Shown: positions 1 to 64,000 of the stretch, one piece after another
How positions within the stretch are numbered: position 1 is the first letter of the stretch
Layout of the letters: each line of letters begins with the position of its first letter
DNA from: Streptomyces sp. NBC_00102
Lineage (GTDB): Bacteria > Actinomycetota > Actinomycetes > Streptomycetales > Streptomycetaceae
Length of the DNA stretch: 64,000 nucleotides
Direction of reading: 5' to 3'
NCBI RefSeq assembly: GCF_026343115.1
Contig: NZ_JAPEMC010000001.1
Location: 2,418,001-2,482,000 of the forward strand
Made by a program: the position numbers and the translations under genes
Notes under the pieces: model-generated
What the model saw: the letters and a program-made list of their open reading frames with translations, nothing else
The model's database searches: none
Told to the model about the DNA's origin: nothing

Positions 1-791
1 GGGCGATGCCGAGCGCCTGGGCCGCGATGGTGATGCGGGTGTGGTCCAGGGTCTTCATCGCGGTCGCGAAGCCGGTGCCCTCCTCGCCGATCATGCGGTC
101 GGCGGGGATGCGGACGTTGTCGAAGTAGATCTCGCGGGTCGGGGAGCCCTTGATGCCGAGCTTCTTCTCCGGGGCGCCGAAGGAGACGCCCTCGTCGGAC
201 TTCTCGACGACGAACGCGGAGATGCCCTTGGACCGCTTCGTCGGGTCGGTGACGGCCATCACCGTGTAGTACTCGGAGACGCCCGCGTTGGTGATCCAGC
301 GCTTCACGCCGTTGAGGACCCAGAAGTCGCCGTCGCGCACGGCCTTGGTCTTCATGCCGGCCGCGTCGGAGCCCGCGTCGGGCTCGGAGAGGGCGTACGA
401 GAACATCGCGTCGCCCTTGGCGAGCGGCTCCAGGTACTTCTTCTTCAGCGCCTCGGAACCGGAGAGGATCACCGGGAGGGAGCCGAGCTTGTTCACCGCG
501 GGGATCAGGGAGGAGGACGCGCAGGCGCGGGCCACCTCCTCGATCACGATGACCGTGGCGAGCGCGTCGGCACCCGCGCCGCCGTACTCCTCCGGCACGT
601 GGACCGCGTGCAGGTCGGCGGCGACGAGAGCGTCCAGCGCCTCCTGCGGGAAGCGGCCCTCCTCGTCCACCGCCGCGGCGAACGGGGCGATCTTCGCCTC
701 GGCGAGCGACCGGATCGTCTCGCGGAGCATCTCGTGCTCCTCGGCCGGACGGTAAAGGTCGAAATCGGTCGAACCCGCCAAGACGCTCACT
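1..791 (-). CDS. Acyl-CoA dehydrogenase (C-terminus outside window)
   Basis: FAD-dependent acyl-CoA dehydrogenase, catalysing the alpha,beta-desaturation of acyl-CoA thioesters in fatty-acid or branched-chain catabolism. About 263 N-terminal residues are visible. They include the helical N-domain (EEYGGAGAD) and the mid-domain FAD/substrate segments FSYALSEPDAGSD and WITNAGVSEYY, then GIKGSPTREIYFDNVRIP. The C-terminal helical domain with the catalytic Glu lies beyond base 1. The GTG start (reads VSVLAGSTDF) is chosen because the family's N-terminal helix begins directly after it and the upstream sequence is AT-richer. The family is certain; the chain-length specificity cannot be told. Confidence 0.9.
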
Positions 792-807
792 CCCCAAAGA
801 CGCTAAC

Positions 808-821
808 TACCGTTCAGTAAC
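808..821. promoter_or_regulatory. Candidate TetR-type operator before the acyl-CoA dehydrogenase
   Basis: Imperfect dyad CTACCGTTCAGTAA (TAC-N-G..C-N-GTA), 17 bp upstream of the acyl-CoA dehydrogenase GTG. Its size and position fit the short TTAC/GTAA palindromes that TetR-family regulators of fatty-acid genes bind in actinobacteria. That assignment is inference; only the dyad is seen. Confidence 0.3.
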
Positions 822-1019
822 CCAATTTTAGTCCCGGCCGCGCGCGATGGCCTACGACCAGGGCGCGTGAGCTTGACGACAGCGCGTGGCGGGGCGGTCG
901 CAGCCGTTCCCGGAGGGGGACGAAGCGGTGTCCAGGGTGCGTAACGGGCGGAAATGGTGGCCGGGCGGGCCCGACTATGCTCGGCGAGGCACGTCCGTCC
1001 GTTTCATCCAGGAGCACCC

Positions 1020-2363
1020 ATGGCCCTCAGGATCACTGTGATCGGCACCGGCTACCTCGGCGCCACCCATGCCGCGGCCATGGCCGAGCTGGGATTCGAG
1101 GTGCTCGGGCTCGACGTGGTGCCGGAGAAGATCGAGCTGCTCTCCGCGGGCCGGGTGCCGATGTACGAGCCGGGTCTGGAGGAGATCCTGCAAAAGCACG
1201 TGGCCGGGATTCCGGGCTCGTCCGGGCGGCTGCGGTTCACCACCTCCTGGGAGGAGGTGGGCGCCTTCGGCGACGTGCACTTCGTCTGCGTGAACACCCC
1301 GCAGAAGCACGGCGAGTACGCCTGCGACATGTCCTACGTGGACAGCGCCTTCGCCTCGCTGGCCCCGCATCTGACCCGCCCCGCACTGGTGGTCGGCAAG
1401 TCGACCGTGCCGGTCGGCTCGGCGGCCCGGCTGGCGAAGGTGCTGGCCGAGCTGGCGCCGGTGGGCGCCGACGCGGAGCTGGCCTGGAACCCGGAGTTCC
1501 TGCGCGAGGGCTTCGCCGTGAAGGACACCCTGCACCCGGACCGGATCGTCGTCGGGGTGGCGAGCGAGCGGTCCGAGAAGCTGCTGCGCGAGGTGTACGC
1601 CGTTCCGGTCGCGGAGGGCTCCCCCTTCGTGGTCACCGACTTCCCCACCGCCGAGCTGGTGAAGACCTCGGCGAACTCCTTCCTCGCCACCAAGATCTCG
1701 TTCATCAACGCGATGGCCGAGGTCTGCGAGGCGGCCGACGGCGACGTGGTGAAGCTGGCCGAGGCGATCGGCCACGACGAGCGGATCGGCTCGAAGTTCC
1801 TGCGGGCCGGTATCGGCTTCGGCGGCGGCTGCCTGCCCAAGGACATCCGGGCGTTCATGGCGCGCGCCGGTGAGCTCGGCGCCGACCAGGCGCTGACGTT
1901 CCTGCGCGAGGTGGACTCGATCAACATGCGCCGCCGCGGGCACATGGTGGAGCTGGCCCGGGAAGCCGTGGGCGGCAGCTCGTTCCTGGGCACCCGGGTG
2001 GCGGTGCTGGGCGCGACCTTCAAGCCCGACTCGGACGACGTACGCGACTCACCGGCGCTCAACGTGGCCGGTCAGATCCACCTCCAGGGCGGGCAGGTCA
2101 CCGTCTTCGACCCGAAGGGCATGGACAACGCCCGCCGCCTCTTCCCGACCCTCGGGTACGCGGAGACCGCGCTGGACGCCGTGCGCGGCGCGGACGTGGT
2201 GCTGCACCTGACGGAGTGGCGCGAGTTCCGCGAGCTGGACCCGGAGGCGCTGGGCGAGGTCGCCGCGCACCGCATACTGCTGGACGGCCGCAACGCCCTG
2301 GACAGCGCGGTGTGGCGGGCGGCCGGCTGGACGTACCGGGCGATGGGCCGCCCGACCGCCTGA
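1020..2363 (+). CDS. ugd: UDP-glucose 6-dehydrogenase
   Basis: 447-residue UDP-glucose/GDP-mannose dehydrogenase, which oxidises UDP-glucose to UDP-glucuronate with 2 NAD+ for cell-surface polysaccharide. The Rossmann motif GTGYLG is at residues 9-14, NPEFLREG marks the substrate pocket, and the nucleophilic Cys271 sits in GFGGGCLPKD. The C-terminal UDP-binding domain follows (GATFKPDSDDVRDSPA). Length is normal for the family. The ATG at 1020 is preferred over in-frame upstream codons because AGGAGC lies 5 nt before it and the protein then begins directly with the beta-strand MALRITVIG. The gene is monocistronic and ends at a strong hairpin. The GDP-mannose dehydrogenase alternative is less likely from the motifs but not excluded. 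Confidence 0.9.
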   Translation: MALRITVIGTGYLGATHAAAMAELGFEVLGLDVVPEKIELLSAGRVPMYEPGLEEILQKHVAGIPGSSGRLRFTTSWEEVGAFGDVHFVCVNTPQKHGEYACDMSYVDSAFASLAPHLTRPALVVGKSTVPVGSAARLAKVLAELAPVGADAELAWNPEFLREGFAVKDTLHPDRIVVGVASERSEKLLREVYAVPVAEGSPFVVTDFPTAELVKTSANSFLATKISFINAMAEVCEAADGDVVKLAEAIGHDERIGSKFLRAGIGFGGGCLPKDIRAFMARAGELGADQALTFLREVDSINMRRRGHMVELAREAVGGSSFLGTRVAVLGATFKPDSDDVRDSPALNVAGQIHLQGGQVTVFDPKGMDNARRLFPTLGYAETALDAVRGADVVLHLTEWREFRELDPEALGEVAAHRILLDGRNALDSAVWRAAGWTYRAMGRPTA

Positions 2364-2386
2364 GCGCTCTCACGCAGTTGTCACGG

Positions 2387-2439
2387 ACGTACGCCGAGAG
2401 GCCGCACCCGAGGGATCGGGGCGGCCTCTCGGCGTACGT
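2387..2439. terminator. Bidirectional hairpin terminator
   Basis: Perfect 19-bp inverted repeat (2387-2405 with 2421-2439) around a 15-nt loop, with no U tract, as is usual in Streptomyces. It lies between the convergent ugd and dipeptidase genes and probably serves both. Confidence 0.85.
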
Positions 2440-2447
2440 ACGGGGCG

Positions 2448-3680
2448 TCAGGCCTGGGGCTTGCCGTCCAACTGCTCGATGGTGGCGTGGGACGGGCTCC
2501 GGCGGAACTGGAGGTCGCGGGCGACCGCCTCCGCGTCGCGCAGCACGCGGACGGCGTTGCGCCAGGTGAGCTTGGCGAGGTCGGCCTCGGACCAGTTGCG
2601 GCGCAGCAGCTCCGCGATCAGGTTCGGGTAGCCGGAGACGTCCTCCAGGCCCTGCGGGAGGAACGCGGTGCCGTCGTAGTCGCCGCCGATGCCGATGTGG
2701 TCGACGCCGGCCACCTCGCGCATGTGGTCGAGGTGGTCCGCGATGGTGGCGACCGTGGCGAACGGGCGCGGGTTGGCTTCCTCGAAGTCCTCGTGGATCC
2801 GCATGGCCTGCGGGGAGGTGTCGAGGTGGTGCAGCCCGTGCTCGCGCATGTTCCGGTCGGCGGCGAGCGTCCACTCGACGGCGGCCGGCAGGACGAACTT
2901 GGGTACGAAGGTGGCCATCGCGACCCCGCCGTTGTCGCGCAGCTGGAGCAGCACGTCGTCGGGGACGTTGCGCGGGTGGTCGCAGACGGCGCGGGCCGAG
3001 GAGTGCGAGAAGACCACGGGCGCCTCGCTGGTGGCGATGGCGTCGCGCATCGTGCCGGGTGACACGTGCGACAGGTCGACGAGCATGCCGCAACGGTTCA
3101 TCTCGCGGACGACCTCGCGGCCGAACTCGGAGAGGCCGCCGAGGCGCGCGACGTCGGTCGCGGAGTCCGCCCAGTCGAGGTTGTCGTTGTGCGTCAGCGT
3201 CATGTAGCGGACGCCGAGGGTGTGCAGGGCGCGGAGGGTGGCCAGCGAGTTGTTGATGGAGTGGCCGCCCTCGGCCCCCATCAGGGAGGCGATGCGTCCC
3301 TCGGTGCGGGCCGCCTCCATGTCGTCGGCGGTCAGCGCCCGGCGCAGGTGCGCGGGGTAGCGCGTCTGCATCTCGCCGACGATGTCGATCTGCTCCAGGG
3401 TGGCGCTGACCGCTTCGTCTCCGGCGAGGTCGGTGCGGACGTACACCGACCAGAACTGCGCGCCGACGCCGCCGCTGCGGAGCCGGGGCAGGTCGGTGTG
3501 GAGCAGGCCGGTCTGGTCCTGGGCGATGTCACGGGCGTTCAGGTCGTAGCCGGTCTGCTCACGCAGCGCCCAGGGGAGGTCGTTGTGACCGTCGACGACG
3601 GGGTGGACGGCGAGCAGGTCCCGGGCCCGCCGCAGGTACTCCGCCTGGTCGGCGTGGCCGGTGGGGTTCGCGTGGTCCAT
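2448..3680 (-). CDS. M19 membrane dipeptidase family metallopeptidase
   Basis: 410-residue peptidase family M19 (renal dipeptidase fold), a zinc TIM-barrel enzyme that hydrolyses dipeptides. Visible metal-ligand regions are [13 protein letters not shown] near residue 35 (HxD), MGAEGGHSI (Glu), DLSHVSPG and [10 protein letters not shown] (His residues), and [11 protein letters not shown] near the C-terminus (Asp). Length is typical. No signal peptide is evident, so it is probably cytoplasmic. Its start lies 9 bp after the purE stop, so it is the last gene of a purK-purE-dipeptidase operon. The functional link to purine synthesis is unknown and may be only co-transcription. Confidence 0.9.
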
Positions 3681-3689
3681 GGGAGCCGC

Positions 3690-4226
3690 CTACTTCCCGA
3701 AGCCGAAGGTGTCGGTGCCCTCGACCTTGGCCCGCAGCCGGCGGCCCTTCTCGGTGGCCTGTTCGTTCAGCTCGCCGAGGAAGGCGGTCATCCGGTCGCG
3801 GAGCGCCTCGTCGCCGGTGGCGAGGATGCGGGCGGCGAGGAGTCCGGCGTTGCGCGCACCGCCGACGGAGACGGTGGCCACCGGGATACCGGCGGGCATC
3901 TGCACGATGGAGAGCAGGCTGTCCATGCCGTCCAGGTACTTCAGCGGTACCGGGACGCCGATGACGGGCAGCGGGGTGACGGAGGCCAGCATGCCGGGGA
4001 GGTGGGCGGCGCCGCCGGCGCCCGCGACGATCGCCTTCAGGCCGCGGCCGGCCGCCTGCTCGCCGTACGCGATCATCTCGCGGGGCATCCGGTGGGCGGA
4101 GACGACGTCCACCTCGTACGCGATGCCGAACTCGTCCAGGGCCTGGGCGGCGGCCTCCATCACGGGCCAGTCGGAGTCCGAGCCCATGACGATGCCGACC
4201 ACGGGTGCGGTGCGCGGGTCTGTCAT
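3690..4226 (-). CDS. purE: N5-carboxyaminoimidazole ribonucleotide mutase
   Basis: 178-residue class I PurE, which converts N5-CAIR to CAIR in de novo purine synthesis. It carries the signature [16 protein letters not shown] at the N-terminus, the active-site SAHRMP segment and the C-terminal substrate loop region ([12 protein letters not shown]). The ATG at 4226 overlaps the purK stop as ATGA, which decides the start and indicates translational coupling. Length is normal for an octameric PurE. Confidence 0.97.
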
Positions 4227-5374
4227 TCGGTGATCGTCCCTCGTAGGTAGTCGGCCGCGTGCCGGGCGCGCTCCCGCACGTCCGCCAGATCGTCGCCGTA
4301 GGTGTTGACGTGTCCGACCTTGCGGCCGGGCTTCACGTCCTTGCCGTACATGTGGATCTTGAGCTGCGGGTCTCGGGCCATGCAGTGCAGGTAGCCCTGG
4401 TACATGTCGGGGTAGTCGCCGCCCAGGACGTTGCACATGACCGTCCAGGGGGCGCGCGGGCGCGGGTCGCCGAGCGGCAGGTCGAGCACGGCGCGGACGT
4501 GGTTGGCGAACTGCGAGGTGATCGCGCCGTCCATGGTCCAGTGCCCGGAGTTGTGCGGGCGCATGGCGAGTTCGTTGACGAGGATGCCGGGGGTCCCGTC
4601 GGCGGCACGGGTTTCGAAGAGCTCCACGGCGAGGTGGCCGACGACTCCGAGTTCGGCGCCGATCCGCAGGGCGAGCTGCTGGGCCTCTCCGGCCAGCTTC
4701 TCGTCGAGGTCGGGGGCCGGGGCGATGACGGTGTCGCAGACGCCGTTCACCTGGATGGACTCCACGACCGGGTAGGCGACGGCCTGGCCGTGCGGGGAGC
4801 GGACGATGTTCGCCGCGAGCTCGCGCACGAAGGCGACCTTCTCCTCGGCGAGGACCGGGACTCCGGCGCGGAAGGGCTCGGCGGCGTCCTCCTCGGAGCG
4901 CACCACCCAGACGCCCTTGCCGTCGTAGCCGCCGCGGACCGTCTTGAGTATCACCGGGTAGCCGTCGCCCTCGCCCGCGAAGGCGGTGACGTCGGCGGGG
5001 TCGGTGACGATGCGGTGGCGGGGGCAGGGCACGCCGAGTTCGGTGAGCCGGGCCCGCATCACACCCTTGTCCTGGGCGTGCCGCAGAGCGTCGGGGCCGG
5101 GGCGTACGGCGATGCCGTCCGCTTCGAGGGCCCGCAGGTGCTCGGTGGGCACGTGCTCGTGGTCGAAGGTGATCACGTCGCAGCCGCGCGCGAAGGCGCG
5201 GAGGGTGTCCAGGTCGCGATAGTCGCCGACGACGACCTCGCTCACCACCTGGGCGGCCGAGTCCTGCGGGGTGTCACTGAGCAGCTTGAATGTCAGGCCG
5301 AGGGGGATGCCCGCCTCGTGGGTCATGCGGGCGAGCTGACCGCCGCCGACCATGCCGACTACCGGGAACGTCAC
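4223..5374 (-). CDS. purK: N5-carboxyaminoimidazole ribonucleotide synthase
   Basis: 383-residue ATP-grasp enzyme that makes N5-CAIR from AIR, bicarbonate and ATP, directly before PurE. It opens with [17 protein letters not shown] and contains the ATP-grasp lysine segment [19 protein letters not shown] and the metal-binding stretch [15 protein letters not shown]. The GTG at 5374 is taken as start because the protein then begins with the beta-strand [11 protein letters not shown]; in-frame upstream codons encode non-homologous Arg/Pro-rich sequence. It is first in the operon and divergent from the GtrA gene. Confidence 0.96.
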
Positions 5375-5545
5375 GCCCCCAGGGTATCCGCCGGCCAGGT
5401 GCCCCTTGACTCTGGCCCGAAAGGGCCTCCCTCGGGCGGAGACGTCCCCGCTGGATACGTGACCTCGACTCATGGGCGTCACCCGGCCGGGCTGGTTAGC
5501 ATGAGCGCGTTGACGAAACCGATCGGACGGGGCTGAACGACCACC

Positions 5546-6067
5546 ATGAGCGAACGGGGCGCACTGCGAGCCCGGCTTGACCGGCTGGCCCGGGAGGTCG
5601 CCAAGTTCGGCGTGGTCGGCGCGCTCGGCCTGGTGGTCAACATCGCCGTCTCGAACCTGATCTGGCGCACCACGGACATTCCGACGGTGCGGGCCGGGCT
5701 GATGGCGACCTGTGTGGCCATCCTCTTCAACTACGTGGGGTTCCGTTACTGGACCTACCGGGACCGCGACAAGAGCGGCCGCACCCGCGAGCTGACGCTG
5801 TTCCTGCTGTTCAGCGCGGTGGGTGCGGTGATCGAGACGGGCGTGCTGTACGCGGCGACGTACGGCTTCGGCTGGGACACCCCGGTGCAGAGCAACGTCG
5901 CCAAGGTCGTGGGCATCGGGATCGCGACGCTCTTCCGGTTCTGGTCGTACCGCACCTGGGTGTTCAAGAGCCTCCCTGCGAAGGAGGCCGTGGTCGTCGC
6001 GGAGAGGTTTCCCGGGCGACGGCAGCCCTCGGAGCCGGTAGCGCCGCCGGACACCGTACGGAACTGA
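5546..6067 (+). CDS. GtrA-family membrane protein
   Basis: 173-residue GtrA/DPMS-like protein with four predicted membrane helices. The first is FGVVGALGLVVNIAVSNLIW; the others are around residues 50-68, 83-105 and 115-135. Family members help flip undecaprenyl-linked sugars or partner glycosyltransferases in envelope polysaccharide synthesis. The conserved FNYVGFRYWTYRDR and FRFWSYRTWVF half-repeats are clear. The C-terminal 30 residues are a polar Pro-rich tail. It sits in the 170-bp divergent arrangement with purK; no glycosyltransferase neighbour is present, so the substrate is unknown. Confidence 0.88.
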   Translation: MSERGALRARLDRLAREVAKFGVVGALGLVVNIAVSNLIWRTTDIPTVRAGLMATCVAILFNYVGFRYWTYRDRDKSGRTRELTLFLLFSAVGAVIETGVLYAATYGFGWDTPVQSNVAKVVGIGIATLFRFWSYRTWVFKSLPAKEAVVVAERFPGRRQPSEPVAPPDTVRN

Positions 6068-6109
6068 CCGCATCCCGCTTTCCCCGGCCGCCGGCACCCG
6101 GCTCGGCCC

Positions 6110-6142
6110 CGCCCGGTCCCGCTCGTCTCAGCGGACCGGGCG
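6110..6142. terminator. Possible terminator between gtrA-like gene and histidine kinase
   Basis: Inverted repeat of about 13 bp with one bulged C (6110-6123 with 6130-6142). It overlaps the histidine-kinase stop codon. It separates two convergent genes. Confidence 0.4.
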
Positions 6143-7393
6143 TTCCCGTTCCTCGGGGGTACGGGCGACGCTGCCGAGGAAGAGGGCGAAGACGGGCGGC
6201 TGCTGCTGGAGCAGTTCCAGCCTGCCGCCGTCGGCCTCGGCGAGGTCGCGGGCGACCGCGAGGCCGATGCCGGTGGAGTTGCGCCCGCTGATGGAGCGTT
6301 CGAAGATCCGGGCGCCTAGGTCGGCGGGGACGCCCGCGCCCTCGTCGGTGACCTCCACGACGACCTGGTTGCCGATGACGCGGGTGCGCAGGGCGACCGT
6401 GCCGCCGCCGTGCATCAGCGCGTTCTCGATGAGCGCGGCGAGCACCTGGGCGACGGCTCCGGGGGTGCCGACCGCGCGCAGGCCGGGCCGGCCGGAGCGG
6501 ACGACCGCACGGCCCTCGCCGCGGTAGGCGGGGCGCCACTCCTCGATCTGCTGCTTGATGACCTCGTCCAGGTCGAAGACGACGGCGGAGCCGGTGCGCG
6601 GGTCCCGGGCGTTGGTCAGCAGCCGCTGGACGACGTCGGTGAGGCGCTCGACCTGGGTGAGGGCGATGTTCGCCTCCTCCTTCACCGTGTCCGGGTCGTC
6701 GGTGACGGAGATCTCCTCGATGCGCATGGAGAGCGCGGTGAGCGGGGTGCGCAGCTGGTGGGAGGCGTCCGCGGCGAGCCGGCGTTCGGCGGTCAGCATC
6801 CGGGCGATCCGCTCGGCGGAGGCGTCGAGGACGTCGGCGACCCGGTCCAGCTCGGGCACCCCGTACCGCTTGTGGCGGGGGCGCGGGTCGCCGGAGCCGA
6901 GGCGCTCGGCGGTCTCGGCGAGGTCGGTGAGGGGGGAGGTCAGCCGGTTGGCCTGGCGCACGGCGAGGAGGACGGCCGAGATGATCGCGAGGAGGGCGAC
7001 CGCGCCGATGATCAGCAGGGTGCGGCCGACCTCGCGGGTGACGGCGGACCGGTCTTCCTCGACGGTGACGCGTTCGCCCTCCTCGCCGTTCACGACGGAG
7101 GTGATGGCGTTGCCGCCGGGGCGGGTACCGACCTCGATCGGTGCGCGGCCGGGGAGTTCGACGCGGGCGTAGCGGTCGCCGACGACCTGTTCGTCGAGTA
7201 CGGCGGCGGTGATGCGCTCCTCGCCCAGCAGCCGGCTCTCCACGACGCTGATCAGCCGCAGCGCCTCGGAGTCCACGCTCTCCTGGGCGCTGTTGCTGAT
7301 GGTGCGGGTCTCCACGAGGACCAGGGAGATGCCGAAGACGGCGATCACCACGAGCACCACGGAGAGCGTGGAGTTGATCAGTCGGCGGCGCAT
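6128..7393 (-). CDS. Sensor histidine kinase
   Basis: 421-residue membrane histidine kinase. TM1 is at residues ~8-28 (LSVVLVVIAVFGISLVLVE), followed by an extracytoplasmic loop of about 100 residues and TM2 (LLIIGAVALLAIISAVLLA). HAMP follows, then the HisKA phospho-acceptor His in ADASHQLRTPLTALS, and HATPase boxes NALMHGG (N), DEGAGVP (G1) and STGIGLAVARDL (G2). Start ATG at 7393 places the basic MRRRLINS directly before TM1. It lies 122 bp downstream of its response regulator on the same strand. From memory the pair resembles S. coelicolor SCO3062/SCO3063. The stimulus is unknown. Confidence 0.93.
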   Translation of the reverse strand: MRRRLINSTLSVVLVVIAVFGISLVLVETRTISNSAQESVDSEALRLISVVESRLLGEERITAAVLDEQVVGDRYARVELPGRAPIEVGTRPGGNAITSVVNGEEGERVTVEEDRSAVTREVGRTLLIIGAVALLAIISAVLLAVRQANRLTSPLTDLAETAERLGSGDPRPRHKRYGVPELDRVADVLDASAERIARMLTAERRLAADASHQLRTPLTALSMRIEEISVTDDPDTVKEEANIALTQVERLTDVVQRLLTNARDPRTGSAVVFDLDEVIKQQIEEWRPAYRGEGRAVVRSGRPGLRAVGTPGAVAQVLAALIENALMHGGGTVALRTRVIGNQVVVEVTDEGAGVPADLGARIFERSISGRNSTGIGLAVARDLAEADGGRLELLQQQPPVFALFLGSVARTPEERERPVR

Positions 7394-7515
7394 GAGGTGC
7401 TTCTGCCCGTCAGCTCTGGTCGAGAGGTCGACGTGGTCCGGTGTCCGTCTGGCCGGGGTCCTGCTGTCCGGGCGACGGTCCGGGTCCTGGACCGCCGCCG
7501 TCGGCACAGCTCTTC

Positions 7516-8193
<678 letters not shown>

Positions 8194-8682
8194 GGGGTGA
8201 TGGTAGTCCGCGAGGAGGGCCGGAAGTGAGGGGCCGAAAAACGCCTGTGGATCAAGGGCCCATCTCTGTATGGACCTTCGAATGACCGACTACGGTTCCA
8301 CTCTCGCCTGTGATCGATGTCTCATACTCTTCCATATGGTGCAAGGTCGTGTCGTATGGTGTTGCGACGCCTGTTGCACTATTCGGGACCTTTGGGCAGC
8401 GTTTCGCGCCGAAGGTCTCTTTCCTGTGCGGGCTGGTTCCCGCCAGTCTTGACAACGAGTGAATGACCTGTGGGCCGGGCCCGGAGCGCGAGGATGCGCG
8501 CCGGGTGTGGATCCCGATGCGGTCGGTCCCCCGTCTCCTTACCTCCCCACGAGGACGGAAGGCGGAACGAGTCCCCTTTCAGGCGAGGGGCAGGGACCCG
8601 AGTGCGCCGGTGCCGGCCACCCCCCACCGGGCGTGTCCCCGCTTTCACGGCGATGACACGTCCCCATCAGCAAGGATCGACC
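8194..8682. other. Intergenic region between response regulator and POT transporter
   Basis: 489 bp with no credible gene. The first ~260 bp are AT-richer and contain a GTGCAA (8339-8344) / TTGCAC (8373-8378) dyad plus the partial direct repeat TATGGTG, a plausible divergent regulatory region. A TTGACA hexamer (8449-8454) has no convincing -10 at 17-18 bp. A small Cys-rich reading frame at 8270-8452 lacks a ribosome site and Streptomyces codon bias. Confidence 0.4.
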
Positions 8683-10170
8683 ATGGCGTCCAGCCTGACG
8701 AAGGAAACCGCCGGCCAGACCGGCGGGGCGACCTTCTTCGGCCACCCCCGCGGCCTGGCCACGCTCTTCATGACCGAGATGTGGGAGCGCTTCTCCTACT
8801 ACGGCATGAGGGCCCTGCTCCCGCTGTACCTGATCGCGCCCAACGGGCTCCACATGAACCCCGCCACGGCGACGGCGATCTACTCGGTCTACCTGTCGCT
8901 CGTCTACCTGCTCGCCATGCCCGGCGGCTGGTTCGGCGACCGGGTCTGGGGTCCGCGCAAGACCGTGGCCATCTCCGGCGCGGTGATCATGGTCGGTCAC
9001 CTCGTACTGGCCCTGCCCTCCGAGGGCACGTTCTTCGCCGGCCTCGGTCTCGTGGCCATCGGGTCGGGTCTGCTGAAGTCCAACATCTCGACGATGGTCG
9101 GCCACCTCTACGACGGCCCGGACGACCCGCGCCGCGATGGTGGCTTCACGATCTTCTACATGGGCATCAACCTCGGTGGCTTCGTCGCCCCGCTGGTGAT
9201 CGGCACCATCGGCGAGAACGTCAACTGGCACCTCGGCTTCGCCCTCGCCGCAGTCGGCATGGGGCTGGGCGTCCTCCAGTTCATGCTGGGCAGCCGCCAC
9301 CTGAACGAGCGCAGCTTCGAGACCCCGAAGCCGCTCTCGGCCGCCGAACGCGCCTCCACGCTGCGCAAGTCGATGATCTGGCTGGGCATCGCCGCGGTCT
9401 TCTACATCGTCACGGTCGCCACCGGCGTCTACACACTGAACTGGCTGCTGGTCCCGATCACGGTGGCCGGTCTGGTCATCCCGGTGATGGTCCTGGCGCG
9501 CATCAAGCGCGACAAGGACCTGAGCCGCACCGAGCAGTCGAAGGTCTCCGGCTACATCTGGTTCTTCGTCGCCGCCGCGCTCTTCTGGATGATCTACGAC
9601 CAGGGCGGCTCGACGATGGCGATCTTCGCCGAGGACTCGGCGCGGAACTCCGTGTTCGGCTGGGAGTTCCCGGTCTCCTGGTACCAGTCGGTCAACCCGG
9701 TCCTGATCATGGCCCTGGCCCCGGTCTTCGCGGCCTTCTGGATGGCGCTGAACCGCCGCGGCAAGGAGCCGAGCACGATCGTGAAGTTCAGCTCCGGCCT
9801 GGTGCTGGTCGGTGCGTCGTTCTTCCTCTTCCTGGCGCCGCTGACCATCGCCACCGACGGCCACCAGGCCGCCGCGATGTGGCTGGTCGCGATCTACTTC
9901 GTGCAGACCGTCGGTGAGCTGACGCTCTCCCCGGTCGGCCTCTCGGTCACCACGAAGATGGCTCCGGCCAAGTACGCCAGCCAGATGATGGGTGTCTGGT
10001 TCCTCGCGGTCACCGCGGGCGACTGCACCACGAGCCTGCTCTCCATCGCGGGCGTGGACCTCAACGGCACCGGGATCGTCACCCTGCAGGCCGCGCTGGC
10101 GGCGCTCGCGGGTGTCGCGGTGTTCGTCTACCGCGGCAAGGTGAAGAAGCTCATGGGCGACGTGCACTGA
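8683..10170 (+). CDS. POT-family proton-dependent oligopeptide transporter
   Basis: 495-residue major-facilitator protein of the POT/PTR2 family, importing di- and tripeptides with protons. The hallmark ExxERFxYYG motif is present near residue 30 (EMWERFSYYGMRALL). The protein has about 14 hydrophobic segments, GDRVWGPRKT as the loop-2/3 motif and the family segment NLGGFVAPLVIG. Start ATG 8683 follows AAGGATCG at 4 nt spacing. It stands alone and ends at a strong intrinsic terminator. Specificity cannot be read from the sequence. Confidence 0.93.
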   Translation: MASSLTKETAGQTGGATFFGHPRGLATLFMTEMWERFSYYGMRALLPLYLIAPNGLHMNPATATAIYSVYLSLVYLLAMPGGWFGDRVWGPRKTVAISGAVIMVGHLVLALPSEGTFFAGLGLVAIGSGLLKSNISTMVGHLYDGPDDPRRDGGFTIFYMGINLGGFVAPLVIGTIGENVNWHLGFALAAVGMGLGVLQFMLGSRHLNERSFETPKPLSAAERASTLRKSMIWLGIAAVFYIVTVATGVYTLNWLLVPITVAGLVIPVMVLARIKRDKDLSRTEQSKVSGYIWFFVAAALFWMIYDQGGSTMAIFAEDSARNSVFGWEFPVSWYQSVNPVLIMALAPVFAAFWMALNRRGKEPSTIVKFSSGLVLVGASFFLFLAPLTIATDGHQAAAMWLVAIYFVQTVGELTLSPVGLSVTTKMAPAKYASQMMGVWFLAVTAGDCTTSLLSIAGVDLNGTGIVTLQAALAALAGVAVFVYRGKVKKLMGDVH

Positions 10171-10186
10171 CACCCGCCCCGTACGA

Positions 10187-10238
10187 CGGCGGAGGGCCGC
10201 CGCACCGAGTGATCGGTGCGGCGGCCCTCCGCCGTTTT
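10187..10238 (+). terminator. Intrinsic terminator of the POT gene
   Basis: Perfect 22-bp stem (10187-10208 with 10213-10234) with a GTGA tetraloop followed by TTTT. It is a canonical Rho-independent terminator on the + strand and may also act on the opposing prsI-like transcript. Confidence 0.92.
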
Positions 10239-10295
10239 CGTACGTTCCGCCGCGGAGCCGTTCCCGTACGTTCCGCCGCCCGGCGGGTCCTCCCG

Positions 10296-10787
10296 CTACG
10301 CGGGGGCGGCCAGCTCCGCCCAGACGGTCTTGCCGGGGGCGTCGGGGACGCGCAGCACGCCCCAGTCCAGGCAGAGCCGCTGCACGATGAACATGCCGTG
10401 GCCGCCGGGGCGCCCGGCCCGGTGCGGGGTGCGCGGGGCGGGCTGTCCGGCGCCGTTGTCGGTGACCTCGATCCGCAGCACCTTCGAGGTGGCTCCGATC
10501 CGGAGCTCCTCGGGCCCGCCGGCGTGCAGGCAGGCGTTGGTGACCAGCTCGGAGACGACCAGCAGGACGTCCTCGGCGGCGGCGCGGCGGTCGGCGCCCT
10601 CGGCGGGCAGCCAGCCCCATTCGTGCAGGGCCTGGCGTGCGAAGTCACGGGCCATCGGGACGATGCCCGTGGCCTCCCGCAGAGAGAGGGTGCGCCACTG
10701 CCGGTCGGCCGGGACGTGTGCGGACGTGTCCGCTCCGTCCGGCTCGCGGCCGAGGCCGCCCGGCGGATGCTGCCGGGTGGTGCTCAT
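10296..10787 (-). CDS. prsI: Anti-sigma factor, GHKL serine kinase (PrsI-like)
   Basis: 163-residue RsbW/SpoIIAB-type protein that binds and inhibits a sigma-B-like factor and phosphorylates its STAS antagonist. The HATPase N-box ELVTNACLHAGG, G1 box VTDNGAG and G2-like GGHGMFIVQRL are visible. The first 35 residues are a low-complexity extension. Start ATG 10787 follows AGGTGAAG. With the STAS gene upstream and the sigma gene divergent, the set matches, from memory, S. coelicolor prsI-arsI-sigI (SCO3067-3066-3068). The symbol is by that synteny. Confidence 0.85.
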   Translation of the reverse strand: MSTTRQHPPGGLGREPDGADTSAHVPADRQWRTLSLREATGIVPMARDFARQALHEWGWLPAEGADRRAAAEDVLLVVSELVTNACLHAGGPEELRIGATSKVLRIEVTDNGAGQPAPRTPHRAGRPGGHGMFIVQRLCLDWGVLRVPDAPGKTVWAELAAPA

Positions 10788-10968
10788 CAGCGCTTCACCT
10801 CACCGATTCACCGTGTCGCCATCGAACAGATACAGGTCAGATTCTTGGGTGCGTGCCACCGCGGGCCCGCCGGATCTTCTCCTGCCCGGCGGGGCCTCGA
10901 CAACACCCGCTCCGGCCAGGGGATCGCGTGACGCGTGGGGCGGCCGGGGTGCGCGGGAGAGGGGCACC

Positions 10969-11337
10969 TCAGGTGCCCAGGGCGTCTTGGACGGTGTCGT
11001 GGACGGTGAAGACCGCCTCGGCGCCGGTGATCTCGAAGACCCTGGCGACCACGGGCAGCATGCCGGCCAGATGGACCTCCCCGCCGGCCTCCTCCGCCCG
11101 CAGGCGTGCGCCGAGCAGGACGTTCAGCCCCGTGGAGTCACAGAATTCGAGCCCTGAGCAGTCGACGACCAGGCGGACCCGGCCGTTCTCGACGGCGTTC
11201 TCCAGAGGCTCGCGGAGCAGATCGGCGGTGTGGTGATCGAGCTCACCCACCGGCGTCACGACCTCGCTCGAGCCCTCTGTCCGGGTCTCGACGAAAAGTC
11301 TTCCCCGGTTCGTACTGCCGACCGTCCCGCGGTCCAT
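10969..11337 (-). CDS. arsI: STAS-domain anti-anti-sigma factor (ArsI-like)
   Basis: 122-residue STAS protein that, when unphosphorylated, releases the sigma factor from the anti-sigma kinase. The phospho-acceptor Ser lies in the conserved LEFCDSTGLNVLLGA loop. Start ATG 11337 is preferred to the GTG 15 bp upstream because GAAGAGGGA sits at correct spacing. It is co-directional with the kinase gene, 181 bp upstream of it. Confidence 0.87.
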   Translation of the reverse strand: MDRGTVGSTNRGRLFVETRTEGSSEVVTPVGELDHHTADLLREPLENAVENGRVRLVVDCSGLEFCDSTGLNVLLGARLRAEEAGGEVHLAGMLPVVARVFEITGAEAVFTVHDTVQDALGT

Positions 11338-11519
11338 GCCGTCCCTCTTCACCGTTGGTCAGTGGGGCTTCGCGCGGCGCGCCCGCCGTCCGCATTCCTG
11401 TGTGCGCGCACCTGCCGCGACATGCGCGAAACATTACGCGTTCCGTCCGTCCCGCGGTAGCGGGAGATCTCAACAAACCGGACATAAAGCATAATTGGAG
11501 CTTGTCACTCCCACCGCCG

Positions 11520-11563
11520 AGCAGGTAAGGGTAGAGGGACACCTGCTTCATCCACCCCTTACC
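11520..11563 (+). promoter_or_regulatory. Overlapping alternative hairpins in the sigI leader
   Basis: AGCAGGT (11520-11526) pairs with ACCTGCT (11541-11547), and GGTAAGGG (11524-11531) pairs with CCCTTACC (11556-11563). The two pairings share bases and are mutually exclusive. They lie 78-121 bp upstream of the sigI start. A regulatory role is speculation. Confidence 0.3.
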
Positions 11564-11640
11564 GGCTTCGGAGGCGCCGCTTCACCGCAGCAGCACTGAA
11601 CGGCTTCGGCAGTCCTATGCCGAGACACTGGAGGAGAACC

Positions 11641-12657
11641 ATGTCACCCCGGCTCGACGATTCGCGTACCCACGGCGCGGCGTCGGCATGTCCTCAGGGA
11701 CCGACCAATTCCGACTCCCCTGCCGCGGCGGCCGTACCGGGCCCGCGCAGAAGCTCCGACGGCGACGCCGCCGGAGGCACCACCTCCGCTGCCCCCACCG
11801 GCGAGAGGGCCCCCACCGGCGAAGAGGACCCCATCGGCGACGGCCTCGAAGGACTTGAGGGCCTCCCGGAGATTCCCTCCCCCGCGACCGTCGGAGCGCT
11901 GGACGCCCGCGCGCTGTCGAAGACGCTCTTCGAGCGGCTCGACACCCTGGAGGAGGGCACCCACGCCCACGCGTACGTGCGCAACACCCTGGTCGAGCTG
12001 AACCTCGCCCTCGTGAAGTTCGCCGCCGCGCGGTTCCGTACCCGCAGCGAACCGATGGAGGACATCGTCCAGGTCGGCACCATCGGGCTGATCAAGGCGA
12101 TCGACCGGTTCGAGCTGGCCCGGGGCGTCGAGTTCCCGACCTTCGCCATGCCGACGATCATCGGCGAGATAAAGCGTTTCTTCCGCGACACCAGCTGGGC
12201 CGTGCGCGTACCGCGCCGCCTGCAGGAGCTGCGGATCGACCTGGCCAAGGCGGGCGACGAGCTGTCGCAGCGGCTGGACCGGGCGCCGACCACCGGCGAA
12301 CTCGCCGAGCACCTCGGGCTGACCCGCGACGAGGTCGCGGAGGGCCTGACGGCGAGCAACGCCTACAGCGCGGGCTCGCTGGACGCCCAGCACGACGACC
12401 ACGAGAGCGAGGGGTCCCTGGCGGACCGCATCGGCTACGAGGACCACGGCCTTGAGGGAATCGAGTACATCGAGTCCCTCAAGCCCCTGATCGCCTCGCT
12501 GTCGGCGCGCGACCGGCTGATCCTCTCGCTGCGTTTCGTCACCAACCTCACCCAGTCGGAGATCGGCGAGGAGCTCGGCATCTCGCAGATGCACGTGTCC
12601 CGGCTGCTCTCCCGGACGCTGGGCCGGCTCCGCGAGGGACTGACCGTCCAGGAGTGA
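11641..12657 (+). CDS. sigI: Sigma-B/F-type RNA polymerase sigma factor
   Basis: 338-residue sigma-70 group 3 factor. An N-terminal variable region of about 80 residues rich in Pro/Thr/Gly is followed by region 2 (EPMEDIVQVGTIGLIKAIDRF, PTFAMPTIIGEIKRFFRD), region 3 (VPRRLQELRIDLAKAGDEL) and region 4 (RFVTNLTQSEIGEELGISQMHVSRLLSRTLGRL). ATG 11641 is used rather than the ATG at 11617 because GGAGGAG ends 4 nt before it. It is divergent from its antagonist and kinase genes, giving a partner-switching module that probably responds to stress. The symbol rests on the module's resemblance to S. coelicolor sigI. Confidence 0.92.
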   Translation: MSPRLDDSRTHGAASACPQGPTNSDSPAAAAVPGPRRSSDGDAAGGTTSAAPTGERAPTGEEDPIGDGLEGLEGLPEIPSPATVGALDARALSKTLFERLDTLEEGTHAHAYVRNTLVELNLALVKFAAARFRTRSEPMEDIVQVGTIGLIKAIDRFELARGVEFPTFAMPTIIGEIKRFFRDTSWAVRVPRRLQELRIDLAKAGDELSQRLDRAPTTGELAEHLGLTRDEVAEGLTASNAYSAGSLDAQHDDHESEGSLADRIGYEDHGLEGIEYIESLKPLIASLSARDRLILSLRFVTNLTQSEIGEELGISQMHVSRLLSRTLGRLREGLTVQE

Positions 12658-12677
12658 CCCGGTTCCGACCGTCCTCG

Positions 12678-12712
12678 CGTGTGGCCGCCCGGTTCTTCCG
12701 GGCGGCCACACG
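12678..12712. terminator. Bidirectional terminator between sigI and hutI
   Basis: Perfect 15-bp stem (12678-12692 with 12698-12712) and a 5-nt loop between the convergent sigI and hutI genes. Confidence 0.88.
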
Positions 12713-12735
12713 TGCGTCTTCTCCCGGCCCGCCCC

Positions 12736-13908
12736 TCACACCACGCGGACGCCGCGCCGCCAGACTCCGGCGGCCAGCGGGACGCCCGGCCGGTAGGCGA
12801 GGTGGACGTGGCTGGGCGCGTCCAGCATCAGCAGGTCGGCGCGGGCGCCCGGAGCGATCCGGCCGACGTCCGTGCGGCGCAGGGCGGCGGCCCCGCCCGC
12901 GGTGGCGGACCACACCGCCTCGTCGGGGGTCATGCCCATGTCCCGTACGGCGAGGGCGACGCAGAACGCCACCGAGGAGGTGAAGGACGAGCCCGGGTTG
13001 CAGTCGGTGGAGAGGGCGACGGTGACACCCGCGTCGAGCAGCCGCCGGGCGTCGGGCCACTCGGCCCGGGTGGAGAACTCCGCGCCGGGCAGCAGCGTGG
13101 CGACGGTGTTCCCGGCGGCGAGGGCGTCGACGTCCGCGTCGTCGAGGTGGGTGCAGTGGTCGGCCGAGGCAGCGTCCAGTTCCACGGCGAGCCGCACGCC
13201 CGGCCCGTGGCCGAGCTGGTTGGCGTGCACCCGGGGCAGCAGCCCCTTCGCCTTCCCGGCGGTGAGGACCGCGCGGGCCTGGTCGCCGTCGAAGGCGCCC
13301 CGCTCGCAGAAGACGTCGATCCACCGGGCGTACGGGGCACAGGCGTCGAGCATCGGGCCGGTCACCAGCGCGACGTAACCGGCCGGGTCGTCCTCGTACT
13401 CCGGCGGCACCACGTGGGCGCCGAGGAAGGTGAGTTCGTCGATGAGGCCGGCGGCCAGGGCCAGCGCGCGGGCCTCGTCCGCGACGGTGAGGCCGTAGCC
13501 GGACTTGGTCTCGAGGGTGGTGGTGCCCTGGCGGAGCGCCTCGTCGAGATGGCGTACCAGCCCGGCCGCGAGCTCCTCGTCGGTGGCGGCACGGGTGGCG
13601 GCGACGGTGGTGCGGATGCCCCCGGCGGAGTACGGGCGCCCGGACATCCGGGCGTTGAACTCCTCGGTGCGGTCGCCCGCGAAGAGCAGGTGGGAGTGGG
13701 AATCGACGAACCCCGGGAGCACGGCCCGGCCGGCCGCGTCGACGGCGCGGTCGGCGGCCGGGGCCCGGTCGGCCGGGCCGGTCCACACGACGCGGTCGCC
13801 GTCGACGACGACGGCCGCGTCCCGGATCAGGCCGAGCGGGGTGCCGTCCCCCTGGGAGGGGTCGTTGGTGACCAGGCCGGAGATGCGGGTGAGGACGGTG
13901 CTCGTCAT
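12736..13908 (-). CDS. hutI: Imidazolonepropionase
   Basis: 390-residue amidohydrolase-superfamily enzyme, which opens 4-imidazolone-5-propanoate to N-formimino-L-glutamate, the third step of histidine degradation. Metal and substrate motifs are visible: [13 protein letters not shown] (HxH), [16 protein letters not shown] (His) and [10 protein letters not shown] (Asp). The start at 13908 (MTSTVLTR) gives the normal length of about 400. It is the last gene of the leftward hut operon, about 140 bp after hutF. Confidence 0.95.
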
Positions 13909-14048
13909 CGGGGGGCTGCTCCAGTCACGTGCGGGGGCGGGGCGTGTGCGGGCGGGGCGGTGGGTGTGCGGGGCGGTGGGTGTGCGGGCGGGCCCCGGGC
14001 GTGGGGGCCGGGGCCCGGGCCGAGGCCGGCGCTCGGGGCGCGGGCGTT

Positions 14049-15386
14049 TCAGTCGCGCAGGGCGGCGATGGCGTCGGCGAGCGCCGCGGGCACGTCGTCG
14101 ATCAGGGTGTGCCGGCCGTCGCGCACCACGTGCCGGCCCGCCACCACCGTGTGCCGCACGTCCGCCGCGGTCGCAGCGAAGACTGCGGCCTCGGCGGCGA
14201 GGCGCTCCACCGGCCCCGCCGTCCTGACGGAGTCCATGGCCACCGTCGCCAGGTCGGCGGGGGCTCCGGTGACGATGCTGCCGCCCTCCGGCCTGCCGAG
14301 GGCCGCGTGCCCGGTCGCGGAGGCCGCGCGCAGCAGGGCGGCCGCCGTCCAGTGGCCGCGGATGTGGGTGCGCAGCCGCTCGTTCAGTTCCATGGCCCGC
14401 GCCTCCTCGAAGAGGTCGATCACGGCGTGGCTGTCGCTGCCGAGGGAAACGGGGGAGCCCGCCCGGTGCAGGGCGACGGCGGGGCCGATGCCGTCGGCGA
14501 GGTCCCGTTCGGTGGTGGGGCACATGCAGGTGCCGGTGCCTGAGGAGCCGATCAGCCCGATGTCCGCGTCGGTGAGGTGGGTGTGGTGGATGCCGGTGGT
14601 GCGGGGGCCGAGGACACCGTGGTCGGCGAGGAGTCGGGCCGGGGTCCGCCCATGGGCGGCGAGGCAGGCCTCGTTCTCCGCGGTCTGCTCGGAGAGGTGG
14701 ACGTGGAGCGGGGCGGCGCGGTCGGCCGCCCACTGGGCGACGGTCTCCAGCTGGTCCGCCGGGACGGCCCGTACGGAGTGGACGGCGGCGCCGATCAGGG
14801 CGTGGCCGCCGCCCCGGAGCGCGGAGGCGCGTTCGGCCCAGGCGTCCGCGGTGATGTCGGAGAAGCGGAGCTGGTGGCGGTCGGGTTCCTTGCCGAACCC
14901 GGCCGCGAGGTAGGCGGTGTCGAGCAGGGTGATGCGGATTCCGGCCTCGCCGGCGGCGGCGATCAGCGCCTCGCCCATCGCGTTCGGGTTGGCGTAGGGG
15001 GTGCCGCCGGGGGCGTGGTGCAGGTAGTGGAACTCTCCGACCGCGGTGATGCCCGCGAGGGCCATCTCGGCGTAGGTGGCGCGGGCGAGCGCGTGGTAGC
15101 TGTCCGGGGTGAGCCTGGCGGCGACCCGGTACATCCGCTCCCGCCAGGTCCAGAAGGTCCCGGAGCCCACCTGGGTGGTGGAGCGCAGCGCCCGGTGGAA
15201 GGCGTGCGAGTGCGTGTTCGCCAGGCCGGGCAGGGTGAGGCCGCGCAGCACGGTCGCGCCGGGCGGCGGGGCGGTGACGCCGGTGCGGACGGCGGTGATC
15301 CGCCCGTCCGCGACGTCGAGAGCGACCCCCGGTTCGACGTGCGTGCCGAGCCAGGCGTGGGAGAGCCAGTACGTCGTCACCTGCAT
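14049..15386 (-). CDS. hutF: Formimidoylglutamate deiminase
   Basis: 445-residue amidohydrolase-fold deiminase, converting N-formimino-L-glutamate to N-formyl-L-glutamate and ammonia (the five-step histidine route). It contains [14 protein letters not shown] (metal HxH), [23 protein letters not shown] and [15 protein letters not shown], all typical of HutF. Its start overlaps the 3' end of the M20 gene by 10 bp, so translation is probably coupled. HutF implies that a separate N-formylglutamate hydrolase is needed; no canonical hutG is in the window. Confidence 0.93.
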
Positions 15387-16621
15387 GCGAGACCCTCCAG
15401 TACGTCGACGAGTGCGGCGACCCCGGCCGCACGGTCCTGCTCGGTGGCGTGTTCGGCGGGCGAGTGGGAGACGCCGGTGGGGTTCCGCACGAACAGCATG
15501 GCGGTCGGTACGGAAGCGGACAAAATACCCGCGTCGTGTCCCGCTCCCGTGGCGAGCACCGGTACGGGCCGCCGGTCGGGCGTGCGGGCGGCGAGGATGC
15601 GGGCGAGCTCCTCGCGCAGGGCGTGCTGGAACTCGACGACGGGCGTGAACGACTCCCGTACGACGTCCAGCGCGACGCCCGCCCGTTCGGCGTGCTCCCG
15701 GGCGGCCCGTTCGACGGCGGCGGTGAGGGTGTCGAGGGTGGCGGCGTCGGCGGCGCGCGAGTCGAGCCAGCCCCGGACGAGGGACGGCACGGCGTTGACG
15801 CCGTTGGGTTCGACGGCGACCTTGCCGAAGGTGGCCAGCGCGCCGGCGAGTCCGGCCTCCCGGCGGGCGGCGAGGACGGTCTCGGCGTACGGCAGCATCG
15901 GGTCGCGGCGGTCGGCGAGGAGGGTGGTCCCCGCGTGGTTGGCCTCGCCCCGGAAGTCGTACCGCCAGCGGCCGTGCGGCCAGATCGCGGAGGCGATCCC
16001 GACGGGGTCGCCCGTACGGTCCAGGGACCGCCCCTGCTCGACGTGGAGTTCCACGAACGCGCCGATGCGGGAGAGGCGTTCGGGGTCCGGGCCGATGGCG
16101 TCAGGGTCGTACCCGGCGGCCTCCATGGCGCGGGGCAGGGTCGTGCCCCCGGCGTCGGTGAGCAGGTGGGCCTGTTCGCGGGTGAGCCGGCCGGCCGTCA
16201 GCCGGGAGCCGGCGCAGGCCAGCCCGAAGCGGGCACCCTCCTCGTCGCCGAAGTTGACGACGGCCAGCGGGCGCGTGAACTCCGCTCCCCGGTGGTGGAG
16301 TTCGTCGAGGGCGGCGAAGGCGGAGACCACCCCGAGGGGGCCGTCGAAGGCGCCGCCGTCCGGTACGGAGTCCAGGTGCGAGCCGGTGACGACGGCGTCC
16401 CCCGCCAGGGGGTCGCCGAGCCAGGCCCACTGGTTGCCGTTGCGGTCGGTCTCGTGGACGAGCCCGCGCGCCTCGGCCTGCGCGCGGAACCACGCCCGGC
16501 AGTCGGCGTCGGCCCCGGTCCAGGCGTAGCGGCGGTAGCCGCCGGAGCCGGAGTGGCGGCCGAGGGGCGCGAGTTCGCGCCACATCTCCCGGAAGGACGC
16601 CTCTCCGTCGCGGCCGGTCAT
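15377..16621 (-). CDS. M20-family amidohydrolase (allantoate amidohydrolase-like) in the hut operon
   Basis: 414-residue Zn-dependent hydrolase of the hydantoinase/carbamoylase subfamily of M20. Ligand motifs are [18 protein letters not shown] (His, Asp), [10 protein letters not shown] (Glu-Glu), [10 protein letters not shown] (His) and GVSHSPAEH (C-terminal His). A dimerisation domain is in the middle ([16 protein letters not shown]). Annotation pipelines usually call it allantoate amidohydrolase. Its position between hutU and hutF, with 4-nt and 10-nt overlaps, points instead to the missing N-formylglutamate hydrolysis step; that is inference from context. Confidence 0.88.
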
Positions 16622-18327
16622 CGGCGGTCGGCGGACGCGTCCCGGGATGCCGCCGGCCCGTCCGCGCCGTCGCCGCCCTCGCGCATCGGGACGCGTACGC
16701 CCCGGTCCTCCGCGACCCGCTCGGCCCCCTCGTACCCGGCGTCGACGTGGCGGATGACGCCCATGCCCGGGTCGTTGGTGAGCACCCGGCGGATCTTCTC
16801 GCCGGCCAGCGGGGTGCCGTCCGCGACGGTGACCTGCCCGGCGTGCAGGGAACGGCCCATGCCGACCCCGCCACCGTGGTGGACGGAGACCCAGGACGCT
16901 CCGGAGGCGACGTTGACCATGGCGTTCAGCAGGGGCCAGTCGGCGATGGCGTCCGAGCCGTCGAGCATGGCCTCGGTCTCCCGGTACGGGGAGGCCACCG
17001 AGCCGCAGTCCAGGTGGTCGCGGCCGATGACGAGCGGGGCGGCGAGTTCGCCGCTCGCGACCATGTCGTTGAAGCGCTCACCGGCCCTGTCGCGTTCGCC
17101 GTAGCCGAGCCAGCAGATCCGGGCGGGCAGACCCTGGAAGTGGACGCGTTCGCCGGCGAGTTCGATCCAGCGGCGGAGCGATTCGTTCTCCGGGAAGAGG
17201 TCGAGCATCGCCCGGTCGGTGCGGTGGATGTCGGAGGCCTCGCCGGAGAGCGCGGCCCAGCGGAACGGCCCCTTGCCCTCGCAGAAGAGCGGCCGGATGT
17301 AGGCGGGGACGAAGCCGGGGAAGTCGAAGGCCCGGTCGTACCCGGCGAGCCGGGCCTCGCCCCGGATCGAGTTGCCGTAGTCGAAGACCTCGGCACCGGC
17401 GTCCATGAAACCGACCATCGCCTCCACGTGCCGGGCCATCGATTCGCGGGCCCTGCGGGTGAAGTCGGCGGGCTTCTCGGCGGCGTACGCGGCCATCGCG
17501 TCGAACTCGACGCCGGTCGGCAGGTACGCCAGCGGGTCGTGGGCGCTGGTCTGGTCGGTGACGATGTCGATGGGCGCCCCGGCGGCGAGCAGTTCGGGGA
17601 GGATCTCGGCCGCGTTGCCGAGGAGCCCGATCGAGAGCGGCCTGCGGGCGTCGCGGGCCTCGGTGGCGAGCGCGAGGGCGTGGGCGACACCGTCGGCCTT
17701 TACGTCGAGGTAGCGGTGCTCGATCCGGCGCTCGATGGCGCGCGGGTCGCAGTCCACGCAGATCGCGACGCCGTCGTTCATGGTGACGGCCAGCGGCTGG
17801 GCGCCGCCCATGCCGCCGAGTCCGGCGGTGAGGGTGATGGTTCCGGCGAGGGTTCCGCCGAACCGCTTGGCGGCGACCGCGGCGAAGGTCTCGTAGGTGC
17901 CCTGGAGGATGCCCTGGGTGCCGATGTAGATCCAGGAACCCGCGGTCATCTGGCCGTACATGGTGAGGCCGAGCGCCTCCAGGCGGCGGAACTCCTCCCA
18001 GTTCGCCCAGTCGCCCACCAGGTTGGAGTTGGCGAGCAGCACCCGCGGCGCCCACTCGTGCGTCCGCATCACGCCGACCGGCCGGCCGGACTGGACGAGC
18101 ATCGTCTCGTCCTGCTTGAGCGTGCGCAGGGTACGGACCATGGCGTCGTAACTGCGCCAGTCGCGGGCCGCCTTGCCGGTGCCGCCGTAGACGACCAGCT
18201 TGTCGGGGTGCTCGGCGACCTCGGGGTCCAGGTTGTTCTGGAGCATGCGCAGGGCGGCCTCCTGCTGCCAGCCCAGGGTGCTCAGTTCGGTGCCGCGCGC
18301 GGCCCTGACGGGGCGGGGTCCTGACAT
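16618..18327 (-). CDS. hutU: Urocanate hydratase
   Basis: 569-residue urocanase, which hydrates urocanate to imidazolonepropionate using NAD+ as an electrophile. The NAD-binding glycine motif ([18 protein letters not shown]) and [16 protein letters not shown] are visible, and homology runs nearly full length ([13 protein letters not shown] near the N-terminus). Start ATG 18327 is fixed by GAGGAGG six bases upstream. It is the first gene of the operon hutU-M20-hutF-hutI. HutH, which makes urocanate, is not in the window. The last ~25 residues are a low-complexity tail. Confidence 0.96.
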
Positions 18328-18439
18328 TCTGCGCCTCCTCGATCCCGGCGTACGTCCCGGTGGGCCCGGCGGCCCGGCTGGTTTCCGGCAGGACCGGCGG
18401 GGTCCCGGCCGCGAACCATCCATTCACATCCTGATGCGA

Positions 18440-18455
18440 TGAATAGTTCTAGTCA
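18440..18455. promoter_or_regulatory. Candidate operator upstream of the hut operon
   Basis: Imperfect 16-bp palindrome TGAATAGTTCTAGTCA (six of seven arm positions pair), 113 bp upstream of the hutU start in an unusually AT-rich patch. It is a plausible repressor site; the cognate regulator is unknown. Confidence 0.35.
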
Positions 18456-18988
18456 ATGGCGGGGCGGCGGACACGCCAAGGAAGACCCCGGCGAGGGCGG
18501 GCGGGAGGGGCCCGGCGGGTGTACGGCGGAGTCGGCGGGAAGGAGCGGCGAGGGCGGGCGGGAGGGGCCCGGGAGGCAGGGGGCGGAGTCCGCGGGGGGG
18601 GTCCGGCCGCCCTCGCTCCCGGCCGAAACAGAGCACCCCGGACGAGCCACTAAGGCTGACACGTGACACACGGAAGGCCGTCCGCCGGGCTCCGCCGCGT
18701 TCAAGCCAATCGACCTTTTTCGGCCGCCCATTACTTTCATCCCGCCCCCCTGCGGCCACAAAGAGACCGATACCGCCGAGAACCGGAGCAGACCGATCAA
18801 TCGCCGGGACGTCCTTCCGTCCACAACCGTCCCTTTGTCAGACTTCTCCCTTACGACTTCTCCTCAACTCCCTTACAGCGCGCTCCGCATGTACCACTGG
18901 AAAATGCCAAACGACCCCCCGGGACCGGCCACGTTGCGTAGCCTCTGGCTCACAGCTCCGTACACCATTGCCTGGAGGGGAAGCCGCG
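18456..18988. other. Intergenic region between hutU and the Roadblock cluster
   Basis: About 530 bp without a credible gene. The first 150 bp hold a GC-rich direct repeat. The rest is AT-richer and C/T-rich on the + strand and should contain the promoter of the Roadblock operon; no convincing -35/-10 pair stands out. Confidence 0.4.
18489..18572. repeat. 27-bp direct repeat
   Basis: Two identical 27-bp copies at 18489-18515 and 18546-18572 (core GGCGAGGGCGGGCGGGAGGG), 57 bp apart, in the spacer upstream of hutU. Noncoding on both strands as far as can be judged. Confidence 0.75.
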
Positions 18989-19402
18989 GTGCCGGGAATC
19001 GACGAGTGCCTGCTCGAAGTCATGAGGCTGCCCGGAGCCCGGGGCGCCGCGGTCGTCGACTGGACGAGCGGCCTCGCCCTCGGCACCATCGGCGACTCGC
19101 CCAACGGCGATCACGAGGCCACCGCCGCGGAGACCGCCGAGGTGGCCCGGATGGCGGCCGAGCAACCCGCCTTTACCCTCAGCCCGTACGCCGACGGGCG
19201 GACGGACGGCAGCGCGCGCGACGGGCTCCCGGTGGAGGACGTCATCATCACGACGCACACCGGTTACCACGTGATCCGCTTCGTGGAGACGGTCTTCGAC
19301 AGCAGCGTCTTCCTCCATCTCTGGCTGGACCGGACCGACGGCAACCTCGCCCTCGCCCGGATACGCCTGGGCGAACTGGCCGAACGGCTGGTCCTGGCAT
19401 GA
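18989..19402 (+). CDS. Roadblock/LC7-domain protein (first of cluster)
   Basis: 137-residue Roadblock/LC7 protein. The fold is recognisable from GIDECLLEVMRLPGARGAAVVDWTSG at the N-terminus, the central helix (ETAEVARMAAEQ) and the strands VEDVIITTHTGYHVIRFVE and VFLHLWLDRTDGNLALAR. Such proteins dimerise and often bind small Ras-like GTPases. GTG 18989 is chosen because GGAGGGG precedes it at correct spacing. It is similar in layout to the 20833-21207 protein, suggesting paralogy. Its stop overlaps the next start as ATGA. Confidence 0.75.
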   Translation: MPGIDECLLEVMRLPGARGAAVVDWTSGLALGTIGDSPNGDHEATAAETAEVARMAAEQPAFTLSPYADGRTDGSARDGLPVEDVIITTHTGYHVIRFVETVFDSSVFLHLWLDRTDGNLALARIRLGELAERLVLA

Positions 19403-20196
19403 GCACCAGGACGACGCCACCCGAGGTGGACCCGGCAGCCGTCCTCTCCCCGATGCTCCAGCGACTCGCCGCCGAACGCGCCACCGGCGCCCTGATGCGC
19501 GACCGCGGCACGCTCTACCTCGCCGACGGGAAGGTGGTGCACGCGGAGAGTCCGTCCACCCCCGGCATCGACGTGCTGCTCACCACGGGCGGGGCCCTGC
19601 GCCACGAGCGCTGGTGGGACGCGGTGGCCCAGGCGGGTGCCGGGCAGCGGGTCGGCCGCTACCTCGTCGACAGCGGTCATGTACCGGGCGGGGCACTGGA
19701 GTTGTGCCACCTGGGCGCGCTCTACGACGCCGCCTTCTTCGTCCTCGCCCCCACGCGTACGCCGACCAGGTTCCGGTACGGCGTGTCCCACTGGATCGGC
19801 CCGGTCCGGCCCGTCGCCGTGGGCGCCGTCGAGCGCGAGACGCTCCGGCGCCGGGAGCTGCTGGACCGGATCTGGCCGGACGCCCTGACCGACAGCTCGC
19901 CCCTCGTCCGCGCCGCCCACCCCCTGGACGCCCCGGTGCCCTCGCGCCAGCGGCACGTCCTGGAGCTGGTCGACGGCGTACGGACGGCCTCCGACATCGC
20001 CCAGGTCCTGGGGCGTTCGGCCTTCCACACCCTGGTCGACCTGCGGAGGCTCGCCGCCGCCGGGCTCGTCGAGCCCGTCCGTAAACCAGCGCTCGTGGGG
20101 GCGGCCTCGCCCGGCCGGGTCGTGCTCCCCGATGTCACGTCCGACCCGGACGTCGCTCTGCTGCGCCGGCTCCGAGATGCATTGGAGGCCCTGTGA
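19399..20196 (+). CDS. DUF4388/PATAN-like protein with C-terminal winged helix
   Basis: 265-residue protein. Residues ~10-60 (RLAAERATGALMRDRGTLYLADGKVVHAES) resemble the DUF4388 (PATAN-type) domain found in bacterial polarity and two-component systems. The middle part is unassigned. Residues ~195-235 (RHVLELVDGVRTASDIAQVLG ... LVDLRRLAAAGLVEPV) look like a winged helix. It overlaps both neighbours by 4 nt, so it is made with the flanking Roadblock proteins. The function is unknown; a scaffold or DNA-binding output for the Roadblock proteins is a guess. Confidence 0.7.
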   Translation: MSTRTTPPEVDPAAVLSPMLQRLAAERATGALMRDRGTLYLADGKVVHAESPSTPGIDVLLTTGGALRHERWWDAVAQAGAGQRVGRYLVDSGHVPGGALELCHLGALYDAAFFVLAPTRTPTRFRYGVSHWIGPVRPVAVGAVERETLRRRELLDRIWPDALTDSSPLVRAAHPLDAPVPSRQRHVLELVDGVRTASDIAQVLGRSAFHTLVDLRRLAAAGLVEPVRKPALVGAASPGRVVLPDVTSDPDVALLRRLRDALEAL

Positions 20197-20693
20197 TACG
20201 CGCGCTCAGACAGCGTGCCGGGAGGAGACAGCTGATGGTGCCCGAGGCTGAACTGCAGGACGTCCTCGACGAACTCCAGCGGCTACGGGCCCGGGTACCC
20301 CTCATCGGCGGCGCGCTGGCCGCCAGCACCGACGGTCTGGTGCTGGCCCACGACACCCCGGGCGTGGAGGCGGAAGGGGTCGCCGCCCTGACCGCCGCCG
20401 CGCTCGGTGTCGCGATCAGGATGACGGAGGCGACCGGCCGCGCCGGCTTCCGCGAACTCCTGGTCCGGGGGGAGTCGGGCTACATCGCGACGTACGCCGC
20501 GGGCTCGTCCGCCGTACTGACGCTGCTCGCCGAGGACCGCATCAACGTCGGCCGCCTCCACCTGGAGGGCCGCAGGGCGAGCGCCCGGGTCGGTGAGCTC
20601 GTCGACTCCGCCCTGGAGCGCGTCGAGCGGACCCCGCCCCCACCGCCCGCCCGCCCTCCGCATCCCCGTGAGCTGCCGCAACGACCCGTGTAG
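20193..20693 (+). CDS. Roadblock/LC7-domain protein (MglB-like)
   Basis: 166-residue protein with a Roadblock/LC7 domain over residues ~18-135 (ELQDVLDELQRLRARVPLIGGALAASTDGLVLA, then ESGYIATYAAGSSAVLTLLAEDRINVGRLHLEGR). It is closer to the MglB/conservon type than its two neighbours. A Pro-rich tail (TPPPPPARPPHP) ends it. Start GTG 20193 overlaps the previous stop as GTGA. Confidence 0.8.
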   Translation: MIRALRQRAGRRQLMVPEAELQDVLDELQRLRARVPLIGGALAASTDGLVLAHDTPGVEAEGVAALTAAALGVAIRMTEATGRAGFRELLVRGESGYIATYAAGSSAVLTLLAEDRINVGRLHLEGRRASARVGELVDSALERVERTPPPPPARPPHPRELPQRPV

Positions 20694-20832
20694 GGCAGGC
20701 CCCGACGGGGGCAGCGGGCCGGGGCGGCGGCGGGTGGGCCGGCGGCCCCCACACTCCACAGCCAGGAACAGAACCATCACACAGAAGAGGATCCGGTCGT
20801 CCCGACCGGTCAGGGAAAGGAAACGAGCACTC

Positions 20833-21207
20833 ATGGCCAACACCGAAACCGCGCTCAAGGAAGCGATGTCGTCCATCGAGGGAACCCTCGGTGTCGCTCT
20901 CGTCGACTACACCAGCGGCATGGCTCTGGGCACCCTCGGCGGCGGCAAGGACTTCAACCTCGAAGTCGCGGCCGCCGGCAACACCGACGTCGTCCGCGCC
21001 AAGCTGCGCACCATGGAGCACCTGGGTCTCAAGGAGGAGATCGAGGACATCCTGATCACACTGAGCGGCCAGTACCACCTGATCCGGCTGCTCAAGACCC
21101 GTGGCAGCAACGGGCTCTTCCTCTACCTGGTCCTGGACGCCAACCGCGCCAACCTCGCGATGGCCCGCCACCAGCTGAAGCGGATCGAGACCGAACTGGA
21201 GGTCTGA
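20833..21207 (+). CDS. Roadblock/LC7-domain protein (small)
   Basis: 124 residues consisting only of a Roadblock/LC7-like domain (MSSIEGTLGVALVDYTSGMALGTLG, IEDILITLSGQYHLIRLLKT, LFLYLVLDANRANLAMARHQLK). It shares the VALVDYTSGMALGTLG pattern with the 18989-19402 protein (AAVVDWTSGLALGTIG), supporting duplication. Start ATG 20833 follows AAAGGAAACGAG. The 139-bp gap before it may carry its own promoter. No GTPase gene is adjacent. Confidence 0.78.
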   Translation: MANTETALKEAMSSIEGTLGVALVDYTSGMALGTLGGGKDFNLEVAAAGNTDVVRAKLRTMEHLGLKEEIEDILITLSGQYHLIRLLKTRGSNGLFLYLVLDANRANLAMARHQLKRIETELEV

Positions 21208-21235
21208 CGACCGCCGCGAACAGCCCGGACGCGCG

Positions 21236-21275
21236 GATGCCGCCGCCCCTTTCGTACGAAGGGGACGGCGGCATC
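21236..21275. terminator. Bidirectional terminator after the Roadblock cluster
   Basis: Inverted repeat with GATGCCGCC/GGCGGCATC outer arms and a CCCCTTTCG/CGAAGGGG inner arm with one mismatch and one bulge. It lies between convergent genes. Confidence 0.8.
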
Positions 21276-21292
21276 GGCATGCCCGGCCCGGG

Positions 21293-21862
21293 TCAGACGG
21301 CGACCCGGCGCGCACCGCCCGCCCGCGCGTCGCCCGCCACCGGCCCGGTCGTCCGGTAGGCCTTCACCTGCTTGCCCGCGGGCCGGCCGCGCTTCACCCA
21401 GTCCGTACGGACCCAGTAGAGGACGTCCTCACGCTGTTCGAGCCGCCCGATGCGGACGGCCCGCAGCAGCAGCCCGGCGCCCGCCCCGGCCAGCACCATC
21501 CCGCCGGCCCCCGGCAGCGCGAAGCCGGCGCCCAGGGCGACCAGGAAGGCGCCGAGCAGCCACCACCGGTACGCCCGCCGCCAGTTCCGCAACGTCACGG
21601 CCCGGTCCTGGAGCACATCGGTGCGCCCCGCCCGGGCGGCCCCCTTCGCCAGCTCCGCGTACCGCTTGACCCCGACCGTCGCCACCAGCGCGAGCGTGAC
21701 GACGAAGAGCGCCGCGCCCGCGAGCAGCCCGATCCGGCGCCCCGTACCGGCGGGGACGAGCGCCCCGACGACGGCCACCAGGAGCCCCGGCCACCATAGG
21801 GGTGCGGCCCCGGCCCGCACGATCACGGCCACCCTCGCCAACGACTGTGCTCCGCGCCCCAT
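21293..21862 (-). CDS. Membrane protein of unknown function
   Basis: 189 residues with about four hydrophobic helices in two pairs: WWPGLLVAVVGALVPAG and IGLLAGAALFVVTLALVATVG, then WWLLGAFLVALGAGFALPG and GGMVLAGAGAGLLLRAVRIG. A charged cytoplasmic loop lies between the pairs and a basic tail contains DVLYWVRTDWVKRGRPAGKQ. No family recognised. ATG 21862 gives a short N-terminus before the first helix. It is monocistronic and convergent with the Roadblock operon. Confidence 0.72.
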   Translation of the reverse strand: MGRGAQSLARVAVIVRAGAAPLWWPGLLVAVVGALVPAGTGRRIGLLAGAALFVVTLALVATVGVKRYAELAKGAARAGRTDVLQDRAVTLRNWRRAYRWWLLGAFLVALGAGFALPGAGGMVLAGAGAGLLLRAVRIGRLEQREDVLYWVRTDWVKRGRPAGKQVKAYRTTGPVAGDARAGGARRVAV

Positions 21863-22014
21863 GTCCGTACCCCTCTCCGCGTTCTCCCGGCGCCTCGGCC
21901 GGGTCCTCTGGGCGCGGAGATTAGTGGGTGTATCTGAGTCCCGTCTGAGAATCGGGAAATCGCACTTCCACATCCGAAGCCGCGCGGAAGCCCGTGGCCC
22001 TCCGGTGACCCCGG

Positions 22015-22881
22015 CTACTCCACGAACAGCCCCCGCGCCGCCGCCCGTGCGTCGAAGGCTTCCAGCCGGGCCTGCGCGTCCGGCAGCCCGTCGCACATGG
22101 CCTCCAGCAGGACCCGGCCGAGCAGCATCGGGGCGCAGGCGGTGTCGAAGGCGAGGCCGGTGCCGACCGGGGCCGGGATGAGCAGGTCGCTGAGCGCGGC
22201 GACCGGGGCGAAGGACGAGTCTGCGACGGTCACCGTGGTGAGCCCCTGGTCCCGTGCGTGGCCGAGGGCGTCCAGGGTCTCCCTGGGGTGGCGGGGCAGC
22301 GCGAAGCAGAGCAGCACCTCGGCGCCTGCCCGGCGGGCGGTGTCGATGCGGTCGTGCAGCATCGAGCCGCCCTCGTCGAGCACCCGGACGTCGGGGTGCA
22401 CCTTCGCGGCGAAGTAGCCGAACCCGCGGGCCTGCGAGGAGGCGGCGCGCAGACCGAGCACCGGCAGCGGGCTCGACGCGGCGAGCAGCCGCCCGGCCCG
22501 CTCCACGGGCTCCGGGTCGGCGAGCAGTTCGGAGAGGTGGCGCAGGTTCTCGATCTCGGCGTGGACGGCCTGCTGGTAGGAGTTGTACGCGTACGGGTCC
22601 TCGGCGCCGGCCTCCCGTCCGGTGTCGGCGGGCACGGCCTCCCGCAGGTATCTGCGGAGCGAGGGATAGCCGTCGAAGCCGAGCGCCACGGCGAACCGGG
22701 TCACGGAGGGCTGGCTGACCCCGGCCAGTTCGGCGAGTTCGACGCTGGACAGGAAGGGGGCGTCGGCGGCCCTGCGCACCAGGGAGTGGGCGATCCGGCG
22801 CTGGGTCGGGGTGAGCCGCCGCCCCTCGAAGAGCCGCTGCAAGCCTGCCGTCGCCGTAGGGGTGGGTCCACTCCCGCCCAT
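22015..22881 (-). CDS. MurR/RpiR-family transcriptional regulator
   Basis: 288 residues. The N-terminal RpiR helix-turn-helix (LTPTQRRIAHSLVRRAADAPFLSSVELAELAGVSQPSVTRF) covers residues ~22-80. A C-terminal SIS sugar-phosphate-binding domain covers ~125-260 (PLPVLGLRAASSQARGFGYFAAKV, AEVLLCFALPRHPRETL). Such regulators respond to phosphosugars or amino-acid metabolites. From memory, RpiR regulators lie near hut genes in several streptomycetes, so a role in hut control is possible but unproven. Start ATG 22881 is a fair choice. Confidence 0.88.
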   Translation of the reverse strand: MGGSGPTPTATAGLQRLFEGRRLTPTQRRIAHSLVRRAADAPFLSSVELAELAGVSQPSVTRFAVALGFDGYPSLRRYLREAVPADTGREAGAEDPYAYNSYQQAVHAEIENLRHLSELLADPEPVERAGRLLAASSPLPVLGLRAASSQARGFGYFAAKVHPDVRVLDEGGSMLHDRIDTARRAGAEVLLCFALPRHPRETLDALGHARDQGLTTVTVADSSFAPVAALSDLLIPAPVGTGLAFDTACAPMLLGRVLLEAMCDGLPDAQARLEAFDARAAARGLFVE

Positions 22882-23465
22882 GCCCTGCCTCCGCACGATC
22901 CGTCGCGGCCGCGATCTGCGCCGTCCCGTCCATTCAGCCAGCAAGCGGTCTGCATGTCCATATACAGGGGACCGGCGGGCGGGCGGGACCGCGGTGGAGG
23001 GTGCTCCGCCCGCTTCGGGACTGGCGTACGTACGCCGGGCGCGCGGCCGACGTCGGCGTAAAGGCGCCAGCCGTCCGCGGAAGCCGTCCGCGGAAGCCGA
23101 TCCGGATGAACCGCGCCGGACGGGCTTCCCCGGGCCGGGGCGTGGCCGAAAGCGCCGACGGCCGGCCGGTGGACCCGGCCGGCCGTGGGCGAAGCATGTC
23201 GCGGGGACCGCCGCACCCCCGGTTGCCCGGGGGGCGGGACGACGGCGGTCCCCGCGAGGGACGCGGTCCGGGTCAGGGCCGGGCGCTCGCGTCCTGGCGA
23301 CTTTGGAGGTCCGGGAGCCGCTCCGTAGTCCATGTCGCCGTCTCGGGTGCCGGCGGGTTTCCCTGCCGACACCCATCAATCTGCCCGACGCGTGTTAAGC
23401 GGGTGCTGCGTGGACGTGACGCGCTCGTACCAGTTCTGCGACGAGCCGCGGGCTGTCGCCGGGGG
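22882..23465. other. Long intergenic region
   Basis: 584 bp between the cystathionine beta-synthase stop and the RpiR start (same strand). It contains one good hairpin (23158-23186) and otherwise GC-rich sequence with no codon-bias signal for a gene on either strand. The first ~100 bp upstream of the RpiR gene, including the AT-rich CATGTCCATATACAG, probably hold its promoter. Confidence 0.4.
23158..23186. terminator. Hairpin downstream of cystathionine beta-synthase
   Basis: Perfect 12-bp stem (23158-23169 with 23175-23186) with a 5-nt loop, about 280 bp past the stop codon; probable terminator of the leftward transcript. Confidence 0.6.
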
Positions 23466-24869
23466 TCAGGCGGTGACGCCGCTCTCCTTGGCCAGGAAGG
23501 AGAGGAGATCCTGCCTGCTCACGACCCCCTTGGGCTTCCCCTCGACCAGCACGATCGCGGCGTCGGCGGCGCCGGAGCCGCTGAGCACGGCCATCAGGTC
23601 CTCGACCGGCTCGCCCGATCCGACCTGGGGAAGCGGCGCCGACATGTGCTTCTCCAGCGGGTCGGTGAGCGAGGCGCGCTTGGTGAAGAGGGCGTCCAGC
23701 AGTTCCCGCTCGACGACCGAGCCGACGATCTCGGCGGCCATCACGTCGGGGTGTCCGGCGCCGGGCTTCACGATGGGCATCTGGGAGACGCCGTACTCGC
23801 GCAGTACCTCGATGGCCTGGCCGACCGTCTCGTCCGGGTGCATGTGGACGAGCGAGGGCATCGGGCCCTCCTTGTGGGCGAGCACCGCGTCGACGCGGGC
23901 GGAGGTGCCGGTGTCCTCCAGGAAGCCGTAGTCGGCCATCCACTCGTCGTTGAAAATCTTGCTGAGGTAGCCGCGGCCGCTGTCCGGCAGCAGGACGACC
24001 ACGACGTCGTCGGGCCCGAGCTGCCGGGCGACCTCCAGGGCGGCGACGACCGCCATGCCGCAGGAGCCGCCGACGAGCAGCCCTTCCTCCTTGGCGAGGC
24101 GGCGGGTCATCTGGAAGGAGTCCTTGTCCGAGACGGCGACGATCTCGTCCGTGACGGTCCGGTCGTAGGCGGACGGCCAGAAGTCCTCGCCGACCCCTTC
24201 CACGAGGTACGGGCGTCCGGAGCCGCCGGAGTAGACGGAGCCCTCCGGGTCGGCGCCGACGACGGTGACCGCGCCCTCGCTGATCTCCTTCAGGTAGCGG
24301 CCGGTGCCGGTGATGGTGCCGCCGGTGCCGACGCCCGCGACGAAGTGGGTGATCCGCCCCTCGGTCTGCTCCCACAGCTCGGGACCGGTGGTCTCGTAGT
24401 GGGAGCGGGGGTTGTTGGGGTTGGAGTACTGGTCGGGCTTCCAGGCTCCGGGCGTCTCACGGACCAGCCGGTCGGAGACGTTGTAGTACGAGTCGGGGTG
24501 CGAGGGGTCGACGGCCGTCGGGCAGACGACGACCTCGGCGCCGTACGCGCGCATCACGTTGATCTTGTCCATGGACACCTTGTCCGGGCAGACGAAGACG
24601 CACTTGTACCCCTTCTGCTGGGCGACGATCGCGAGGCCGACGCCGGTGTTGCCGCTCGTCGGCTCGACGATGGTGCCGCCGGGGCGCAGTTCGCCGCTCG
24701 CCTCCGCCGCCTCGATCATGCGCAGCGCGATGCGGTCCTTCACCGAACCGCCGGGGTTGAAGTACTCGACCTTGGCCAGGACGGTCGCCTGAATGCCGGC
24801 CGAGACGCTCCGCAGCCTGACCAGCGGGGTGTTGCCGACAAGACTGATCATCGAATCGTGGAATTTCAC
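23466..24869 (-). CDS. cbs: Cystathionine beta-synthase
   Basis: 467-residue PLP enzyme that condenses homocysteine with serine to cystathionine (reverse transsulfuration). The fold-type II core has the Schiff-base Lys in YFNPGGSVKDRIALRM (near residue 44), the substrate loop EPTSGNTGVGLA and the PLP-phosphate loop GVGTGGTITGTGRY. The C-terminal ~130 residues are a CBS-domain pair (AHKEGPMPSLVHMHPDETVGQAI ... PIVKPGAGHPDV ... LVEGKPKGVVSRQDLLSFL). GTG 24869 follows GGAG at 6 nt; no N-terminal heme region is present. It is divergent from the SGNH hydrolase gene. Confidence 0.92.
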   Translation of the reverse strand: MKFHDSMISLVGNTPLVRLRSVSAGIQATVLAKVEYFNPGGSVKDRIALRMIEAAEASGELRPGGTIVEPTSGNTGVGLAIVAQQKGYKCVFVCPDKVSMDKINVMRAYGAEVVVCPTAVDPSHPDSYYNVSDRLVRETPGAWKPDQYSNPNNPRSHYETTGPELWEQTEGRITHFVAGVGTGGTITGTGRYLKEISEGAVTVVGADPEGSVYSGGSGRPYLVEGVGEDFWPSAYDRTVTDEIVAVSDKDSFQMTRRLAKEEGLLVGGSCGMAVVAALEVARQLGPDDVVVVLLPDSGRGYLSKIFNDEWMADYGFLEDTGTSARVDAVLAHKEGPMPSLVHMHPDETVGQAIEVLREYGVSQMPIVKPGAGHPDVMAAEIVGSVVERELLDALFTKRASLTDPLEKHMSAPLPQVGSGEPVEDLMAVLSGSGAADAAIVLVEGKPKGVVSRQDLLSFLAKESGVTA

Positions 24870-25009
24870 CGTGTACTCCGGGATCTCCGAGATGGTCCGG
24901 CTCAGAGTATGCGTACGGGCACCACATTGGGCGAAGCGATTGGGCGCAGCCCCCTGCGGGGCAGGTAGGTACGTGTACGGCTGAGTGGCGAGAAGGAGGT
25001 GACCGCAGG

Positions 25010-26179
25010 GTGTCGACGGCGAGAGTGGCACGGCGGATCGCGGCGGGCGCCGCGTTCGGCGGCGGGAGCATCGGGCTCATCGGGGCGGCGACGGTCGGCC
25101 TCGTACTGGCCGAGGTACAGCTCGCGAAGCGGCAGGTGGGCGGCGGTATCGCCCCGGTCCCGCCGAGTGCGGACGGGCGGTACGGCGTCGCCTTCGCCGG
25201 TCCCGCCGATCCGCTCCGGCTGGCTCTGCTCGGTGACTCCACGGCGGCCGGTCAGGGGGTGCGGCGGGCCGGGCAGACCCCGGGGGCGCTGCTCGCCTCG
25301 GGGCTCGCGGCGGTCGCGGAACGGCCGGTGGACATGCGCAACGTGGCCCTGCCGGGGGCCAGGTCGGACGATCTGGAGCGCCAGGTGGCCCTGCTGCTGG
25401 CCGATCCGTCGCGCCGTCCGGACGTCTGCGTGATCATGATCGGCGCCAACGACGTCACCCACCGGATGCCCGCCACGCAGTCGGTGCGCTGTCTGACCAC
25501 CGCCGTGCGCAGGCTGCGGACGGCGGGCGCGGAGGTGGTCGTGGCGACCTGCCCGGACCTCGGCACGATCGAGCCGGTCTACCAGCCGCTGCGGTACCTG
25601 GCCCGCCGGGTCAGCCGGCAGCTGGCGGCGGCGCAGACGATCGGCGCGGTGGAGCAGGGCGGGCGCACGGTCTCGCTGGGCGACCTGCTGGGGCCGGAGT
25701 TCGAGGCCAACCCGCGCGAGCTCTTCGGCCCGGACAACTACCACCCCTCCGCCGAGGGGTACGCGACCGCGTCGATGGCGGTGCTGCCGACGCTCTGCGC
25801 GGCGCTCGGGCTCTGGCCGGAGACGGACCACCTCGACGGCTCGCGGCGCGAGGACATGCTGCCGGTGGCGAAGGCGGCCTCGTACGCGGCCCGGGAGGCC
25901 GGTACGGAGGTCACGGGGGCGCGTGCTCCGTGGGCCCTGCTCAAGCACCGCAGGCGGCGGCGTCTGCCCGCGCACACCGAACCGCACCCGCACCCGGAGG
26001 AGCACGCGCCCGAGCGCCCGGAGGAGCTCTCGCCGGAGCAGCCGGCGGAGCCCCGGCCCCCGGGCCAGAGCCCGCCGCCGCAGAGTCCCGCCTCCGGCCC
26101 TGGCACCGGCACCGGCGGCCCGTCCGCTCCCGGGGGCAGCTCCGACGCGCGGGCGCGCGCGGCCCGGCGGCGCCCGTGA
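25010..26179 (+). CDS. SGNH/GDSL hydrolase, secreted or membrane-anchored
   Basis: 389-residue SGNH-fold esterase/lipase. Catalytic blocks are LALLGDSTAAGQGV (Ser), a Gly block in NVALPGARSDDL, MIGANDVTHR (Asn) and GPDNYHPSAEGYA (Asp/His). An N-terminal hydrophobic segment (GAAFGGGSIGLIGAATVGLVLAE) suggests a signal anchor. The last ~90 residues are a low-complexity His/Pro/Glu/Gly tail with an RRRRR stretch. Start GTG 25010 has a near-perfect AAGGAGGTG ribosome site 8 nt upstream. The substrate is unknown. Confidence 0.88.
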   Translation: MSTARVARRIAAGAAFGGGSIGLIGAATVGLVLAEVQLAKRQVGGGIAPVPPSADGRYGVAFAGPADPLRLALLGDSTAAGQGVRRAGQTPGALLASGLAAVAERPVDMRNVALPGARSDDLERQVALLLADPSRRPDVCVIMIGANDVTHRMPATQSVRCLTTAVRRLRTAGAEVVVATCPDLGTIEPVYQPLRYLARRVSRQLAAAQTIGAVEQGGRTVSLGDLLGPEFEANPRELFGPDNYHPSAEGYATASMAVLPTLCAALGLWPETDHLDGSRREDMLPVAKAASYAAREAGTEVTGARAPWALLKHRRRRRLPAHTEPHPHPEEHAPERPEELSPEQPAEPRPPGQSPPPQSPASGPGTGTGGPSAPGGSSDARARAARRRP

Positions 26180-26219
26180 GGATGTCCGCGAGGTCTGCGG
26201 GCGGACCGGGCGAGCACGA

Positions 26220-26235
26220 CTGAGCAAGCGCTTAG
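26220..26235. promoter_or_regulatory. Candidate TetR-type operator of the thiolase gene
   Basis: 16-bp dyad CTGAGCAAGCGCTTAG (arms CT-AGC / GCT-AG, five of eight positions pair) with an embedded AAGCGCTT palindrome, 234 bp upstream of the thiolase start. Sites of this kind precede fatty-acid degradation genes in actinobacteria; the regulator is not identified. Confidence 0.4.
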
Positions 26236-26398
26236 AAAAGAGGTCCGCATCACATGGCCGGGCCGGTGACCCGGGCCTGACGTACGGGTAACTTCCAGAC
26301 AGTGATGCCGGAACGGTCCGGTGGGGTACGCCGCCCGGCGGTGGTGCCGCCGGACCGCCCGACCGGCCGTCCGGTCGTTTCCCGTCCGGCCACGGCCG

Positions 26399-26463
26399 TA
26401 CCGTCGTCGAGCCTTACCGCCGTCGAGCCTTACCGTCGTTGAGCCTTACCGTCCCCTGGAGCC
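26399..26463 (+). repeat. 16-bp tandem repeat abutting the thiolase start
   Basis: Three 16-bp units (TACCGTCGTCGAGCCT type) at 26399, 26415 and 26431, each differing by one base, plus a diverged fourth unit at 26447-26463 that supplies the GGAG ribosome site. The array ends 6 bp before the ATG. Confidence 0.85.
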
Positions 26464-26468
26464 GCGTG

Positions 26469-27689
26469 ATGCCCGAAGCCGTGATCGTCTCTGCCGCCCG
26501 TTCGCCCATCGGCCGCGCCTTCAAGGGGTCGCTCAAGGACCTGCGGGCGGACGATCTGACCGCCACGATCATCCGGACCGCCCTGGCGAAGGTCCCCGAG
26601 CTGGACCCGCGGGACATCGACGACCTGATGCTCGGCTGCGGTCTTCCCGGCGGCGAGCAGGGCAACAACCTGGGGCGCATCGTCGCCGTGCAGATGGGGA
26701 TGGACCACCTGCCGGGCTGTACGGTCACCCGCTACTGCTCCTCCTCGCTGCAGACCAGCCGCATGGCGCTGCACGCCATCAAGGCCGGCGAGGGCGACGT
26801 CTTCATCTCCGCCGGTGTCGAGATGGTCTCCCGCTTCGCCAAGGGGAACTCCGACAGCCTGCCCGACACCCGCAACCCGCTCTTCGCCGAGGCCGAGGCG
26901 CGTACCGCCGCCCGCGCCGAGGCGACCGGCACGGACTGGCACGACCCGCGCGAGGACGGGCTGATCCCGGACGCGTACATCTCGATGGGCCAGACCGCCG
27001 AGAACCTCGCCCGGCTCAAGGGCGTCACCCGCGCGGAGATGGACGAGTTCGGCGTACGGTCCCAGAACCTCGCCGAGGAAGCCCTGAAGAACGGTTTCTG
27101 GGAGCGCGAGATCACCCCCGTCACCACGCCGGACGGCACCGTCGTCTCCAAGGACGACGGCCCGCGCGCGGGCGTCACGCTGGAGGGCGTCTCCGGTCTG
27201 AAGCCGGTCTTCCGCCCCGACGGCCTGGTCACCGCCGGCAACTGCTGCCCGCTCAACGACGGCGCCGCAGCCCTCGTGATCATGTCCGACACCAAGGCGC
27301 GCGAGCTGGGCCTGACCCCGCTCGCCCGGATCGTCTCCACCGGCGTCTCCGGCCTCTCCCCCGAGATCATGGGATACGGGCCGGTCGAGGCCAGCAAGCA
27401 GGCGCTGAAGCGCGCCGGGCTCACCGTGGACGACATCGACCTCGCGGAGATCAACGAGGCGTTCGCCGCCCAGGTCATCCCCTCCTACCGGGACCTCGGC
27501 CTGCCGCTGGAGAAGGTCAACGTCAACGGCGGCGCGATCGCGGTCGGCCACCCCTTCGGCATGACGGGCGCCCGCATCACCGCGACCCTGATCAACAGCC
27601 TGCAGTTCCACGACAAGCAGTTCGGTCTGGAGACCATGTGCGTCGGTGGCGGCCAGGGCATGGCCATGGTCATCGAGCGCCTCAGCTGA
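26469..27689 (+). CDS. Acetyl-CoA C-acyltransferase (thiolase)
   Basis: 406-residue thiolase, which cleaves 3-ketoacyl-CoA (or condenses acetyl-CoA). The active site is complete: nucleophile Cys90 in [14 protein letters not shown], His361 in [14 protein letters not shown] and Cys391 in [11 protein letters not shown]. The internal loop [16 protein letters not shown] is present. ATG 26469 follows GGAG; an upstream in-frame codon at 26439 would start inside the tandem repeat. It is monocistronic. FadA-type (degradative) versus biosynthetic use cannot be decided. Confidence 0.93.
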
Positions 27690-28072
27690 GCCGAGCCGGG
27701 CCGGGCCGGAGCGGGCCCCCGGCCGGGCCGGCAACGGGCCGCACCGAGCCGCACCGGGCCGGGCGGGGGGATTCCCTCCGCCCGGCTCCGCGCGTACCGG
27801 AAGGGGCGCACCCGCCCCCGCACGTACCGGGGACGGGGCGCGCCTGCCTCAGCGGCGCACCGGCGAATCCCACCGAGCCCGCACCGTGACCGAATCTCCC
27901 CCAGGATGTGATGTGGGTCCCCGGGGACCGACGTCGCCGCAGGTCAGAGAGGGTCGGACACACGGGCCGGGACCAAAGTCCTGTCCAGTTCATGACGTTT
28001 TGCACTGACGGTGAGCGGTGGGGCAGGACAAGCTGATGTAGGAAGTCGGGGGTATCGATAGAGACCGGGAGT
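27690..28072. other. Intergenic region
   Basis: 383 bp. The first 200 bp are a GC-rich run of GGGCCG-type imperfect repeats that may fold as a thiolase terminator. The last 100 bp are AT-richer and should hold the promoter of the next gene. No gene seen. Confidence 0.4.
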
Positions 28073-29047
28073 ATGTCAGTGAGCGCCATGTCGTTTGCCC
28101 TGTTGCTGACCACCGCCGCCGCCACGGCCGTGGGCGCCGCTGCCGTGCACACCGCTCGCGGACTGCACCGGCAGGTCGCCGGGCTGCGCGAGGACCTCGC
28201 CCGGGACAGGGAGCACACGCGCACGGTCCCGGCGCAGAGCCGTACCGGTGCGGCCCCCGCCGAGATACGCGCGGCCGTGTCGGAGGCCCTCGCCGAGGAG
28301 CGTGAGCGCGAACTCGCCGAGGCGCGCGCCTTCTGGGCGGCGCAGGAGGCCCGCGACGCGGCCGACGCCCCGTCGCTGCTGGGCGGACTGACCGGCCTGG
28401 GCGAGGACGCCCCGTACTTCCTTCCGCGCCAGGCGGACTTCGCCGGCCTGGAGGCACTGGCCTTCCCGTTCGCCGAGGAGGCCGACGAGACCGGCGAGAC
28501 CGCGTACGCCGCCCACCCGGCCGTCCCCGTCCACCCGGACGACGCGGTCGTGGCCGACGCGATGCGGGAGTTCAGCGAGCTCATGGAGCCGGCCGAGCCC
28601 GGCGAGGCGCCGGCCTCCCGCGAGGTGGCCGGTCCGGGCGAGGAACCGGGGACGGCGGAGTACGCCGACGACTCCCCGGAGCTGGCCGCCGCCCGCCGCC
28701 GGCACCCTTCCCACCCGGACTTCGTGCCGGTGCGCACGCCGGTGATCACGGACCACGAGCGCACGGTGAACCGCCTGGAAGAGCTCGCCCTCACGGGTAC
28801 CGGGCTGACGGACGTACGCCCCGGCCCGCTCGGCACCCTGGACGTGTACGTCTTCGCCGACGGCACCACACTCTGTATGACCCCGGGCCACCGGGAGACG
28901 GCCGAACGGCTGGCGGACTCCCTGCGCGCGGGCGAGCAGCCGTTCCTGCTGGGCGGTTCGGGCGTCTCGGGCGCCTACGCGCTGACCTTCTCCTGCGGCG
29001 CGGAGAACGTCTACATCCTCGCGGACCGGGTCATCGCCTCGTTCTGA
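28073..29047 (+). CDS. Membrane-anchored protein of unknown function
   Basis: 324 residues with one N-terminal hydrophobic segment (MSFALLLTTAAATAVGAAAV), then a coiled-coil-prone basic/acidic stretch to about residue 100 (REDLARDREHTR ... EALAEERERELAEARAFWAAQEA). An acidic low-complexity middle follows, then a compact C-terminal domain (residues ~215-324: DHERTVNRLEELALTGTGLTDV ... LDVYVFADGTTLCMTPGHRETAERL). No family recognised. ATG 28073 follows GGGAG. It is convergent with the small gene at 29074. Confidence 0.7.
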   Translation: MSVSAMSFALLLTTAAATAVGAAAVHTARGLHRQVAGLREDLARDREHTRTVPAQSRTGAAPAEIRAAVSEALAEERERELAEARAFWAAQEARDAADAPSLLGGLTGLGEDAPYFLPRQADFAGLEALAFPFAEEADETGETAYAAHPAVPVHPDDAVVADAMREFSELMEPAEPGEAPASREVAGPGEEPGTAEYADDSPELAAARRRHPSHPDFVPVRTPVITDHERTVNRLEELALTGTGLTDVRPGPLGTLDVYVFADGTTLCMTPGHRETAERLADSLRAGEQPFLLGGSGVSGAYALTFSCGAENVYILADRVIASF

Positions 29048-29073
29048 CCCCCGGCAGGGGCGGGGCGCGGGCC

Positions 29074-29391
29074 CTACGCGAAGGCTTCCGCCGCCGCCTC
29101 CGTCACGTACCGCACGGCCTCGTCCAACTCCTCGGGCGAGGCCGTTTCCAGCGCCATGGCCAGATCGTGGCCGGCCACGGCCACCTGGTCCCCGACGCCG
29201 AACATCCCGCCGTCCGGCATGACGTACGGCTCCCGCCCCGGGCGTTCCAGGCGCTGCGCGCGGGCGCTCAGCTGCCGCGCCACCGCCAGCGCCCGCTCCG
29301 CGGTGCCCTGCTGGAGGCGGCTCTGCGGGGCGGCCCGCAGCCGGTCGGCGAATCGGTCCACGGCGGTGATCAAGGGCGTCGTATCAAGCAC
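29074..29391 (-). CDS. Small soluble protein of unknown function
   Basis: 105 residues, GTG start (LDTTPLITAVDRFADRL), largely helical by composition. Features include LQQGTAERALAVARQLSARAQRLERPG and the turn-rich MPDGGMFGVGDQVAVAGHDLAMAL. Codon bias is that of a real Streptomyces gene. It follows bax1 in the same direction but beyond a terminator, so it probably has its own promoter. Function unknown. Confidence 0.7.
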   Translation of the reverse strand: MLDTTPLITAVDRFADRLRAAPQSRLQQGTAERALAVARQLSARAQRLERPGREPYVMPDGGMFGVGDQVAVAGHDLAMALETASPEELDEAVRYVTEAAAEAFA

Positions 29392-29407
29392 TCCGCGACC
29401 CTAACGC

Positions 29408-29440
29408 GGACGGCCCGCAGGCAGTGCCTGCGGGCCGTCC
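29408..29440. terminator. Terminator of the Bax-inhibitor gene
   Basis: Perfect 15-bp stem (29408-29422 with 29426-29440) with a 3-nt loop, just past the leftward Bax-inhibitor gene. Confidence 0.85.
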
Positions 29441-29471
29441 GACGGTGGAGCGGGTGATGCGGGTGCGGGGA

Positions 29472-30335
29472 TCAGTCGTTGCCGCTGAGGATCGCGATCA
29501 GGTTCAGCATCTCCCGGTAGATCCACACCAGGGTCACGGTGAGGCCGAAGGCGGCCGTCCATGCCTCCTCGCGCGGGGCGCCGTAGGTGATGCCGTCCTC
29601 GACCACCTTGAAGTCCAGGGCGAGGACGCAGGCGCCGATCACGATCGCGACGATGCCGAAGAGGACACCGAGCGCACCGCTGCGGAAGCCGAGGCCGTCA
29701 CCCCCGCCGAACAGGGCGAACAGCGAGTTGACGACCATCAGCAGCACGAAGCCGATCAGGGCGCCCATCACGAAGCCCTGGAAGCGACGGGTCACCCGGA
29801 TGAGTCCGGTCCGGTACGCGATCAGCACACCGCCGAACACGGCCATCGTGCCGAGCACGGCCTGCATGGCCGCGCCCGGGGCGACGTAGGTGCTGATGAT
29901 GTTGCTGACGACGCCGAGGAAGACGCCCTGGAACGCGGCGTAGGCCAGGATCAGCGGCGGCGACGGCTTGCGCTTGAACGAGTTGACCAGCGCCAGGACG
30001 AAGCCGATGAGCGCGGCGACGGAGGCGACGACGTAGGACCGGACGAGGTTGGTCTCGTCGATCGGCAGGAGCCACCAGCCGAGCGTGGCGGCGACGACGA
30101 CGGTGCCGAGGGTCATCGCCGTACGGCTGACGACGTCGTCGATGGTCATCGCGCCGGAGCGGGCTCCGGGCGGGGCCGCTTGCGCGTAGGGGTTGGTGGC
30201 GTACGGATTGGCGGTGCCCTGCGCGTAAGGGTTCTCACCCGTGACGGTGGCCCCGGCCTGCGGCGCCGCGTACCCCGCGGTGCCGTTGTCGCGGCTGAAC
30301 CCCCGTCGCGAGAAGACCGGGTTGCTGCTCCTCAT
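29472..30335 (-). CDS. Bax inhibitor-1/YccA-family membrane protein
   Basis: 287-residue protein. The first ~75 residues are a polar tail with NPYA repeats (NPYAQGTANPYATNPYAQA). Seven hydrophobic segments then follow (e.g. AMTLGTVVVAATLGWWLL, GVLFGIVAIVIGACVLALDF), ending in the family signature region AFGLTVTLVWIYREMLNLIAIL. Bacterial members are proposed pH-gated calcium leak channels or stress regulators. Start ATG 30335 precedes the repeat tail. Divergent from the SDR gene. Confidence 0.88.
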   Translation of the reverse strand: MRSSNPVFSRRGFSRDNGTAGYAAPQAGATVTGENPYAQGTANPYATNPYAQAAPPGARSGAMTIDDVVSRTAMTLGTVVVAATLGWWLLPIDETNLVRSYVVASVAALIGFVLALVNSFKRKPSPPLILAYAAFQGVFLGVVSNIISTYVAPGAAMQAVLGTMAVFGGVLIAYRTGLIRVTRRFQGFVMGALIGFVLLMVVNSLFALFGGGDGLGFRSGALGVLFGIVAIVIGACVLALDFKVVEDGITYGAPREEAWTAAFGLTVTLVWIYREMLNLIAILSGND

Positions 30336-30766
30336 TTCACTCCTCCATGGCCACACAGCGCGGCCTTGCGACAAGAGTAATAGGCAGGCAAAGGATGCAC
30401 CTCGTGCCGAGGGAGGATCTTTACGGCGTCGGAGCGCGTCGGCGCCCTCCGCCCCGGACCGGCCCCTCGGCCTTCCGGCCCCTCTGCCATCTGTGCCGAA
30501 CGCCCCCGAAGGCTTGCCGATTCCCCCGGCGGGGCGCCTCCGGCTCGTCTGCCCGGAAATCCGGCGGGACAACCCGAACGGGCAGGTCGCGCGGGCACGG
30601 TGCCGAAGCCGCGCCCGCGGTGTCCGACGTGGCGCCCGTTGCCCGCCCCGGCCCCGGCCCCGGCGGCCCTGTCCGGGGCCGTACGTCAACCGGTCCCGCC
30701 TCCCGCGCACCGGCGGCTGTGGGACGGGTGCGCGGGGACCGGAGCGGTACCACTAACGTGCCGCGC
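30336..30766. other. Divergent intergenic region (bax1 / SDR)
   Basis: 431 bp. The part next to bax1 (30360-30420) is AT-richer and likely its promoter. The rest is GC-rich, with no gene that has Streptomyces codon bias. By remembered synteny this gap is also where two distant S. coelicolor blocks meet. Confidence 0.4.
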
Positions 30767-31540
30767 ATGACGACTGCACTGATTACCGGCGCGACGGCGG
30801 GCATCGGCGCCGCGTTCGCGCGGCGGCTCGCGGGACAGGGGCACAACCTCGTGCTGGTGGCCCGCGACACCGAGCGGCTGCGGGACCAGGCCACCGAACT
30901 GCACGACCGGCACGGCATCGAGGCCACGGTGCTCACCGCGGACCTGTCCACGGACTCCGGGATCGCGGCCGTCGAGGAACGGCTCCGCGACCGCGACCAT
31001 CCCGTCGAACTCCTCGTCAACAACGCGGGGTTCGGCAACAAGGGGCGCTATCTGGAGGTCCCGCTCGCCGACGAACTGACGATGCTGAAGGTGCACTGCG
31101 AGGCCGTGCTGCGGCTGACCTCCGCGGCGGCGGCCGGGATGCGCGAGCGCGGCCGGGGCGGGATCGTCAACGTCGCCTCGGTCGCGGCGTTCGTCCCGCG
31201 CGGTACGTACGGCGCGTCGAAGGCGTGGGTCGTCCAGTTCACCCAGGGCGCCGCGAAGGACCTGGCGGGTTCCGGGGTGCGGCTGATGGCGCTCTGCCCG
31301 GGCTTCGTGCGGACGGAGTTCCACCAGCGGGCCGGGATGGGCACCGGGAACATCCCCGGCTGGATGTGGCTGGACGCCGACAAGCTGGTGAGCGCGGCCC
31401 TGACCGACCTCGCGCGCGGCAAGTCGGTGTCGGTGCCGGACGCGCGGTACAAGGCGCTGATGGGGCTGGTGAAGGTGGCCCCGCGCAATCTGCTGGGCGA
31501 GATGACGTCACGGACGGGGCGCAAGTACGGCCCGAAGTGA
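30767..31540 (+). CDS. Short-chain dehydrogenase/reductase
   Basis: 257-residue classical SDR. It has the cofactor motif TGATAGIGAAFA at residues 7-18, ADLS, NNAGFG, the catalytic Ser in IVNVASVAAFV and the YxxxK pair in YGASKAW. The C-terminal part (PGWMWLDADKLVSAALTDLARGKSVSVPD) is that of the DltE/YqjQ-like reductases. There is no good ribosome site; the upstream TACCACTAACGTG suggests a nearly leaderless mRNA, with GTG 30758 as an alternative start. The substrate is unknown. Confidence 0.88.
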   Translation: MTTALITGATAGIGAAFARRLAGQGHNLVLVARDTERLRDQATELHDRHGIEATVLTADLSTDSGIAAVEERLRDRDHPVELLVNNAGFGNKGRYLEVPLADELTMLKVHCEAVLRLTSAAAAGMRERGRGGIVNVASVAAFVPRGTYGASKAWVVQFTQGAAKDLAGSGVRLMALCPGFVRTEFHQRAGMGTGNIPGWMWLDADKLVSAALTDLARGKSVSVPDARYKALMGLVKVAPRNLLGEMTSRTGRKYGPK

Positions 31541-31590
31541 GGAACCCGGCGGGGCCCACGGGAAACGGTGGAGCCCGCCGGGAAGACGGC

Positions 31591-31660
31591 GAGGCCCGGT
31601 GCCCCCGCGACGGGGACACCGGGCCTCGTACCGCTCACCGGCCCGAAGGCCGGTGAGCGG
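31591..31660. terminator. Two tandem hairpins after groEL
   Basis: First hairpin 31591-31627 (11-bp outer stem, GC inner extension). Second 31631-31660 (perfect 13-bp stem, CGAA loop). They lie between the convergent SDR and groEL genes. Confidence 0.9.
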
Positions 31661-31667
31661 GGCGGTA

Positions 31668-33338
<1,671 letters not shown>

Positions 33339-33388
33339 TTATTTCGCAGGGGGCCAGGGGCGCAGAACACACAGCAAATGTGGGTGAA

Positions 33389-33697
33389 TTACTTCTCGAT
33401 GATCGCGAGGACGTCGCGGGCCGAGAGGACGAGGTACTCCTCGCCGTTGTACTTCACCTCGGTGCCGCCGTACTTGCTGTACAGGACGACATCGCCGGTC
33501 TTGACGTCGAGCGGAAGGCGCTCGCCGTTCTCGAAGCGGCCCGGGCCCACGGCCAGGACGACGCCCTCCTGGGGCTTCTCCTTGGCGGTGTCCGGAATGA
33601 CCAGGCCGGAAGCCGTGGTCTGCTCGGCGTCGAGCGGCTGGACCACAATGCGGTCCTCGAGCGGCTTGATCGCAACCTTGGAGCTGGTGGTCGACAC
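33389..33697 (-). CDS. groES: Co-chaperonin GroES
   Basis: 102-residue 10-kDa chaperonin, the lid of the GroEL ring. It has the signature [14 protein letters not shown] at the N-terminus, the mobile loop [13 protein letters not shown] and the C-terminal strand [20 protein letters not shown]. It is first in the groES-groEL operon. The leader of about 100 bp carries CIRCE. Confidence 0.98.
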
Positions 33698-33803
33698 GAT
33701 CCGGTCTCCCCCTTCGGAGATCTCACGGGGTTTAACAGTCTGGGGTCGCGCCGGGCCGGATCCGTCGTCGCGGGTGCCGGACCTGCCCTGTCGCGCGGTA
33801 CTG

Positions 33804-33830
33804 CTGGCACTCTCCAGGGGGGAGTGCCAG
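33804..33830. promoter_or_regulatory. CIRCE element, proximal copy (HrcA operator)
   Basis: Perfect inverted repeat CTGGCACTC-N9-GAGTGCCAG, matching the CIRCE consensus (TTAGCACTC-N9-GAGTGCTAA) in the core. It lies just downstream of the predicted -10, so it would fall at or after the transcription start. Confidence 0.93.
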
Positions 33831-33837
33831 CACCGAG

Positions 33838-33865
33838 ACTATGACCGCGATTAGCACTCGGTCAA
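33838..33865 (-). promoter_or_regulatory. groES promoter
   Basis: On the minus strand, TTGACC (33865-33860) and CATAGT (33843-33838) are separated by 16 bp, a vegetative-type promoter. The -35 lies inside the distal CIRCE and the -10 lies between the two CIRCE copies. Confidence 0.75.
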
Positions 33866-33877
33866 GCGGAGTGCCAA
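33851..33877. promoter_or_regulatory. CIRCE element, distal copy (HrcA operator)
   Basis: TTAGCACTC-N9-GAGTGCCAA, one mismatch from the consensus, overlapping the -35 hexamer. With the proximal copy 20 bp away it makes a double HrcA operator that gives heat-shock control of groESL. Confidence 0.95.
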
Positions 33878-34006
33878 TTCCGTACCCGTGCGTGGCGTCG
33901 CCCGCCCGCCGGGGCGGTCCGGTCGGGGCTCACGGGGGACAACGTCCCGGTGGCACACGCCGTTCCGGGCCCCCGGGTGCGGAGCTCCGCCTCCGGCGCC
34001 CGGGGA

Positions 34007-34963
34007 TCAGACGTAGTCCTCCAGCCGGGCGACCGCGTAGCCCTTGTCCGTGATGACCTTCATGACGTTGCGGACCATGTCGGTCATGGTCCCCTTCCAC
34101 TGATCGCGCCCCTGGAAGTGGGTGAGGATGATGTCGCCGGGGTGCAGGTCCCGGTCCCACTCCCGCCAGTCCATGTGGTCGGGGAACGCCTCCTCCGCCC
34201 AGAGCGGCACGGCCTCGATCCCGCAGGACTTGGCGACGACGAGGGTGTCGCGGTTGTAGTTGCCGTACGGCGGCCGGAAGAGCACGGGCCGCTTGCCGAG
34301 GTGCTTCTCGATCCGGTCCTGCTGGCCGCAGATCTCCTTCTTCTGCTGCGCGTAGGAGAGTCCGGGCAGGTAGGGGTGGGTGAGGGTGTGGTTGTTGAGC
34401 GTGACCCCCTTCTTCCGCATCTCCGCGAAGTAGCCGTAGTTCTCGCTCGCGAGGTAGTCGCTGAGGAAGGCGCTGTACGGGATCTTCAGCTCGTCCATCA
34501 TCCGCAGGAACTCGGGGTCCTTCTCGGACCCGTCGTCGATGGTGAGGAAGACGATCCGCTCCTCGGTGGGGACGGTCGTGAACACCTGCGGCAGGTCTTC
34601 GCCGTCGTCGACCTCGAACCCCTCGCGGCTGGTGATCCTGGGCTTCTCGGCGGGCGGTGCGGGGGCGGTCAGCGGGACGTGGGCCAGCCCCCATTTCCTG
34701 GCGACGGCGACCCGTTGCGCCTGGCGCCGCCTGAGCTGTTCCGCGTACGAGAGGAGGGCGCCGGCCGGGGCGGCCTGCGGAGCCGGTCCGGCAGCCGCCT
34801 TGCCGCCGGCTCCCGCGGCGCCCGGCGGGGTGTGGTGGTCCGCGCCGGAGGGGCCCCGGCCGCATCCGGAGGCGAGGGCGGCGCCCAGCAGGGCCGCCAG
34901 GACGACGGTGCCGGATCTGCGCCGCTTCGTTGTGCTTTTTTCGTTTTGTCGTACTAGTTGCAT
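34007..34963 (-). CDS. Polysaccharide deacetylase-family lipoprotein
   Basis: 318 residues. The N-terminus is basic and hydrophobic, ending in a lipobox (AALLGAALASGC), so the mature protein is probably lipid-anchored outside the membrane. An Ala/Pro/Gly linker precedes the NodB domain from about residue 130: motif 1 FLTIDDGSEKD (the Asp pair), motif 2 NNHTLTHPYLPG (HxxxH metal ligands) and motif 3 RPPYGNYN. Such enzymes remove N-acetyl groups from peptidoglycan or other glycans. Start ATG 34963 places basic residues before the hydrophobic core. Monocistronic. Confidence 0.88.
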   Translation of the reverse strand: MQLVRQNEKSTTKRRRSGTVVLAALLGAALASGCGRGPSGADHHTPPGAAGAGGKAAAGPAPQAAPAGALLSYAEQLRRRQAQRVAVARKWGLAHVPLTAPAPPAEKPRITSREGFEVDDGEDLPQVFTTVPTEERIVFLTIDDGSEKDPEFLRMMDELKIPYSAFLSDYLASENYGYFAEMRKKGVTLNNHTLTHPYLPGLSYAQQKKEICGQQDRIEKHLGKRPVLFRPPYGNYNRDTLVVAKSCGIEAVPLWAEEAFPDHMDWREWDRDLHPGDIILTHFQGRDQWKGTMTDMVRNVMKVITDKGYAVARLEDYV

Positions 34964-35115
34964 GGCGCCGCATCCTTCCAGCCCGCCCCCGGCCCCCGCC
35001 CCGACACCGCCGGACGCCCGGGGACGGGTCCCCCGCCTGGCGCACAGCCCGCAACGGCACGCGCGAACCGGGGGCCGTCCGGGGCGGCCGGGGCCGGGGG
35101 CGCGCCTGGCCCACA

Positions 35116-36351
35116 ATGGGACGGGTGAACGCACCTCTCCCCGCCGGTGACGGCCCCGCCGACCCGCTCGCCTCCTTCGCCGCCCTGCGTACGCCCGAAG
35201 GCGCCGCCCTCCTGGACGAGCTGCGGGACCACGACCCGGCGCGCGAGCTGGCCACCGCCACCCGGCTGCGCCGCGACCACGCGCCGGACCTGGTCTCGGC
35301 CGCCCTGGGGCAGGCCCGGCTGCGGCAGCGGGCGGTGGCGAAGTTCGGCGCCGAGGACGCGTACCGGATGTTCTTCACGCCCAACGGCGTCGAGCAGGCC
35401 ACCCGTACCTCGGTCGCCACCTACCGCGCCGGACGGTTCGCGGCGCTCGGCGGGGTGCGCCGGGTGGCGGACCTGTGCTGCGGCATCGGCGGCGACGCGA
35501 TCGCGCTGGCCCGCGCGGGCATCGCGGTGCTGGCCGTCGACCGCGACCCGCTCACCGCCGAGGTGGCCCGCGCCAACGCCGAGGCCCTCGGCCTCGCCGG
35601 GCTGATCGAGGTCCGGTGCGCCGATGTCACCGGCATCGACACCGCCGGGTACGACGCCGTCTTCGTGGACCCGGCCCGGCGCGGCGGGCGCGGCCGGATC
35701 TTCGATCCGGAGGCGTATTCACCGCCGCTCTCCTGGGCGACGTCCGCCGCGCTGAAGGCCCCGCGCGCGGCGCTGAAGATCGCGCCGGGCATCCCGCACG
35801 AGGCGATCGGCCCGGAGGCCGAGGCCGAGTGGATCTCGGACGGCGGGGACGTGAAGGAGGCGGTGCTCTGGCACGGCGCGGGGTTCGAGCCCGGCTCCTA
35901 CCGGGCGACCCTGCTGCCGTCGGGCGCCACCCTCGCCACCCGCTCCCCGCTGCCGCCCCCGCCGGTCGGGCCGGTCGGCCGCTATCTGTACGAGCCGGAC
36001 GGCGCGGTGATCCGGGCCAGCCTGGTCGCCGACATCGTGGCCCGGTGCGACGGCCGCCTGATCGACGAGACGATCGCGTACGTCACCAGCGACGAGCCCT
36101 ACGCGTCCCCGTACACCTCCGCGTACGAGATCACCGACCAGCTGCCGTTCAACATGAAGCGGCTGAAGGCGCTGCTGCGGGAGCGGGAGGTGGGGGTGCT
36201 GACGGTGAAGAAGCGCGGCTCGGCGGTGGAGCCGGAAGAGGTGCGCCGCCGGATGAAGCTGGCGGGGCCGAACTCCGCGACGGTGCTGCTGACCCGGGTC
36301 GCCGGCGCCCCGACCATGCTCGTCGGCCGGCCCTTCAGGCCTGCGGCCTGA
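35116..36351 (+). CDS. Class I SAM methyltransferase with THUMP-like C-terminus
   Basis: 411 residues. Residues ~115-230 form a Rossmann methyltransferase domain with motif I VADLCCGIGGDAIALARAG, the acidic motif VLAVDRDPLTAEVA and motif IV-like DAVFVDPARRGGRG. The C-terminal ~80 residues (FNMKRLKALLREREVGVLTVKKRGSAVEPEEVRRRM) match the THUMP-like domain of this actinobacterial family. It is an RNA methyltransferase-like enzyme; the target is unknown. ATG 35116 is near-leaderless; GTG 35125 is the alternative. The 3' end overlaps the opposing gene by 17 bp. Confidence 0.85.
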   Translation: MGRVNAPLPAGDGPADPLASFAALRTPEGAALLDELRDHDPARELATATRLRRDHAPDLVSAALGQARLRQRAVAKFGAEDAYRMFFTPNGVEQATRTSVATYRAGRFAALGGVRRVADLCCGIGGDAIALARAGIAVLAVDRDPLTAEVARANAEALGLAGLIEVRCADVTGIDTAGYDAVFVDPARRGGRGRIFDPEAYSPPLSWATSAALKAPRAALKIAPGIPHEAIGPEAEAEWISDGGDVKEAVLWHGAGFEPGSYRATLLPSGATLATRSPLPPPPVGPVGRYLYEPDGAVIRASLVADIVARCDGRLIDETIAYVTSDEPYASPYTSAYEITDQLPFNMKRLKALLREREVGVLTVKKRGSAVEPEEVRRRMKLAGPNSATVLLTRVAGAPTMLVGRPFRPAA

Positions 36352-37012
36352 CCGTCCCGCCCGGCCGGGCGGCGGGCCGCCCCGGTCCCTCCGCCGGGGC
36401 GGCGAGCACCCGCGTCACCCAGCGGCGGTGGGAGAACGCCGTGACCGCGCCGGTCAGGCCGGTGATCCACGCGCAGAGGCCGGCCCCCATCCCGAGGACC
36501 ACCAGGCCGTACGGGTCCTCGCCCGGCGTGGCCGACGCGGGGACGGCCACGCAGGTGAAGAGGCCGGCCGCGCACAGGGTGTAGGACGACAGCAGCCAGG
36601 CGAGCCCGAGCCGGGGCATCCGCAGCAGCCGGTCCCGGTCGGGCTCGCGGTCGAGCGCGCCCCAGGCGGTGAGCAGCGCGCGGACCTTGCGGGCCCGTGT
36701 GATGTCGAGGCCGAGGAACACGGCGGCCGGTACGAGAGCGGCGACGCCGACGAAGAAGGTGACGACCGCGATCAGATCGCTGATCGGGTCGAGGGACTCC
36801 TCGTGGAAGACCACCGCCAGGCCGATGAACACCCAGCCGAGGGCGGCGAGTCCGCCCCAGGTCAGCAGGAGGGCGAGCCGTCCGCCTCCGACGTGCCGCC
36901 GCACCAGTTCACCGAGGACCTCGGCCCGGTCGGCGAGCAGGGAGGGCCGGTCCGGCCACGTACGGATCTCCACGGGCGGCGGGGGCGGGGGCAGTTGGGC
37001 TCCGGAGGGCAT
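36335..37012 (-). CDS. Membrane protein of unknown function
   Basis: 225 residues with a Pro-rich N-terminus (QLPPPPPPVEIRTWPDRPSL) and about five hydrophobic segments. These include LLLTWGGLAALGWVFIGLAVVF, LIAVVTFFVGVAALVPAAVFLG, LGLAWLLSSYTLCAAGLFTCVAV and GLVVLGMGAGLCAWITGLTGAV. It has no recognised domain. The start is the ATG at 37012 after GGAG. Tail-to-tail overlap with the methyltransferase gene means opposing transcripts overlap. Confidence 0.7.
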   Translation of the reverse strand: MPSGAQLPPPPPPVEIRTWPDRPSLLADRAEVLGELVRRHVGGGRLALLLTWGGLAALGWVFIGLAVVFHEESLDPISDLIAVVTFFVGVAALVPAAVFLGLDITRARKVRALLTAWGALDREPDRDRLLRMPRLGLAWLLSSYTLCAAGLFTCVAVPASATPGEDPYGLVVLGMGAGLCAWITGLTGAVTAFSHRRWVTRVLAAPAEGPGRPAARPGGTVRPQA

Positions 37013-37138
37013 GGCGCCGACCCTACCGACCGGGCGGGCCCCCTGGTCGCCGGAACCCCGCTCCGCCCGGGCGGCGTCCATGGCGCCGGGTACATTACGG
37101 CTCGTCTCGAGGCACACGGGTGACGGGGGAACGCAACC

Positions 37139-37881
37139 ATGGGTCGGCAACAGCGCGGCGAAGAAGTGGTGTTCAATCCCCTGGAGGAGAACGACCCACG
37201 CACGGTGTCCGGTTACCGGCTCTACGCGAAGCTGGGCTCCGGCGGCATGGGCAAGGTGTACCTCTCCTACACCCCGGGCGGGCGGCCGGTGGCGATCAAG
37301 GTGATCCGGCCGGAGTTCGCCGAAGACCCCGAATTCCGGAGGCGCTTCCAGCAGGAGGTGCGGTCCGCGCAGCGGGTGCAGGGGCTCTGCACCGCGCCGG
37401 TGATCGACAGCGACACCGAGGGCCGCACCCCGTGGCTGGCCACCGCCTACGTGCCCGGCCCTTCGCTCGCCTCGGCGGTCACCGATCACGGTCCGCTGCC
37501 CGTCCGGTCTCCTACCGGGGGATCGACCTCACCGGCGGCTACCACCTGACGCTGGCGGACGGCACCGACAGCCCGGTGAACGGGTCGAGCGGCGATTTCG
37601 CCTACAGCTACGTCAGCGACGCGGTACGGACCACGGGGTCGATGGTCCTGCTCGACCCGGGCCAGCAGGGCAGCCTCGACGTCTGCCGGTCCGAGACGCG
37701 CTTCACCGAGCAGCTCGACCTCGCCCGGCTGGTGAAGGGTACGCAGATCTGCGTCCGCACCGAGGCCGGGCATCTGGGGCTGATCGTGGTGCGGGCGCTG
37801 CCGTCGGAGACCGCCGCCGCCCACTACATGACGGTGGACGCGACGGTCTGGCGCAACGCCATCGAGGTCGACGACGAGTAG
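37139..37881 (+). pseudogene. Broken Ser/Thr protein kinase
   Basis: Frame 1 (37139-37549) starts MGRQQRGEEVVFNPL and encodes only the kinase N-lobe: P-loop KLGSGGMGKVYL, AIKVI lysine, alpha-C region, then TAYVPGPSLASAV at about residue 110. At about 37495-37510 the homology stops. The other frame then encodes a C-terminal domain to 37881 (SYRGIDLTGGYHLTLADG ... LDVCRSETRFTEQLDL ... HYMTVDATVWRNAIEV). The catalytic HRD loop, DFG motif, activation segment and membrane span are missing. The simplest reading is a large internal deletion plus frameshift in a PknB-type receptor kinase. Assembly error is the other possibility. Confidence 0.8.
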
Positions 37882-37893
37882 CGGTGCCCGTCC

Positions 37894-38358
37894 TCAGGCG
37901 TTGAGCAGCGTCTCCACGTCGAGCTTGCCCATGCCCATCATCGCCTTCATGGCGCGGTCGGCGCGGTCGCGGTCGGGGCCGCCGAGGATGTCGGGGAGGG
38001 CGCGCGGCACGATCTGCCAGGACAGCCCGAACTTGTCCTTGAGCCAGCCGCACCGGCTCTCCTCGCCGCCCTCGGTGAGCGCCGTCCACAGCCGGTCCAC
38101 CTCGGCCTGGTCCGCGCAGTCCACGGAGAGCGAGAGGGCCTCGGTGAAGCGGAAGGCGGGTCCGCCGTTGAGGCCGATGTACTCCTGGTCCGCGAGCTGG
38201 AAGCGGACGGTCATCACGGCGCCGGCCTCGCCCGGGGAGCCCTCCGGGTAGTGGCTGGTTTCCAGGACGCGCGAGTCGCCGCCGAAGACGGAGACGTAGA
38301 AGTCGGCGGCCTCGGCGGCTTGGCCGTCGAACCAGAGACAGGGGGTGATCTTCTGCAT
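37894..38358 (-). CDS. VOC-family protein (PhnB/3-dmu-9-3-mt type)
   Basis: 154-residue glyoxalase-fold protein: MQKITPCLWFDGQAAEAADFYVSVFG at the N-terminus, ALSLSVDCADQAEVDRLW in the middle, and the subfamily ending KDKFGLSWQIVPRAL then a helical tail ending MGKLDVETLLNA. The typical iron-binding triad of catalytic VOC enzymes is not obvious, so enzymatic activity is uncertain. ATG 38358 follows GGAGAAGG. Confidence 0.88.
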   Translation of the reverse strand: MQKITPCLWFDGQAAEAADFYVSVFGGDSRVLETSHYPEGSPGEAGAVMTVRFQLADQEYIGLNGGPAFRFTEALSLSVDCADQAEVDRLWTALTEGGEESRCGWLKDKFGLSWQIVPRALPDILGGPDRDRADRAMKAMMGMGKLDVETLLNA

Positions 38359-38539
38359 GGCCTTCTCCTCCAGGGGTCCCGCCGGGCACCACCTGAGCGT
38401 GGGCCCGGTCACCGGTCCGGGGCGCTGGAAGGCGGACCCGTCCGGGGCTCTGGAAGGTAGACGCGGCGGGCGCCCGGAACTCATCGGACACGCGGGGCCG
38501 CCGCCCGTACGGACGCCCGTCCGGCCCCTGGCAGGCGGG

Positions 38540-39148
38540 TCACGGGCCGCCGGGCGCGTCGCCCGTCAGGGTGGCGGCGAGCTCGTCGACGAGCGCTTGG
38601 TCGAGGGGCCGGTGGGCGGAGAGGAGCCGGTACCAGAGAACGCCGAAGACGAGGTCCTGCACCGTGGCCGGGTCCGGTCGCGCGGGCAGGTCGCCCCGGG
38701 CGAGGGCCCGGTCGAGCACCGCCTGGAGCGCGTCGCGCCTGCGCCGGAGGAATTCCGTACGGAAGGTGGCGCCGAACTCCGCGTCGATCTGCGCCTCCGC
38801 CATGAGGGCGCACAGGATGCGGGCGACCTGCTCCTGGCGACCGAGCGTGAAGGTGTCCGTCAGGAAGGCCCGCAGATCGGCGGCGTAGGAGCCGTGGTCC
38901 GCCTGGCCGATGTGCAGGTCTGCCTTGACCGTCAGCGCGTCGAGGAGCACCTGGGCCTTGGAGGGCCACCAGCGGTAGATCGTCTGCTTGCCGCAGCCGG
39001 CGCGGCCCGCGATGCCTTCGATCGTCAGGCCCGCCCAGCCGACCTCGCCGACCAGCTCGAATGCGGCGGTCAGGATCGCCGTCCGGCTCTCCTCGCTCCG
39101 CTTGCGGCCGCGGCGTTCCGCGGAAGGGGGTTGCTTGTCGATGGCCAT
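38540..39148 (-). CDS. TetR-family transcriptional regulator
   Basis: 202 residues. The N-terminal TetR helix-turn-helix occupies residues ~18-64 (SRTAILTAAFELVGEVGWAGLTIEGIAGRAGCGKQTIYRWWPSKAQVL). The C-terminal ligand-binding domain is all-helical, of the TetR_C type with RRRRDALQAVLDRALARGDL. It is divergent from the SDR gene across only 49 bp, so it very likely controls both. Confidence 0.93.
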   Translation of the reverse strand: MAIDKQPPSAERRGRKRSEESRTAILTAAFELVGEVGWAGLTIEGIAGRAGCGKQTIYRWWPSKAQVLLDALTVKADLHIGQADHGSYAADLRAFLTDTFTLGRQEQVARILCALMAEAQIDAEFGATFRTEFLRRRRDALQAVLDRALARGDLPARPDPATVQDLVFGVLWYRLLSAHRPLDQALVDELAATLTGDAPGGP

Positions 39149-39197
39149 GGGGCTAGCTTAAACGAGACGCCACGGTTCGAAATAAGGAGATGCATTC

Positions 39198-39920
39198 ATG
39201 TCCTCCCAGCACACAGCCCTGGTGGTCGGGGGAACGTCCGGAATCGGACTGGCCACGGCCCGTCTGCTCGCGGAGCGCGGTACGACGGTGCACATCGTCG
39301 GGCGCGACAAGGAGCGGCTGGACGAGGTCCTCGCCACGACTCCCGGAATCGTCGGGCACCGGGCCGACGCCGGCCGGGCCGACGAGATCCGGGCGGTCGC
39401 CGAGTCCATCGGCACCGTCGACCGGCTGGTCCTCGCGGCGAGCGGCGGTGAGGGGCAGGGCCCCTTCGCCGACCTGGACCTGACCGCCCTGCGCAGAGCC
39501 TTCGAGGCCAAGTTCTGGCCGCATGTCACCACCGTCCAGGCGGTGCTGCCGCACCTGGCCCCGCAGGGCTCGATCACTCTGATCAGCGCCATCTCGGCGC
39601 GGACCGGCATGCCCGGTACGGCGGGCCTGGCAGCAATCAACGGCGCGATCGAGTCCCTGGTCCGGCCGCTGGCGGCGGAGCTCGCCCCGATCCGTGTGAA
39701 CGCCGTCTCCCCGGGGCTGGTCGACACCCCCTGGTGGAGCGGCCTGCCCGAGGAGGCGCGGCAGGAGTACTTCGCCCGGACCGCCGCCGTACTGCCGGTC
39801 CGGCACGTGGCGACGGCCGAGGAGGTGGCCGAGGTGGTGGTCCTCGCCGCGACCAACGCCAACCTCACCGGCACGGTCCTGGAGGCGGACGGCGGGGCCC
39901 GCCTGGTGACCCTCGCGTAG
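39198..39920 (+). CDS. SDR-family protein with atypical active site
   Basis: 240 residues. The Rossmann motif GGTSGIGLATA at residues 10-20 and the late motif PIRVNAVSPGLVDTPWW are typical SDR. The catalytic YxxxK region is replaced: after ISAISARTGMPG the sequence reads TAGLAAINGAIESL, with no Tyr or Lys at the expected spacing. This fits a divergent SDR subfamily whose activity is unclear. Start ATG follows AAGGAGATG. Probably repressed by the divergent TetR protein. Confidence 0.85.
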   Translation: MSSQHTALVVGGTSGIGLATARLLAERGTTVHIVGRDKERLDEVLATTPGIVGHRADAGRADEIRAVAESIGTVDRLVLAASGGEGQGPFADLDLTALRRAFEAKFWPHVTTVQAVLPHLAPQGSITLISAISARTGMPGTAGLAAINGAIESLVRPLAAELAPIRVNAVSPGLVDTPWWSGLPEEARQEYFARTAAVLPVRHVATAEEVAEVVVLAATNANLTGTVLEADGGARLVTLA

Positions 39921-39934
39921 GACCGGCGGCGGGT

Positions 39935-39975
39935 GGCCGGTGGCTGACGCGCCGCCGGGCCGCCCGCCACCGGCC
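39935..39975. terminator. Possible terminator after the SDR gene
   Basis: Perfect 10-bp arms GGCCGGTGGC/GCCACCGGCC around a 21-nt GC-rich loop, between convergent genes. Confidence 0.5.
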
Positions 39976-39987
39976 GGGCTCAAGGCC

Positions 39988-40257
39988 TCAGGAGTCGACC
40001 GGCCCCAGCGACTCGAAGCGCCAGCGGTGCACCGCCCGGGTGATCAGCCGCTCGTCGGGCTCGGGAAGTTCCGGCAGCTGGTCGCCGTACTCCCCGGGCC
40101 ACCAGGTGATCACCAGGACCCGGTCCTTCGGGGCGCGCAGCAGTTCGGTACGGAGCGGGGTGCGGGCGAGTTCACCGGCGCGGGCACGGGCCCACTCCAG
40201 CAGTTCCGTACCCCGCCCGTCGGCGGCGCGGGCCTCCCACATCAGGGCGACGGTCAT
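39988..40257 (-). CDS. Small protein of unknown function
   Basis: 89 residues ([23 protein letters not shown] ... [12 protein letters not shown] ... [17 protein letters not shown]). Alternating strand-helix pattern resembles small dimeric ferredoxin-like (ABM) proteins, but this is weak. Its start overlaps the tsaD stop as ATGA, so it is translationally coupled to the tsaB-rimI-tsaD run. Confidence 0.7.
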
Positions 40258-41369
40258 GAGTACAGGTTGTCCTTGCTGATCTCGTGCACGTGGTCGTGGT
40301 CGTGGGTGTGACCGTGACCGTGCTGGGCGCCGGGGACGTGCGGGTCGGTCACCGGCAGCGAGGAGTCGGCGGAGAGCTCCCAGTCGGAGGCGGGCCGGTT
40401 GCGGGCGACCATCTCGGCGCCGAGCGCGGCGACCATGGCGCCGTTGTCGGTGCAGAGTCCGGGGCGGGGCACCCGGAGCCGGATTCCGGCGCGCTCGCAG
40501 CGTTCCTGGGCCAGTGCGCGGAGCCGGGAGTTGGCCGCGACGCCGCCGCCGATCATCAGGTGGTCGACGCCCTCGTCCTTGCAGGCGCGGACGGCCTTGC
40601 GGGTGAGCACGTCGACCACGGCCTCCTGGAAGGACGCCGCCACGTCGCGTACCGGCACCTCTTCGCCGGCCGCGCGCTTCGCCTCGATCCAGCGGGCGAC
40701 CGAGGTCTTGAGCCCGGAGAAGGAGAAGTCGTACGCGGGGTCGCGGGAGCCGGACAGGCCGCGCGGGAACGCGATGGCCTTGGGGTCTCCCTCCTTGGCC
40801 AGCCGGTCGATGACCGGGCCGCCGGGGAAGCCGAGGTCCAGCACGCGGGCGATCTTGTCGAAGGCCTCGCCCGCCGCGTCGTCGATGGTGGCGCCCAGCG
40901 GCCGTACGTCGCTGGTGATGTCGGGGGCGAGCAGCAGCGAGGAGTGGCCGCCGCTGACCAGCAGCGCCATGGTCGGCTCGGGCAGCGGGCCGTGCTCCAG
41001 CTGGTCGACACAGATGTGCGAGGCGAGGTGGTTCACGCCGTAGAGCGGCTTGTTCAGCGCGTACGCGTACGCCTTGGCGGCCGAGACGCCGACGAGGAGC
41101 GCTCCGGCAAGGCCCGGACCGGCGGTGACGGCGATGCCGTCGAGGTCGCGGGCGCTGACCCCGGCCGTCTTCAGGGCGCGCTCGATGGTGGGGACCATCG
41201 CCTCCAGGTGGGCTCGGGAGGCGATCTCCGGGACGACGCCGCCGAAGCGGGCGTGCGTGTCCACGCTGGAGGCGACGGCGTCCGCGAGGAGGGTGGTGCC
41301 GCGCACGATGCCGACGCCGGTCTCGTCGCAGGAGGTCTCGATGCCGAGTACGAGCGGTTCGTCAGCCAT
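40254..41369 (-). CDS. tsaD: tRNA N6-adenosine threonylcarbamoyltransferase, histidine-tailed
   Basis: 371-residue Kae1/TsaD ATPase, which transfers threonylcarbamoyl to A37 of ANN-decoding tRNAs together with TsaB and TsaE. It starts [15 protein letters not shown] and has the metal-binding [24 protein letters not shown] and the C-terminal ATPase segment [13 protein letters not shown]. The last ~25 residues are an unusual His/Asp-rich tail ([16 protein letters not shown]). ATG 41369 is used; ATG 41375, which overlaps the rimI stop by one base, would add two residues. Confidence 0.95.
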
Positions 41370-41374
41370 TGCCA

Positions 41375-41884
41375 TCAGCCATTCTCTGTTCCTTGTACGT
41401 GGAGGCGCATGACGAGTGCGTCGATGTTGCCCGGCTGGTAGTAGCCGCGCCGGAAGCCGATCGGCTCGAAGCCGAAGCGTTCGTAGAGCTTCTGGGCGCG
41501 GGTGTTGTCGACCCGGACTTCGAGCAGCACGGTGGCGCACTCGAAGGCGGTGGCGTGCTTGAGCAGGTCGGTGAGGAGTTCCGAGCCGAGGCCGCCGCCC
41601 CAGTGGCCGCGGGTGACGCCGATGGTCTGCACGTCGGCGAGGTCGCCCGCGGCGGCGAGTCCGGCGTAGCCGACGATCCGCCCGGTGGCCGGTTCCTCGG
41701 CGACGACGTACCGCCGGGTGGCGTGCGGGCCCCGGGCGTGGGCGAGCTCGGACCAGAACATCCCGGCCGACCAGGCGTCGTCGGGGAAGAGCTCGTGTTC
41801 GAGTTCCAGCACCGGTTCGATGTCCCACCAGCGCATCTCGCGCAGCTGAGCGGTCGGGACGGGCGCCTCGGTCGCTCCGGTCAC
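41375..41884 (-). CDS. rimI: GNAT N-acetyltransferase (RimI)
   Basis: 169-residue GNAT enzyme, assigned as ribosomal protein S18 N-alpha-acetyltransferase. It has the acetyl-CoA motif [52 protein letters not shown] and an N-terminal [18 protein letters not shown] 41884 overlaps the tsaB stop as GTGA. The tsaB-rimI-tsaD order is conserved across bacteria. Confidence 0.93.
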
Positions 41885-42546
41885 TTGGGGGTGACCACCT
41901 TGTAGTTCTTCGGGACCTGCGCGTCCGGCCGGCGGAGGTAGAGCGGCTGCGGGTCGAGCAGCTTCTCGCCCGCGGCGAGGCGTTCGGCGGCGAACGCGGC
42001 GAGCGCCCCGGCCGAGACGTGCTCGGGGCCGCGCGCGTCCGGGAAGGAGTCGGGGTAGAGCACCGCTCCGGCTCCGACGACGGGCAGCCCGGCCAGTTCG
42101 TCCGCGATGTCGGCGGGCCGGTCGACGGAGGGTCCGCCGGTCCGGGTGCGGGGGTCCGCGTACCGCGCCCAGTAGACCTCCTTGCGGCGGGCGTCCGTGG
42201 CGACCGCGAAGGGGCCGGTGATCCCGGCTTCCTCCCCGGCGGCGTACGCGAGTCCGTCCAGGGTGCACACGCCGTGCACGGGGACGGAGAGCGCGGAGGC
42301 GAAGGTCGCGGCGGTCACCAGGCCGACGCGCAGCCCGGTGTAGGGACCGGGGCCGACGCCCACGACGATGCCGGTCACGGCGTCGAGGGTGGTTCCGGCC
42401 TCGGCGAGGACGCGGTCGACGGTGGGGAGCAGCAGCTCCCCGTGGCGTCGGGCGTCCACCTGGCCGGACTCCGCGACGACGGAGGTGCCGTCGTGGAGGG
42501 CGACGGTGACGGCGGGGGTGGCGGTATCCATGGCGAGCAAGAGCAC
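41881..42546 (-). CDS. tsaB: TsaB, tRNA t6A modification subunit
   Basis: 221-residue Kae1-like non-catalytic partner of TsaD ([42 protein letters not shown]). GTG start at 42546. It lacks the metal-binding histidines of TsaD, as expected. It is first gene of the tsaB-rimI-tsaD operon and divergent from the L,D-transpeptidase-like gene. Confidence 0.94.
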
Positions 42547-42711
42547 GCAAACAGCCTACGGCTCCCCCGGCCGAGGCATCGCGCCCGTACGTCGTCCCGG
42601 TGGGCCCCCTGGCTGCTGCTACCGTCACCCGGGATACACGAGTACGACGTAAACCTTGTACGACATGCGACAAGTGGCATGCGGCGGACCGTATGCGAAA
42701 GGGGAGCTCAG

Positions 42712-43275
42712 GTGGCAAGGGGCAGCTCGGGAATCGTGGCCGGGCTCACTGCGGCGGCCATCGCCGCGGTCGCATTCCTCGCCTACCAGGCGTCGGCGAA
42801 CGCCCCCGATTCGGTGGCCGACGTCTCGGTGAGCGCCTCCGCCTCCGCGTCCGCGAAGCCGTCGGCGAAGAAGCCCACGCCCACCGTCGACCCGCTCGAT
42901 CTGCCGGCCAACTCGGGGACCGGCCTGCGGGTCGTCTACGGGCTGAAGGCGAAGCGGGTCTGGCTGGTCGGCGAGAACCCGGACACGGTCAAGACGTTCC
43001 CGGTGGTGCCGAGCACCGTCAGCCCCGAGCCGGGCTCGTACGCGGTCTACTCGCGCACCGGCACGGTGACGGGCTCGGACGGCGTGCCGATCGAGCACGT
43101 GGTGCGCTTCGCCGAGGTGGACGACACGGTGATCGGCTTCAGCGCGGCGCAGGACGGGTCGCTGCCGACCCCTGACCCGACGCTGAAGACCGGCGGGGTG
43201 CGCATGACGCGGGAGAGCGCCGACGCGCTCTGGTCGTTCGCCACGGTCGCGGTCAAGGTCGTCGTCATCCCCTGA
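42712..43275 (+). CDS. YkuD (L,D-transpeptidase)-like protein lacking catalytic residues
   Basis: 187 residues. The N-terminal hydrophobic segment GIVAGLTAAAIAAVAFLAYQAS is a signal anchor, followed by a Ser/Ala/Lys/Pro linker. Residues ~70-187 follow the YkuD pattern: VVYGLKAKRVWLVGENPDTVKTFPVVPS, EPGSYAVYSR, VPIEHVVRFA, then KTGGVRMTRESADALW where active enzymes have SHGC(V/I)RM. The nucleophilic Cys is Gly162 and the neighbouring Ser-His are Lys-Thr; the upstream His is also replaced (VIGFSAAQ). It is therefore predicted inactive, perhaps glycan-binding. GTG 42712 follows AAAGGGGAG. Confidence 0.75.
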   Translation: MARGSSGIVAGLTAAAIAAVAFLAYQASANAPDSVADVSVSASASASAKPSAKKPTPTVDPLDLPANSGTGLRVVYGLKAKRVWLVGENPDTVKTFPVVPSTVSPEPGSYAVYSRTGTVTGSDGVPIEHVVRFAEVDDTVIGFSAAQDGSLPTPDPTLKTGGVRMTRESADALWSFATVAVKVVVIP

Positions 43276-43314
43276 CCCACCCGAACCGGACGGCTTCCCG
43301 CCGACCGCTGGAAT

Positions 43315-43548
43315 TCAGGCCGCTTCGCGCTGCGCGGGCGGCCTGATTCCGTGCACGGTGGCGGCGGTGTCGGGCCCGTCGCCGGTGGCGGCGTCGGTGA
43401 CCGTGCCGGTGTCCTCCGGGGTCGCGTCCGGGGCCGGTGGAGCGGGCGGAGTCGACACGGCGCTGGCCGCCGCACACGACGCGAGCAGATCCTTCATCGG
43501 CACCCCGGAGGGGGACGGGTACCGGACTTCTCGCTCGGGCGTCGGCAT
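43315..43548 (-). CDS. Small Pro/Thr/Ala-rich peptide behind a palindromic operator
   Basis: 77 residues: MPTPEREVRYPSPSGVPMKDLLASCAAASAVSTPP, then a Pro/Asp/Thr/Gly-rich tail ending RPPAQREAA. AGGAGG sits 5-9 nt before the ATG, supporting real translation. The single Cys in LLASC resembles a lipobox, but there is no hydrophobic signal segment long enough before it. No family recognised. The strong palindrome 28 bp upstream implies tight regulation. Confidence 0.65.
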   Translation of the reverse strand: MPTPEREVRYPSPSGVPMKDLLASCAAASAVSTPPAPPAPDATPEDTGTVTDAATGDGPDTAATVHGIRPPAQREAA

Positions 43549-43575
43549 GGATGCCTCCTGGCTCCACTGGAGGAG

Positions 43576-43595
43576 TGGTTAGGTATACCTAACCA
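43576..43595. promoter_or_regulatory. 20-bp perfect palindrome, DtxR/iron-box-like operator
   Basis: TGGTTAGGTATACCTAACCA is a perfect 20-bp palindrome. Its TTAGG/CCTAA arms are those of DtxR-family (DmdR1/IdeR) iron boxes, but the spacing between arms (4) is shorter than the usual 19-bp box. It lies 28 bp before the ATG of the 77-residue gene. The regulator is inferred. Confidence 0.7.
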
Positions 43596-43802
43596 GTTCG
43601 CCACCCCATACCACCACGGTCGGGGCGCTCTGTGCAACATTTTACCGACACCTTGTCGGAAACCCCTCGTGAATGTGCTCGCGGGACGCCGCGCGCCCCG
43701 CGCCGTACCCCCGGTCGCACGCCCGCGCCGCACGTCCCGCGCCCGTCGCGGCCCCGCACGCTCCCCGCGCACGTCCCGCGCCCCCGCGCCCCCGCGCACG
43801 CC

Positions 43803-43837
43803 TGCGGGGCGCCTCCCCCGTGGGAAGGCGCCCCGCA
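43803..43837. terminator. Terminator downstream of tsaE
   Basis: Perfect 12-bp stem TGCGGGGCGCCT/AGGCGCCCCGCA with an 11-nt loop, 73 bp past the leftward tsaE stop. Confidence 0.8.
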
Positions 43838-43844
43838 CTGTCGT

Positions 43845-43885
43845 CTCCGGCTCTCCGGCTCTCCCGGCTCTCCGGCTCTCCGGCT
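43845..43885. repeat. Five-copy CTCCGGCT tandem repeat
   Basis: Five head-to-tail octamers CTCCGGCT (the third with one extra C) between tsaE and its terminator hairpin. With the GC-rich cytosine runs before it, it fills the otherwise geneless stretch 43600-43909. Confidence 0.85.
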
Positions 43886-43909
43886 CCCGCCGCTGAGGTA
43901 TCGGCCGTC

Positions 43910-44455
43910 TCAGCCGGCCGTGCCGCCGCCGATCCGGGTCCGCAGGTCTGCCCAGCGCGTGCCGACGCCCGCGAGGGTCACCGTGCGCCGCTCGTCGTCG
44001 GTGTCGCCGGTGGCGCGGTCGATGACCACGTGCAGCCGGTGGTCGGAGAGCTCCTCCACCTTGCCGTCGCCCCACTCCACGACCACCACCGAGTCGGGCA
44101 GCGACACGTCGAGGTCCAGGTCCTCCATCTCGTCGAGCCCGCCGCCCAGGCGGTAGGCGTCGACGTGGACCAGGGCGGGGCCGTCGGCCAGCGGGGGGTG
44201 GACCCGGGCGATCACGAAGGTGGGGGACGTGACGGCGCCCCGTACCCCGAGTCCCTCGCCGAGGCCCCGGGTCAGGGTGGTCTTTCCGGCGCCGAGCTCA
44301 CCGGTGAGCATCACCAGGTCGCCCGGGGCCAGCAGCCGGGCCAGTTCGCGGCCCAGCTCCGTCATCTGTTCGGGTGACTCGACGGCGATGCGTACGGTGA
44401 CGGCGTCCGGGGCCGCCGCGGTCTCGGCGGCCGGGCCGTTGTGCGGTGCTTCCAT
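43910..44455 (-). CDS. tsaE: tRNA t6A biosynthesis ATPase TsaE
   Basis: 181-residue P-loop ATPase that drives the TsaB-TsaD cycle. Walker A GELGAGKTTLTRGLGEGL, switch SPTFVIARVH, Walker-type HVDAYRLGG and the conserved VVVVEWGDGK are visible. About 25 extra N-terminal residues are low complexity. It begins 1 nt after the alpha/beta-hydrolase stop; the alr-hydrolase-tsaE order is typical of Streptomyces. Confidence 0.94.
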   Translation of the reverse strand: MEAPHNGPAAETAAAPDAVTVRIAVESPEQMTELGRELARLLAPGDLVMLTGELGAGKTTLTRGLGEGLGVRGAVTSPTFVIARVHPPLADGPALVHVDAYRLGGGLDEMEDLDLDVSLPDSVVVVEWGDGKVEELSDHRLHVVIDRATGDTDDERRTVTLAGVGTRWADLRTRIGGGTAG

Positions 44456-44456
44456 G

Positions 44457-45671
44457 TCAGACCACGTTAGTCGGAGCGGGTACGGCTCCGATCCGCACCA
44501 GCAGGTCCGCGAGCCGGTCGGTCACCGTCTCGGGGTGCTCCAGCATCACCAGATGGCCCGCGTCCGGCACGATCACCAGCTCCGCCTCGGGCAGCACGTC
44601 GGCGATGGCCTCGCTGTGCGGGCTCGGGGTGACCAGGTCCTTGTCGCCCGCCAGGATCAGCACCGGCATGTCCCGGAAGACGGGCAGTGCGGCGCTCTTG
44701 TCGTGCTCCGTGAACGCCGGGTAGAACTCGGCGACGACGTCGATGGGGGTCGCCTCGATGAGCCGCTCGGCGAACCGGGCGACCGCCGGGTCCACGTCCC
44801 GGGAGCCGAACGAGTACCGCTTGATCAGGCTCGCGAAGAGGTCGGCGGTGGCCCTGCGGCCCCGCTCCACCAGCTCCGTCTGCGTACCGAGCGCCTTCAG
44901 CACCCCGGGGAGCACCCGGCGCACCGCGTTGACGCCCACGACCGGCAGCCCGAAGTTGACCTCGCCGAGCCGGCCGCTGGAGGTGCCGACGAACGCGGCG
45001 GCGGCGACCCGGTCGCGGATCAGCTCCGGGTACTGGTCGGCGAGCGCCATCATCGTCATGCCGCCCATCGAGTGCCCGACCAGCACCAGGCGCCCCTCGG
45101 GGGCCGCCGCGTCGATGACCGCCTTCAGGTCCCGGCCCAGCTGGTCGATGCTGACCGGCACCCCGTCGGCCTGGGCCCGGCCGCGTGCGGACCGGCCGTG
45201 GCTGCGCTGGTCCCAGTGGACCGTGCGGACCAGCCCGCGCAGCGCCGCCCGCTGGAAGTGCCAGGAATCCTGGGCGAGGCAGTAACCGTGGCTGAAGACG
45301 ACGGTGACGGGTCCGGGCGACTTGCGGCCGAAGAGGCGGCGCTTGCGCGGACCGGTGGCGCCGGAGCCCCCGGGGCCCGCGGGCTCGGTCTCGTCGATCT
45401 CGTAGTAGAGCGCGGTGCCGTCGTCGGCGACCGCCTGGCCGGGGGTGCCGCGCAGGGCTCCGTACGGCCCGGAGGCGTCGAGCGCGAGGCGCGCCTTCTT
45501 CCGCATGCCCCGGCCGACGGTGAGCCGTTCGACGGCCACACCGGCCGCCGCGCCCGCGGCGAGCACCCCTATGGCGGCCCCGGCGACCCCGGCCCTGCGC
45601 CATCCGCCCGCCGTGACGGCACTCGCCGCCGCCACCACGTCGCCCGCGGCCCCCGCGCTGCTCTCGCTCAC
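44457..45671 (-). CDS. Alpha/beta-hydrolase with N-terminal anchor
   Basis: 404 residues. An N-terminal Ala-rich hydrophobic helix (AGVAGAAIGVLAAGAAAGVAVE) suggests membrane association. The hydrolase domain runs from ~residue 85: oxyanion region VVFSHGYCLAQDSW, nucleophile elbow LVLVGHSMGGMTMMAL, acid in VLILAGDKDLVTPS and catalytic His in VPDAGHLVMLEHPE. GTG 45671 follows AGGAGCGGG. It sits between alr and tsaE. The substrate is unknown. Confidence 0.9.
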   Translation of the reverse strand: MSESSAGAAGDVVAAASAVTAGGWRRAGVAGAAIGVLAAGAAAGVAVERLTVGRGMRKKARLALDASGPYGALRGTPGQAVADDGTALYYEIDETEPAGPGGSGATGPRKRRLFGRKSPGPVTVVFSHGYCLAQDSWHFQRAALRGLVRTVHWDQRSHGRSARGRAQADGVPVSIDQLGRDLKAVIDAAAPEGRLVLVGHSMGGMTMMALADQYPELIRDRVAAAAFVGTSSGRLGEVNFGLPVVGVNAVRRVLPGVLKALGTQTELVERGRRATADLFASLIKRYSFGSRDVDPAVARFAERLIEATPIDVVAEFYPAFTEHDKSAALPVFRDMPVLILAGDKDLVTPSPHSEAIADVLPEAELVIVPDAGHLVMLEHPETVTDRLADLLVRIGAVPAPTNVV

Positions 45672-45739
45672 CGTGCCCGCTCCTCGTCCGTGGTCGTGGT
45701 CCGTGCTCGTGGTCCGTGCTTCCCGGTGGTGCCCGGCCT

Positions 45740-46879
45740 TTACCCGCCGACGTGTACCCGGGGGACCCGCGTACCGATCCTGGTGACGATCTCGTACGCG
45801 ATGGTGTCGGCCGCCACCGCCCAGTCCTCGGCGGTCGGCTCGCCCCGGTCGCCCGGCCCGAACAGCACCGCGTCGGCGCCGGGCTCGGTCAGGTCGCCCT
45901 CCAGGTCCACGACGAACTGGTCCATCGCGACCCGTCCGGCGATCGGTCGCACCTTGCCCGCGACCAGGACCGGGCCGCGGCCCGAGGCGTGGCGCGGGAT
46001 GCCGTCGGCGTACCCGAGCGGCACCAGGGCGAGCGTGGTCTCGTCCCGGGTCGTGTAGTGGTGGCCGTAGCTGATGCCGTGTCCGGCGGGGACCTGCTTG
46101 ACCAGGGCGACGGAGGCGGAGAGCGTCATCACCGGGCGCAGCCCGAAGTCGGCGGGGGTGCCCAGTTCGGGGCTGGGCGAGATGCCGTACATGGCGATGC
46201 CGGTACGCACCAGGTCGAAGTGGGACTCCGGCACGGTCAGGGTGGCCGGGGAGTTGGCGATGTGCCGGACCTCGGGCTCCACGCCTGCCTTCTCGGCGTA
46301 CGCCACCATCTCGCGGAAGACCGTGAGCTGGGCGTTGATCGAGGGATGGCCGGGCTCGTCGGCGCAGGCGAAGTGGGACCAGAGGCCGCTGACGCGCACC
46401 GCCCCGGTCTCCTCGGCGGTACGGGCCTCGGCGACCAGCTCGGGCCAGTCGGCGGGCTGGCAGCCGTTGCGGCCGAGGCCGGTGTCGGCCTTCAGGTGGA
46501 TACGGGCCGTCCGGCCCGCCTCCGCGGCGGCGGCGACGACCTCGCGCAGCGCCCACAGGCCGCTGACGGAGACGTCGACGTCGGCCTCGATCGCCTCGCG
46601 CCAGGGGCCGCCGGGGGTCCACAGCCAGCACATGATCCGCGAGTCGAGACCCGCCGCGCGCAGGGCCAGGGCCTCCTGCGGGGTGGCGGTGCCGAGCCAG
46701 GTCGCGCCGGCTTCGAGCGCGGCGCGGGCGCAGGGCACGGCGCCGTGGCCGTAGGCGTCGGACTTCACCACGGCCATGAGTTGGGCCCCGCCCGCCCGCG
46801 CGCGCAGTTCGCGCACGTTGGCGCGGAGTGCGGCGAGGTCGATCTCGGCCCGGGCTCTCAAGGACGCTTTCTCGTTCAT
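45740..46879 (-). CDS. alr: Alanine racemase
   Basis: 379-residue PLP fold-type III enzyme, making D-alanine for peptidoglycan. It has the PLP Lys in LMAVVKSDAYGHGA (near residue 39), KADTGLGRNG, the catalytic Tyr region AGHGISYGHHYT and GRVAMDQFVVDLEG. Length is normal. ATG 46879. It leads into the alpha/beta-hydrolase gene 68 bp away. Confidence 0.96.
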   Translation of the reverse strand: MNEKASLRARAEIDLAALRANVRELRARAGGAQLMAVVKSDAYGHGAVPCARAALEAGATWLGTATPQEALALRAAGLDSRIMCWLWTPGGPWREAIEADVDVSVSGLWALREVVAAAAEAGRTARIHLKADTGLGRNGCQPADWPELVAEARTAEETGAVRVSGLWSHFACADEPGHPSINAQLTVFREMVAYAEKAGVEPEVRHIANSPATLTVPESHFDLVRTGIAMYGISPSPELGTPADFGLRPVMTLSASVALVKQVPAGHGISYGHHYTTRDETTLALVPLGYADGIPRHASGRGPVLVAGKVRPIAGRVAMDQFVVDLEGDLTEPGADAVLFGPGDRGEPTAEDWAVAADTIAYEIVTRIGTRVPRVHVGG

Positions 46880-46942
46880 CGCGGCCAGTGTCTCAGGTCG
46901 GCGGCCGGGAGCCCGGCGCGCGGGGGCCCACCGCGCGGGTGC

Positions 46943-47353
46943 TCAGGCGCCGCCGGGGTGGTGGGTCCGCGCGTGCTCCAGGTACTCCGCGAGGACCGGC
47001 ACGTGGCTGGCGTCGATGTCCTTGACGGAGGTCACCAGGGTCACCGGGGTGTCCCCCTCCAGCAGGCCCAGCAGCAGGGCGACGGCCTCGGTGTGGGCGG
47101 GGTCGTCGAGTTCGGCGCGGTAGCGGTCGACGAACTCGTCGTACCGGGCGCCGGAGCGGTCCTGGTGGTACCAGCCGCGCAGCTCGTTCGAGGGGGTGAT
47201 GTCCTTCAGCCACCGGTCGACGGCGGCCCGTTCCTTGGAGACCCCGCGCGGCCAGAGCCGGTCGACCAGCACCCGGACGCCGTCCGCGCGCGGCTCGGGC
47301 GGGTCGTAGACCCTGCGGACCCGGATGCCGCTGCCGCCGTCCTCACCGCTCAT
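46943..47353 (-). CDS. DUF488-family protein
   Basis: 136 residues matching DUF488 (VRRVYDPPEPRADGVRVLVDRLWPRGVSKERA, WLKDITPSNELRGWYHQD, VTLVTSVKDIDASHV). Function unknown in general. ATG 47353 has upstream GGAACGGGAGG. It lies between nnrDE and alr in the same direction. Confidence 0.9.
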   Translation of the reverse strand: MSGEDGGSGIRVRRVYDPPEPRADGVRVLVDRLWPRGVSKERAAVDRWLKDITPSNELRGWYHQDRSGARYDEFVDRYRAELDDPAHTEAVALLLGLLEGDTPVTLVTSVKDIDASHVPVLAEYLEHARTHHPGGA

Positions 47354-47429
47354 GGGTACCGCCTCCCGTTCCAGGGTGGCCCGGACCGGCGGCCCGCGCA
47401 CGCCCCGGGTGCTCGACGTTTCGGGTCCC

Positions 47430-48881
47430 TCAGCCCCGGCGTACGTCGCGCCAGGCGGCCGGGATGCCCTCGGCGATGTCCTGCGCGGAGACCGGCGCCC
47501 CGTCGGCGCCGTGCCGTCCGGCGAGTCCGTGCAGGTGGGCGCCGACCGAGGCCGCGTCGCGCGGGGCGAGGCCGGCCGCGAGGAGCGAGCCGATCAGCCC
47601 GGAGAGCACGTCCCCGCTGCCCGCCGTGGCGAGCCACGCGGTGCCGGTCGGGTTGACGCGTACGGGGGTGTCCCGGGCCTCCGCGATCAGCGTGGTGGAC
47701 CCCTTGAGCAGGACGGTCGCGCGGAACCGGGCGGCCAGCTCGCGTACGGCGGCGAGCCGGCCCGCCTCGACCTCCGCGCGCTCCACCCCGAGCAGGGCGG
47801 CGGCCTCACCGGCGTGCGGGGTGAGGACGGTGGCGGCCGAGCGGGAGCGCACGGTGTCGCCGTCCATCAGCCGCAGCCCGTCCGCGTCGATCAGCACGGG
47901 TACGTCGGTGGCGAGCACGTCCTCGACTGCGGCGGTGGCCGCCCGCCCGTCGCCGAGACCGGGCCCGACCACCCAGGACTGCACCCGGCCCGCCTGCGAG
48001 GGCCGCCCCTCGTGGACCAGGGTCTCGGGGAACCGTGCGATCACCGTCTCCCCGCCCGGACCGGCGTACCGCACCGCCCCGGCGCCGCCGCGCAGCGCCC
48101 CGGCGACGGCGAGGACCGCCGCGCCCGGATAGCGCTGCGAGCCGGCGACCACGCCGACGACGCCCCGCCCGTACTTGTCGCTCTCCGCGCCCGGCAGCGG
48201 CAGCAGCGCCGCCACGTCCGCGAACTGGAGCGCCTCCAGGTCCGGGGGCTCCGGCAGCTCCGGGCCGAGGCCGATGTCGACCAGCCGTAGCCCGCCGGCC
48301 CGTTCGGCGCCGGGGTCGACGAGCAGGCCCGGCTTGTACGTACCGAAGGTGACGGTGGCGTCGGCGCGCACCGCGGCCCCGTGCACCTCGCCGCTGTCCG
48401 CCTCCACCCCGCTGGGCAGGTCCACCGCGAGGACCGGCGCGCCGTGCCCCTCGGTGACCGCCTTCACCAGGGCCGCGGCCTCCGGGCGGAGTCCGCCCCG
48501 GCCGCCGATGCCGGTGATGCCGTCCACCACGAGGTCCACGACCCCGGCCTCCTCGGGCCGGTCCAGCACCCGCCCGCCGGCCGCCCGCAGCGCGGCGAGC
48601 CCGCCCGCGTGGGCCTGGTCGGGGGCGGTGAGCAGGACGCTGACGCCCGCGCCGCGCCGGGCGAGGCGGGCGCCCGCGTAGAGGGCGTCGCCGCCGTTGG
48701 CGCCGCTGCCGACGAGGAGCAGCACCCGGGACCCGTACACCCGGCCGTTGCGCCGGAGCAGGTCCCCGCAGGCGACGGCGAGCCCGGCGGCGGCGCGCTG
48801 CATCAGGGCGCCCTCGGGCAGCCGCGCCATCAGGGCCCGCTCGGCGGCCCGTACGGTCTCCACGCTGTAAGCGGTACGCAT
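47430..48881 (-). CDS. nnr: Bifunctional NAD(P)H-hydrate epimerase / ADP-dependent dehydratase
   Basis: 483-residue fusion that repairs hydrated NAD(P)H. The N-terminal YjeF_N epimerase domain (residues ~1-215; VLLLVGSGANGGDALYAGARLA, VDLVVDGITGIGGRG, VLAVDLPSGVEADSGEV) is joined to a C-terminal ribokinase-like dehydratase (residues ~230-480; YGRGVVGVVAGSQRYPGAAVLA, LTPHAGEAAALLG, WLATAGSGDVLSGLIGSLLA). Both active regions look intact. About 100 bp separate it from acpS. Confidence 0.94.
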   Translation of the reverse strand: MRTAYSVETVRAAERALMARLPEGALMQRAAAGLAVACGDLLRRNGRVYGSRVLLLVGSGANGGDALYAGARLARRGAGVSVLLTAPDQAHAGGLAALRAAGGRVLDRPEEAGVVDLVVDGITGIGGRGGLRPEAAALVKAVTEGHGAPVLAVDLPSGVEADSGEVHGAAVRADATVTFGTYKPGLLVDPGAERAGGLRLVDIGLGPELPEPPDLEALQFADVAALLPLPGAESDKYGRGVVGVVAGSQRYPGAAVLAVAGALRGGAGAVRYAGPGGETVIARFPETLVHEGRPSQAGRVQSWVVGPGLGDGRAATAAVEDVLATDVPVLIDADGLRLMDGDTVRSRSAATVLTPHAGEAAALLGVERAEVEAGRLAAVRELAARFRATVLLKGSTTLIAEARDTPVRVNPTGTAWLATAGSGDVLSGLIGSLLAAGLAPRDAASVGAHLHGLAGRHGADGAPVSAQDIAEGIPAAWRDVRRG

Positions 48882-48981
48882 CGGTCAGCCCTTCGCAGGT
48901 CAGGAGGAACGCGTCCAGGAAACGATCATTCGGCGGGTCGGCTCAGACGTACCCGTACGCCGGTCCGGGCACGCCCCGGTG

Positions 48982-49350
48982 TCAACCTTCCGCGACGACC
49001 ATGGCGGACGCCACCCCCGCGTCGTGGCTGAGGGAGATGTGCCAGCTGCGGACGCCCAGTGCCTCCGCGCGGGCGGCGACCGTGCCGGTGACCCTCAGGC
49101 GGGGCTGCCCGCTCTCCTCGACCCAGACCTCGCAGTCGGTCCAGAGGAGGCCGCCGGGCGCCCCGAGCGCCTTGGCGACGGCCTCCTTGGCGGCGAACCG
49201 GGCGGCGAGCGAGGCGATGCCGCGCCGCTCGCCGCCGGGCAGCAGCAGTTCCTGCGCGAGGAAGAGCCGGTCGGCCAGCTGGGGCGTACGTTCCAGCGCG
49301 GCGTCGAACCGCGCGATCTCGGCGACATCGATCCCGACCCCGATGATCAC
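48982..49350 (-). CDS. acpS: Holo-[acyl-carrier-protein] synthase
   Basis: 122-residue AcpS-type phosphopantetheinyl transferase that activates fatty-acid ACP. Metal/CoA motifs are [14 protein letters not shown] (Asp) and [14 protein letters not shown] (Glu-Lys); the C-terminal [21 protein letters not shown] is typical. GTG 49350 follows GAGGGTGGG. It lies 32 bp after glmS. Confidence 0.95.
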
Positions 49351-49382
49351 GGGCCCACCCTCGTTCCTCTGCTGCCGCGGAG

Positions 49383-51257
49383 CTATTCCACGGTCACGGA
49401 CTTCGCCAGGTTGCGCGGCTGGTCCACCTCGTTGCCCCGGGCCGTCGCGAGTTCGCAGGCGAAGACCTGCAACGGGACCGTGGCGACCAGGGGCTGAAGC
49501 AGCGTAGGCGTCGGGGGAATCGTAATGAGGTGGTCGGCGTACGGGGCGACGGTCTCGTCGCCCTCCTCCGCGACGACGATGGTGCGGGCGCCCCGGGCCC
49601 GGATCTCCTGGATGTTGGAGACGATCTTGTCGTGGAGGACGGACCGCCCGCGCGGGGAGGGGGCGACGACGACGACCGGCAGGTCCTCCTCGATCAGGGC
49701 GATCGGCCCGTGCTTCAACTCGCCCGCCGCGAACCCCTCGGCGTGCATGTACGCGAGCTCCTTCAGCTTCAACGCCCCTTCCAGCGCCACCGGGTGGCCG
49801 ACGTGCCTGCCGAGGAAGAGCACGGTGTTCTTGTGTGCGAGCGAACGGGCCAGCTCGCGGACGGGCTCCATGGTGGCGAGGACGCGTTCGACGGCGTCGG
49901 GGACCTCGGAGAGCTGGCGGACGACCGTACGGATCTCGTCGCCGAACTTCGTGCCGCGCACCTGACCGAGGTAGAGCGCGACCAGGTAGCAGGCGACGAG
50001 CTGGGTGAGGAACGCCTTGGTGGAGGCGACCGCCACCTCGGGCCCGGCGTGCGTGTAGAGCACGGCGTCGGACTCGCGCGGGATGGTCGAGCCGTTGGTG
50101 TTGCAGATGGCGAGCACGTGCGCGCCCTGCTCGCGGGCGTGCCGGAGCGCCATGAGGGTGTCCATCGTCTCGCCGGACTGCGAGATCGCGACGACCAGGG
50201 TGTTCGGCGAGAGGATCGGGTCGCGGTAGCGGAACTCGCTGGCCAGCTCGGTCTCGCAGGGCAACCGGGTCCAGTGCTCGATGGCGTACTTCGCGATCAG
50301 CCCCGCGTGGTACGCCGTACCGCAGGCCACCACGACCACCTTGTCGATCTCCCGCAGCACGCTCGGCGGCAGCCGCACCTCGTCGAGCGTCAGCGCACCC
50401 TCGCCGTCGATCCGCCCGAGGAGGGTGTCGGCGATGGCCCGGGGCTGCTCGGCGATCTCCTTGAGCATGAAGGAGTCGTACCCGCCCTTCTCGGCGGCGG
50501 AGGCGTCCCAGTCGACGTGGTAGCCGCGCACCTCGGCGGGCGTACCGTCGAACCCGGTGACGGTGACCCGGTCCCGGCGCACCTCCACCACCTGGTCCTG
50601 GCCGAGCTCGACGGCGTCCCGGGTGTGCGCGATGAACGCGGCGACGTCCGAGGCGAGGAACGCCTCCCCGTCCCCGACCCCCACCACCAGCGGCGAGTTG
50701 CGCCGCGCGCCGACCACGGTGTCCGGCTCGTCCGCGTGGACGGCGACCAGGGTGAAGGCCCCTTCGAGGCGGCGGCAGACCCGCCGCATCGACTCGGCGA
50801 GCCCGCTGCCCGCCTCGAACTCCTCGGCCAGCAGGTGCGCCACCACCTCGGTGTCGGTGTCCGAGGTGAGGTCGTGCCCGCGCCGGGTCAACTCGGTGCG
50901 CAAGGTGGCGAAGTTCTCGATGATCCCGTTGTGCACGACGGCGACCTTGCCCGCGTTGTCCAGATGCGGATGCGCGTTGGCGTCCGTCGGCGCCCCGTGC
51001 GTCGCCCACCGCGTGTGCCCGATGCCGGTGAGACCGGCGGGCAGCGGGTGGTCCTTGAGCTCCTTCTCCAGGTTGACGAGCTTGCCCGCCTTACGGGCGC
51101 TGGCGAGCCTTCCTTGCTCCCCATCCGGCCCGTCCGCCCCGGTCGCCAGCACGGCGACCCCGGCGGAGTCGTACCCCCGGTACTCCAGCCGCTTCAGCCC
51201 CGCGACGACCACGTCCTGCGCCGACTGCGATCCGACATAACCCACGATTCCACACAT
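49383..51257 (-). CDS. glmS: Glutamine-fructose-6-phosphate aminotransferase
   Basis: 624-residue GlmS, which makes glucosamine-6-phosphate for cell-wall precursors. The N-terminal glutaminase nucleophile is Cys2 (MCGIVGYVG); [19 protein letters not shown] is also present. Two SIS isomerase domains follow ([39 protein letters not shown]), ending [12 protein letters not shown]. Length is normal. No glmS ribozyme-like element is evident upstream. It heads a leftward run with acpS and nnrDE. Confidence 0.97.
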
Positions 51258-51329
51258 GTCGGCACGATAAGGCGGGAGAGGTGGTCAGGGCGGGGGTTAC
51301 GGAAGGGGTGGGCGTGGGGCCCTCTCGCT

Positions 51330-51692
51330 CTACCTGGCGGCAGCGAGCCCGGCCGCGACGGCGGCGAGCACGATGAGCGCGGCGTTGAGCCCGGTCTCCT
51401 TGACCTCGCCCCGGGACAGGTGCAGCCCGCCCGCGAGGAGTTGGAGCACGACGAAGCCGAGCGCGGAGACCAGCGCGAGGACGGGGGCGATCCCGGTGAG
51501 CGGCGGCAGGATCAGCCCGGCGGCGCCGAGGATCTCGACGACCCCGATCCCCCGGACCCCCCACATCGGCACGGTGTCCACCCAGCCCATCATGGGCGCG
51601 AGCTGCTCCTTGCTCTGCGCGACCTTCTTGCCCCCTGCGTAGAGGTAGAAGACGGCCAAGAGCCCTGCGACGATCCAGTACGCGATGTCCAT
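51330..51692 (-). CDS. DoxX-family membrane protein
   Basis: 120 residues with four hydrophobic helices (IAYWIVAGLLAVFYLYAGG, GIGVVEILGAAGLILPPL, VLALVSALGFVVLQLLAGG, AALIVLAAVAAGLAAA) and the DoxX-like KKVAQSKEQLAPMMGW. Members are often linked to redox or electrophile stress. It is divergent from an HxlR regulator 116 bp away, a common pairing. Confidence 0.88.
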   Translation of the reverse strand: MDIAYWIVAGLLAVFYLYAGGKKVAQSKEQLAPMMGWVDTVPMWGVRGIGVVEILGAAGLILPPLTGIAPVLALVSALGFVVLQLLAGGLHLSRGEVKETGLNAALIVLAAVAAGLAAAR

Positions 51693-51768
51693 CCTCGTCC
51701 TCCGTCATGATGGTGAGCAGAGCGGTGCGGACCCACATGATGGGCGCGGACGGAGGCGCCCACAAAAG

Positions 51769-51782
51769 GCACACCGGTGTGC
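51769..51782. promoter_or_regulatory. Perfect 14-bp palindrome in the doxX-hxlR divergent region
   Basis: GCACACCGGTGTGC, perfect dyad, 27 bp upstream of the hxlR start and 77 bp from the doxX start. It is a likely operator for the HxlR protein. Confidence 0.6.
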
Positions 51783-51808
51783 GTGAGCGGAGCAGAGGAC
51801 GGTTGCCC

Positions 51809-52195
51809 ATGTCGCCCATGTCGAAGAACCGCGGTTCCTGCCTCATCCGCGGCGACGGCGGCCGGACGATCCGGGGCCTCCTGGACCGCATCGGCGACCG
51901 CTGGTCCCTGCTGGTCGTGGCCACCCTCGACGGCGAACGCCTCCGCTTCGGCGAGCTCCAGCAACGCGTCCCCGGCATCTCCCAGCGCATGCTCACCCGT
52001 ACCCTGCGGAACCTGGAGCGGGACGGCCTGGTGCGCCGCACGTCCTACCCGGAGGTGCCGCCCCGGGTGGAGTACGAACTCACGGCCCGGGGACGGACCT
52101 TGATCGGGCCGGCGGTGGCACTGGCGGAGTGGGCCGTGGACCACGGACCGGCGGTGCAGGCCAGCCGGGAGGAGTGGGACGCGGGGCGGGCGTGA
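51809..52195 (+). CDS. HxlR-family transcriptional regulator
   Basis: 128 residues. HxlR winged helix: DGGRTIRGLLDRIGDRWSLLVVATLDGERLRFGELQQRVPGISQRMLTRTLRNLERDGLVRRTSYPEVPPRVEYELTARG (quoted in parts: LLDRIGDRWSLLVVATL; GISQRMLTRTLRNLERDGLV; VPPRVEYELTARG). Members sense quinones or aldehydes, often via a Cys near the N-terminus; a Cys is present in NRGSCLIRG. ATG 51809 is chosen; ATG 51818 is possible. A 41-bp stretch of this gene recurs at 53857-53897. Confidence 0.9.
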   Translation: MSPMSKNRGSCLIRGDGGRTIRGLLDRIGDRWSLLVVATLDGERLRFGELQQRVPGISQRMLTRTLRNLERDGLVRRTSYPEVPPRVEYELTARGRTLIGPAVALAEWAVDHGPAVQASREEWDAGRA

Positions 52196-52313
52196 GGGGC
52201 GCCGGACCACGGACACCTCCGCACCGCCGCGACCGGCCTTTCCGGTCTTCCGCGAACCACCGCCCGGACATCGCGCATGAGACGGCCGCACGTACGCGGC
52301 AGTACAACAGGAC

Positions 52314-52347
52314 GCGGCCCCACCGGAAACAGATCCGGTGGGGCCGC
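52314..52347 (+). terminator. Terminator of hxlR
   Basis: Perfect 14-bp stem GCGGCCCCACCGGA/TCCGGTGGGGCCGC with a 6-nt loop. The IS5-family insertion begins 9 bp beyond it. Confidence 0.85.
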
Positions 52348-52356
52348 TGAGTCACT

Positions 52357-53240
52357 GAGCGTTTTCAGCGTTGCCTCTCCAGGGTGAGGACGGCTCTGGC
52401 GATGACGCTCATTCGGTTGGGGCTGATGCGGGATCTGCGGAAGATCTGCCAGGACTTCAGTCGTGCCATGCCTCGTTCGACGGGTGCACGGGCTGCGGAC
52501 AGGGCCCGGTTCGCGGTCTGCTCGGTGGGTGTGAGTTCGCCGCTTGGCGGGCGGCGCTTGGCGGTGGTGACCCAGTCGCCGGCACCGATATAGGCCATGT
52601 CGGCCAGGATCGGGATGCCCTGGCGTTTGCAGATCCGAAGGATCTGGTGGGTGCGGGCGGCTGTCAGGTCGTGGGTTCGGCCCGGAAGTGCCGGCGACAG
52701 CCAGAGGATCTCCCCGCCGGGATCTGTGACGACCTGCACGTTTACTCCGTGCCGCTTGTGTTTCGACGAGTAGTCGGCCCTGCCGTCACCGACGCGGTCG
52801 CACTCGGCGAGCGTGCCGTCCAGGAGAACGAACTCCGGATCGTGTGCGCGCAGCGTCTTCAGCAGGCCGGGTGCCTGCTCGGCGAGCAGGCCGGTGACCG
52901 CGGTGACGTAGGCGTGGGCGGTGCCGACGGATATCCCGAAGGCCGCGGCGATACGGGCCAGCGTTTCGTGGCGGCGCAGGTACACCAGTGCGATCAGCGC
53001 CCGCCGGTGCGGTGGAAGCTTGCACCGGCGGTCACCCTCACGGGTGACGATGAGCATCGTGACCCACTCGACCAGGGCGTGAGGCAGGTCGAGTACGGCA
53101 GGATAGGGAACCAACAGGGCTCCTGTGCTGTTGAGTTGAGACGTCGAACACCTCCCTCAGCGGCACGGGAGCCCTGTCCGTTGCGCACCCCGAACCCACA
53201 CCGCCCCGTCACCCGATCAGTGGCCACTCTGAAAACGCTC
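52357..53240 (-). mobile_element. IS5-family insertion sequence, ISL2-like (884 bp)
   Basis: Terminal inverted repeats GAGCGTTTTCAG (52357-52368) and CTGAAAACGCTC (53229-53240) match perfectly over 12 bp and extend imperfectly inward. The 3-bp direct repeat ACT flanks both ends (52354-52356 and 53241-53243), fitting the ANT duplications of the ISL2 group. A CACTG reading of the flanks is also possible. One intact transposase gene fills it; its stop lies inside the left repeat. Confidence 0.88.
52365..53114 (-). CDS. IS5-family transposase
   Basis: 249-residue DDE transposase. The N-terminal helix-turn-helix is [30 protein letters not shown] (seen as [19 protein letters not shown]). DDE motifs are [12 protein letters not shown] (first Asp), [13 protein letters not shown] (second Asp, in [13 protein letters not shown]) and [14 protein letters not shown] (Glu). 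TTG appears to be the start. No frameshift or truncation, so the element may be active. Confidence 0.9.
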
Positions 53241-53266
53241 ACTGCGACGACGGGACTGCCCGCCAG

Positions 53267-53650
53267 TTATCCGGGTGGGCCGGCGGAGGAGTCGTCTTCG
53301 GGGAAGTTGTTGACCCCTACGCATCCGGCCACGGCGCGCCGGCGCGGGTCGAGATAGAGGTGGTACATCCAACCCGTTTGTTCGCGATCGTCCACGAAGG
53401 CCAGAACAACGTCCCGCTCGCCCATTTCAGCAAGACTCGCCAGGCATTCGGCATCCCCGAAGGTTCGCCCGCCACGCAGGTGCACGATTCGCAACCTCGA
53501 GTAGCACATGCTCCGGATGGACGCCGCCGAATTGGAGAGAGGAGGTGCCTTGAGGTGCGCTCCTGAACGAAGCGCGTCTTTGGCGCGGACGGCAGCTTCG
53601 GAGCTGAACTCGTACGAGGTCAGCAGTTCACTCGCAGACACCTCGTTCAT
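53267..53650 (-). CDS. Hypothetical protein, candidate orphan immunity gene
   Basis: 127 residues from ATG 53650 (MNEVSASELLTSYEFSSEAAVRAKDAL ... GERDVVLAFVDDREQTGWMYHLYLDPRRRAVAGCVGVNNFPEDD). An alternative start at 53719 would add 23 residues. GC content is below the window average. No family recognised. It lies between two IS elements, downstream of the RHS-Imm1 locus and on the same strand, where unlinked immunity genes often collect; that role is a guess. Confidence 0.55.
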   Translation of the reverse strand: MNEVSASELLTSYEFSSEAAVRAKDALRSGAHLKAPPLSNSAASIRSMCYSRLRIVHLRGGRTFGDAECLASLAEMGERDVVLAFVDDREQTGWMYHLYLDPRRRAVAGCVGVNNFPEDDSSAGPPG

Positions 53651-53856
53651 CTCACCCACGGGAAACCTTCGACCAGGTTTCCCCATAGTCAAAGCTGATC
53701 TCCGGGGCGCAAATTTCACCGACTATGAGATGTTCATCCTCAAAGTATCCTTCCATTTGGTAATTAGTGTCGCGTCTCTGAATCATCCTCGACAGCCCCA
53801 CAGGCGGATCGATGTCAGCGGTTCTGATGCGCAGGATTACACCCCCTTCTCCGGCC

Positions 53857-53897
53857 GGTCGTGGCCACCCTCGACGGTGAACGCCTCAGCTTCGGCG
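53857..53897 (+). repeat. Displaced fragment of the hxlR gene
   Basis: 41 bp identical at 39 positions to 51913-51953 inside the hxlR gene (GTCGTGGCCACCCTCGACGG core). It is joined directly to a transposase remnant. It marks a duplication or an ancestral hxlR-like gene destroyed by insertion. Confidence 0.8.
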
Positions 53898-53899
53898 GG

Positions 53900-54312
53900 C
53901 CGTCGCGATCCCGACGCGGGGCAAGAAGAAGCACCACGGGATGAACGTGCAGGTCCTCGCGGATCCAGCCGGTCGACTGATCTGGGCCTCGGACGCACTA
54001 CCCGGCACCGTGCACGATCTGACCGCGGCCCGGACCCGCGGCATTCCCGCCGCCCTGGCCGCCGACGACATCAAGTGCTGGGCGGACAAGGCGTATCAGG
54101 GTGCAGGCCCTGCTGTCCGCGTCCCGTTCCGGGGCAAGAACCTGCGCGGCTGGTGCCGGCGCCACAACCGCGATCACGCCAAGATCCGCAGCCTCGGCGA
54201 ACGCGCCATGGCCACCCTCACATGCCGGCGCCTCCTGCGGAAGCTCCGCTGCATCACCACTTGGATCACAGCCGTCGTCCGCGCCATCGCCGCCCTCGAA
54301 CTCGCCACCTGA
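53900..54312 (+). pseudogene. Transposase remnant (C-terminal half)
   Basis: The frame reads AVAIPTRGKKKHHGMNVQVLADPAGRLIWASDALPGTVHDLTAAR and continues to CITTWITAVVRAIAALELAT before the stop. It retains the second DDE region (IKCWADKAYQGAG) and the Glu helix (KIRSLGERAMATL) of an IS5/DDE_Tnp_4-type transposase. The N-terminal half, including the first Asp, is absent, and 5' sequence switches abruptly to the hxlR fragment. Non-functional. Confidence 0.82.
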
Positions 54313-54328
54313 TCAAGATGGAAAAGGC

Positions 54329-54687
54329 TCACTCGACAGCAAGACATTCCAACCAGCGATCCAGCCCCTCCTCCTCCATATCACTCGTCATACAGTCCCT
54401 GATCCGAAGAAACTCACGCAACACGAATCGGATCCGCATGAGCTGCTGAACGCGAACCGGAGAAATCGATTCTGCACCCATCGATCGAATCGAGGCAATT
54501 TCGGACCTCAAGTTCTCCAGGCTTTCACCCTCGCCGATCAGGTCTTGAACGAATTCCCTCCAAATCCCATCCACACCATCAGGGATCTCCACACTCGCGA
54601 TCCCCTCCGACGTCATTGCGAGTTTGACAATTACCTCGCGATGAAGAGTTTCCCCCCAGGGCAACCCGCCACACCTCCGCGCAGATC
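54329..54687 (-). pseudogene. Small unknown gene disrupted by IS insertion
   Basis: The downstream frame encodes GETLHREVIVKLAMTSEGIASVEIPDG and runs to DMEEEGLDRWLECLAVE before the stop. The ATG at 54616 would give 95 residues. Upstream, another frame reads ICAEVWRVALG up to a G6 run (54652-54657 on the + strand as C6); dropping one G fuses the two as VALGETLHREV. The IS at 54691 cuts the gene a few codons from a plausible GTG start now at the far side of the element. No family recognised. Confidence 0.6.
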
Positions 54688-54699
54688 TTAGAGGGTGTC

Positions 54700-55176
54700 T
54701 CACGTGGCGAGCTTCGCGAGTCTCTTGTAGCAGGTCAGGGCTGCGGCGAGGCCGAGGAAGGCGAGGAAGTGGCTGCCTTTTCGTTCGTACCGGACGGTGA
54801 GGCGGCGGTAGCCGAAGAGCCAGGAGATCGACCGCTCGATCTTCCAGCGGTGCCGGCCGAGCCGTTCGCCTGACTCGATTCCGGGACGGGCGATCCGTGG
54901 GGCGAGGTTCCGGCTGCGGAGCCAGCGGAGGTGTTCCGCTGAGTGGTACGCCTTGTCCGCGCGGATTTTCACCGGCTTCCTCCGGCGGGGTCCGCGCCGC
55001 GAGCGGACGGCGGGTATCCCGAGGATCAGCGGCTTGAACGCCTGACTGTCGTGCAGGTTCGCACCCGACACCGCCACGGCCAACGGCAGGCCCTGGGCCT
55101 CGGACAGCACGTGCAGCTTGCTGCCCTTCTTGCCCCGATCGACCGGATTCGACCCGGTCAGCGAGCCCCCCTTTTC
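54700..55176 (-). CDS. IS1031-like transposase, C-terminal frame (orfB)
   Basis: Frame reached by a -1 shift from orfA: GEKGGSLTGSNPVDRGKKGSKLHVL, then VSGANLHDSQAFKPLI (second Asp region), KIRADKAYHSAEHLRWL and the Glu helix GRHRWKIERSISWLFGYRRL. It has no start of its own at a ribosome site and is expected only as a fusion with orfA. Confidence 0.85.
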   Translation of the reverse strand, partial: EKGGSLTGSNPVDRGKKGSKLHVLSEAQGLPLAVAVSGANLHDSQAFKPLILGIPAVRSRRGPRRRKPVKIRADKAYHSAEHLRWLRSRNLAPRIARPGIESGERLGRHRWKIERSISWLFGYRRLTVRYERKGSHFLAFLGLAAALTCYKRLAKLAT

Positions 55177-55517
55177 GCCCGCACCGACGCGGCATCGACG
55201 ATCGCGGACGACCAGTCCAACTCGCCCCTGACGCCGAGCTCGTCGAGCACCGCCCGGTGCAGCCTGCGCCACAACCCGGCCTCGGTCCACGCACTGAACC
55301 GGCGGTGCGCGGTGGCCGGCGAGACACCGAACGACTCCGGCAGATACCGCCACGCGCAGCCGCTGGTCAGCACATAGACCACGGCCGTGAACACCGCCCG
55401 CTCGTCCACCGGAGCCGTACCACCACCCTGCGGACGGGAGTTGAACCTCGGCAACAACGGAGCAGTCAGCTCCCACAGTTCGTCCGGCACCAGCCGACGC
55501 GACAGATCAGCACCCAC
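55158..55517 (-). CDS. IS1031-like transposase, N-terminal frame (orfA)
   Basis: 119 residues: MGADLSRRLVPDELWELTAPLLP, the Tnp_2/DUF4096-type helix region (VYVLTSGCAWRYLPESFGVSPATAHRRF) and the first catalytic Asp in WSSAIVDAASVRAKRGAR. It ends just past an A4-G6 run (55175-55166), a slippery site where a -1 shift enters orfB. This is the common IS5-family arrangement. Confidence 0.87.
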   Translation of the reverse strand: MGADLSRRLVPDELWELTAPLLPRFNSRPQGGGTAPVDERAVFTAVVYVLTSGCAWRYLPESFGVSPATAHRRFSAWTEAGLWRRLHRAVLDELGVRGELDWSSAIVDAASVRAKRGAR

Positions 55518-55599
55518 GGTCCAGCATCATGCCGCATCAGCAACCAACCACGTGAGACATCCTCTTAGCCACCCCACAGGATTCCTCTTGCGGGCCAAC

Positions 55600-56043
55600 C
55601 TACCAGCTCGTCAACGGTTGCCAATTAACACAAGCAGGCCGCTGTCCGCCGGAAGAGATAAACTCCCTGGCCGCTTGACGCACGAGGGAAATCGGAATTT
55701 CAGAACATGCCGGAAACTCTGTCATATGCCCTTGAATGTAGTACGCAGGATCATTCCTGCCTTCAGGTGCCCCTAGGGTCACCGAATTGCCACTGCCATC
55801 CATGAAAGAAAGAACTCCCACTTGGAGATCCCTGTCCACCCCCACCATGAGTTCATGGTCCGGGTAGCCAGACGGCAGTACTTCACGCTCAAGAGAGTGG
55901 ATCTGTGCCAGGGTCTCGCGGATCGGTCCACTCTGATCCACCAGGAGCTTGTCGATCACAGGATCGATATCCTCAGGCGCATAAAGGATCTCCGGCTTGT
56001 CGCCACTCTCAACCCTGTATCGCGCCTCAGCTCTCGCCCTCAC
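55600..56043 (-). CDS. Imm1-family immunity protein
   Basis: 147 residues from GTG 56043. The region GQVGVLSFMDG-like (LQVGVLSFMDGSGNSVTLG), PAYYIQGHMTEFP and the closing SLVRQAAREFISSGGQRPACVNWQ match the Imm1 family, known as the partner of SCP1.201/DddA-like deaminase toxins. The GTG lies one base after the toxin stop codon, with GGCGGAG inside the toxin's last codons as ribosome site, so translation is probably coupled. Longer starts at 56061 or 56127 would overlap the toxin. It should bind and block the adjacent toxin domain in the cytoplasm. Confidence 0.85.
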   Translation of the reverse strand: MRARAEARYRVESGDKPEILYAPEDIDPVIDKLLVDQSGPIRETLAQIHSLEREVLPSGYPDHELMVGVDRDLQVGVLSFMDGSGNSVTLGAPEGRNDPAYYIQGHMTEFPACSEIPISLVRQAAREFISSGGQRPACVNWQPLTSW

Positions 56044-56044
56044 G

Positions 56045-59000
56045 TTAACTCCGCCTTCCATATGGTCGACCACTTCCCACCCCAGGCCAATGTACCGTGA
56101 GGGTGCGATTACCCCCAAGGAGGACATTCAGCACCTCATGGCATCCAGCCCTCACTGAGCACGGGCCGGTCGGGAAGTTGATGAACAGATCTGCGTGCCC
56201 AATTCCGTCCCGCTCCATGATGGCGGCGAATTTCTGCTCAACATCCACAGCACGCCCGGATCGACTTCGTCCCGGCAGTACTCCCGCCCCCTGTAGTGTG
56301 GAATTGACCCAGTCGACCAGGTCGCCATCGTTTCCGCGGCCGCTCACCAATTCGTATCTCTGGCCATTGTCTGCCACGGCATGACCAGTCGTTGGACCAC
56401 TGCCCGGGTACTCCGGGAGACGGGCCAGCTCCTCGTCGATGTCAAGCGACGAGCCGCCGCAGTTGTGAACGAGGACCGGCGTGGCGCCTGCCACCACATA
56501 GTACGTGTGGAGGTCATTGACGGTGAGGTTGTGGACGGTCGCGTCCGGGGCCGTCCAGCGGTCAATAGCCGTGATCTGGACGTAGGTGCCGGCACTGGTC
56601 CGGAGCCATTCGCCGGACTTCAGGTCGGTTGCGTCGAGCCACTTGCCCACGGCTTCCACCCAGAAGGGATGGTTGTACGTCGCCGTGACCGAGGCTGTCT
56701 TGTCGCCCTTGTCGCCATCGGTGTCGATGGTGACCTTGACCAGGTGCTTGACGCCCTTACCCGTGATCTCGGCTGTGACGACCTCGGACGTCGTCTCACC
56801 GGTCTCGGGGTCGGTGGCGAGAACCTCGTCGCCGTTCTTCACCTTCTCGATCGGCTTCGACGAACCGTCGGCCATCACCACCAGGGTGCCCGGCACGAAG
56901 CTGTTGATCTCGCAGCTTTCACCGCTGGACCCGCCCCCGGCGTCTCCTGCCTTGCCGTTCTCCTTCTTGTTCTTCCCGGAGACCTTCTGGGCGACGCTCT
57001 TGACCTTCTCGTTGCCCTTGGCCAACGCCTTCTTGGTCTTCTGGAGCGGGTTCCCGGTCTTCTCCGCGCCCTTCTTGGCAGCTCTGATCGCTGCCTGCTT
57101 CGCCTGCTTCGCCGCCGCTTGCGCAGCTCTCTTGGCGGCTGCCTTCGCGGCGGCCTTCGCCGCTCGCGCCGCTTCACGCGCGGCCTTAGCGGCAGCGATG
57201 ATCTTGCGGGCCTTCTCCTGGGCCTTGCGCCAGGCGCTGATCGCGCTCATGGTCTTGTCGACCGCGCGCCAGATCTTCTTGCCCTTACTGAAGACCGAGG
57301 ACCACGGGATGGCGTCGATGATCAGCGAGCCGCAGGCCCACATGTCGCCGCGGGAGAAGCAGCTGACGACGTCGTTCCAGCCGATGAACTCCTTGAACAC
57401 CGCCCAGCCGACATTCATGATGATGTCGGCCATCGAAGTGTTGAGCTGGTTGTTGGCCCATGCCTCTTCGGCTGTTTCGGCACCACCACCGCCGCCACCA
57501 CCTCCGCCGCCGCCCGCGTCGAGCATCAGGCCGCTCGGGTCGGCGAAGGTGACGGGGTTGTTCTCGCAGTAGACGTACCCGTTCATCTGGACCGGGTCGT
57601 TCAGGTCGAGCACTGGGTCGGCGGAGATGAAGCGGCCGGTCTCGGGGTCGTACTCGCGTGCACCGAGGTGGACCAGGCCGGTGGAGTTGTCGTCGTCGCC
57701 GCCGATGTAGCCCTTGTGAGAGAGCCAGTTGGCGCTCTCCTTACGGGCCACTCCGAACGGGTCCGTCTTCTCGAACTTCACCGCGTTGCCCGCGTCGAGC
57801 TTGACGTTGATGTAGGCGGTGCCGTTCTGGTCGGTCACCTGCATCGACAGCTGTTCGCCGCCACTGCCCTGCTTGAGTCGCATCACCACCGGGCCGCCGG
57901 CCTGCTGGTAGTAGCGCTCCGCGTAGTTCGGCGTGCCGTCCACGTTCACCGAGACCGTGGCCTCGCCGAGGTAGAGGGTCCGGGTGCTGGCGGTGATCGC
58001 CATCAGCCTTTCGCCGGACGGGCCGTAGACGTACTTCGTCTCGTTGGCCGGGGCCCAGGACTGGGCGGCCCCGTTCGTGTCGCAGGTGCCGAGGGTGAGG
58101 TCGGTACCCGCGGCCGAGTTGGCGCCGGGGACGGCCAGGCACTTGCCGGACGCGACGTGCTTGAGCTTGTGTCCGGACTCGACCACCGTCCACTGCTGGG
58201 CCGCGGCCCCCGTGCACTTGCCGATCACGACAGCCGTGCCGTCAGCCGTCGCACCGTCCTTGGGCTCCGCGCACTGCTGAAGGACCTTCAGAGCGCCCTT
58301 GGAGGAGTCGGTGGGCGTGGCGCCCTCGATCCTCAGTTGCTGGGCGCGGGTGCCGTTGCAGCTGTAGAGCTGGAGCGCGGTCCCCGCGACTGTCGAGGAC
58401 GACGACAGGTCGATGCACTTGCCGGACAGGCCCATCCAGGCGCCCGCGCCGCTTTCGCCGAAGCCGGTGACCGTCTCCAGGTTGCCGTCCCAGGTCCAGG
58501 TCAGGCCCTGCTGGTCGCCGCCGTCCGTGCGGGTCTCGGTGTTGCCCGCCTTGTCGTACGTCCGGGTGGAGGCCTCGGTGACCTTGGCCCCGGCGTCCGT
58601 CAGGTAGGTGGAGGACATCCCGGTCAGGGTGTGCGGCTGGGTGCCGTCCGCCTTGCCGTAGGTGTAGTCGGTCGTCGCGTCCTTCGCCGGGTCCAGCACC
58701 GTGGTGGTGGTGCCGACCGTGCCGAGGTAGTGATCGACCTCCTTCTTCCGGTTGCCCATCGCGTCGTACGTGTACGACTTGTGGTAACCGTCCCCGTCCG
58801 CACCGATGGTCGGCGCGCTCGGAACACCGGCCGAGGTCACCGCGCACGCGGTGTCGGAGGCCGTCCACGCCTCGGTGAGCTGACCGAGGACGTCGTAACT
58901 GAAGCACTGGCGATCGGTCTTGGAATCGACCGCGTCCTCGATCTTGGTGACGTTGCCCGCCGCGTCGTACCCGTAGGAACGGACGTTGACCCGGTGACCG

Positions 59001-62000
59001 AGCACCGTCGTGGTGTCGCTGGTGGACTCGCGGTCGGTGTACGACTTCGTCAGCTCACCGGTGCGCTCGTCGTACAGGTTGGTCGTCCACACCCGGTTCG
59101 GGTTCTCACCCGTGACCGCGCGCAGGACCTGGCCGTAGACGCTGTAGTCGGTGTCCGCGTTGTACCAGTCGATACCCGACGTCGAGACCGGCAGGCCCTC
59201 TTCGTTATACCGGGTGACGATCTTCTCCGGGGAGAGACCGCCCGCCGCAGGCAGCGAAGCCGACTGCAACTGCCCGGACTTGCTGTACTCGTACGTGTAG
59301 GCGTACGTCTCCTGCAGGCCGTACTGCGCGGCGATCGTCGCCGGCAGCGTCAGTTTGGTGCCGGTCGGCTGGTACTCGGCGGTGTAGCCGGTGACCGTGC
59401 TGGTGTACGGCAGTCCGTCCGTGTAGCGGGTGGCGGTGGCAGGCTGGCCGAGGCCGCCGATGACCGTGTCGTACGTGGCCGAGGTCAGCAGCTCGCCCGA
59501 GGACGAGTCCTTCCGCTGCTCGACCGTCCGGCCCAGTTCGTCGTACTTCGTCCAGACCTTGTTCTGCTTGCTGTCCGTGACCGTTTCGGGCCGGCCCAGT
59601 ACGTCGTACGTGGTGCTGCTGGTGCCCGTGTCCGGGTCGGTGGCCGTGAGCTGCCGGCCGAGCGCGTCGTAGGTGTAGGACCAGACGTTCTTGGACGAGT
59701 CCTCAGCCTTGGTCTGGTCGCCGCGCGCGTCGTAGGAGTACGTCGTCGACCGGTACGCGCTGCGCGCCGCGTCCGTGAAGGTGTCGACCCGGACCGTCCG
59801 GCCCTGGGCGTCGCTCCAGCTGCGCTGGGCGGCTCCGCCGGTGGGCGGGATGACGGTGGACCAGTCGTACCCGTAGTCGTACCGGGTCGCCTTGGTGGGC
59901 ACGGTGGCGCCCGCCATGTACGGCGTCTCCGACAGGACACGGCCCTGGCCGTCATACTTGTAGAGGGTCGCGTTCGGGATCTTGAAGTCGGAGTCGACCT
60001 CGTACATCACCGGCTGCGGCTCGCCCTCGGCGTAGTAACCGTTGTTGGTACGGGCGATGGTGCCGTTGGCGCTGTAGATGGTGTCGGTGATCAGGCGTCC
60101 GTCGCCGACCGCCGGCTCCTGGCGCTGGCGCTCACGGCCGAGGCCGTCGTACAGCACGATGGAGTTGTCGTAGCCACTGCCGTCGTCCTTCAGCGTGGAG
60201 CTGGTGACGCTGACCGGCTGGCCCTCTTCGGTGCTGTACTCGAACTTGACCGAGGGGTCCTCGGTGGCGGCCTGCGAGGTGCCCCACCCTGCGGTGGTGC
60301 GGCCCAGGGCGTCGTACTGGTAGAGGGTCGTGCGCCCGTTGGCGTCTACGTCCTTCAGCGTGGTGCCGCGGCCGGGCTCCAGGTAGCTGGTGGAGGTCTG
60401 GTGCTTCGCGTTCTCCTCGGTGATCGAGTAGACCTGGCCGGTGGTCGGCGTGTAGGTGGTCTTGTCGGTCTCGTTCTTCGCGTTGGTGGTCGTCAGGACA
60501 CGGCCGAGGGAGTCGTAGGTGAGCGTGGCGGTCTGCTGCCAGGCGTCACCCGTCCCGTTCAGCGACCAGGTGGTGGTGGCCGAACCCGAGGTCGGGGTGG
60601 CACCGAACGCCAGGTCGTCGTAGGCGACGCGGGAACCGGCGATGCGGGCGGAGACCGGAGCGGTCGCTGCGGCGGCACAGGTACCGGCCGTCGTCAGCGT
60701 CTCCTTGTCCAGTCCGATCAGGTTCTTCGACGTGTTGTGGACGTAGCTGAGGACCGAGCACGCCTCGTCGCCGGTCTTGCCCGTGTCACCGAGGGACTCC
60801 ACGGTGAGCGGCAGCCCGTAGGTGTCGTCGTACGTGGTGTTGGTGCGCAAGGACCGCCACTGGCGCGTCTCGTTCACGTCGTACGTGCCCGAGGAACGCG
60901 TGGTGGTGATGGTGTGGTCGTCCAGCACCCGGTACGCCTTGAGGGCCGGGATGCCGCCGTCGCGGGTCCTGCTCGCCAGCTCCACGACCTTCGGGTAGTC
61001 CACCGACCGGGAGGTAAGAGTGCCGTTGTACCCCGTGTAGTCGAGCTCTTCCGCCGTACGGCCCTGGAGGGCGAGGTCGTCGTCGGCGATCTTCGCGCCG
61101 TCGTTGTCGAGAACGGTCACCGAGCGCTTCGAGCCGCCGGGAAGCGGGTCGCCGTTCATGCCGCGGAAGAAGGTGACCTCGGACATGGACTTCGCGCTGC
61201 CCTCGTACGTGTCCGAGGAGTCGGCGCCGCTGACCGTACGGACCCGGCTGAAGCCGCGCCACTGGTCGTAGGTGCGGGTCTTCTTCTTCGAGAACTCGGC
61301 CTGGTTCAGCGCCCAGGCTCCCTTGGAGTCGTTGTCGTCGCCGTACTCGTACGAGGTGGTGACGGTCGCGACGCCCTGAACGGCAGGGAGCTCTTCGACG
61401 TGGTCGACGACGTACTTGTTGAACCACTCGATCGACTCGTCGGCCTTGTCCGGGTCCGGGTGCCAGTACGCCGGGTAGCAGAGACCGGTGTTGGACTCGA
61501 CCGCCGGGAAGCCGGAGCCGGACTTGCAGGCGCCGGTGGGTTCGCGGTAGTCGACGAAGGTCTCGCCGCCGTACTCGCTGATGATCCGCTCGATCCGCAG
61601 CCGGTCGAACGTCGGGTTCGGGTCCTTCTCACCGCGGCGCACACGGTTCGGCATCGGCTGCGTGTTGGCCACGAAAGTGACCGGGTTCAGAGTTTCGGAT
61701 TCACCGTCGGTGCCGTAGCCGGCTCGCGTGATCGAGTCGAGCCAGAGAGCGGTTCCCTCGTCGGTGCGCTCGGACGGCAGTGACTGCTGAAGGGTCCAGG
61801 AGTCGACCTTGGAGAGGGCGGTGGAGCCCTCGGTGCGCTGGGTGGAGGTGGTCACCTGGGCCAGGCGCTTGCGGGTCCAGAACGTCGGGATCGGGACGTA
61901 GCAGTCCTTGCCGGACTCGCAGAGGAGGTCGGCGGGGGTGTCGTACCAGATGTGGTTCTTCGCGAAGTCGCCCGAGGTGAAGTTCTCCTCGGAGCAGGCT

Positions 62001-63910
62001 ATGCCGTCCTCGACGAAGCACCGCTCGTCGACCGAGAAGTCGACCCGGGCGAGCGGCGCGGCGCTGTAGAGGGTGCTGGCGCGCTGGCCGTAGTCGATGC
62101 GCTTGAGGTAGCCGCCCCGGTCGTAGGAGACCGGGGTCTTGAACTTCATGTTCTTGGCGTAGAGGGACTTCTCCTTGTCCCACCACAGGGACATGGCGCT
62201 GCCGGAGGTGTCGACGACGTAGTCGAGGTTCCAGCGCCAGCCGCGGGTGCAGAAGGACTTGGCGAAGTCGGCGTCGTAGCAGTCCTCGCCGGGCTGGTTG
62301 CCCGAGACGGGCACGGTCAGCACGGAGTTGGTGACCGGGTCGTCGGCGGCGGTGCCGTTGTCGCTCCAGCCGGGGAGCTTGTGCTTGCCGAAGTAGTAGA
62401 TCGTGCCGTCGCGGGTGGTGACCTCCCAGTACTCGCCCAGGGAGTCGCCGTTGCCCAGCGAGGTGTCCTTCAGCAGCCGCACCCGCGAGCCGTCACCGTT
62501 GGCGGTGACCCACTCGTTGCCGGTCTCGTCGTCGTCCTTGACCAGCTCGGTGGTCGTACCACCCAGGGTCAGGGTCGCGTTCTCCGAGCCGTCGCAGAGG
62601 TCGCTCGTCTTGCGCTTGGTGTTGTTGCCGCCCTCGGTGTCGTCACGGCAGGACTTGTACGTCCGCGTGATCGAACCCGGGTTGTAGTCCCAGCCGTCAC
62701 CGATCCACGACGCCTGGTTGTTCGTCGCCGACGTACGCCCGTCCACACCCTGCGAGCTGTACCCGAAGGACAGGCTCGGGGCCGGCCCGCCGGGGACGCT
62801 GGGCGCCTGGAGGTTGTACGTGTACGAGAACCCGCCCGAGTTACCACCGGCCGACCAGGAACCGGCGCTGGCCAGGGGCGTCGCGGAGAAATCGCCCTTC
62901 GCGCCACTGCCCGCCGAGGTCGCCATGAACACCGAAGAGCCCGAGTTGCTGGCCGCGCTCAGCGCAGCCACCCGGGTCAGCGGGGACGACCCGGAGGTCG
63001 GCTTGACGTACAGAGCGGTGGAGACCGTGCCGGTCGAGGTGGCCTCGGCCGTGGTCACCGTGGTGCCGGTGTCCGTCAGGTCCGCGACGTCGAGAGTCGC
63101 CTCGATGCGGCGCTCACCGTCGAGGACGCCGTCACCTTCGACGTCGGTGTCCTGCGGCGCGACGACGTTGGTGGTGTCCACCTCGGTCGGCTCCGCACAG
63201 CCCTCGACATCGGGCGTGGTCAGGAAGCACTCGGGGAACTTGACCAGCTGGAGCCGGTCCGCCCAGTTCGCCCCGTACAGCTCCGCGAAGTCGGTGTAGT
63301 CGATCGCCACCACCGCGTCGCCGGTCGCACCGGCCGGCGGGGTGACCGTGAAGACCAGGCCCTCGACGTCGGCCGCCGAGGACTCGGCCTGGCTCGCCAG
63401 AGCGACCTGCCAGTCACCCTCCAGCGCCGTCGTCTCCGCAGGGGTCGCCTCCGCCGGAGCACCGATCCCGATCGGCAACGTGCTGATCTGCTGCGTCTCC
63501 CCCGGCGCCAGCGCGTCCACCGTCCCGGTCGCCGGCGTCGTGATGCCGGTCCCCTCCGGAGCGGTGATCTTCTTCGGCTCGTAGTCCTCCGCCGGAGGGA
63601 CCTCGGGAGTCGTGAGTTCGGCGAGACCGCCACCGTCCTCACCTGCCACCAGTTCGGCGGCGGGCAGGTCGACGAGGTCGACGCCGGCCCGGTCGTTCGG
63701 GGGCGGCGCGGCGTACGAGGCCGGGAGCATACCGATCGTCACGGCGGTCGCCGCGACGACCACCACACCGACGCGCGCCCGACGCCGACGACGGCGCTGC
63801 TCCTCGGTGCCGGGGAGATACCCCCGGCCACTCCATGAAAGCGATCCCCACACGACGGCCGCGGCCCCCCACAGTCGATCCCGACCACCGGCCGAACCAT
63901 GCGGAAACAC
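56045..63910 (-). CDS. RHS/YD-repeat polymorphic toxin with HINT and DddA-like deaminase domain
   Basis: 2621 residues. The N-terminus is basic (RRRRRRARVG) followed by a signal-like helix VVVVAATAVTIGMLPASYAA, so export is likely. A long SpvB/RHS-type shell with many YD repeats follows. A ricin-B lectin insert is at ~1810-1960 (GKCIDLSSSSTVAGTALQLY). The RHS core ending GRFISADPVLDLNDPVQMNG lies near 2090-2130, then a Lys/Ala-rich helical stretch. A HINT domain runs from Cys2333 to His-Asn2483-Cys2484. The last 137 residues are the toxin: Asp2556-Val-Glu2558 and Cys2584-x5-Cys2590 form a deaminase zinc site. The exact start is uncertain (no good ribosome site at 63910). Confidence 0.88.
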   Translation of the reverse strand: MFPHGSAGGRDRLWGAAAVVWGSLSWSGRGYLPGTEEQRRRRRRARVGVVVVAATAVTIGMLPASYAAPPPNDRAGVDLVDLPAAELVAGEDGGGLAELTTPEVPPAEDYEPKKITAPEGTGITTPATGTVDALAPGETQQISTLPIGIGAPAEATPAETTALEGDWQVALASQAESSAADVEGLVFTVTPPAGATGDAVVAIDYTDFAELYGANWADRLQLVKFPECFLTTPDVEGCAEPTEVDTTNVVAPQDTDVEGDGVLDGERRIEATLDVADLTDTGTTVTTAEATSTGTVSTALYVKPTSGSSPLTRVAALSAASNSGSSVFMATSAGSGAKGDFSATPLASAGSWSAGGNSGGFSYTYNLQAPSVPGGPAPSLSFGYSSQGVDGRTSATNNQASWIGDGWDYNPGSITRTYKSCRDDTEGGNNTKRKTSDLCDGSENATLTLGGTTTELVKDDDETGNEWVTANGDGSRVRLLKDTSLGNGDSLGEYWEVTTRDGTIYYFGKHKLPGWSDNGTAADDPVTNSVLTVPVSGNQPGEDCYDADFAKSFCTRGWRWNLDYVVDTSGSAMSLWWDKEKSLYAKNMKFKTPVSYDRGGYLKRIDYGQRASTLYSAAPLARVDFSVDERCFVEDGIACSEENFTSGDFAKNHIWYDTPADLLCESGKDCYVPIPTFWTRKRLAQVTTSTQRTEGSTALSKVDSWTLQQSLPSERTDEGTALWLDSITRAGYGTDGESETLNPVTFVANTQPMPNRVRRGEKDPNPTFDRLRIERIISEYGGETFVDYREPTGACKSGSGFPAVESNTGLCYPAYWHPDPDKADESIEWFNKYVVDHVEELPAVQGVATVTTSYEYGDDNDSKGAWALNQAEFSKKKTRTYDQWRGFSRVRTVSGADSSDTYEGSAKSMSEVTFFRGMNGDPLPGGSKRSVTVLDNDGAKIADDDLALQGRTAEELDYTGYNGTLTSRSVDYPKVVELASRTRDGGIPALKAYRVLDDHTITTTRSSGTYDVNETRQWRSLRTNTTYDDTYGLPLTVESLGDTGKTGDEACSVLSYVHNTSKNLIGLDKETLTTAGTCAAAATAPVSARIAGSRVAYDDLAFGATPTSGSATTTWSLNGTGDAWQQTATLTYDSLGRVLTTTNAKNETDKTTYTPTTGQVYSITEENAKHQTSTSYLEPGRGTTLKDVDANGRTTLYQYDALGRTTAGWGTSQAATEDPSVKFEYSTEEGQPVSVTSSTLKDDGSGYDNSIVLYDGLGRERQRQEPAVGDGRLITDTIYSANGTIARTNNGYYAEGEPQPVMYEVDSDFKIPNATLYKYDGQGRVLSETPYMAGATVPTKATRYDYGYDWSTVIPPTGGAAQRSWSDAQGRTVRVDTFTDAARSAYRSTTYSYDARGDQTKAEDSSKNVWSYTYDALGRQLTATDPDTGTSSTTYDVLGRPETVTDSKQNKVWTKYDELGRTVEQRKDSSSGELLTSATYDTVIGGLGQPATATRYTDGLPYTSTVTGYTAEYQPTGTKLTLPATIAAQYGLQETYAYTYEYSKSGQLQSASLPAAGGLSPEKIVTRYNEEGLPVSTSGIDWYNADTDYSVYGQVLRAVTGENPNRVWTTNLYDERTGELTKSYTDRESTSDTTTVLGHRVNVRSYGYDAAGNVTKIEDAVDSKTDRQCFSYDVLGQLTEAWTASDTACAVTSAGVPSAPTIGADGDGYHKSYTYDAMGNRKKEVDHYLGTVGTTTTVLDPAKDATTDYTYGKADGTQPHTLTGMSSTYLTDAGAKVTEASTRTYDKAGNTETRTDGGDQQGLTWTWDGNLETVTGFGESGAGAWMGLSGKCIDLSSSSTVAGTALQLYSCNGTRAQQLRIEGATPTDSSKGALKVLQQCAEPKDGATADGTAVVIGKCTGAAAQQWTVVESGHKLKHVASGKCLAVPGANSAAGTDLTLGTCDTNGAAQSWAPANETKYVYGPSGERLMAITASTRTLYLGEATVSVNVDGTPNYAERYYQQAGGPVVMRLKQGSGGEQLSMQVTDQNGTAYINVKLDAGNAVKFEKTDPFGVARKESANWLSHKGYIGGDDDNSTGLVHLGAREYDPETGRFISADPVLDLNDPVQMNGYVYCENNPVTFADPSGLMLDAGGGGGGGGGGGAETAEEAWANNQLNTSMADIIMNVGWAVFKEFIGWNDVVSCFSRGDMWACGSLIIDAIPWSSVFSKGKKIWRAVDKTMSAISAWRKAQEKARKIIAAAKAAREAARAAKAAAKAAAKRAAQAAAKQAKQAAIRAAKKGAEKTGNPLQKTKKALAKGNEKVKSVAQKVSGKNKKENGKAGDAGGGSSGESCEINSFVPGTLVVMADGSSKPIEKVKNGDEVLATDPETGETTSEVVTAEITGKGVKHLVKVTIDTDGDKGDKTASVTATYNHPFWVEAVGKWLDATDLKSGEWLRTSAGTYVQITAIDRWTAPDATVHNLTVNDLHTYYVVAGATPVLVHNCGGSSLDIDEELARLPEYPGSGPTTGHAVADNGQRYELVSGRGNDGDLVDWVNSTLQGAGVLPGRSRSGRAVDVEQKFAAIMERDGIGHADLFINFPTGPCSVRAGCHEVLNVLLGGNRTLTVHWPGVGSGRPYGRRS

Positions 63911-64000
63911 ACGGCGCCGAAGGCTAATTGATTCGCCGAATATTCACTCACTCCTTCACAACTCGTCAAACACTTTTCATCGAACGTGACTTCACTCACG
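63911..64000. other. Upstream region of the RHS gene
   Basis: 90 bp, clearly AT-richer than the rest of the window, probably the RHS promoter region. No gene is seen before the window ends. Confidence 0.4.

What the first reader, a model, noticed from the sequence alone, without database searches (positions are those of the whole stretch)
56043..63910. RHS polymorphic toxin carrying a DddA/SCP1.201-like deaminase warhead with adjacent Imm1 immunity
Seen: signal-like N-terminus, YD-repeat shell, HINT domain ending His-Asn-Cys at 2482-2484, and a 137-residue tail with DVE ... PCSVRAGC and TLTVHWPG. Known: this motif order is that of SCP1.201-like deaminases (the DddA family), and Imm1 proteins are their usual partners. 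Inference: a self-cleaved, interbacterial nucleic-acid cytosine deaminase toxin in a streptomycete, guarded by a coupled immunity gene. Its target (dsDNA, ssDNA or RNA) is open, so it is a candidate new base-modifying enzyme.
Basis: partly seen in the sequence, partly recalled or inferred. Interest (0 to 1): 0.92.

Follow-up and report, generated by a model that had tools for sequence, protein, structure and literature searches.

The report
Secreted DddA-like deaminase toxin with immunity
A soil streptomycete carries a giant protein, probably secreted, whose detachable tip looks like a DNA-base-editing toxin of the DddA kind, with its antidote gene next door; the family is known, but this branch has replaced a metal-holding histidine by aspartate, and I found no report of that version being tested.

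Summary
A 2,621-residue ORF (63910-56045, minus strand) combines RHS repeats, a ricin-type lectin, a PT-HINT domain ending HNC, and a tip matching Pfam PF14428 DddA-like (62.9 bits, cut-off 25). The next gene matches Imm1 (80.4 bits, cut-off 22.4). The tip's predicted fold matches DddA; the Imm1 model's only strong matches are DddA's immunity chains. The same genome holds a second copy of the shell, 91% identical, with another tip (YwqJ-like deaminase, marginal, plus SUKH-3); nucleotide similarity ends right after the HNC codons. This is a classical polymorphic toxin with an exchanged warhead. A tested relative, UmbC1 of S. coelicolor, mutates DNA C:G to T:A and is paired with Imm1, so the kind is known. 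A supported clade (14 Asp rows, 1 His row) keeps Glu and both Cys, and 15 of 16 of its loci have an Imm1-like neighbour. The tip also lacks DddA's Phe-bearing CxxC loop and SPKK tail. I infer an active DNA cytosine deaminase with an Asp-Cys-Cys metal site, more likely acting on single-stranded than duplex DNA. Activity and substrate are untested.

The parts
56045..63910 (-). RHS polymorphic toxin, 2,621 aa, intact ORF (GTG start)
63707..63796 (-). Arg-rich then hydrophobic N-terminal segment (residues 39-68), signal-peptide-like
   Evidence: read by eye; no predictor was run
58055..58426 (-). Ricin-type beta-trefoil lectin (residues 1829-1952) within the YD-repeat shell
   Evidence: PF00652 70.2 bits, cut-off 29
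57527..57763 (-). RHS repeat-associated core (residues 2050-2128)
   Evidence: TIGR03696 70.5 bits, cut-off 32.5
56462..56914 (-). HINT autoprocessing domain, candidate Cys1 (2333) to Asn2483
   Evidence: PF07591 2344-2483, 71.2 bits; Cys2333 and HNC placed
56459..56467 (-). His-Asn-Cys junction 2482-2484; predicted cleavage between Asn2483 and Cys2484; nucleotide similarity to the second shell copy ends at 56458
56048..56461 (-). DddA-like deaminase tip (residues 2484-2621); GC3 63.0% against 92.4% in the shell
   Evidence: PF14428 62.9 bits; fold; composition
56237..56245 (-). Asp2556-Val-Glu2558: Asp at the usual His metal-ligand position, and the predicted catalytic Glu
56141..56161 (-). 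Cys2584-x5-Cys2590, the other two predicted metal ligands
55600..56043 (-). Imm1 immunity protein, 147 aa from GTG 56043 (an ATG at 56061 would give 153 aa and overlap the toxin); GC3 58.4%
   Evidence: PF14430 80.4 bits (on the 153-aa version); fold resembles the DddA immunity chain; start codons; homologs
54700..55517 (-). Insertion-sequence transposase pieces (DUF4096, DDE_Tnp_1) directly downstream; neighbours, not part of the system

Best explanation
An interbacterial polymorphic toxin and its immunity gene. The RHS shell with its embedded lectin is secreted (inferred from the N-terminus), may attach to competitor cells through the lectin (inferred), and its HINT domain cuts between Asn2483 and Cys2484 (inferred from motifs), freeing a 138-residue tip. 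The tip has the DddA-type deaminase fold (predicted structure) and most likely converts cytosine to uracil in the DNA of the recipient, using Glu2558 and a metal held by Asp2556, Cys2584 and Cys2590 (inferred from alignment). Because the DddA duplex-intercalating loop and the SPKK tail are missing, single-stranded DNA is the likelier substrate (inferred). Imm1 from the next gene blocks the active-site face as DddI does (inferred from matching fold). The tip plus Imm1 is an exchangeable cassette: shell and junction are shared with a second copy in the same genome that carries another tip and another immunity gene (shown at sequence level).
Against: No activity, cleavage, secretion or toxicity was tested. 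The usual metal-ligand His is Asp, so activity cannot be assumed from relatives. One clade locus (L063 = L067) has no Imm1 found downstream. Several clade tips are broken by frameshift or truncation (L034, L041/L065, L016/L064), so part of the clade is decaying. The substrate inference rests on missing DddA features, not on a positive sign for ssDNA. The YwqJ assignment of the twin's tip is barely over cut-off.
Confidence: 0.8

Rival explanations
1. The tip is an inert relic: losing the His ligand abolished metal binding, and the cassette persists passively.
For: His to Asp at a metal ligand; broken relatives exist.
Against: The same residue, Asp, stands there in 14 of 15 clade rows, with Glu and both Cys in 15 of 15; Imm1-like genes beside 15 of 16 clade loci; the window ORF is intact, and two near copies keep the tip at 98% (P0003) and 96% (P0004, S. 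halstedii) identity. A dead site would not be expected to hold one residue across a clade.
Confidence: 0.1
2. Active, but not a DNA cytosine deaminase: RNA, a free nucleotide or another base is the substrate.
For: The deaminase fold serves many substrates; weaker structural rows include free-nucleoside deaminases and DYW RNA editors. The Asp ligand and changed loop could accompany a substrate change.
Against: The top sequence and structure matches are DNA deaminases or constructs solved with DNA. UmbC1, with the same cassette plan, acts on DNA (PMC11062931, passages). A commentary on Huang 2023 says 45 of 76 PF14428 domains scored in an ssDNA editing reporter (PMC10847098, part 1 of 2).
Confidence: 0.15
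3. A double-stranded DNA deaminase working just like DddA.
For: Same Pfam family and fold; Imm1 has the DddI fold.
Against: DddA needs Phe1375 (F1375A inactive; PMC10442228, passages), which lies in its C-G-F-C loop (residues as aligned; numbering of the match recalled); the window has Cys-SVRAG-Cys without an aromatic. Of 8 homologs tested by Mi et al., 4 of 4 with SPKK-related motifs were active on dsDNA and 4 of 4 without showed little or none (PMC9935910, passages); the window tip has no such motif.
Confidence: 0.15
4. HINT splices like an intein, leaving the tip joined to the shell, rather than cutting it free.
For: A Cys is present at both junctions (2333 and 2484), as protein splicing needs (recalled).
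Against: HINT next to toxin tips is read as a release autopeptidase (PMC3482391, passages); the +1 residue varies in clade members (VHNC, VHNS, VHND), so a nucleophile at +1 is not always present.
Confidence: 0.1

Closest known systems
UmbC1 toxin domain with UmbD1 (Imm1), Streptomyces coelicolor umbrella particle
   Same: HINT, PF14428-like tip with extended Cys loop, Imm1 downstream, streptomycete (PMC11062931 passages; profile match to 8w20_A, an entry deposited by that paper; that the chain is UmbC1 is inferred)
   Different: 8w20_A carries H-A-E; UmbC1 sits on an ALF-repeat umbrella shell and is shown to mutate DNA; the window uses an RHS/lectin shell and DVE
DddA with DddI, Burkholderia cenocepacia
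   Same: Predicted folds of both toxin and immunity match 6u08
   Different: DddA has HVE and CxxC with the intercalating Phe1375 and SPKK-related motifs and is a T6SS effector (PMC10587121, PMC10442228, PMC9935910, PMC7901873, passages or listing); the window has DVE, Cx5C, no aromatic in the loop and no SPKK motif
Sdd proteins (ssDNA deaminases of the SCP1.201/PF14428 branch, Huang 2023)
   Same: Same Pfam family outside the dsDNA sub-branch (commentary PMC10847098)
Own-genome twin: same shell with YwqJ-like tip and SUKH-3
   Same: Shell 91% identical, same HINT junction
   Different: Different tip (PF14431, marginal) and immunity family

Membership tests
SCP1.201-like / DddA-like family in the broad sense (PF14428) | Profile match over the curated cut-off | tested here: met
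   56.9 and 62.9 bits, cut-off 25
SCP1.201-like / DddA-like family in the broad sense (PF14428) | Deaminase fold nearest to DddA-type chains | tested here: met
SCP1.201-like / DddA-like family in the broad sense (PF14428) | [HCD]xE plus two downstream Cys (toxin deaminases as tabulated in PMC3482391) | tested here: met
   DVE with C2584 and C2590, met through the D option; spacing is Cx5C where the table writes CxxC
DddA proper (dsDNA deaminase) | HVE and CxxC, the filter used by PMC10587121 | tested here: not met
   DVE and Cx5C
DddA proper (dsDNA deaminase) | Intercalating Phe in the Cys loop and C-terminal SPKK-related motif | tested here: not met
   Loop SVRAG has no aromatic; no [ST]P[KRQ][KRQ] in the tip
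DddA proper (dsDNA deaminase) | Deaminates cytosine in duplex DNA | not testable with these tools
   needs an assay
Imm1 immunity family (PF14430) | Profile match, position next to an SCP1.201-type toxin | tested here: met
   80.4 bits, cut-off 22.4; gene abuts the toxin stop
Imm1 immunity family (PF14430) | Binds and inhibits its toxin | not testable with these tools
   only fold similarity to DddI
RHS polymorphic toxins | YD repeats, RHS core, processing domain, constant shell with variable tip | tested here: met
   shell shared with a different tip
Umbrella toxins (UmbC) | ALF repeats | tested here: not met
   no ALF match among the 11 Pfam rows at E <= 10
Umbrella toxins (UmbC) | umbA and umbB partner genes | not tested
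   -

The most novel reading that the evidence does not exclude
The DxE clade is a natural set of deaminases with an Asp-Cys-Cys metal site. In DddA the His ligand (His1345) also hydrogen-bonds the base 5' of the target (PMC10442228, passages), so Asp there would change both metal chemistry and sequence-context reading. An Arg three residues before the Asp (14 of 15 clade rows, 0 of 26 others) may balance the extra negative charge (speculative). One clade member with His (L068) offers a natural comparison.
Probability: 0.35. Interest if true: 0.62.

Novelty: new variant of a known kind. Interest (0 to 1): 0.42.

Why it matters
At least one published search for DddA-like enzymes kept only proteins with HVE and CxxC (64 of 531; PMC10587121, passages), a filter that this clade does not pass. 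If it is active, it shows that the ligand His of a nucleic-acid deaminase can be Asp, and lets one ask what that does to sequence context. The twin shells in one genome are also a clear natural example of warhead exchange at a HINT junction, with two different deaminase-type tips on one carrier.

Tried and rejected
A sequence-only search of solved structures with the tip alone found nothing meaningful (one row, E 1.4); the alignment profile was needed. NCBIfam has no hit for the tip or the immunity protein. No phage relative of note (one 35-bit row at E 0.6). Phylum-wide sampling for PF14428 found the window's genome and one other (2 of 396), so wider sampling was not pursued. An AU test of all 14 Asp rows as one group without the His row gave p 0.118: neither shown nor rejected, so whether L068's His is a reversion or the older state is open; within the clade the node that excludes P0012 has only 86/92 support. 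The idea that another conserved His replaces the lost ligand was considered: the H of TVHW is present in most clade rows but not in L066 (N) and L032 (R), and also occurs in HxE relatives, so it was dropped. An umbrella-toxin reading was dropped for lack of ALF repeats. The Imm1 profile is narrow: on HxE loci it gave 14-27 bits or nothing, and missed an annotated Imm1 beside L070, so a miss does not show absence; it was built from homologs of the window's own Imm1, so the window's hit is circular.

Literature on DxE: searches. Most results were seen as listings only. Among the papers opened (passages of PMC3482391, PMC10587121, PMC9935910, PMC11062931, PMC13274773, PMC7901873, PMC10442228, PMC9990079; part 1 of 2 of PMC10847098), only PMC3482391 mentions D at this position ([HCD]xE; 'H[occasionally D]xE'). 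Iyer 2011 is not held and supplements could not be read, so prior testing of a DxE member is not excluded.

Rows dropped from the 41-row tree: fragments or frameshifted L013, L014, L019, L020, L027, L029, L034, L064, L065, P0013; duplicates L007 (of L006), L060 (of L033), L067 (of L063); loci L001, L015, L016, L018, L030, L035-L041 and L044 were skipped as shorter views of other loci kept or listed here. Not given to the tree: P0002-P0005 (P0002 is the window's own protein, P0003-P0004 near copies of it, P0005 is L031) and P0007 (same contig and gene as L058). Of 37 places, 30 were fetched as loci and read; 7 were not. The tree's bootstrap had not fully settled.
Full report
What is there. The minus-strand ORF 63910-56045 encodes 2,621 residues without a stop. 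In order it holds a signal-like N-terminus (by eye), YD repeats (RHS_repeat, 9 stretches), an embedded ricin-type lectin at 1829-1952, an RHS core at 2050-2128, a PT-HINT domain to 2483, and a PF14428 match at 2503-2610. His-Asn-Cys is at 2482-2484 and a candidate HINT Cys1 at 2333. The next gene, read from GTG 56043 or ATG 56061, is Imm1 at 80.4 bits. I prefer GTG 56043 because a purine-rich stretch precedes it and a close homolog (P0016) is 147 aa; but annotated starts vary (P0015, 95% identical, is 175 aa). PF14428 has a single match in the whole genome.

The tip is an exchanged cassette. The genome holds a second copy of the shell, 91% identical over residues 2-2483. In a comparison of window 57000-55001 with that locus, nucleotide similarity (86.8% over 546 columns) ends at 56458, the first base after the Cys2484 codon. 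Its tip matches YwqJ-deaminase, barely over cut-off (26.3 against 25.9), and the next ORF is SUKH-3 (80.9 bits). GC at third positions falls from 92.4% (shell, residues 1-2330) and 87.6% (HINT) to 63.0% (tip) and 58.4% (Imm1). Transposase pieces lie just downstream. Relatives of this tip sit on other carriers: a lectin protein with a coiled-coil-like stretch (by eye) in Kitasatospora (P0005), a LamG-RHS protein in Nonomuraea (P0006), and RHS or HINT proteins on Streptomyces plasmids. Of 14 clade sequences checked, 6 have a HINT-type junction before the tip and 8 show none within 140 residues upstream of the motif (one of the 8, L057, is a 122-residue open frame with no room for one).

The aspartate. 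In DddA relatives the first metal motif is HxE. Here it is D2556-V-E2558. Of 30 Streptomyces loci read (of 37 places) from a search of 392 genomes (29 with PF14428), 5 have Asp, 24 have His and 1 lacks the motif in its open frame. In a 41-row tree built without that column, the 14 Asp rows and one His row (L068, S. californicus plasmid) form one clade at 97/94 support. Within it Glu is kept in 15 of 15 and both Cys in 15 of 15; an Arg three residues before the Asp occurs in 14 of 15 and in 0 of 26 others; Gln after the Glu in 14 of 15 and 0 of 26. These counts follow one clade and are not independent events. Imm1-like genes, found with a profile built from homologs of the window's own Imm1, lie on the same strand after the tip in 15 of 16 distinct clade loci, the window included; Pfam was run on two of the others and confirmed both (L034, L068), and three plasmid records name the gene Imm1 (L066, L068, L069). 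On HxE loci the same profile gave 14-27 bits or nothing, so the Imm1 of this clade is a group of its own. The exception, L063 = L067, has a next annotated ORF of 167 aa with no Pfam match. Conservation of Asp with partner immunity argues for a working enzyme, not a relic.

Substrate. DddA inserts Phe1375 into the minor groove, and its ligand His1345 hydrogen-bonds the -1 thymine (PMC10442228, passages). The window has Cys-SVRAG-Cys and Asp instead. SPKK-related motifs went with dsDNA activity in 4 of 4 homologs and their absence with little or none in 4 of 4 (PMC9935910, passages); the window tip has none. A commentary on Huang 2023 reports 45 of 76 PF14428 domains active in an ssDNA editing reporter (PMC10847098, part 1 of 2 read). 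I therefore lean to ssDNA, without direct evidence. UmbC1, the nearest tested relative I found, made C:G to T:A changes in E. coli lacking ung (PMC11062931, passages), which shows that such a cassette acts on DNA but not in which form.

What is known already. Zhang 2012 lists toxin deaminases with [HCD]xE, names Imm1 as partner of SCP1.201 deaminases, and notes RicinB domains embedded among RHS repeats (PMC3482391, passages). So neither the architecture, the pairing nor an Asp at this position in some toxin deaminase is new. What I did not find in the papers opened after the searches is a description or test of this PF14428 sub-clade. Sun 2023 kept only HVE plus CxxC candidates (64 of 531; PMC10587121, passages), a filter this clade does not pass.

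Verdict. Real, correctly recognised, a member of a known toxin class with one feature, the Asp ligand clade, that makes a sharp and simple experiment possible.

Noticed in passing
G000 contig C1 1743141-1750586 (L055): Second copy of the same RHS/lectin/HINT shell with a YwqJ-like deaminase tip (marginal score) and a SUKH-3 gene.
   Followed up: yes
L068 (NZ_CP070247.1), tip about 3980-4378: A member of the Asp clade that carries His (RADHVEQK) and a longer Cys loop (Cx7C), with Imm1 beside it.
   Followed up: partly
L067 = L063, after position 4393 of L067: A DAE tip with no recognisable Imm1 downstream; the next annotated ORF (167 aa) has no Pfam match and may be a different immunity protein.
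   Followed up: partly
L034, L065/L041: Frameshifted clade tips next to an Imm1-like gene, as if immunity outlives the toxin.
   Followed up: no
G113 contig C11 13057-22867: Three partial PF14428 matches within 10 kb, two with internal stops; looks like a decaying array of tips.
   Followed up: no
G000 C2 33159-38828 and C1 352113-357833: Two further RHS proteins (2,360 and 2,201 aa open frames) with 33-43% identity to this shell in the matched pieces; their tips were not examined.
   Followed up: no
window 52365-55517: Three transposase regions with Pfam matches (DDE_Tnp_4 at 52365-53114 and 53941-54312; DUF4096 and DDE_Tnp_1 at 54700-55517) downstream of the Imm1 gene.
   Followed up: partly
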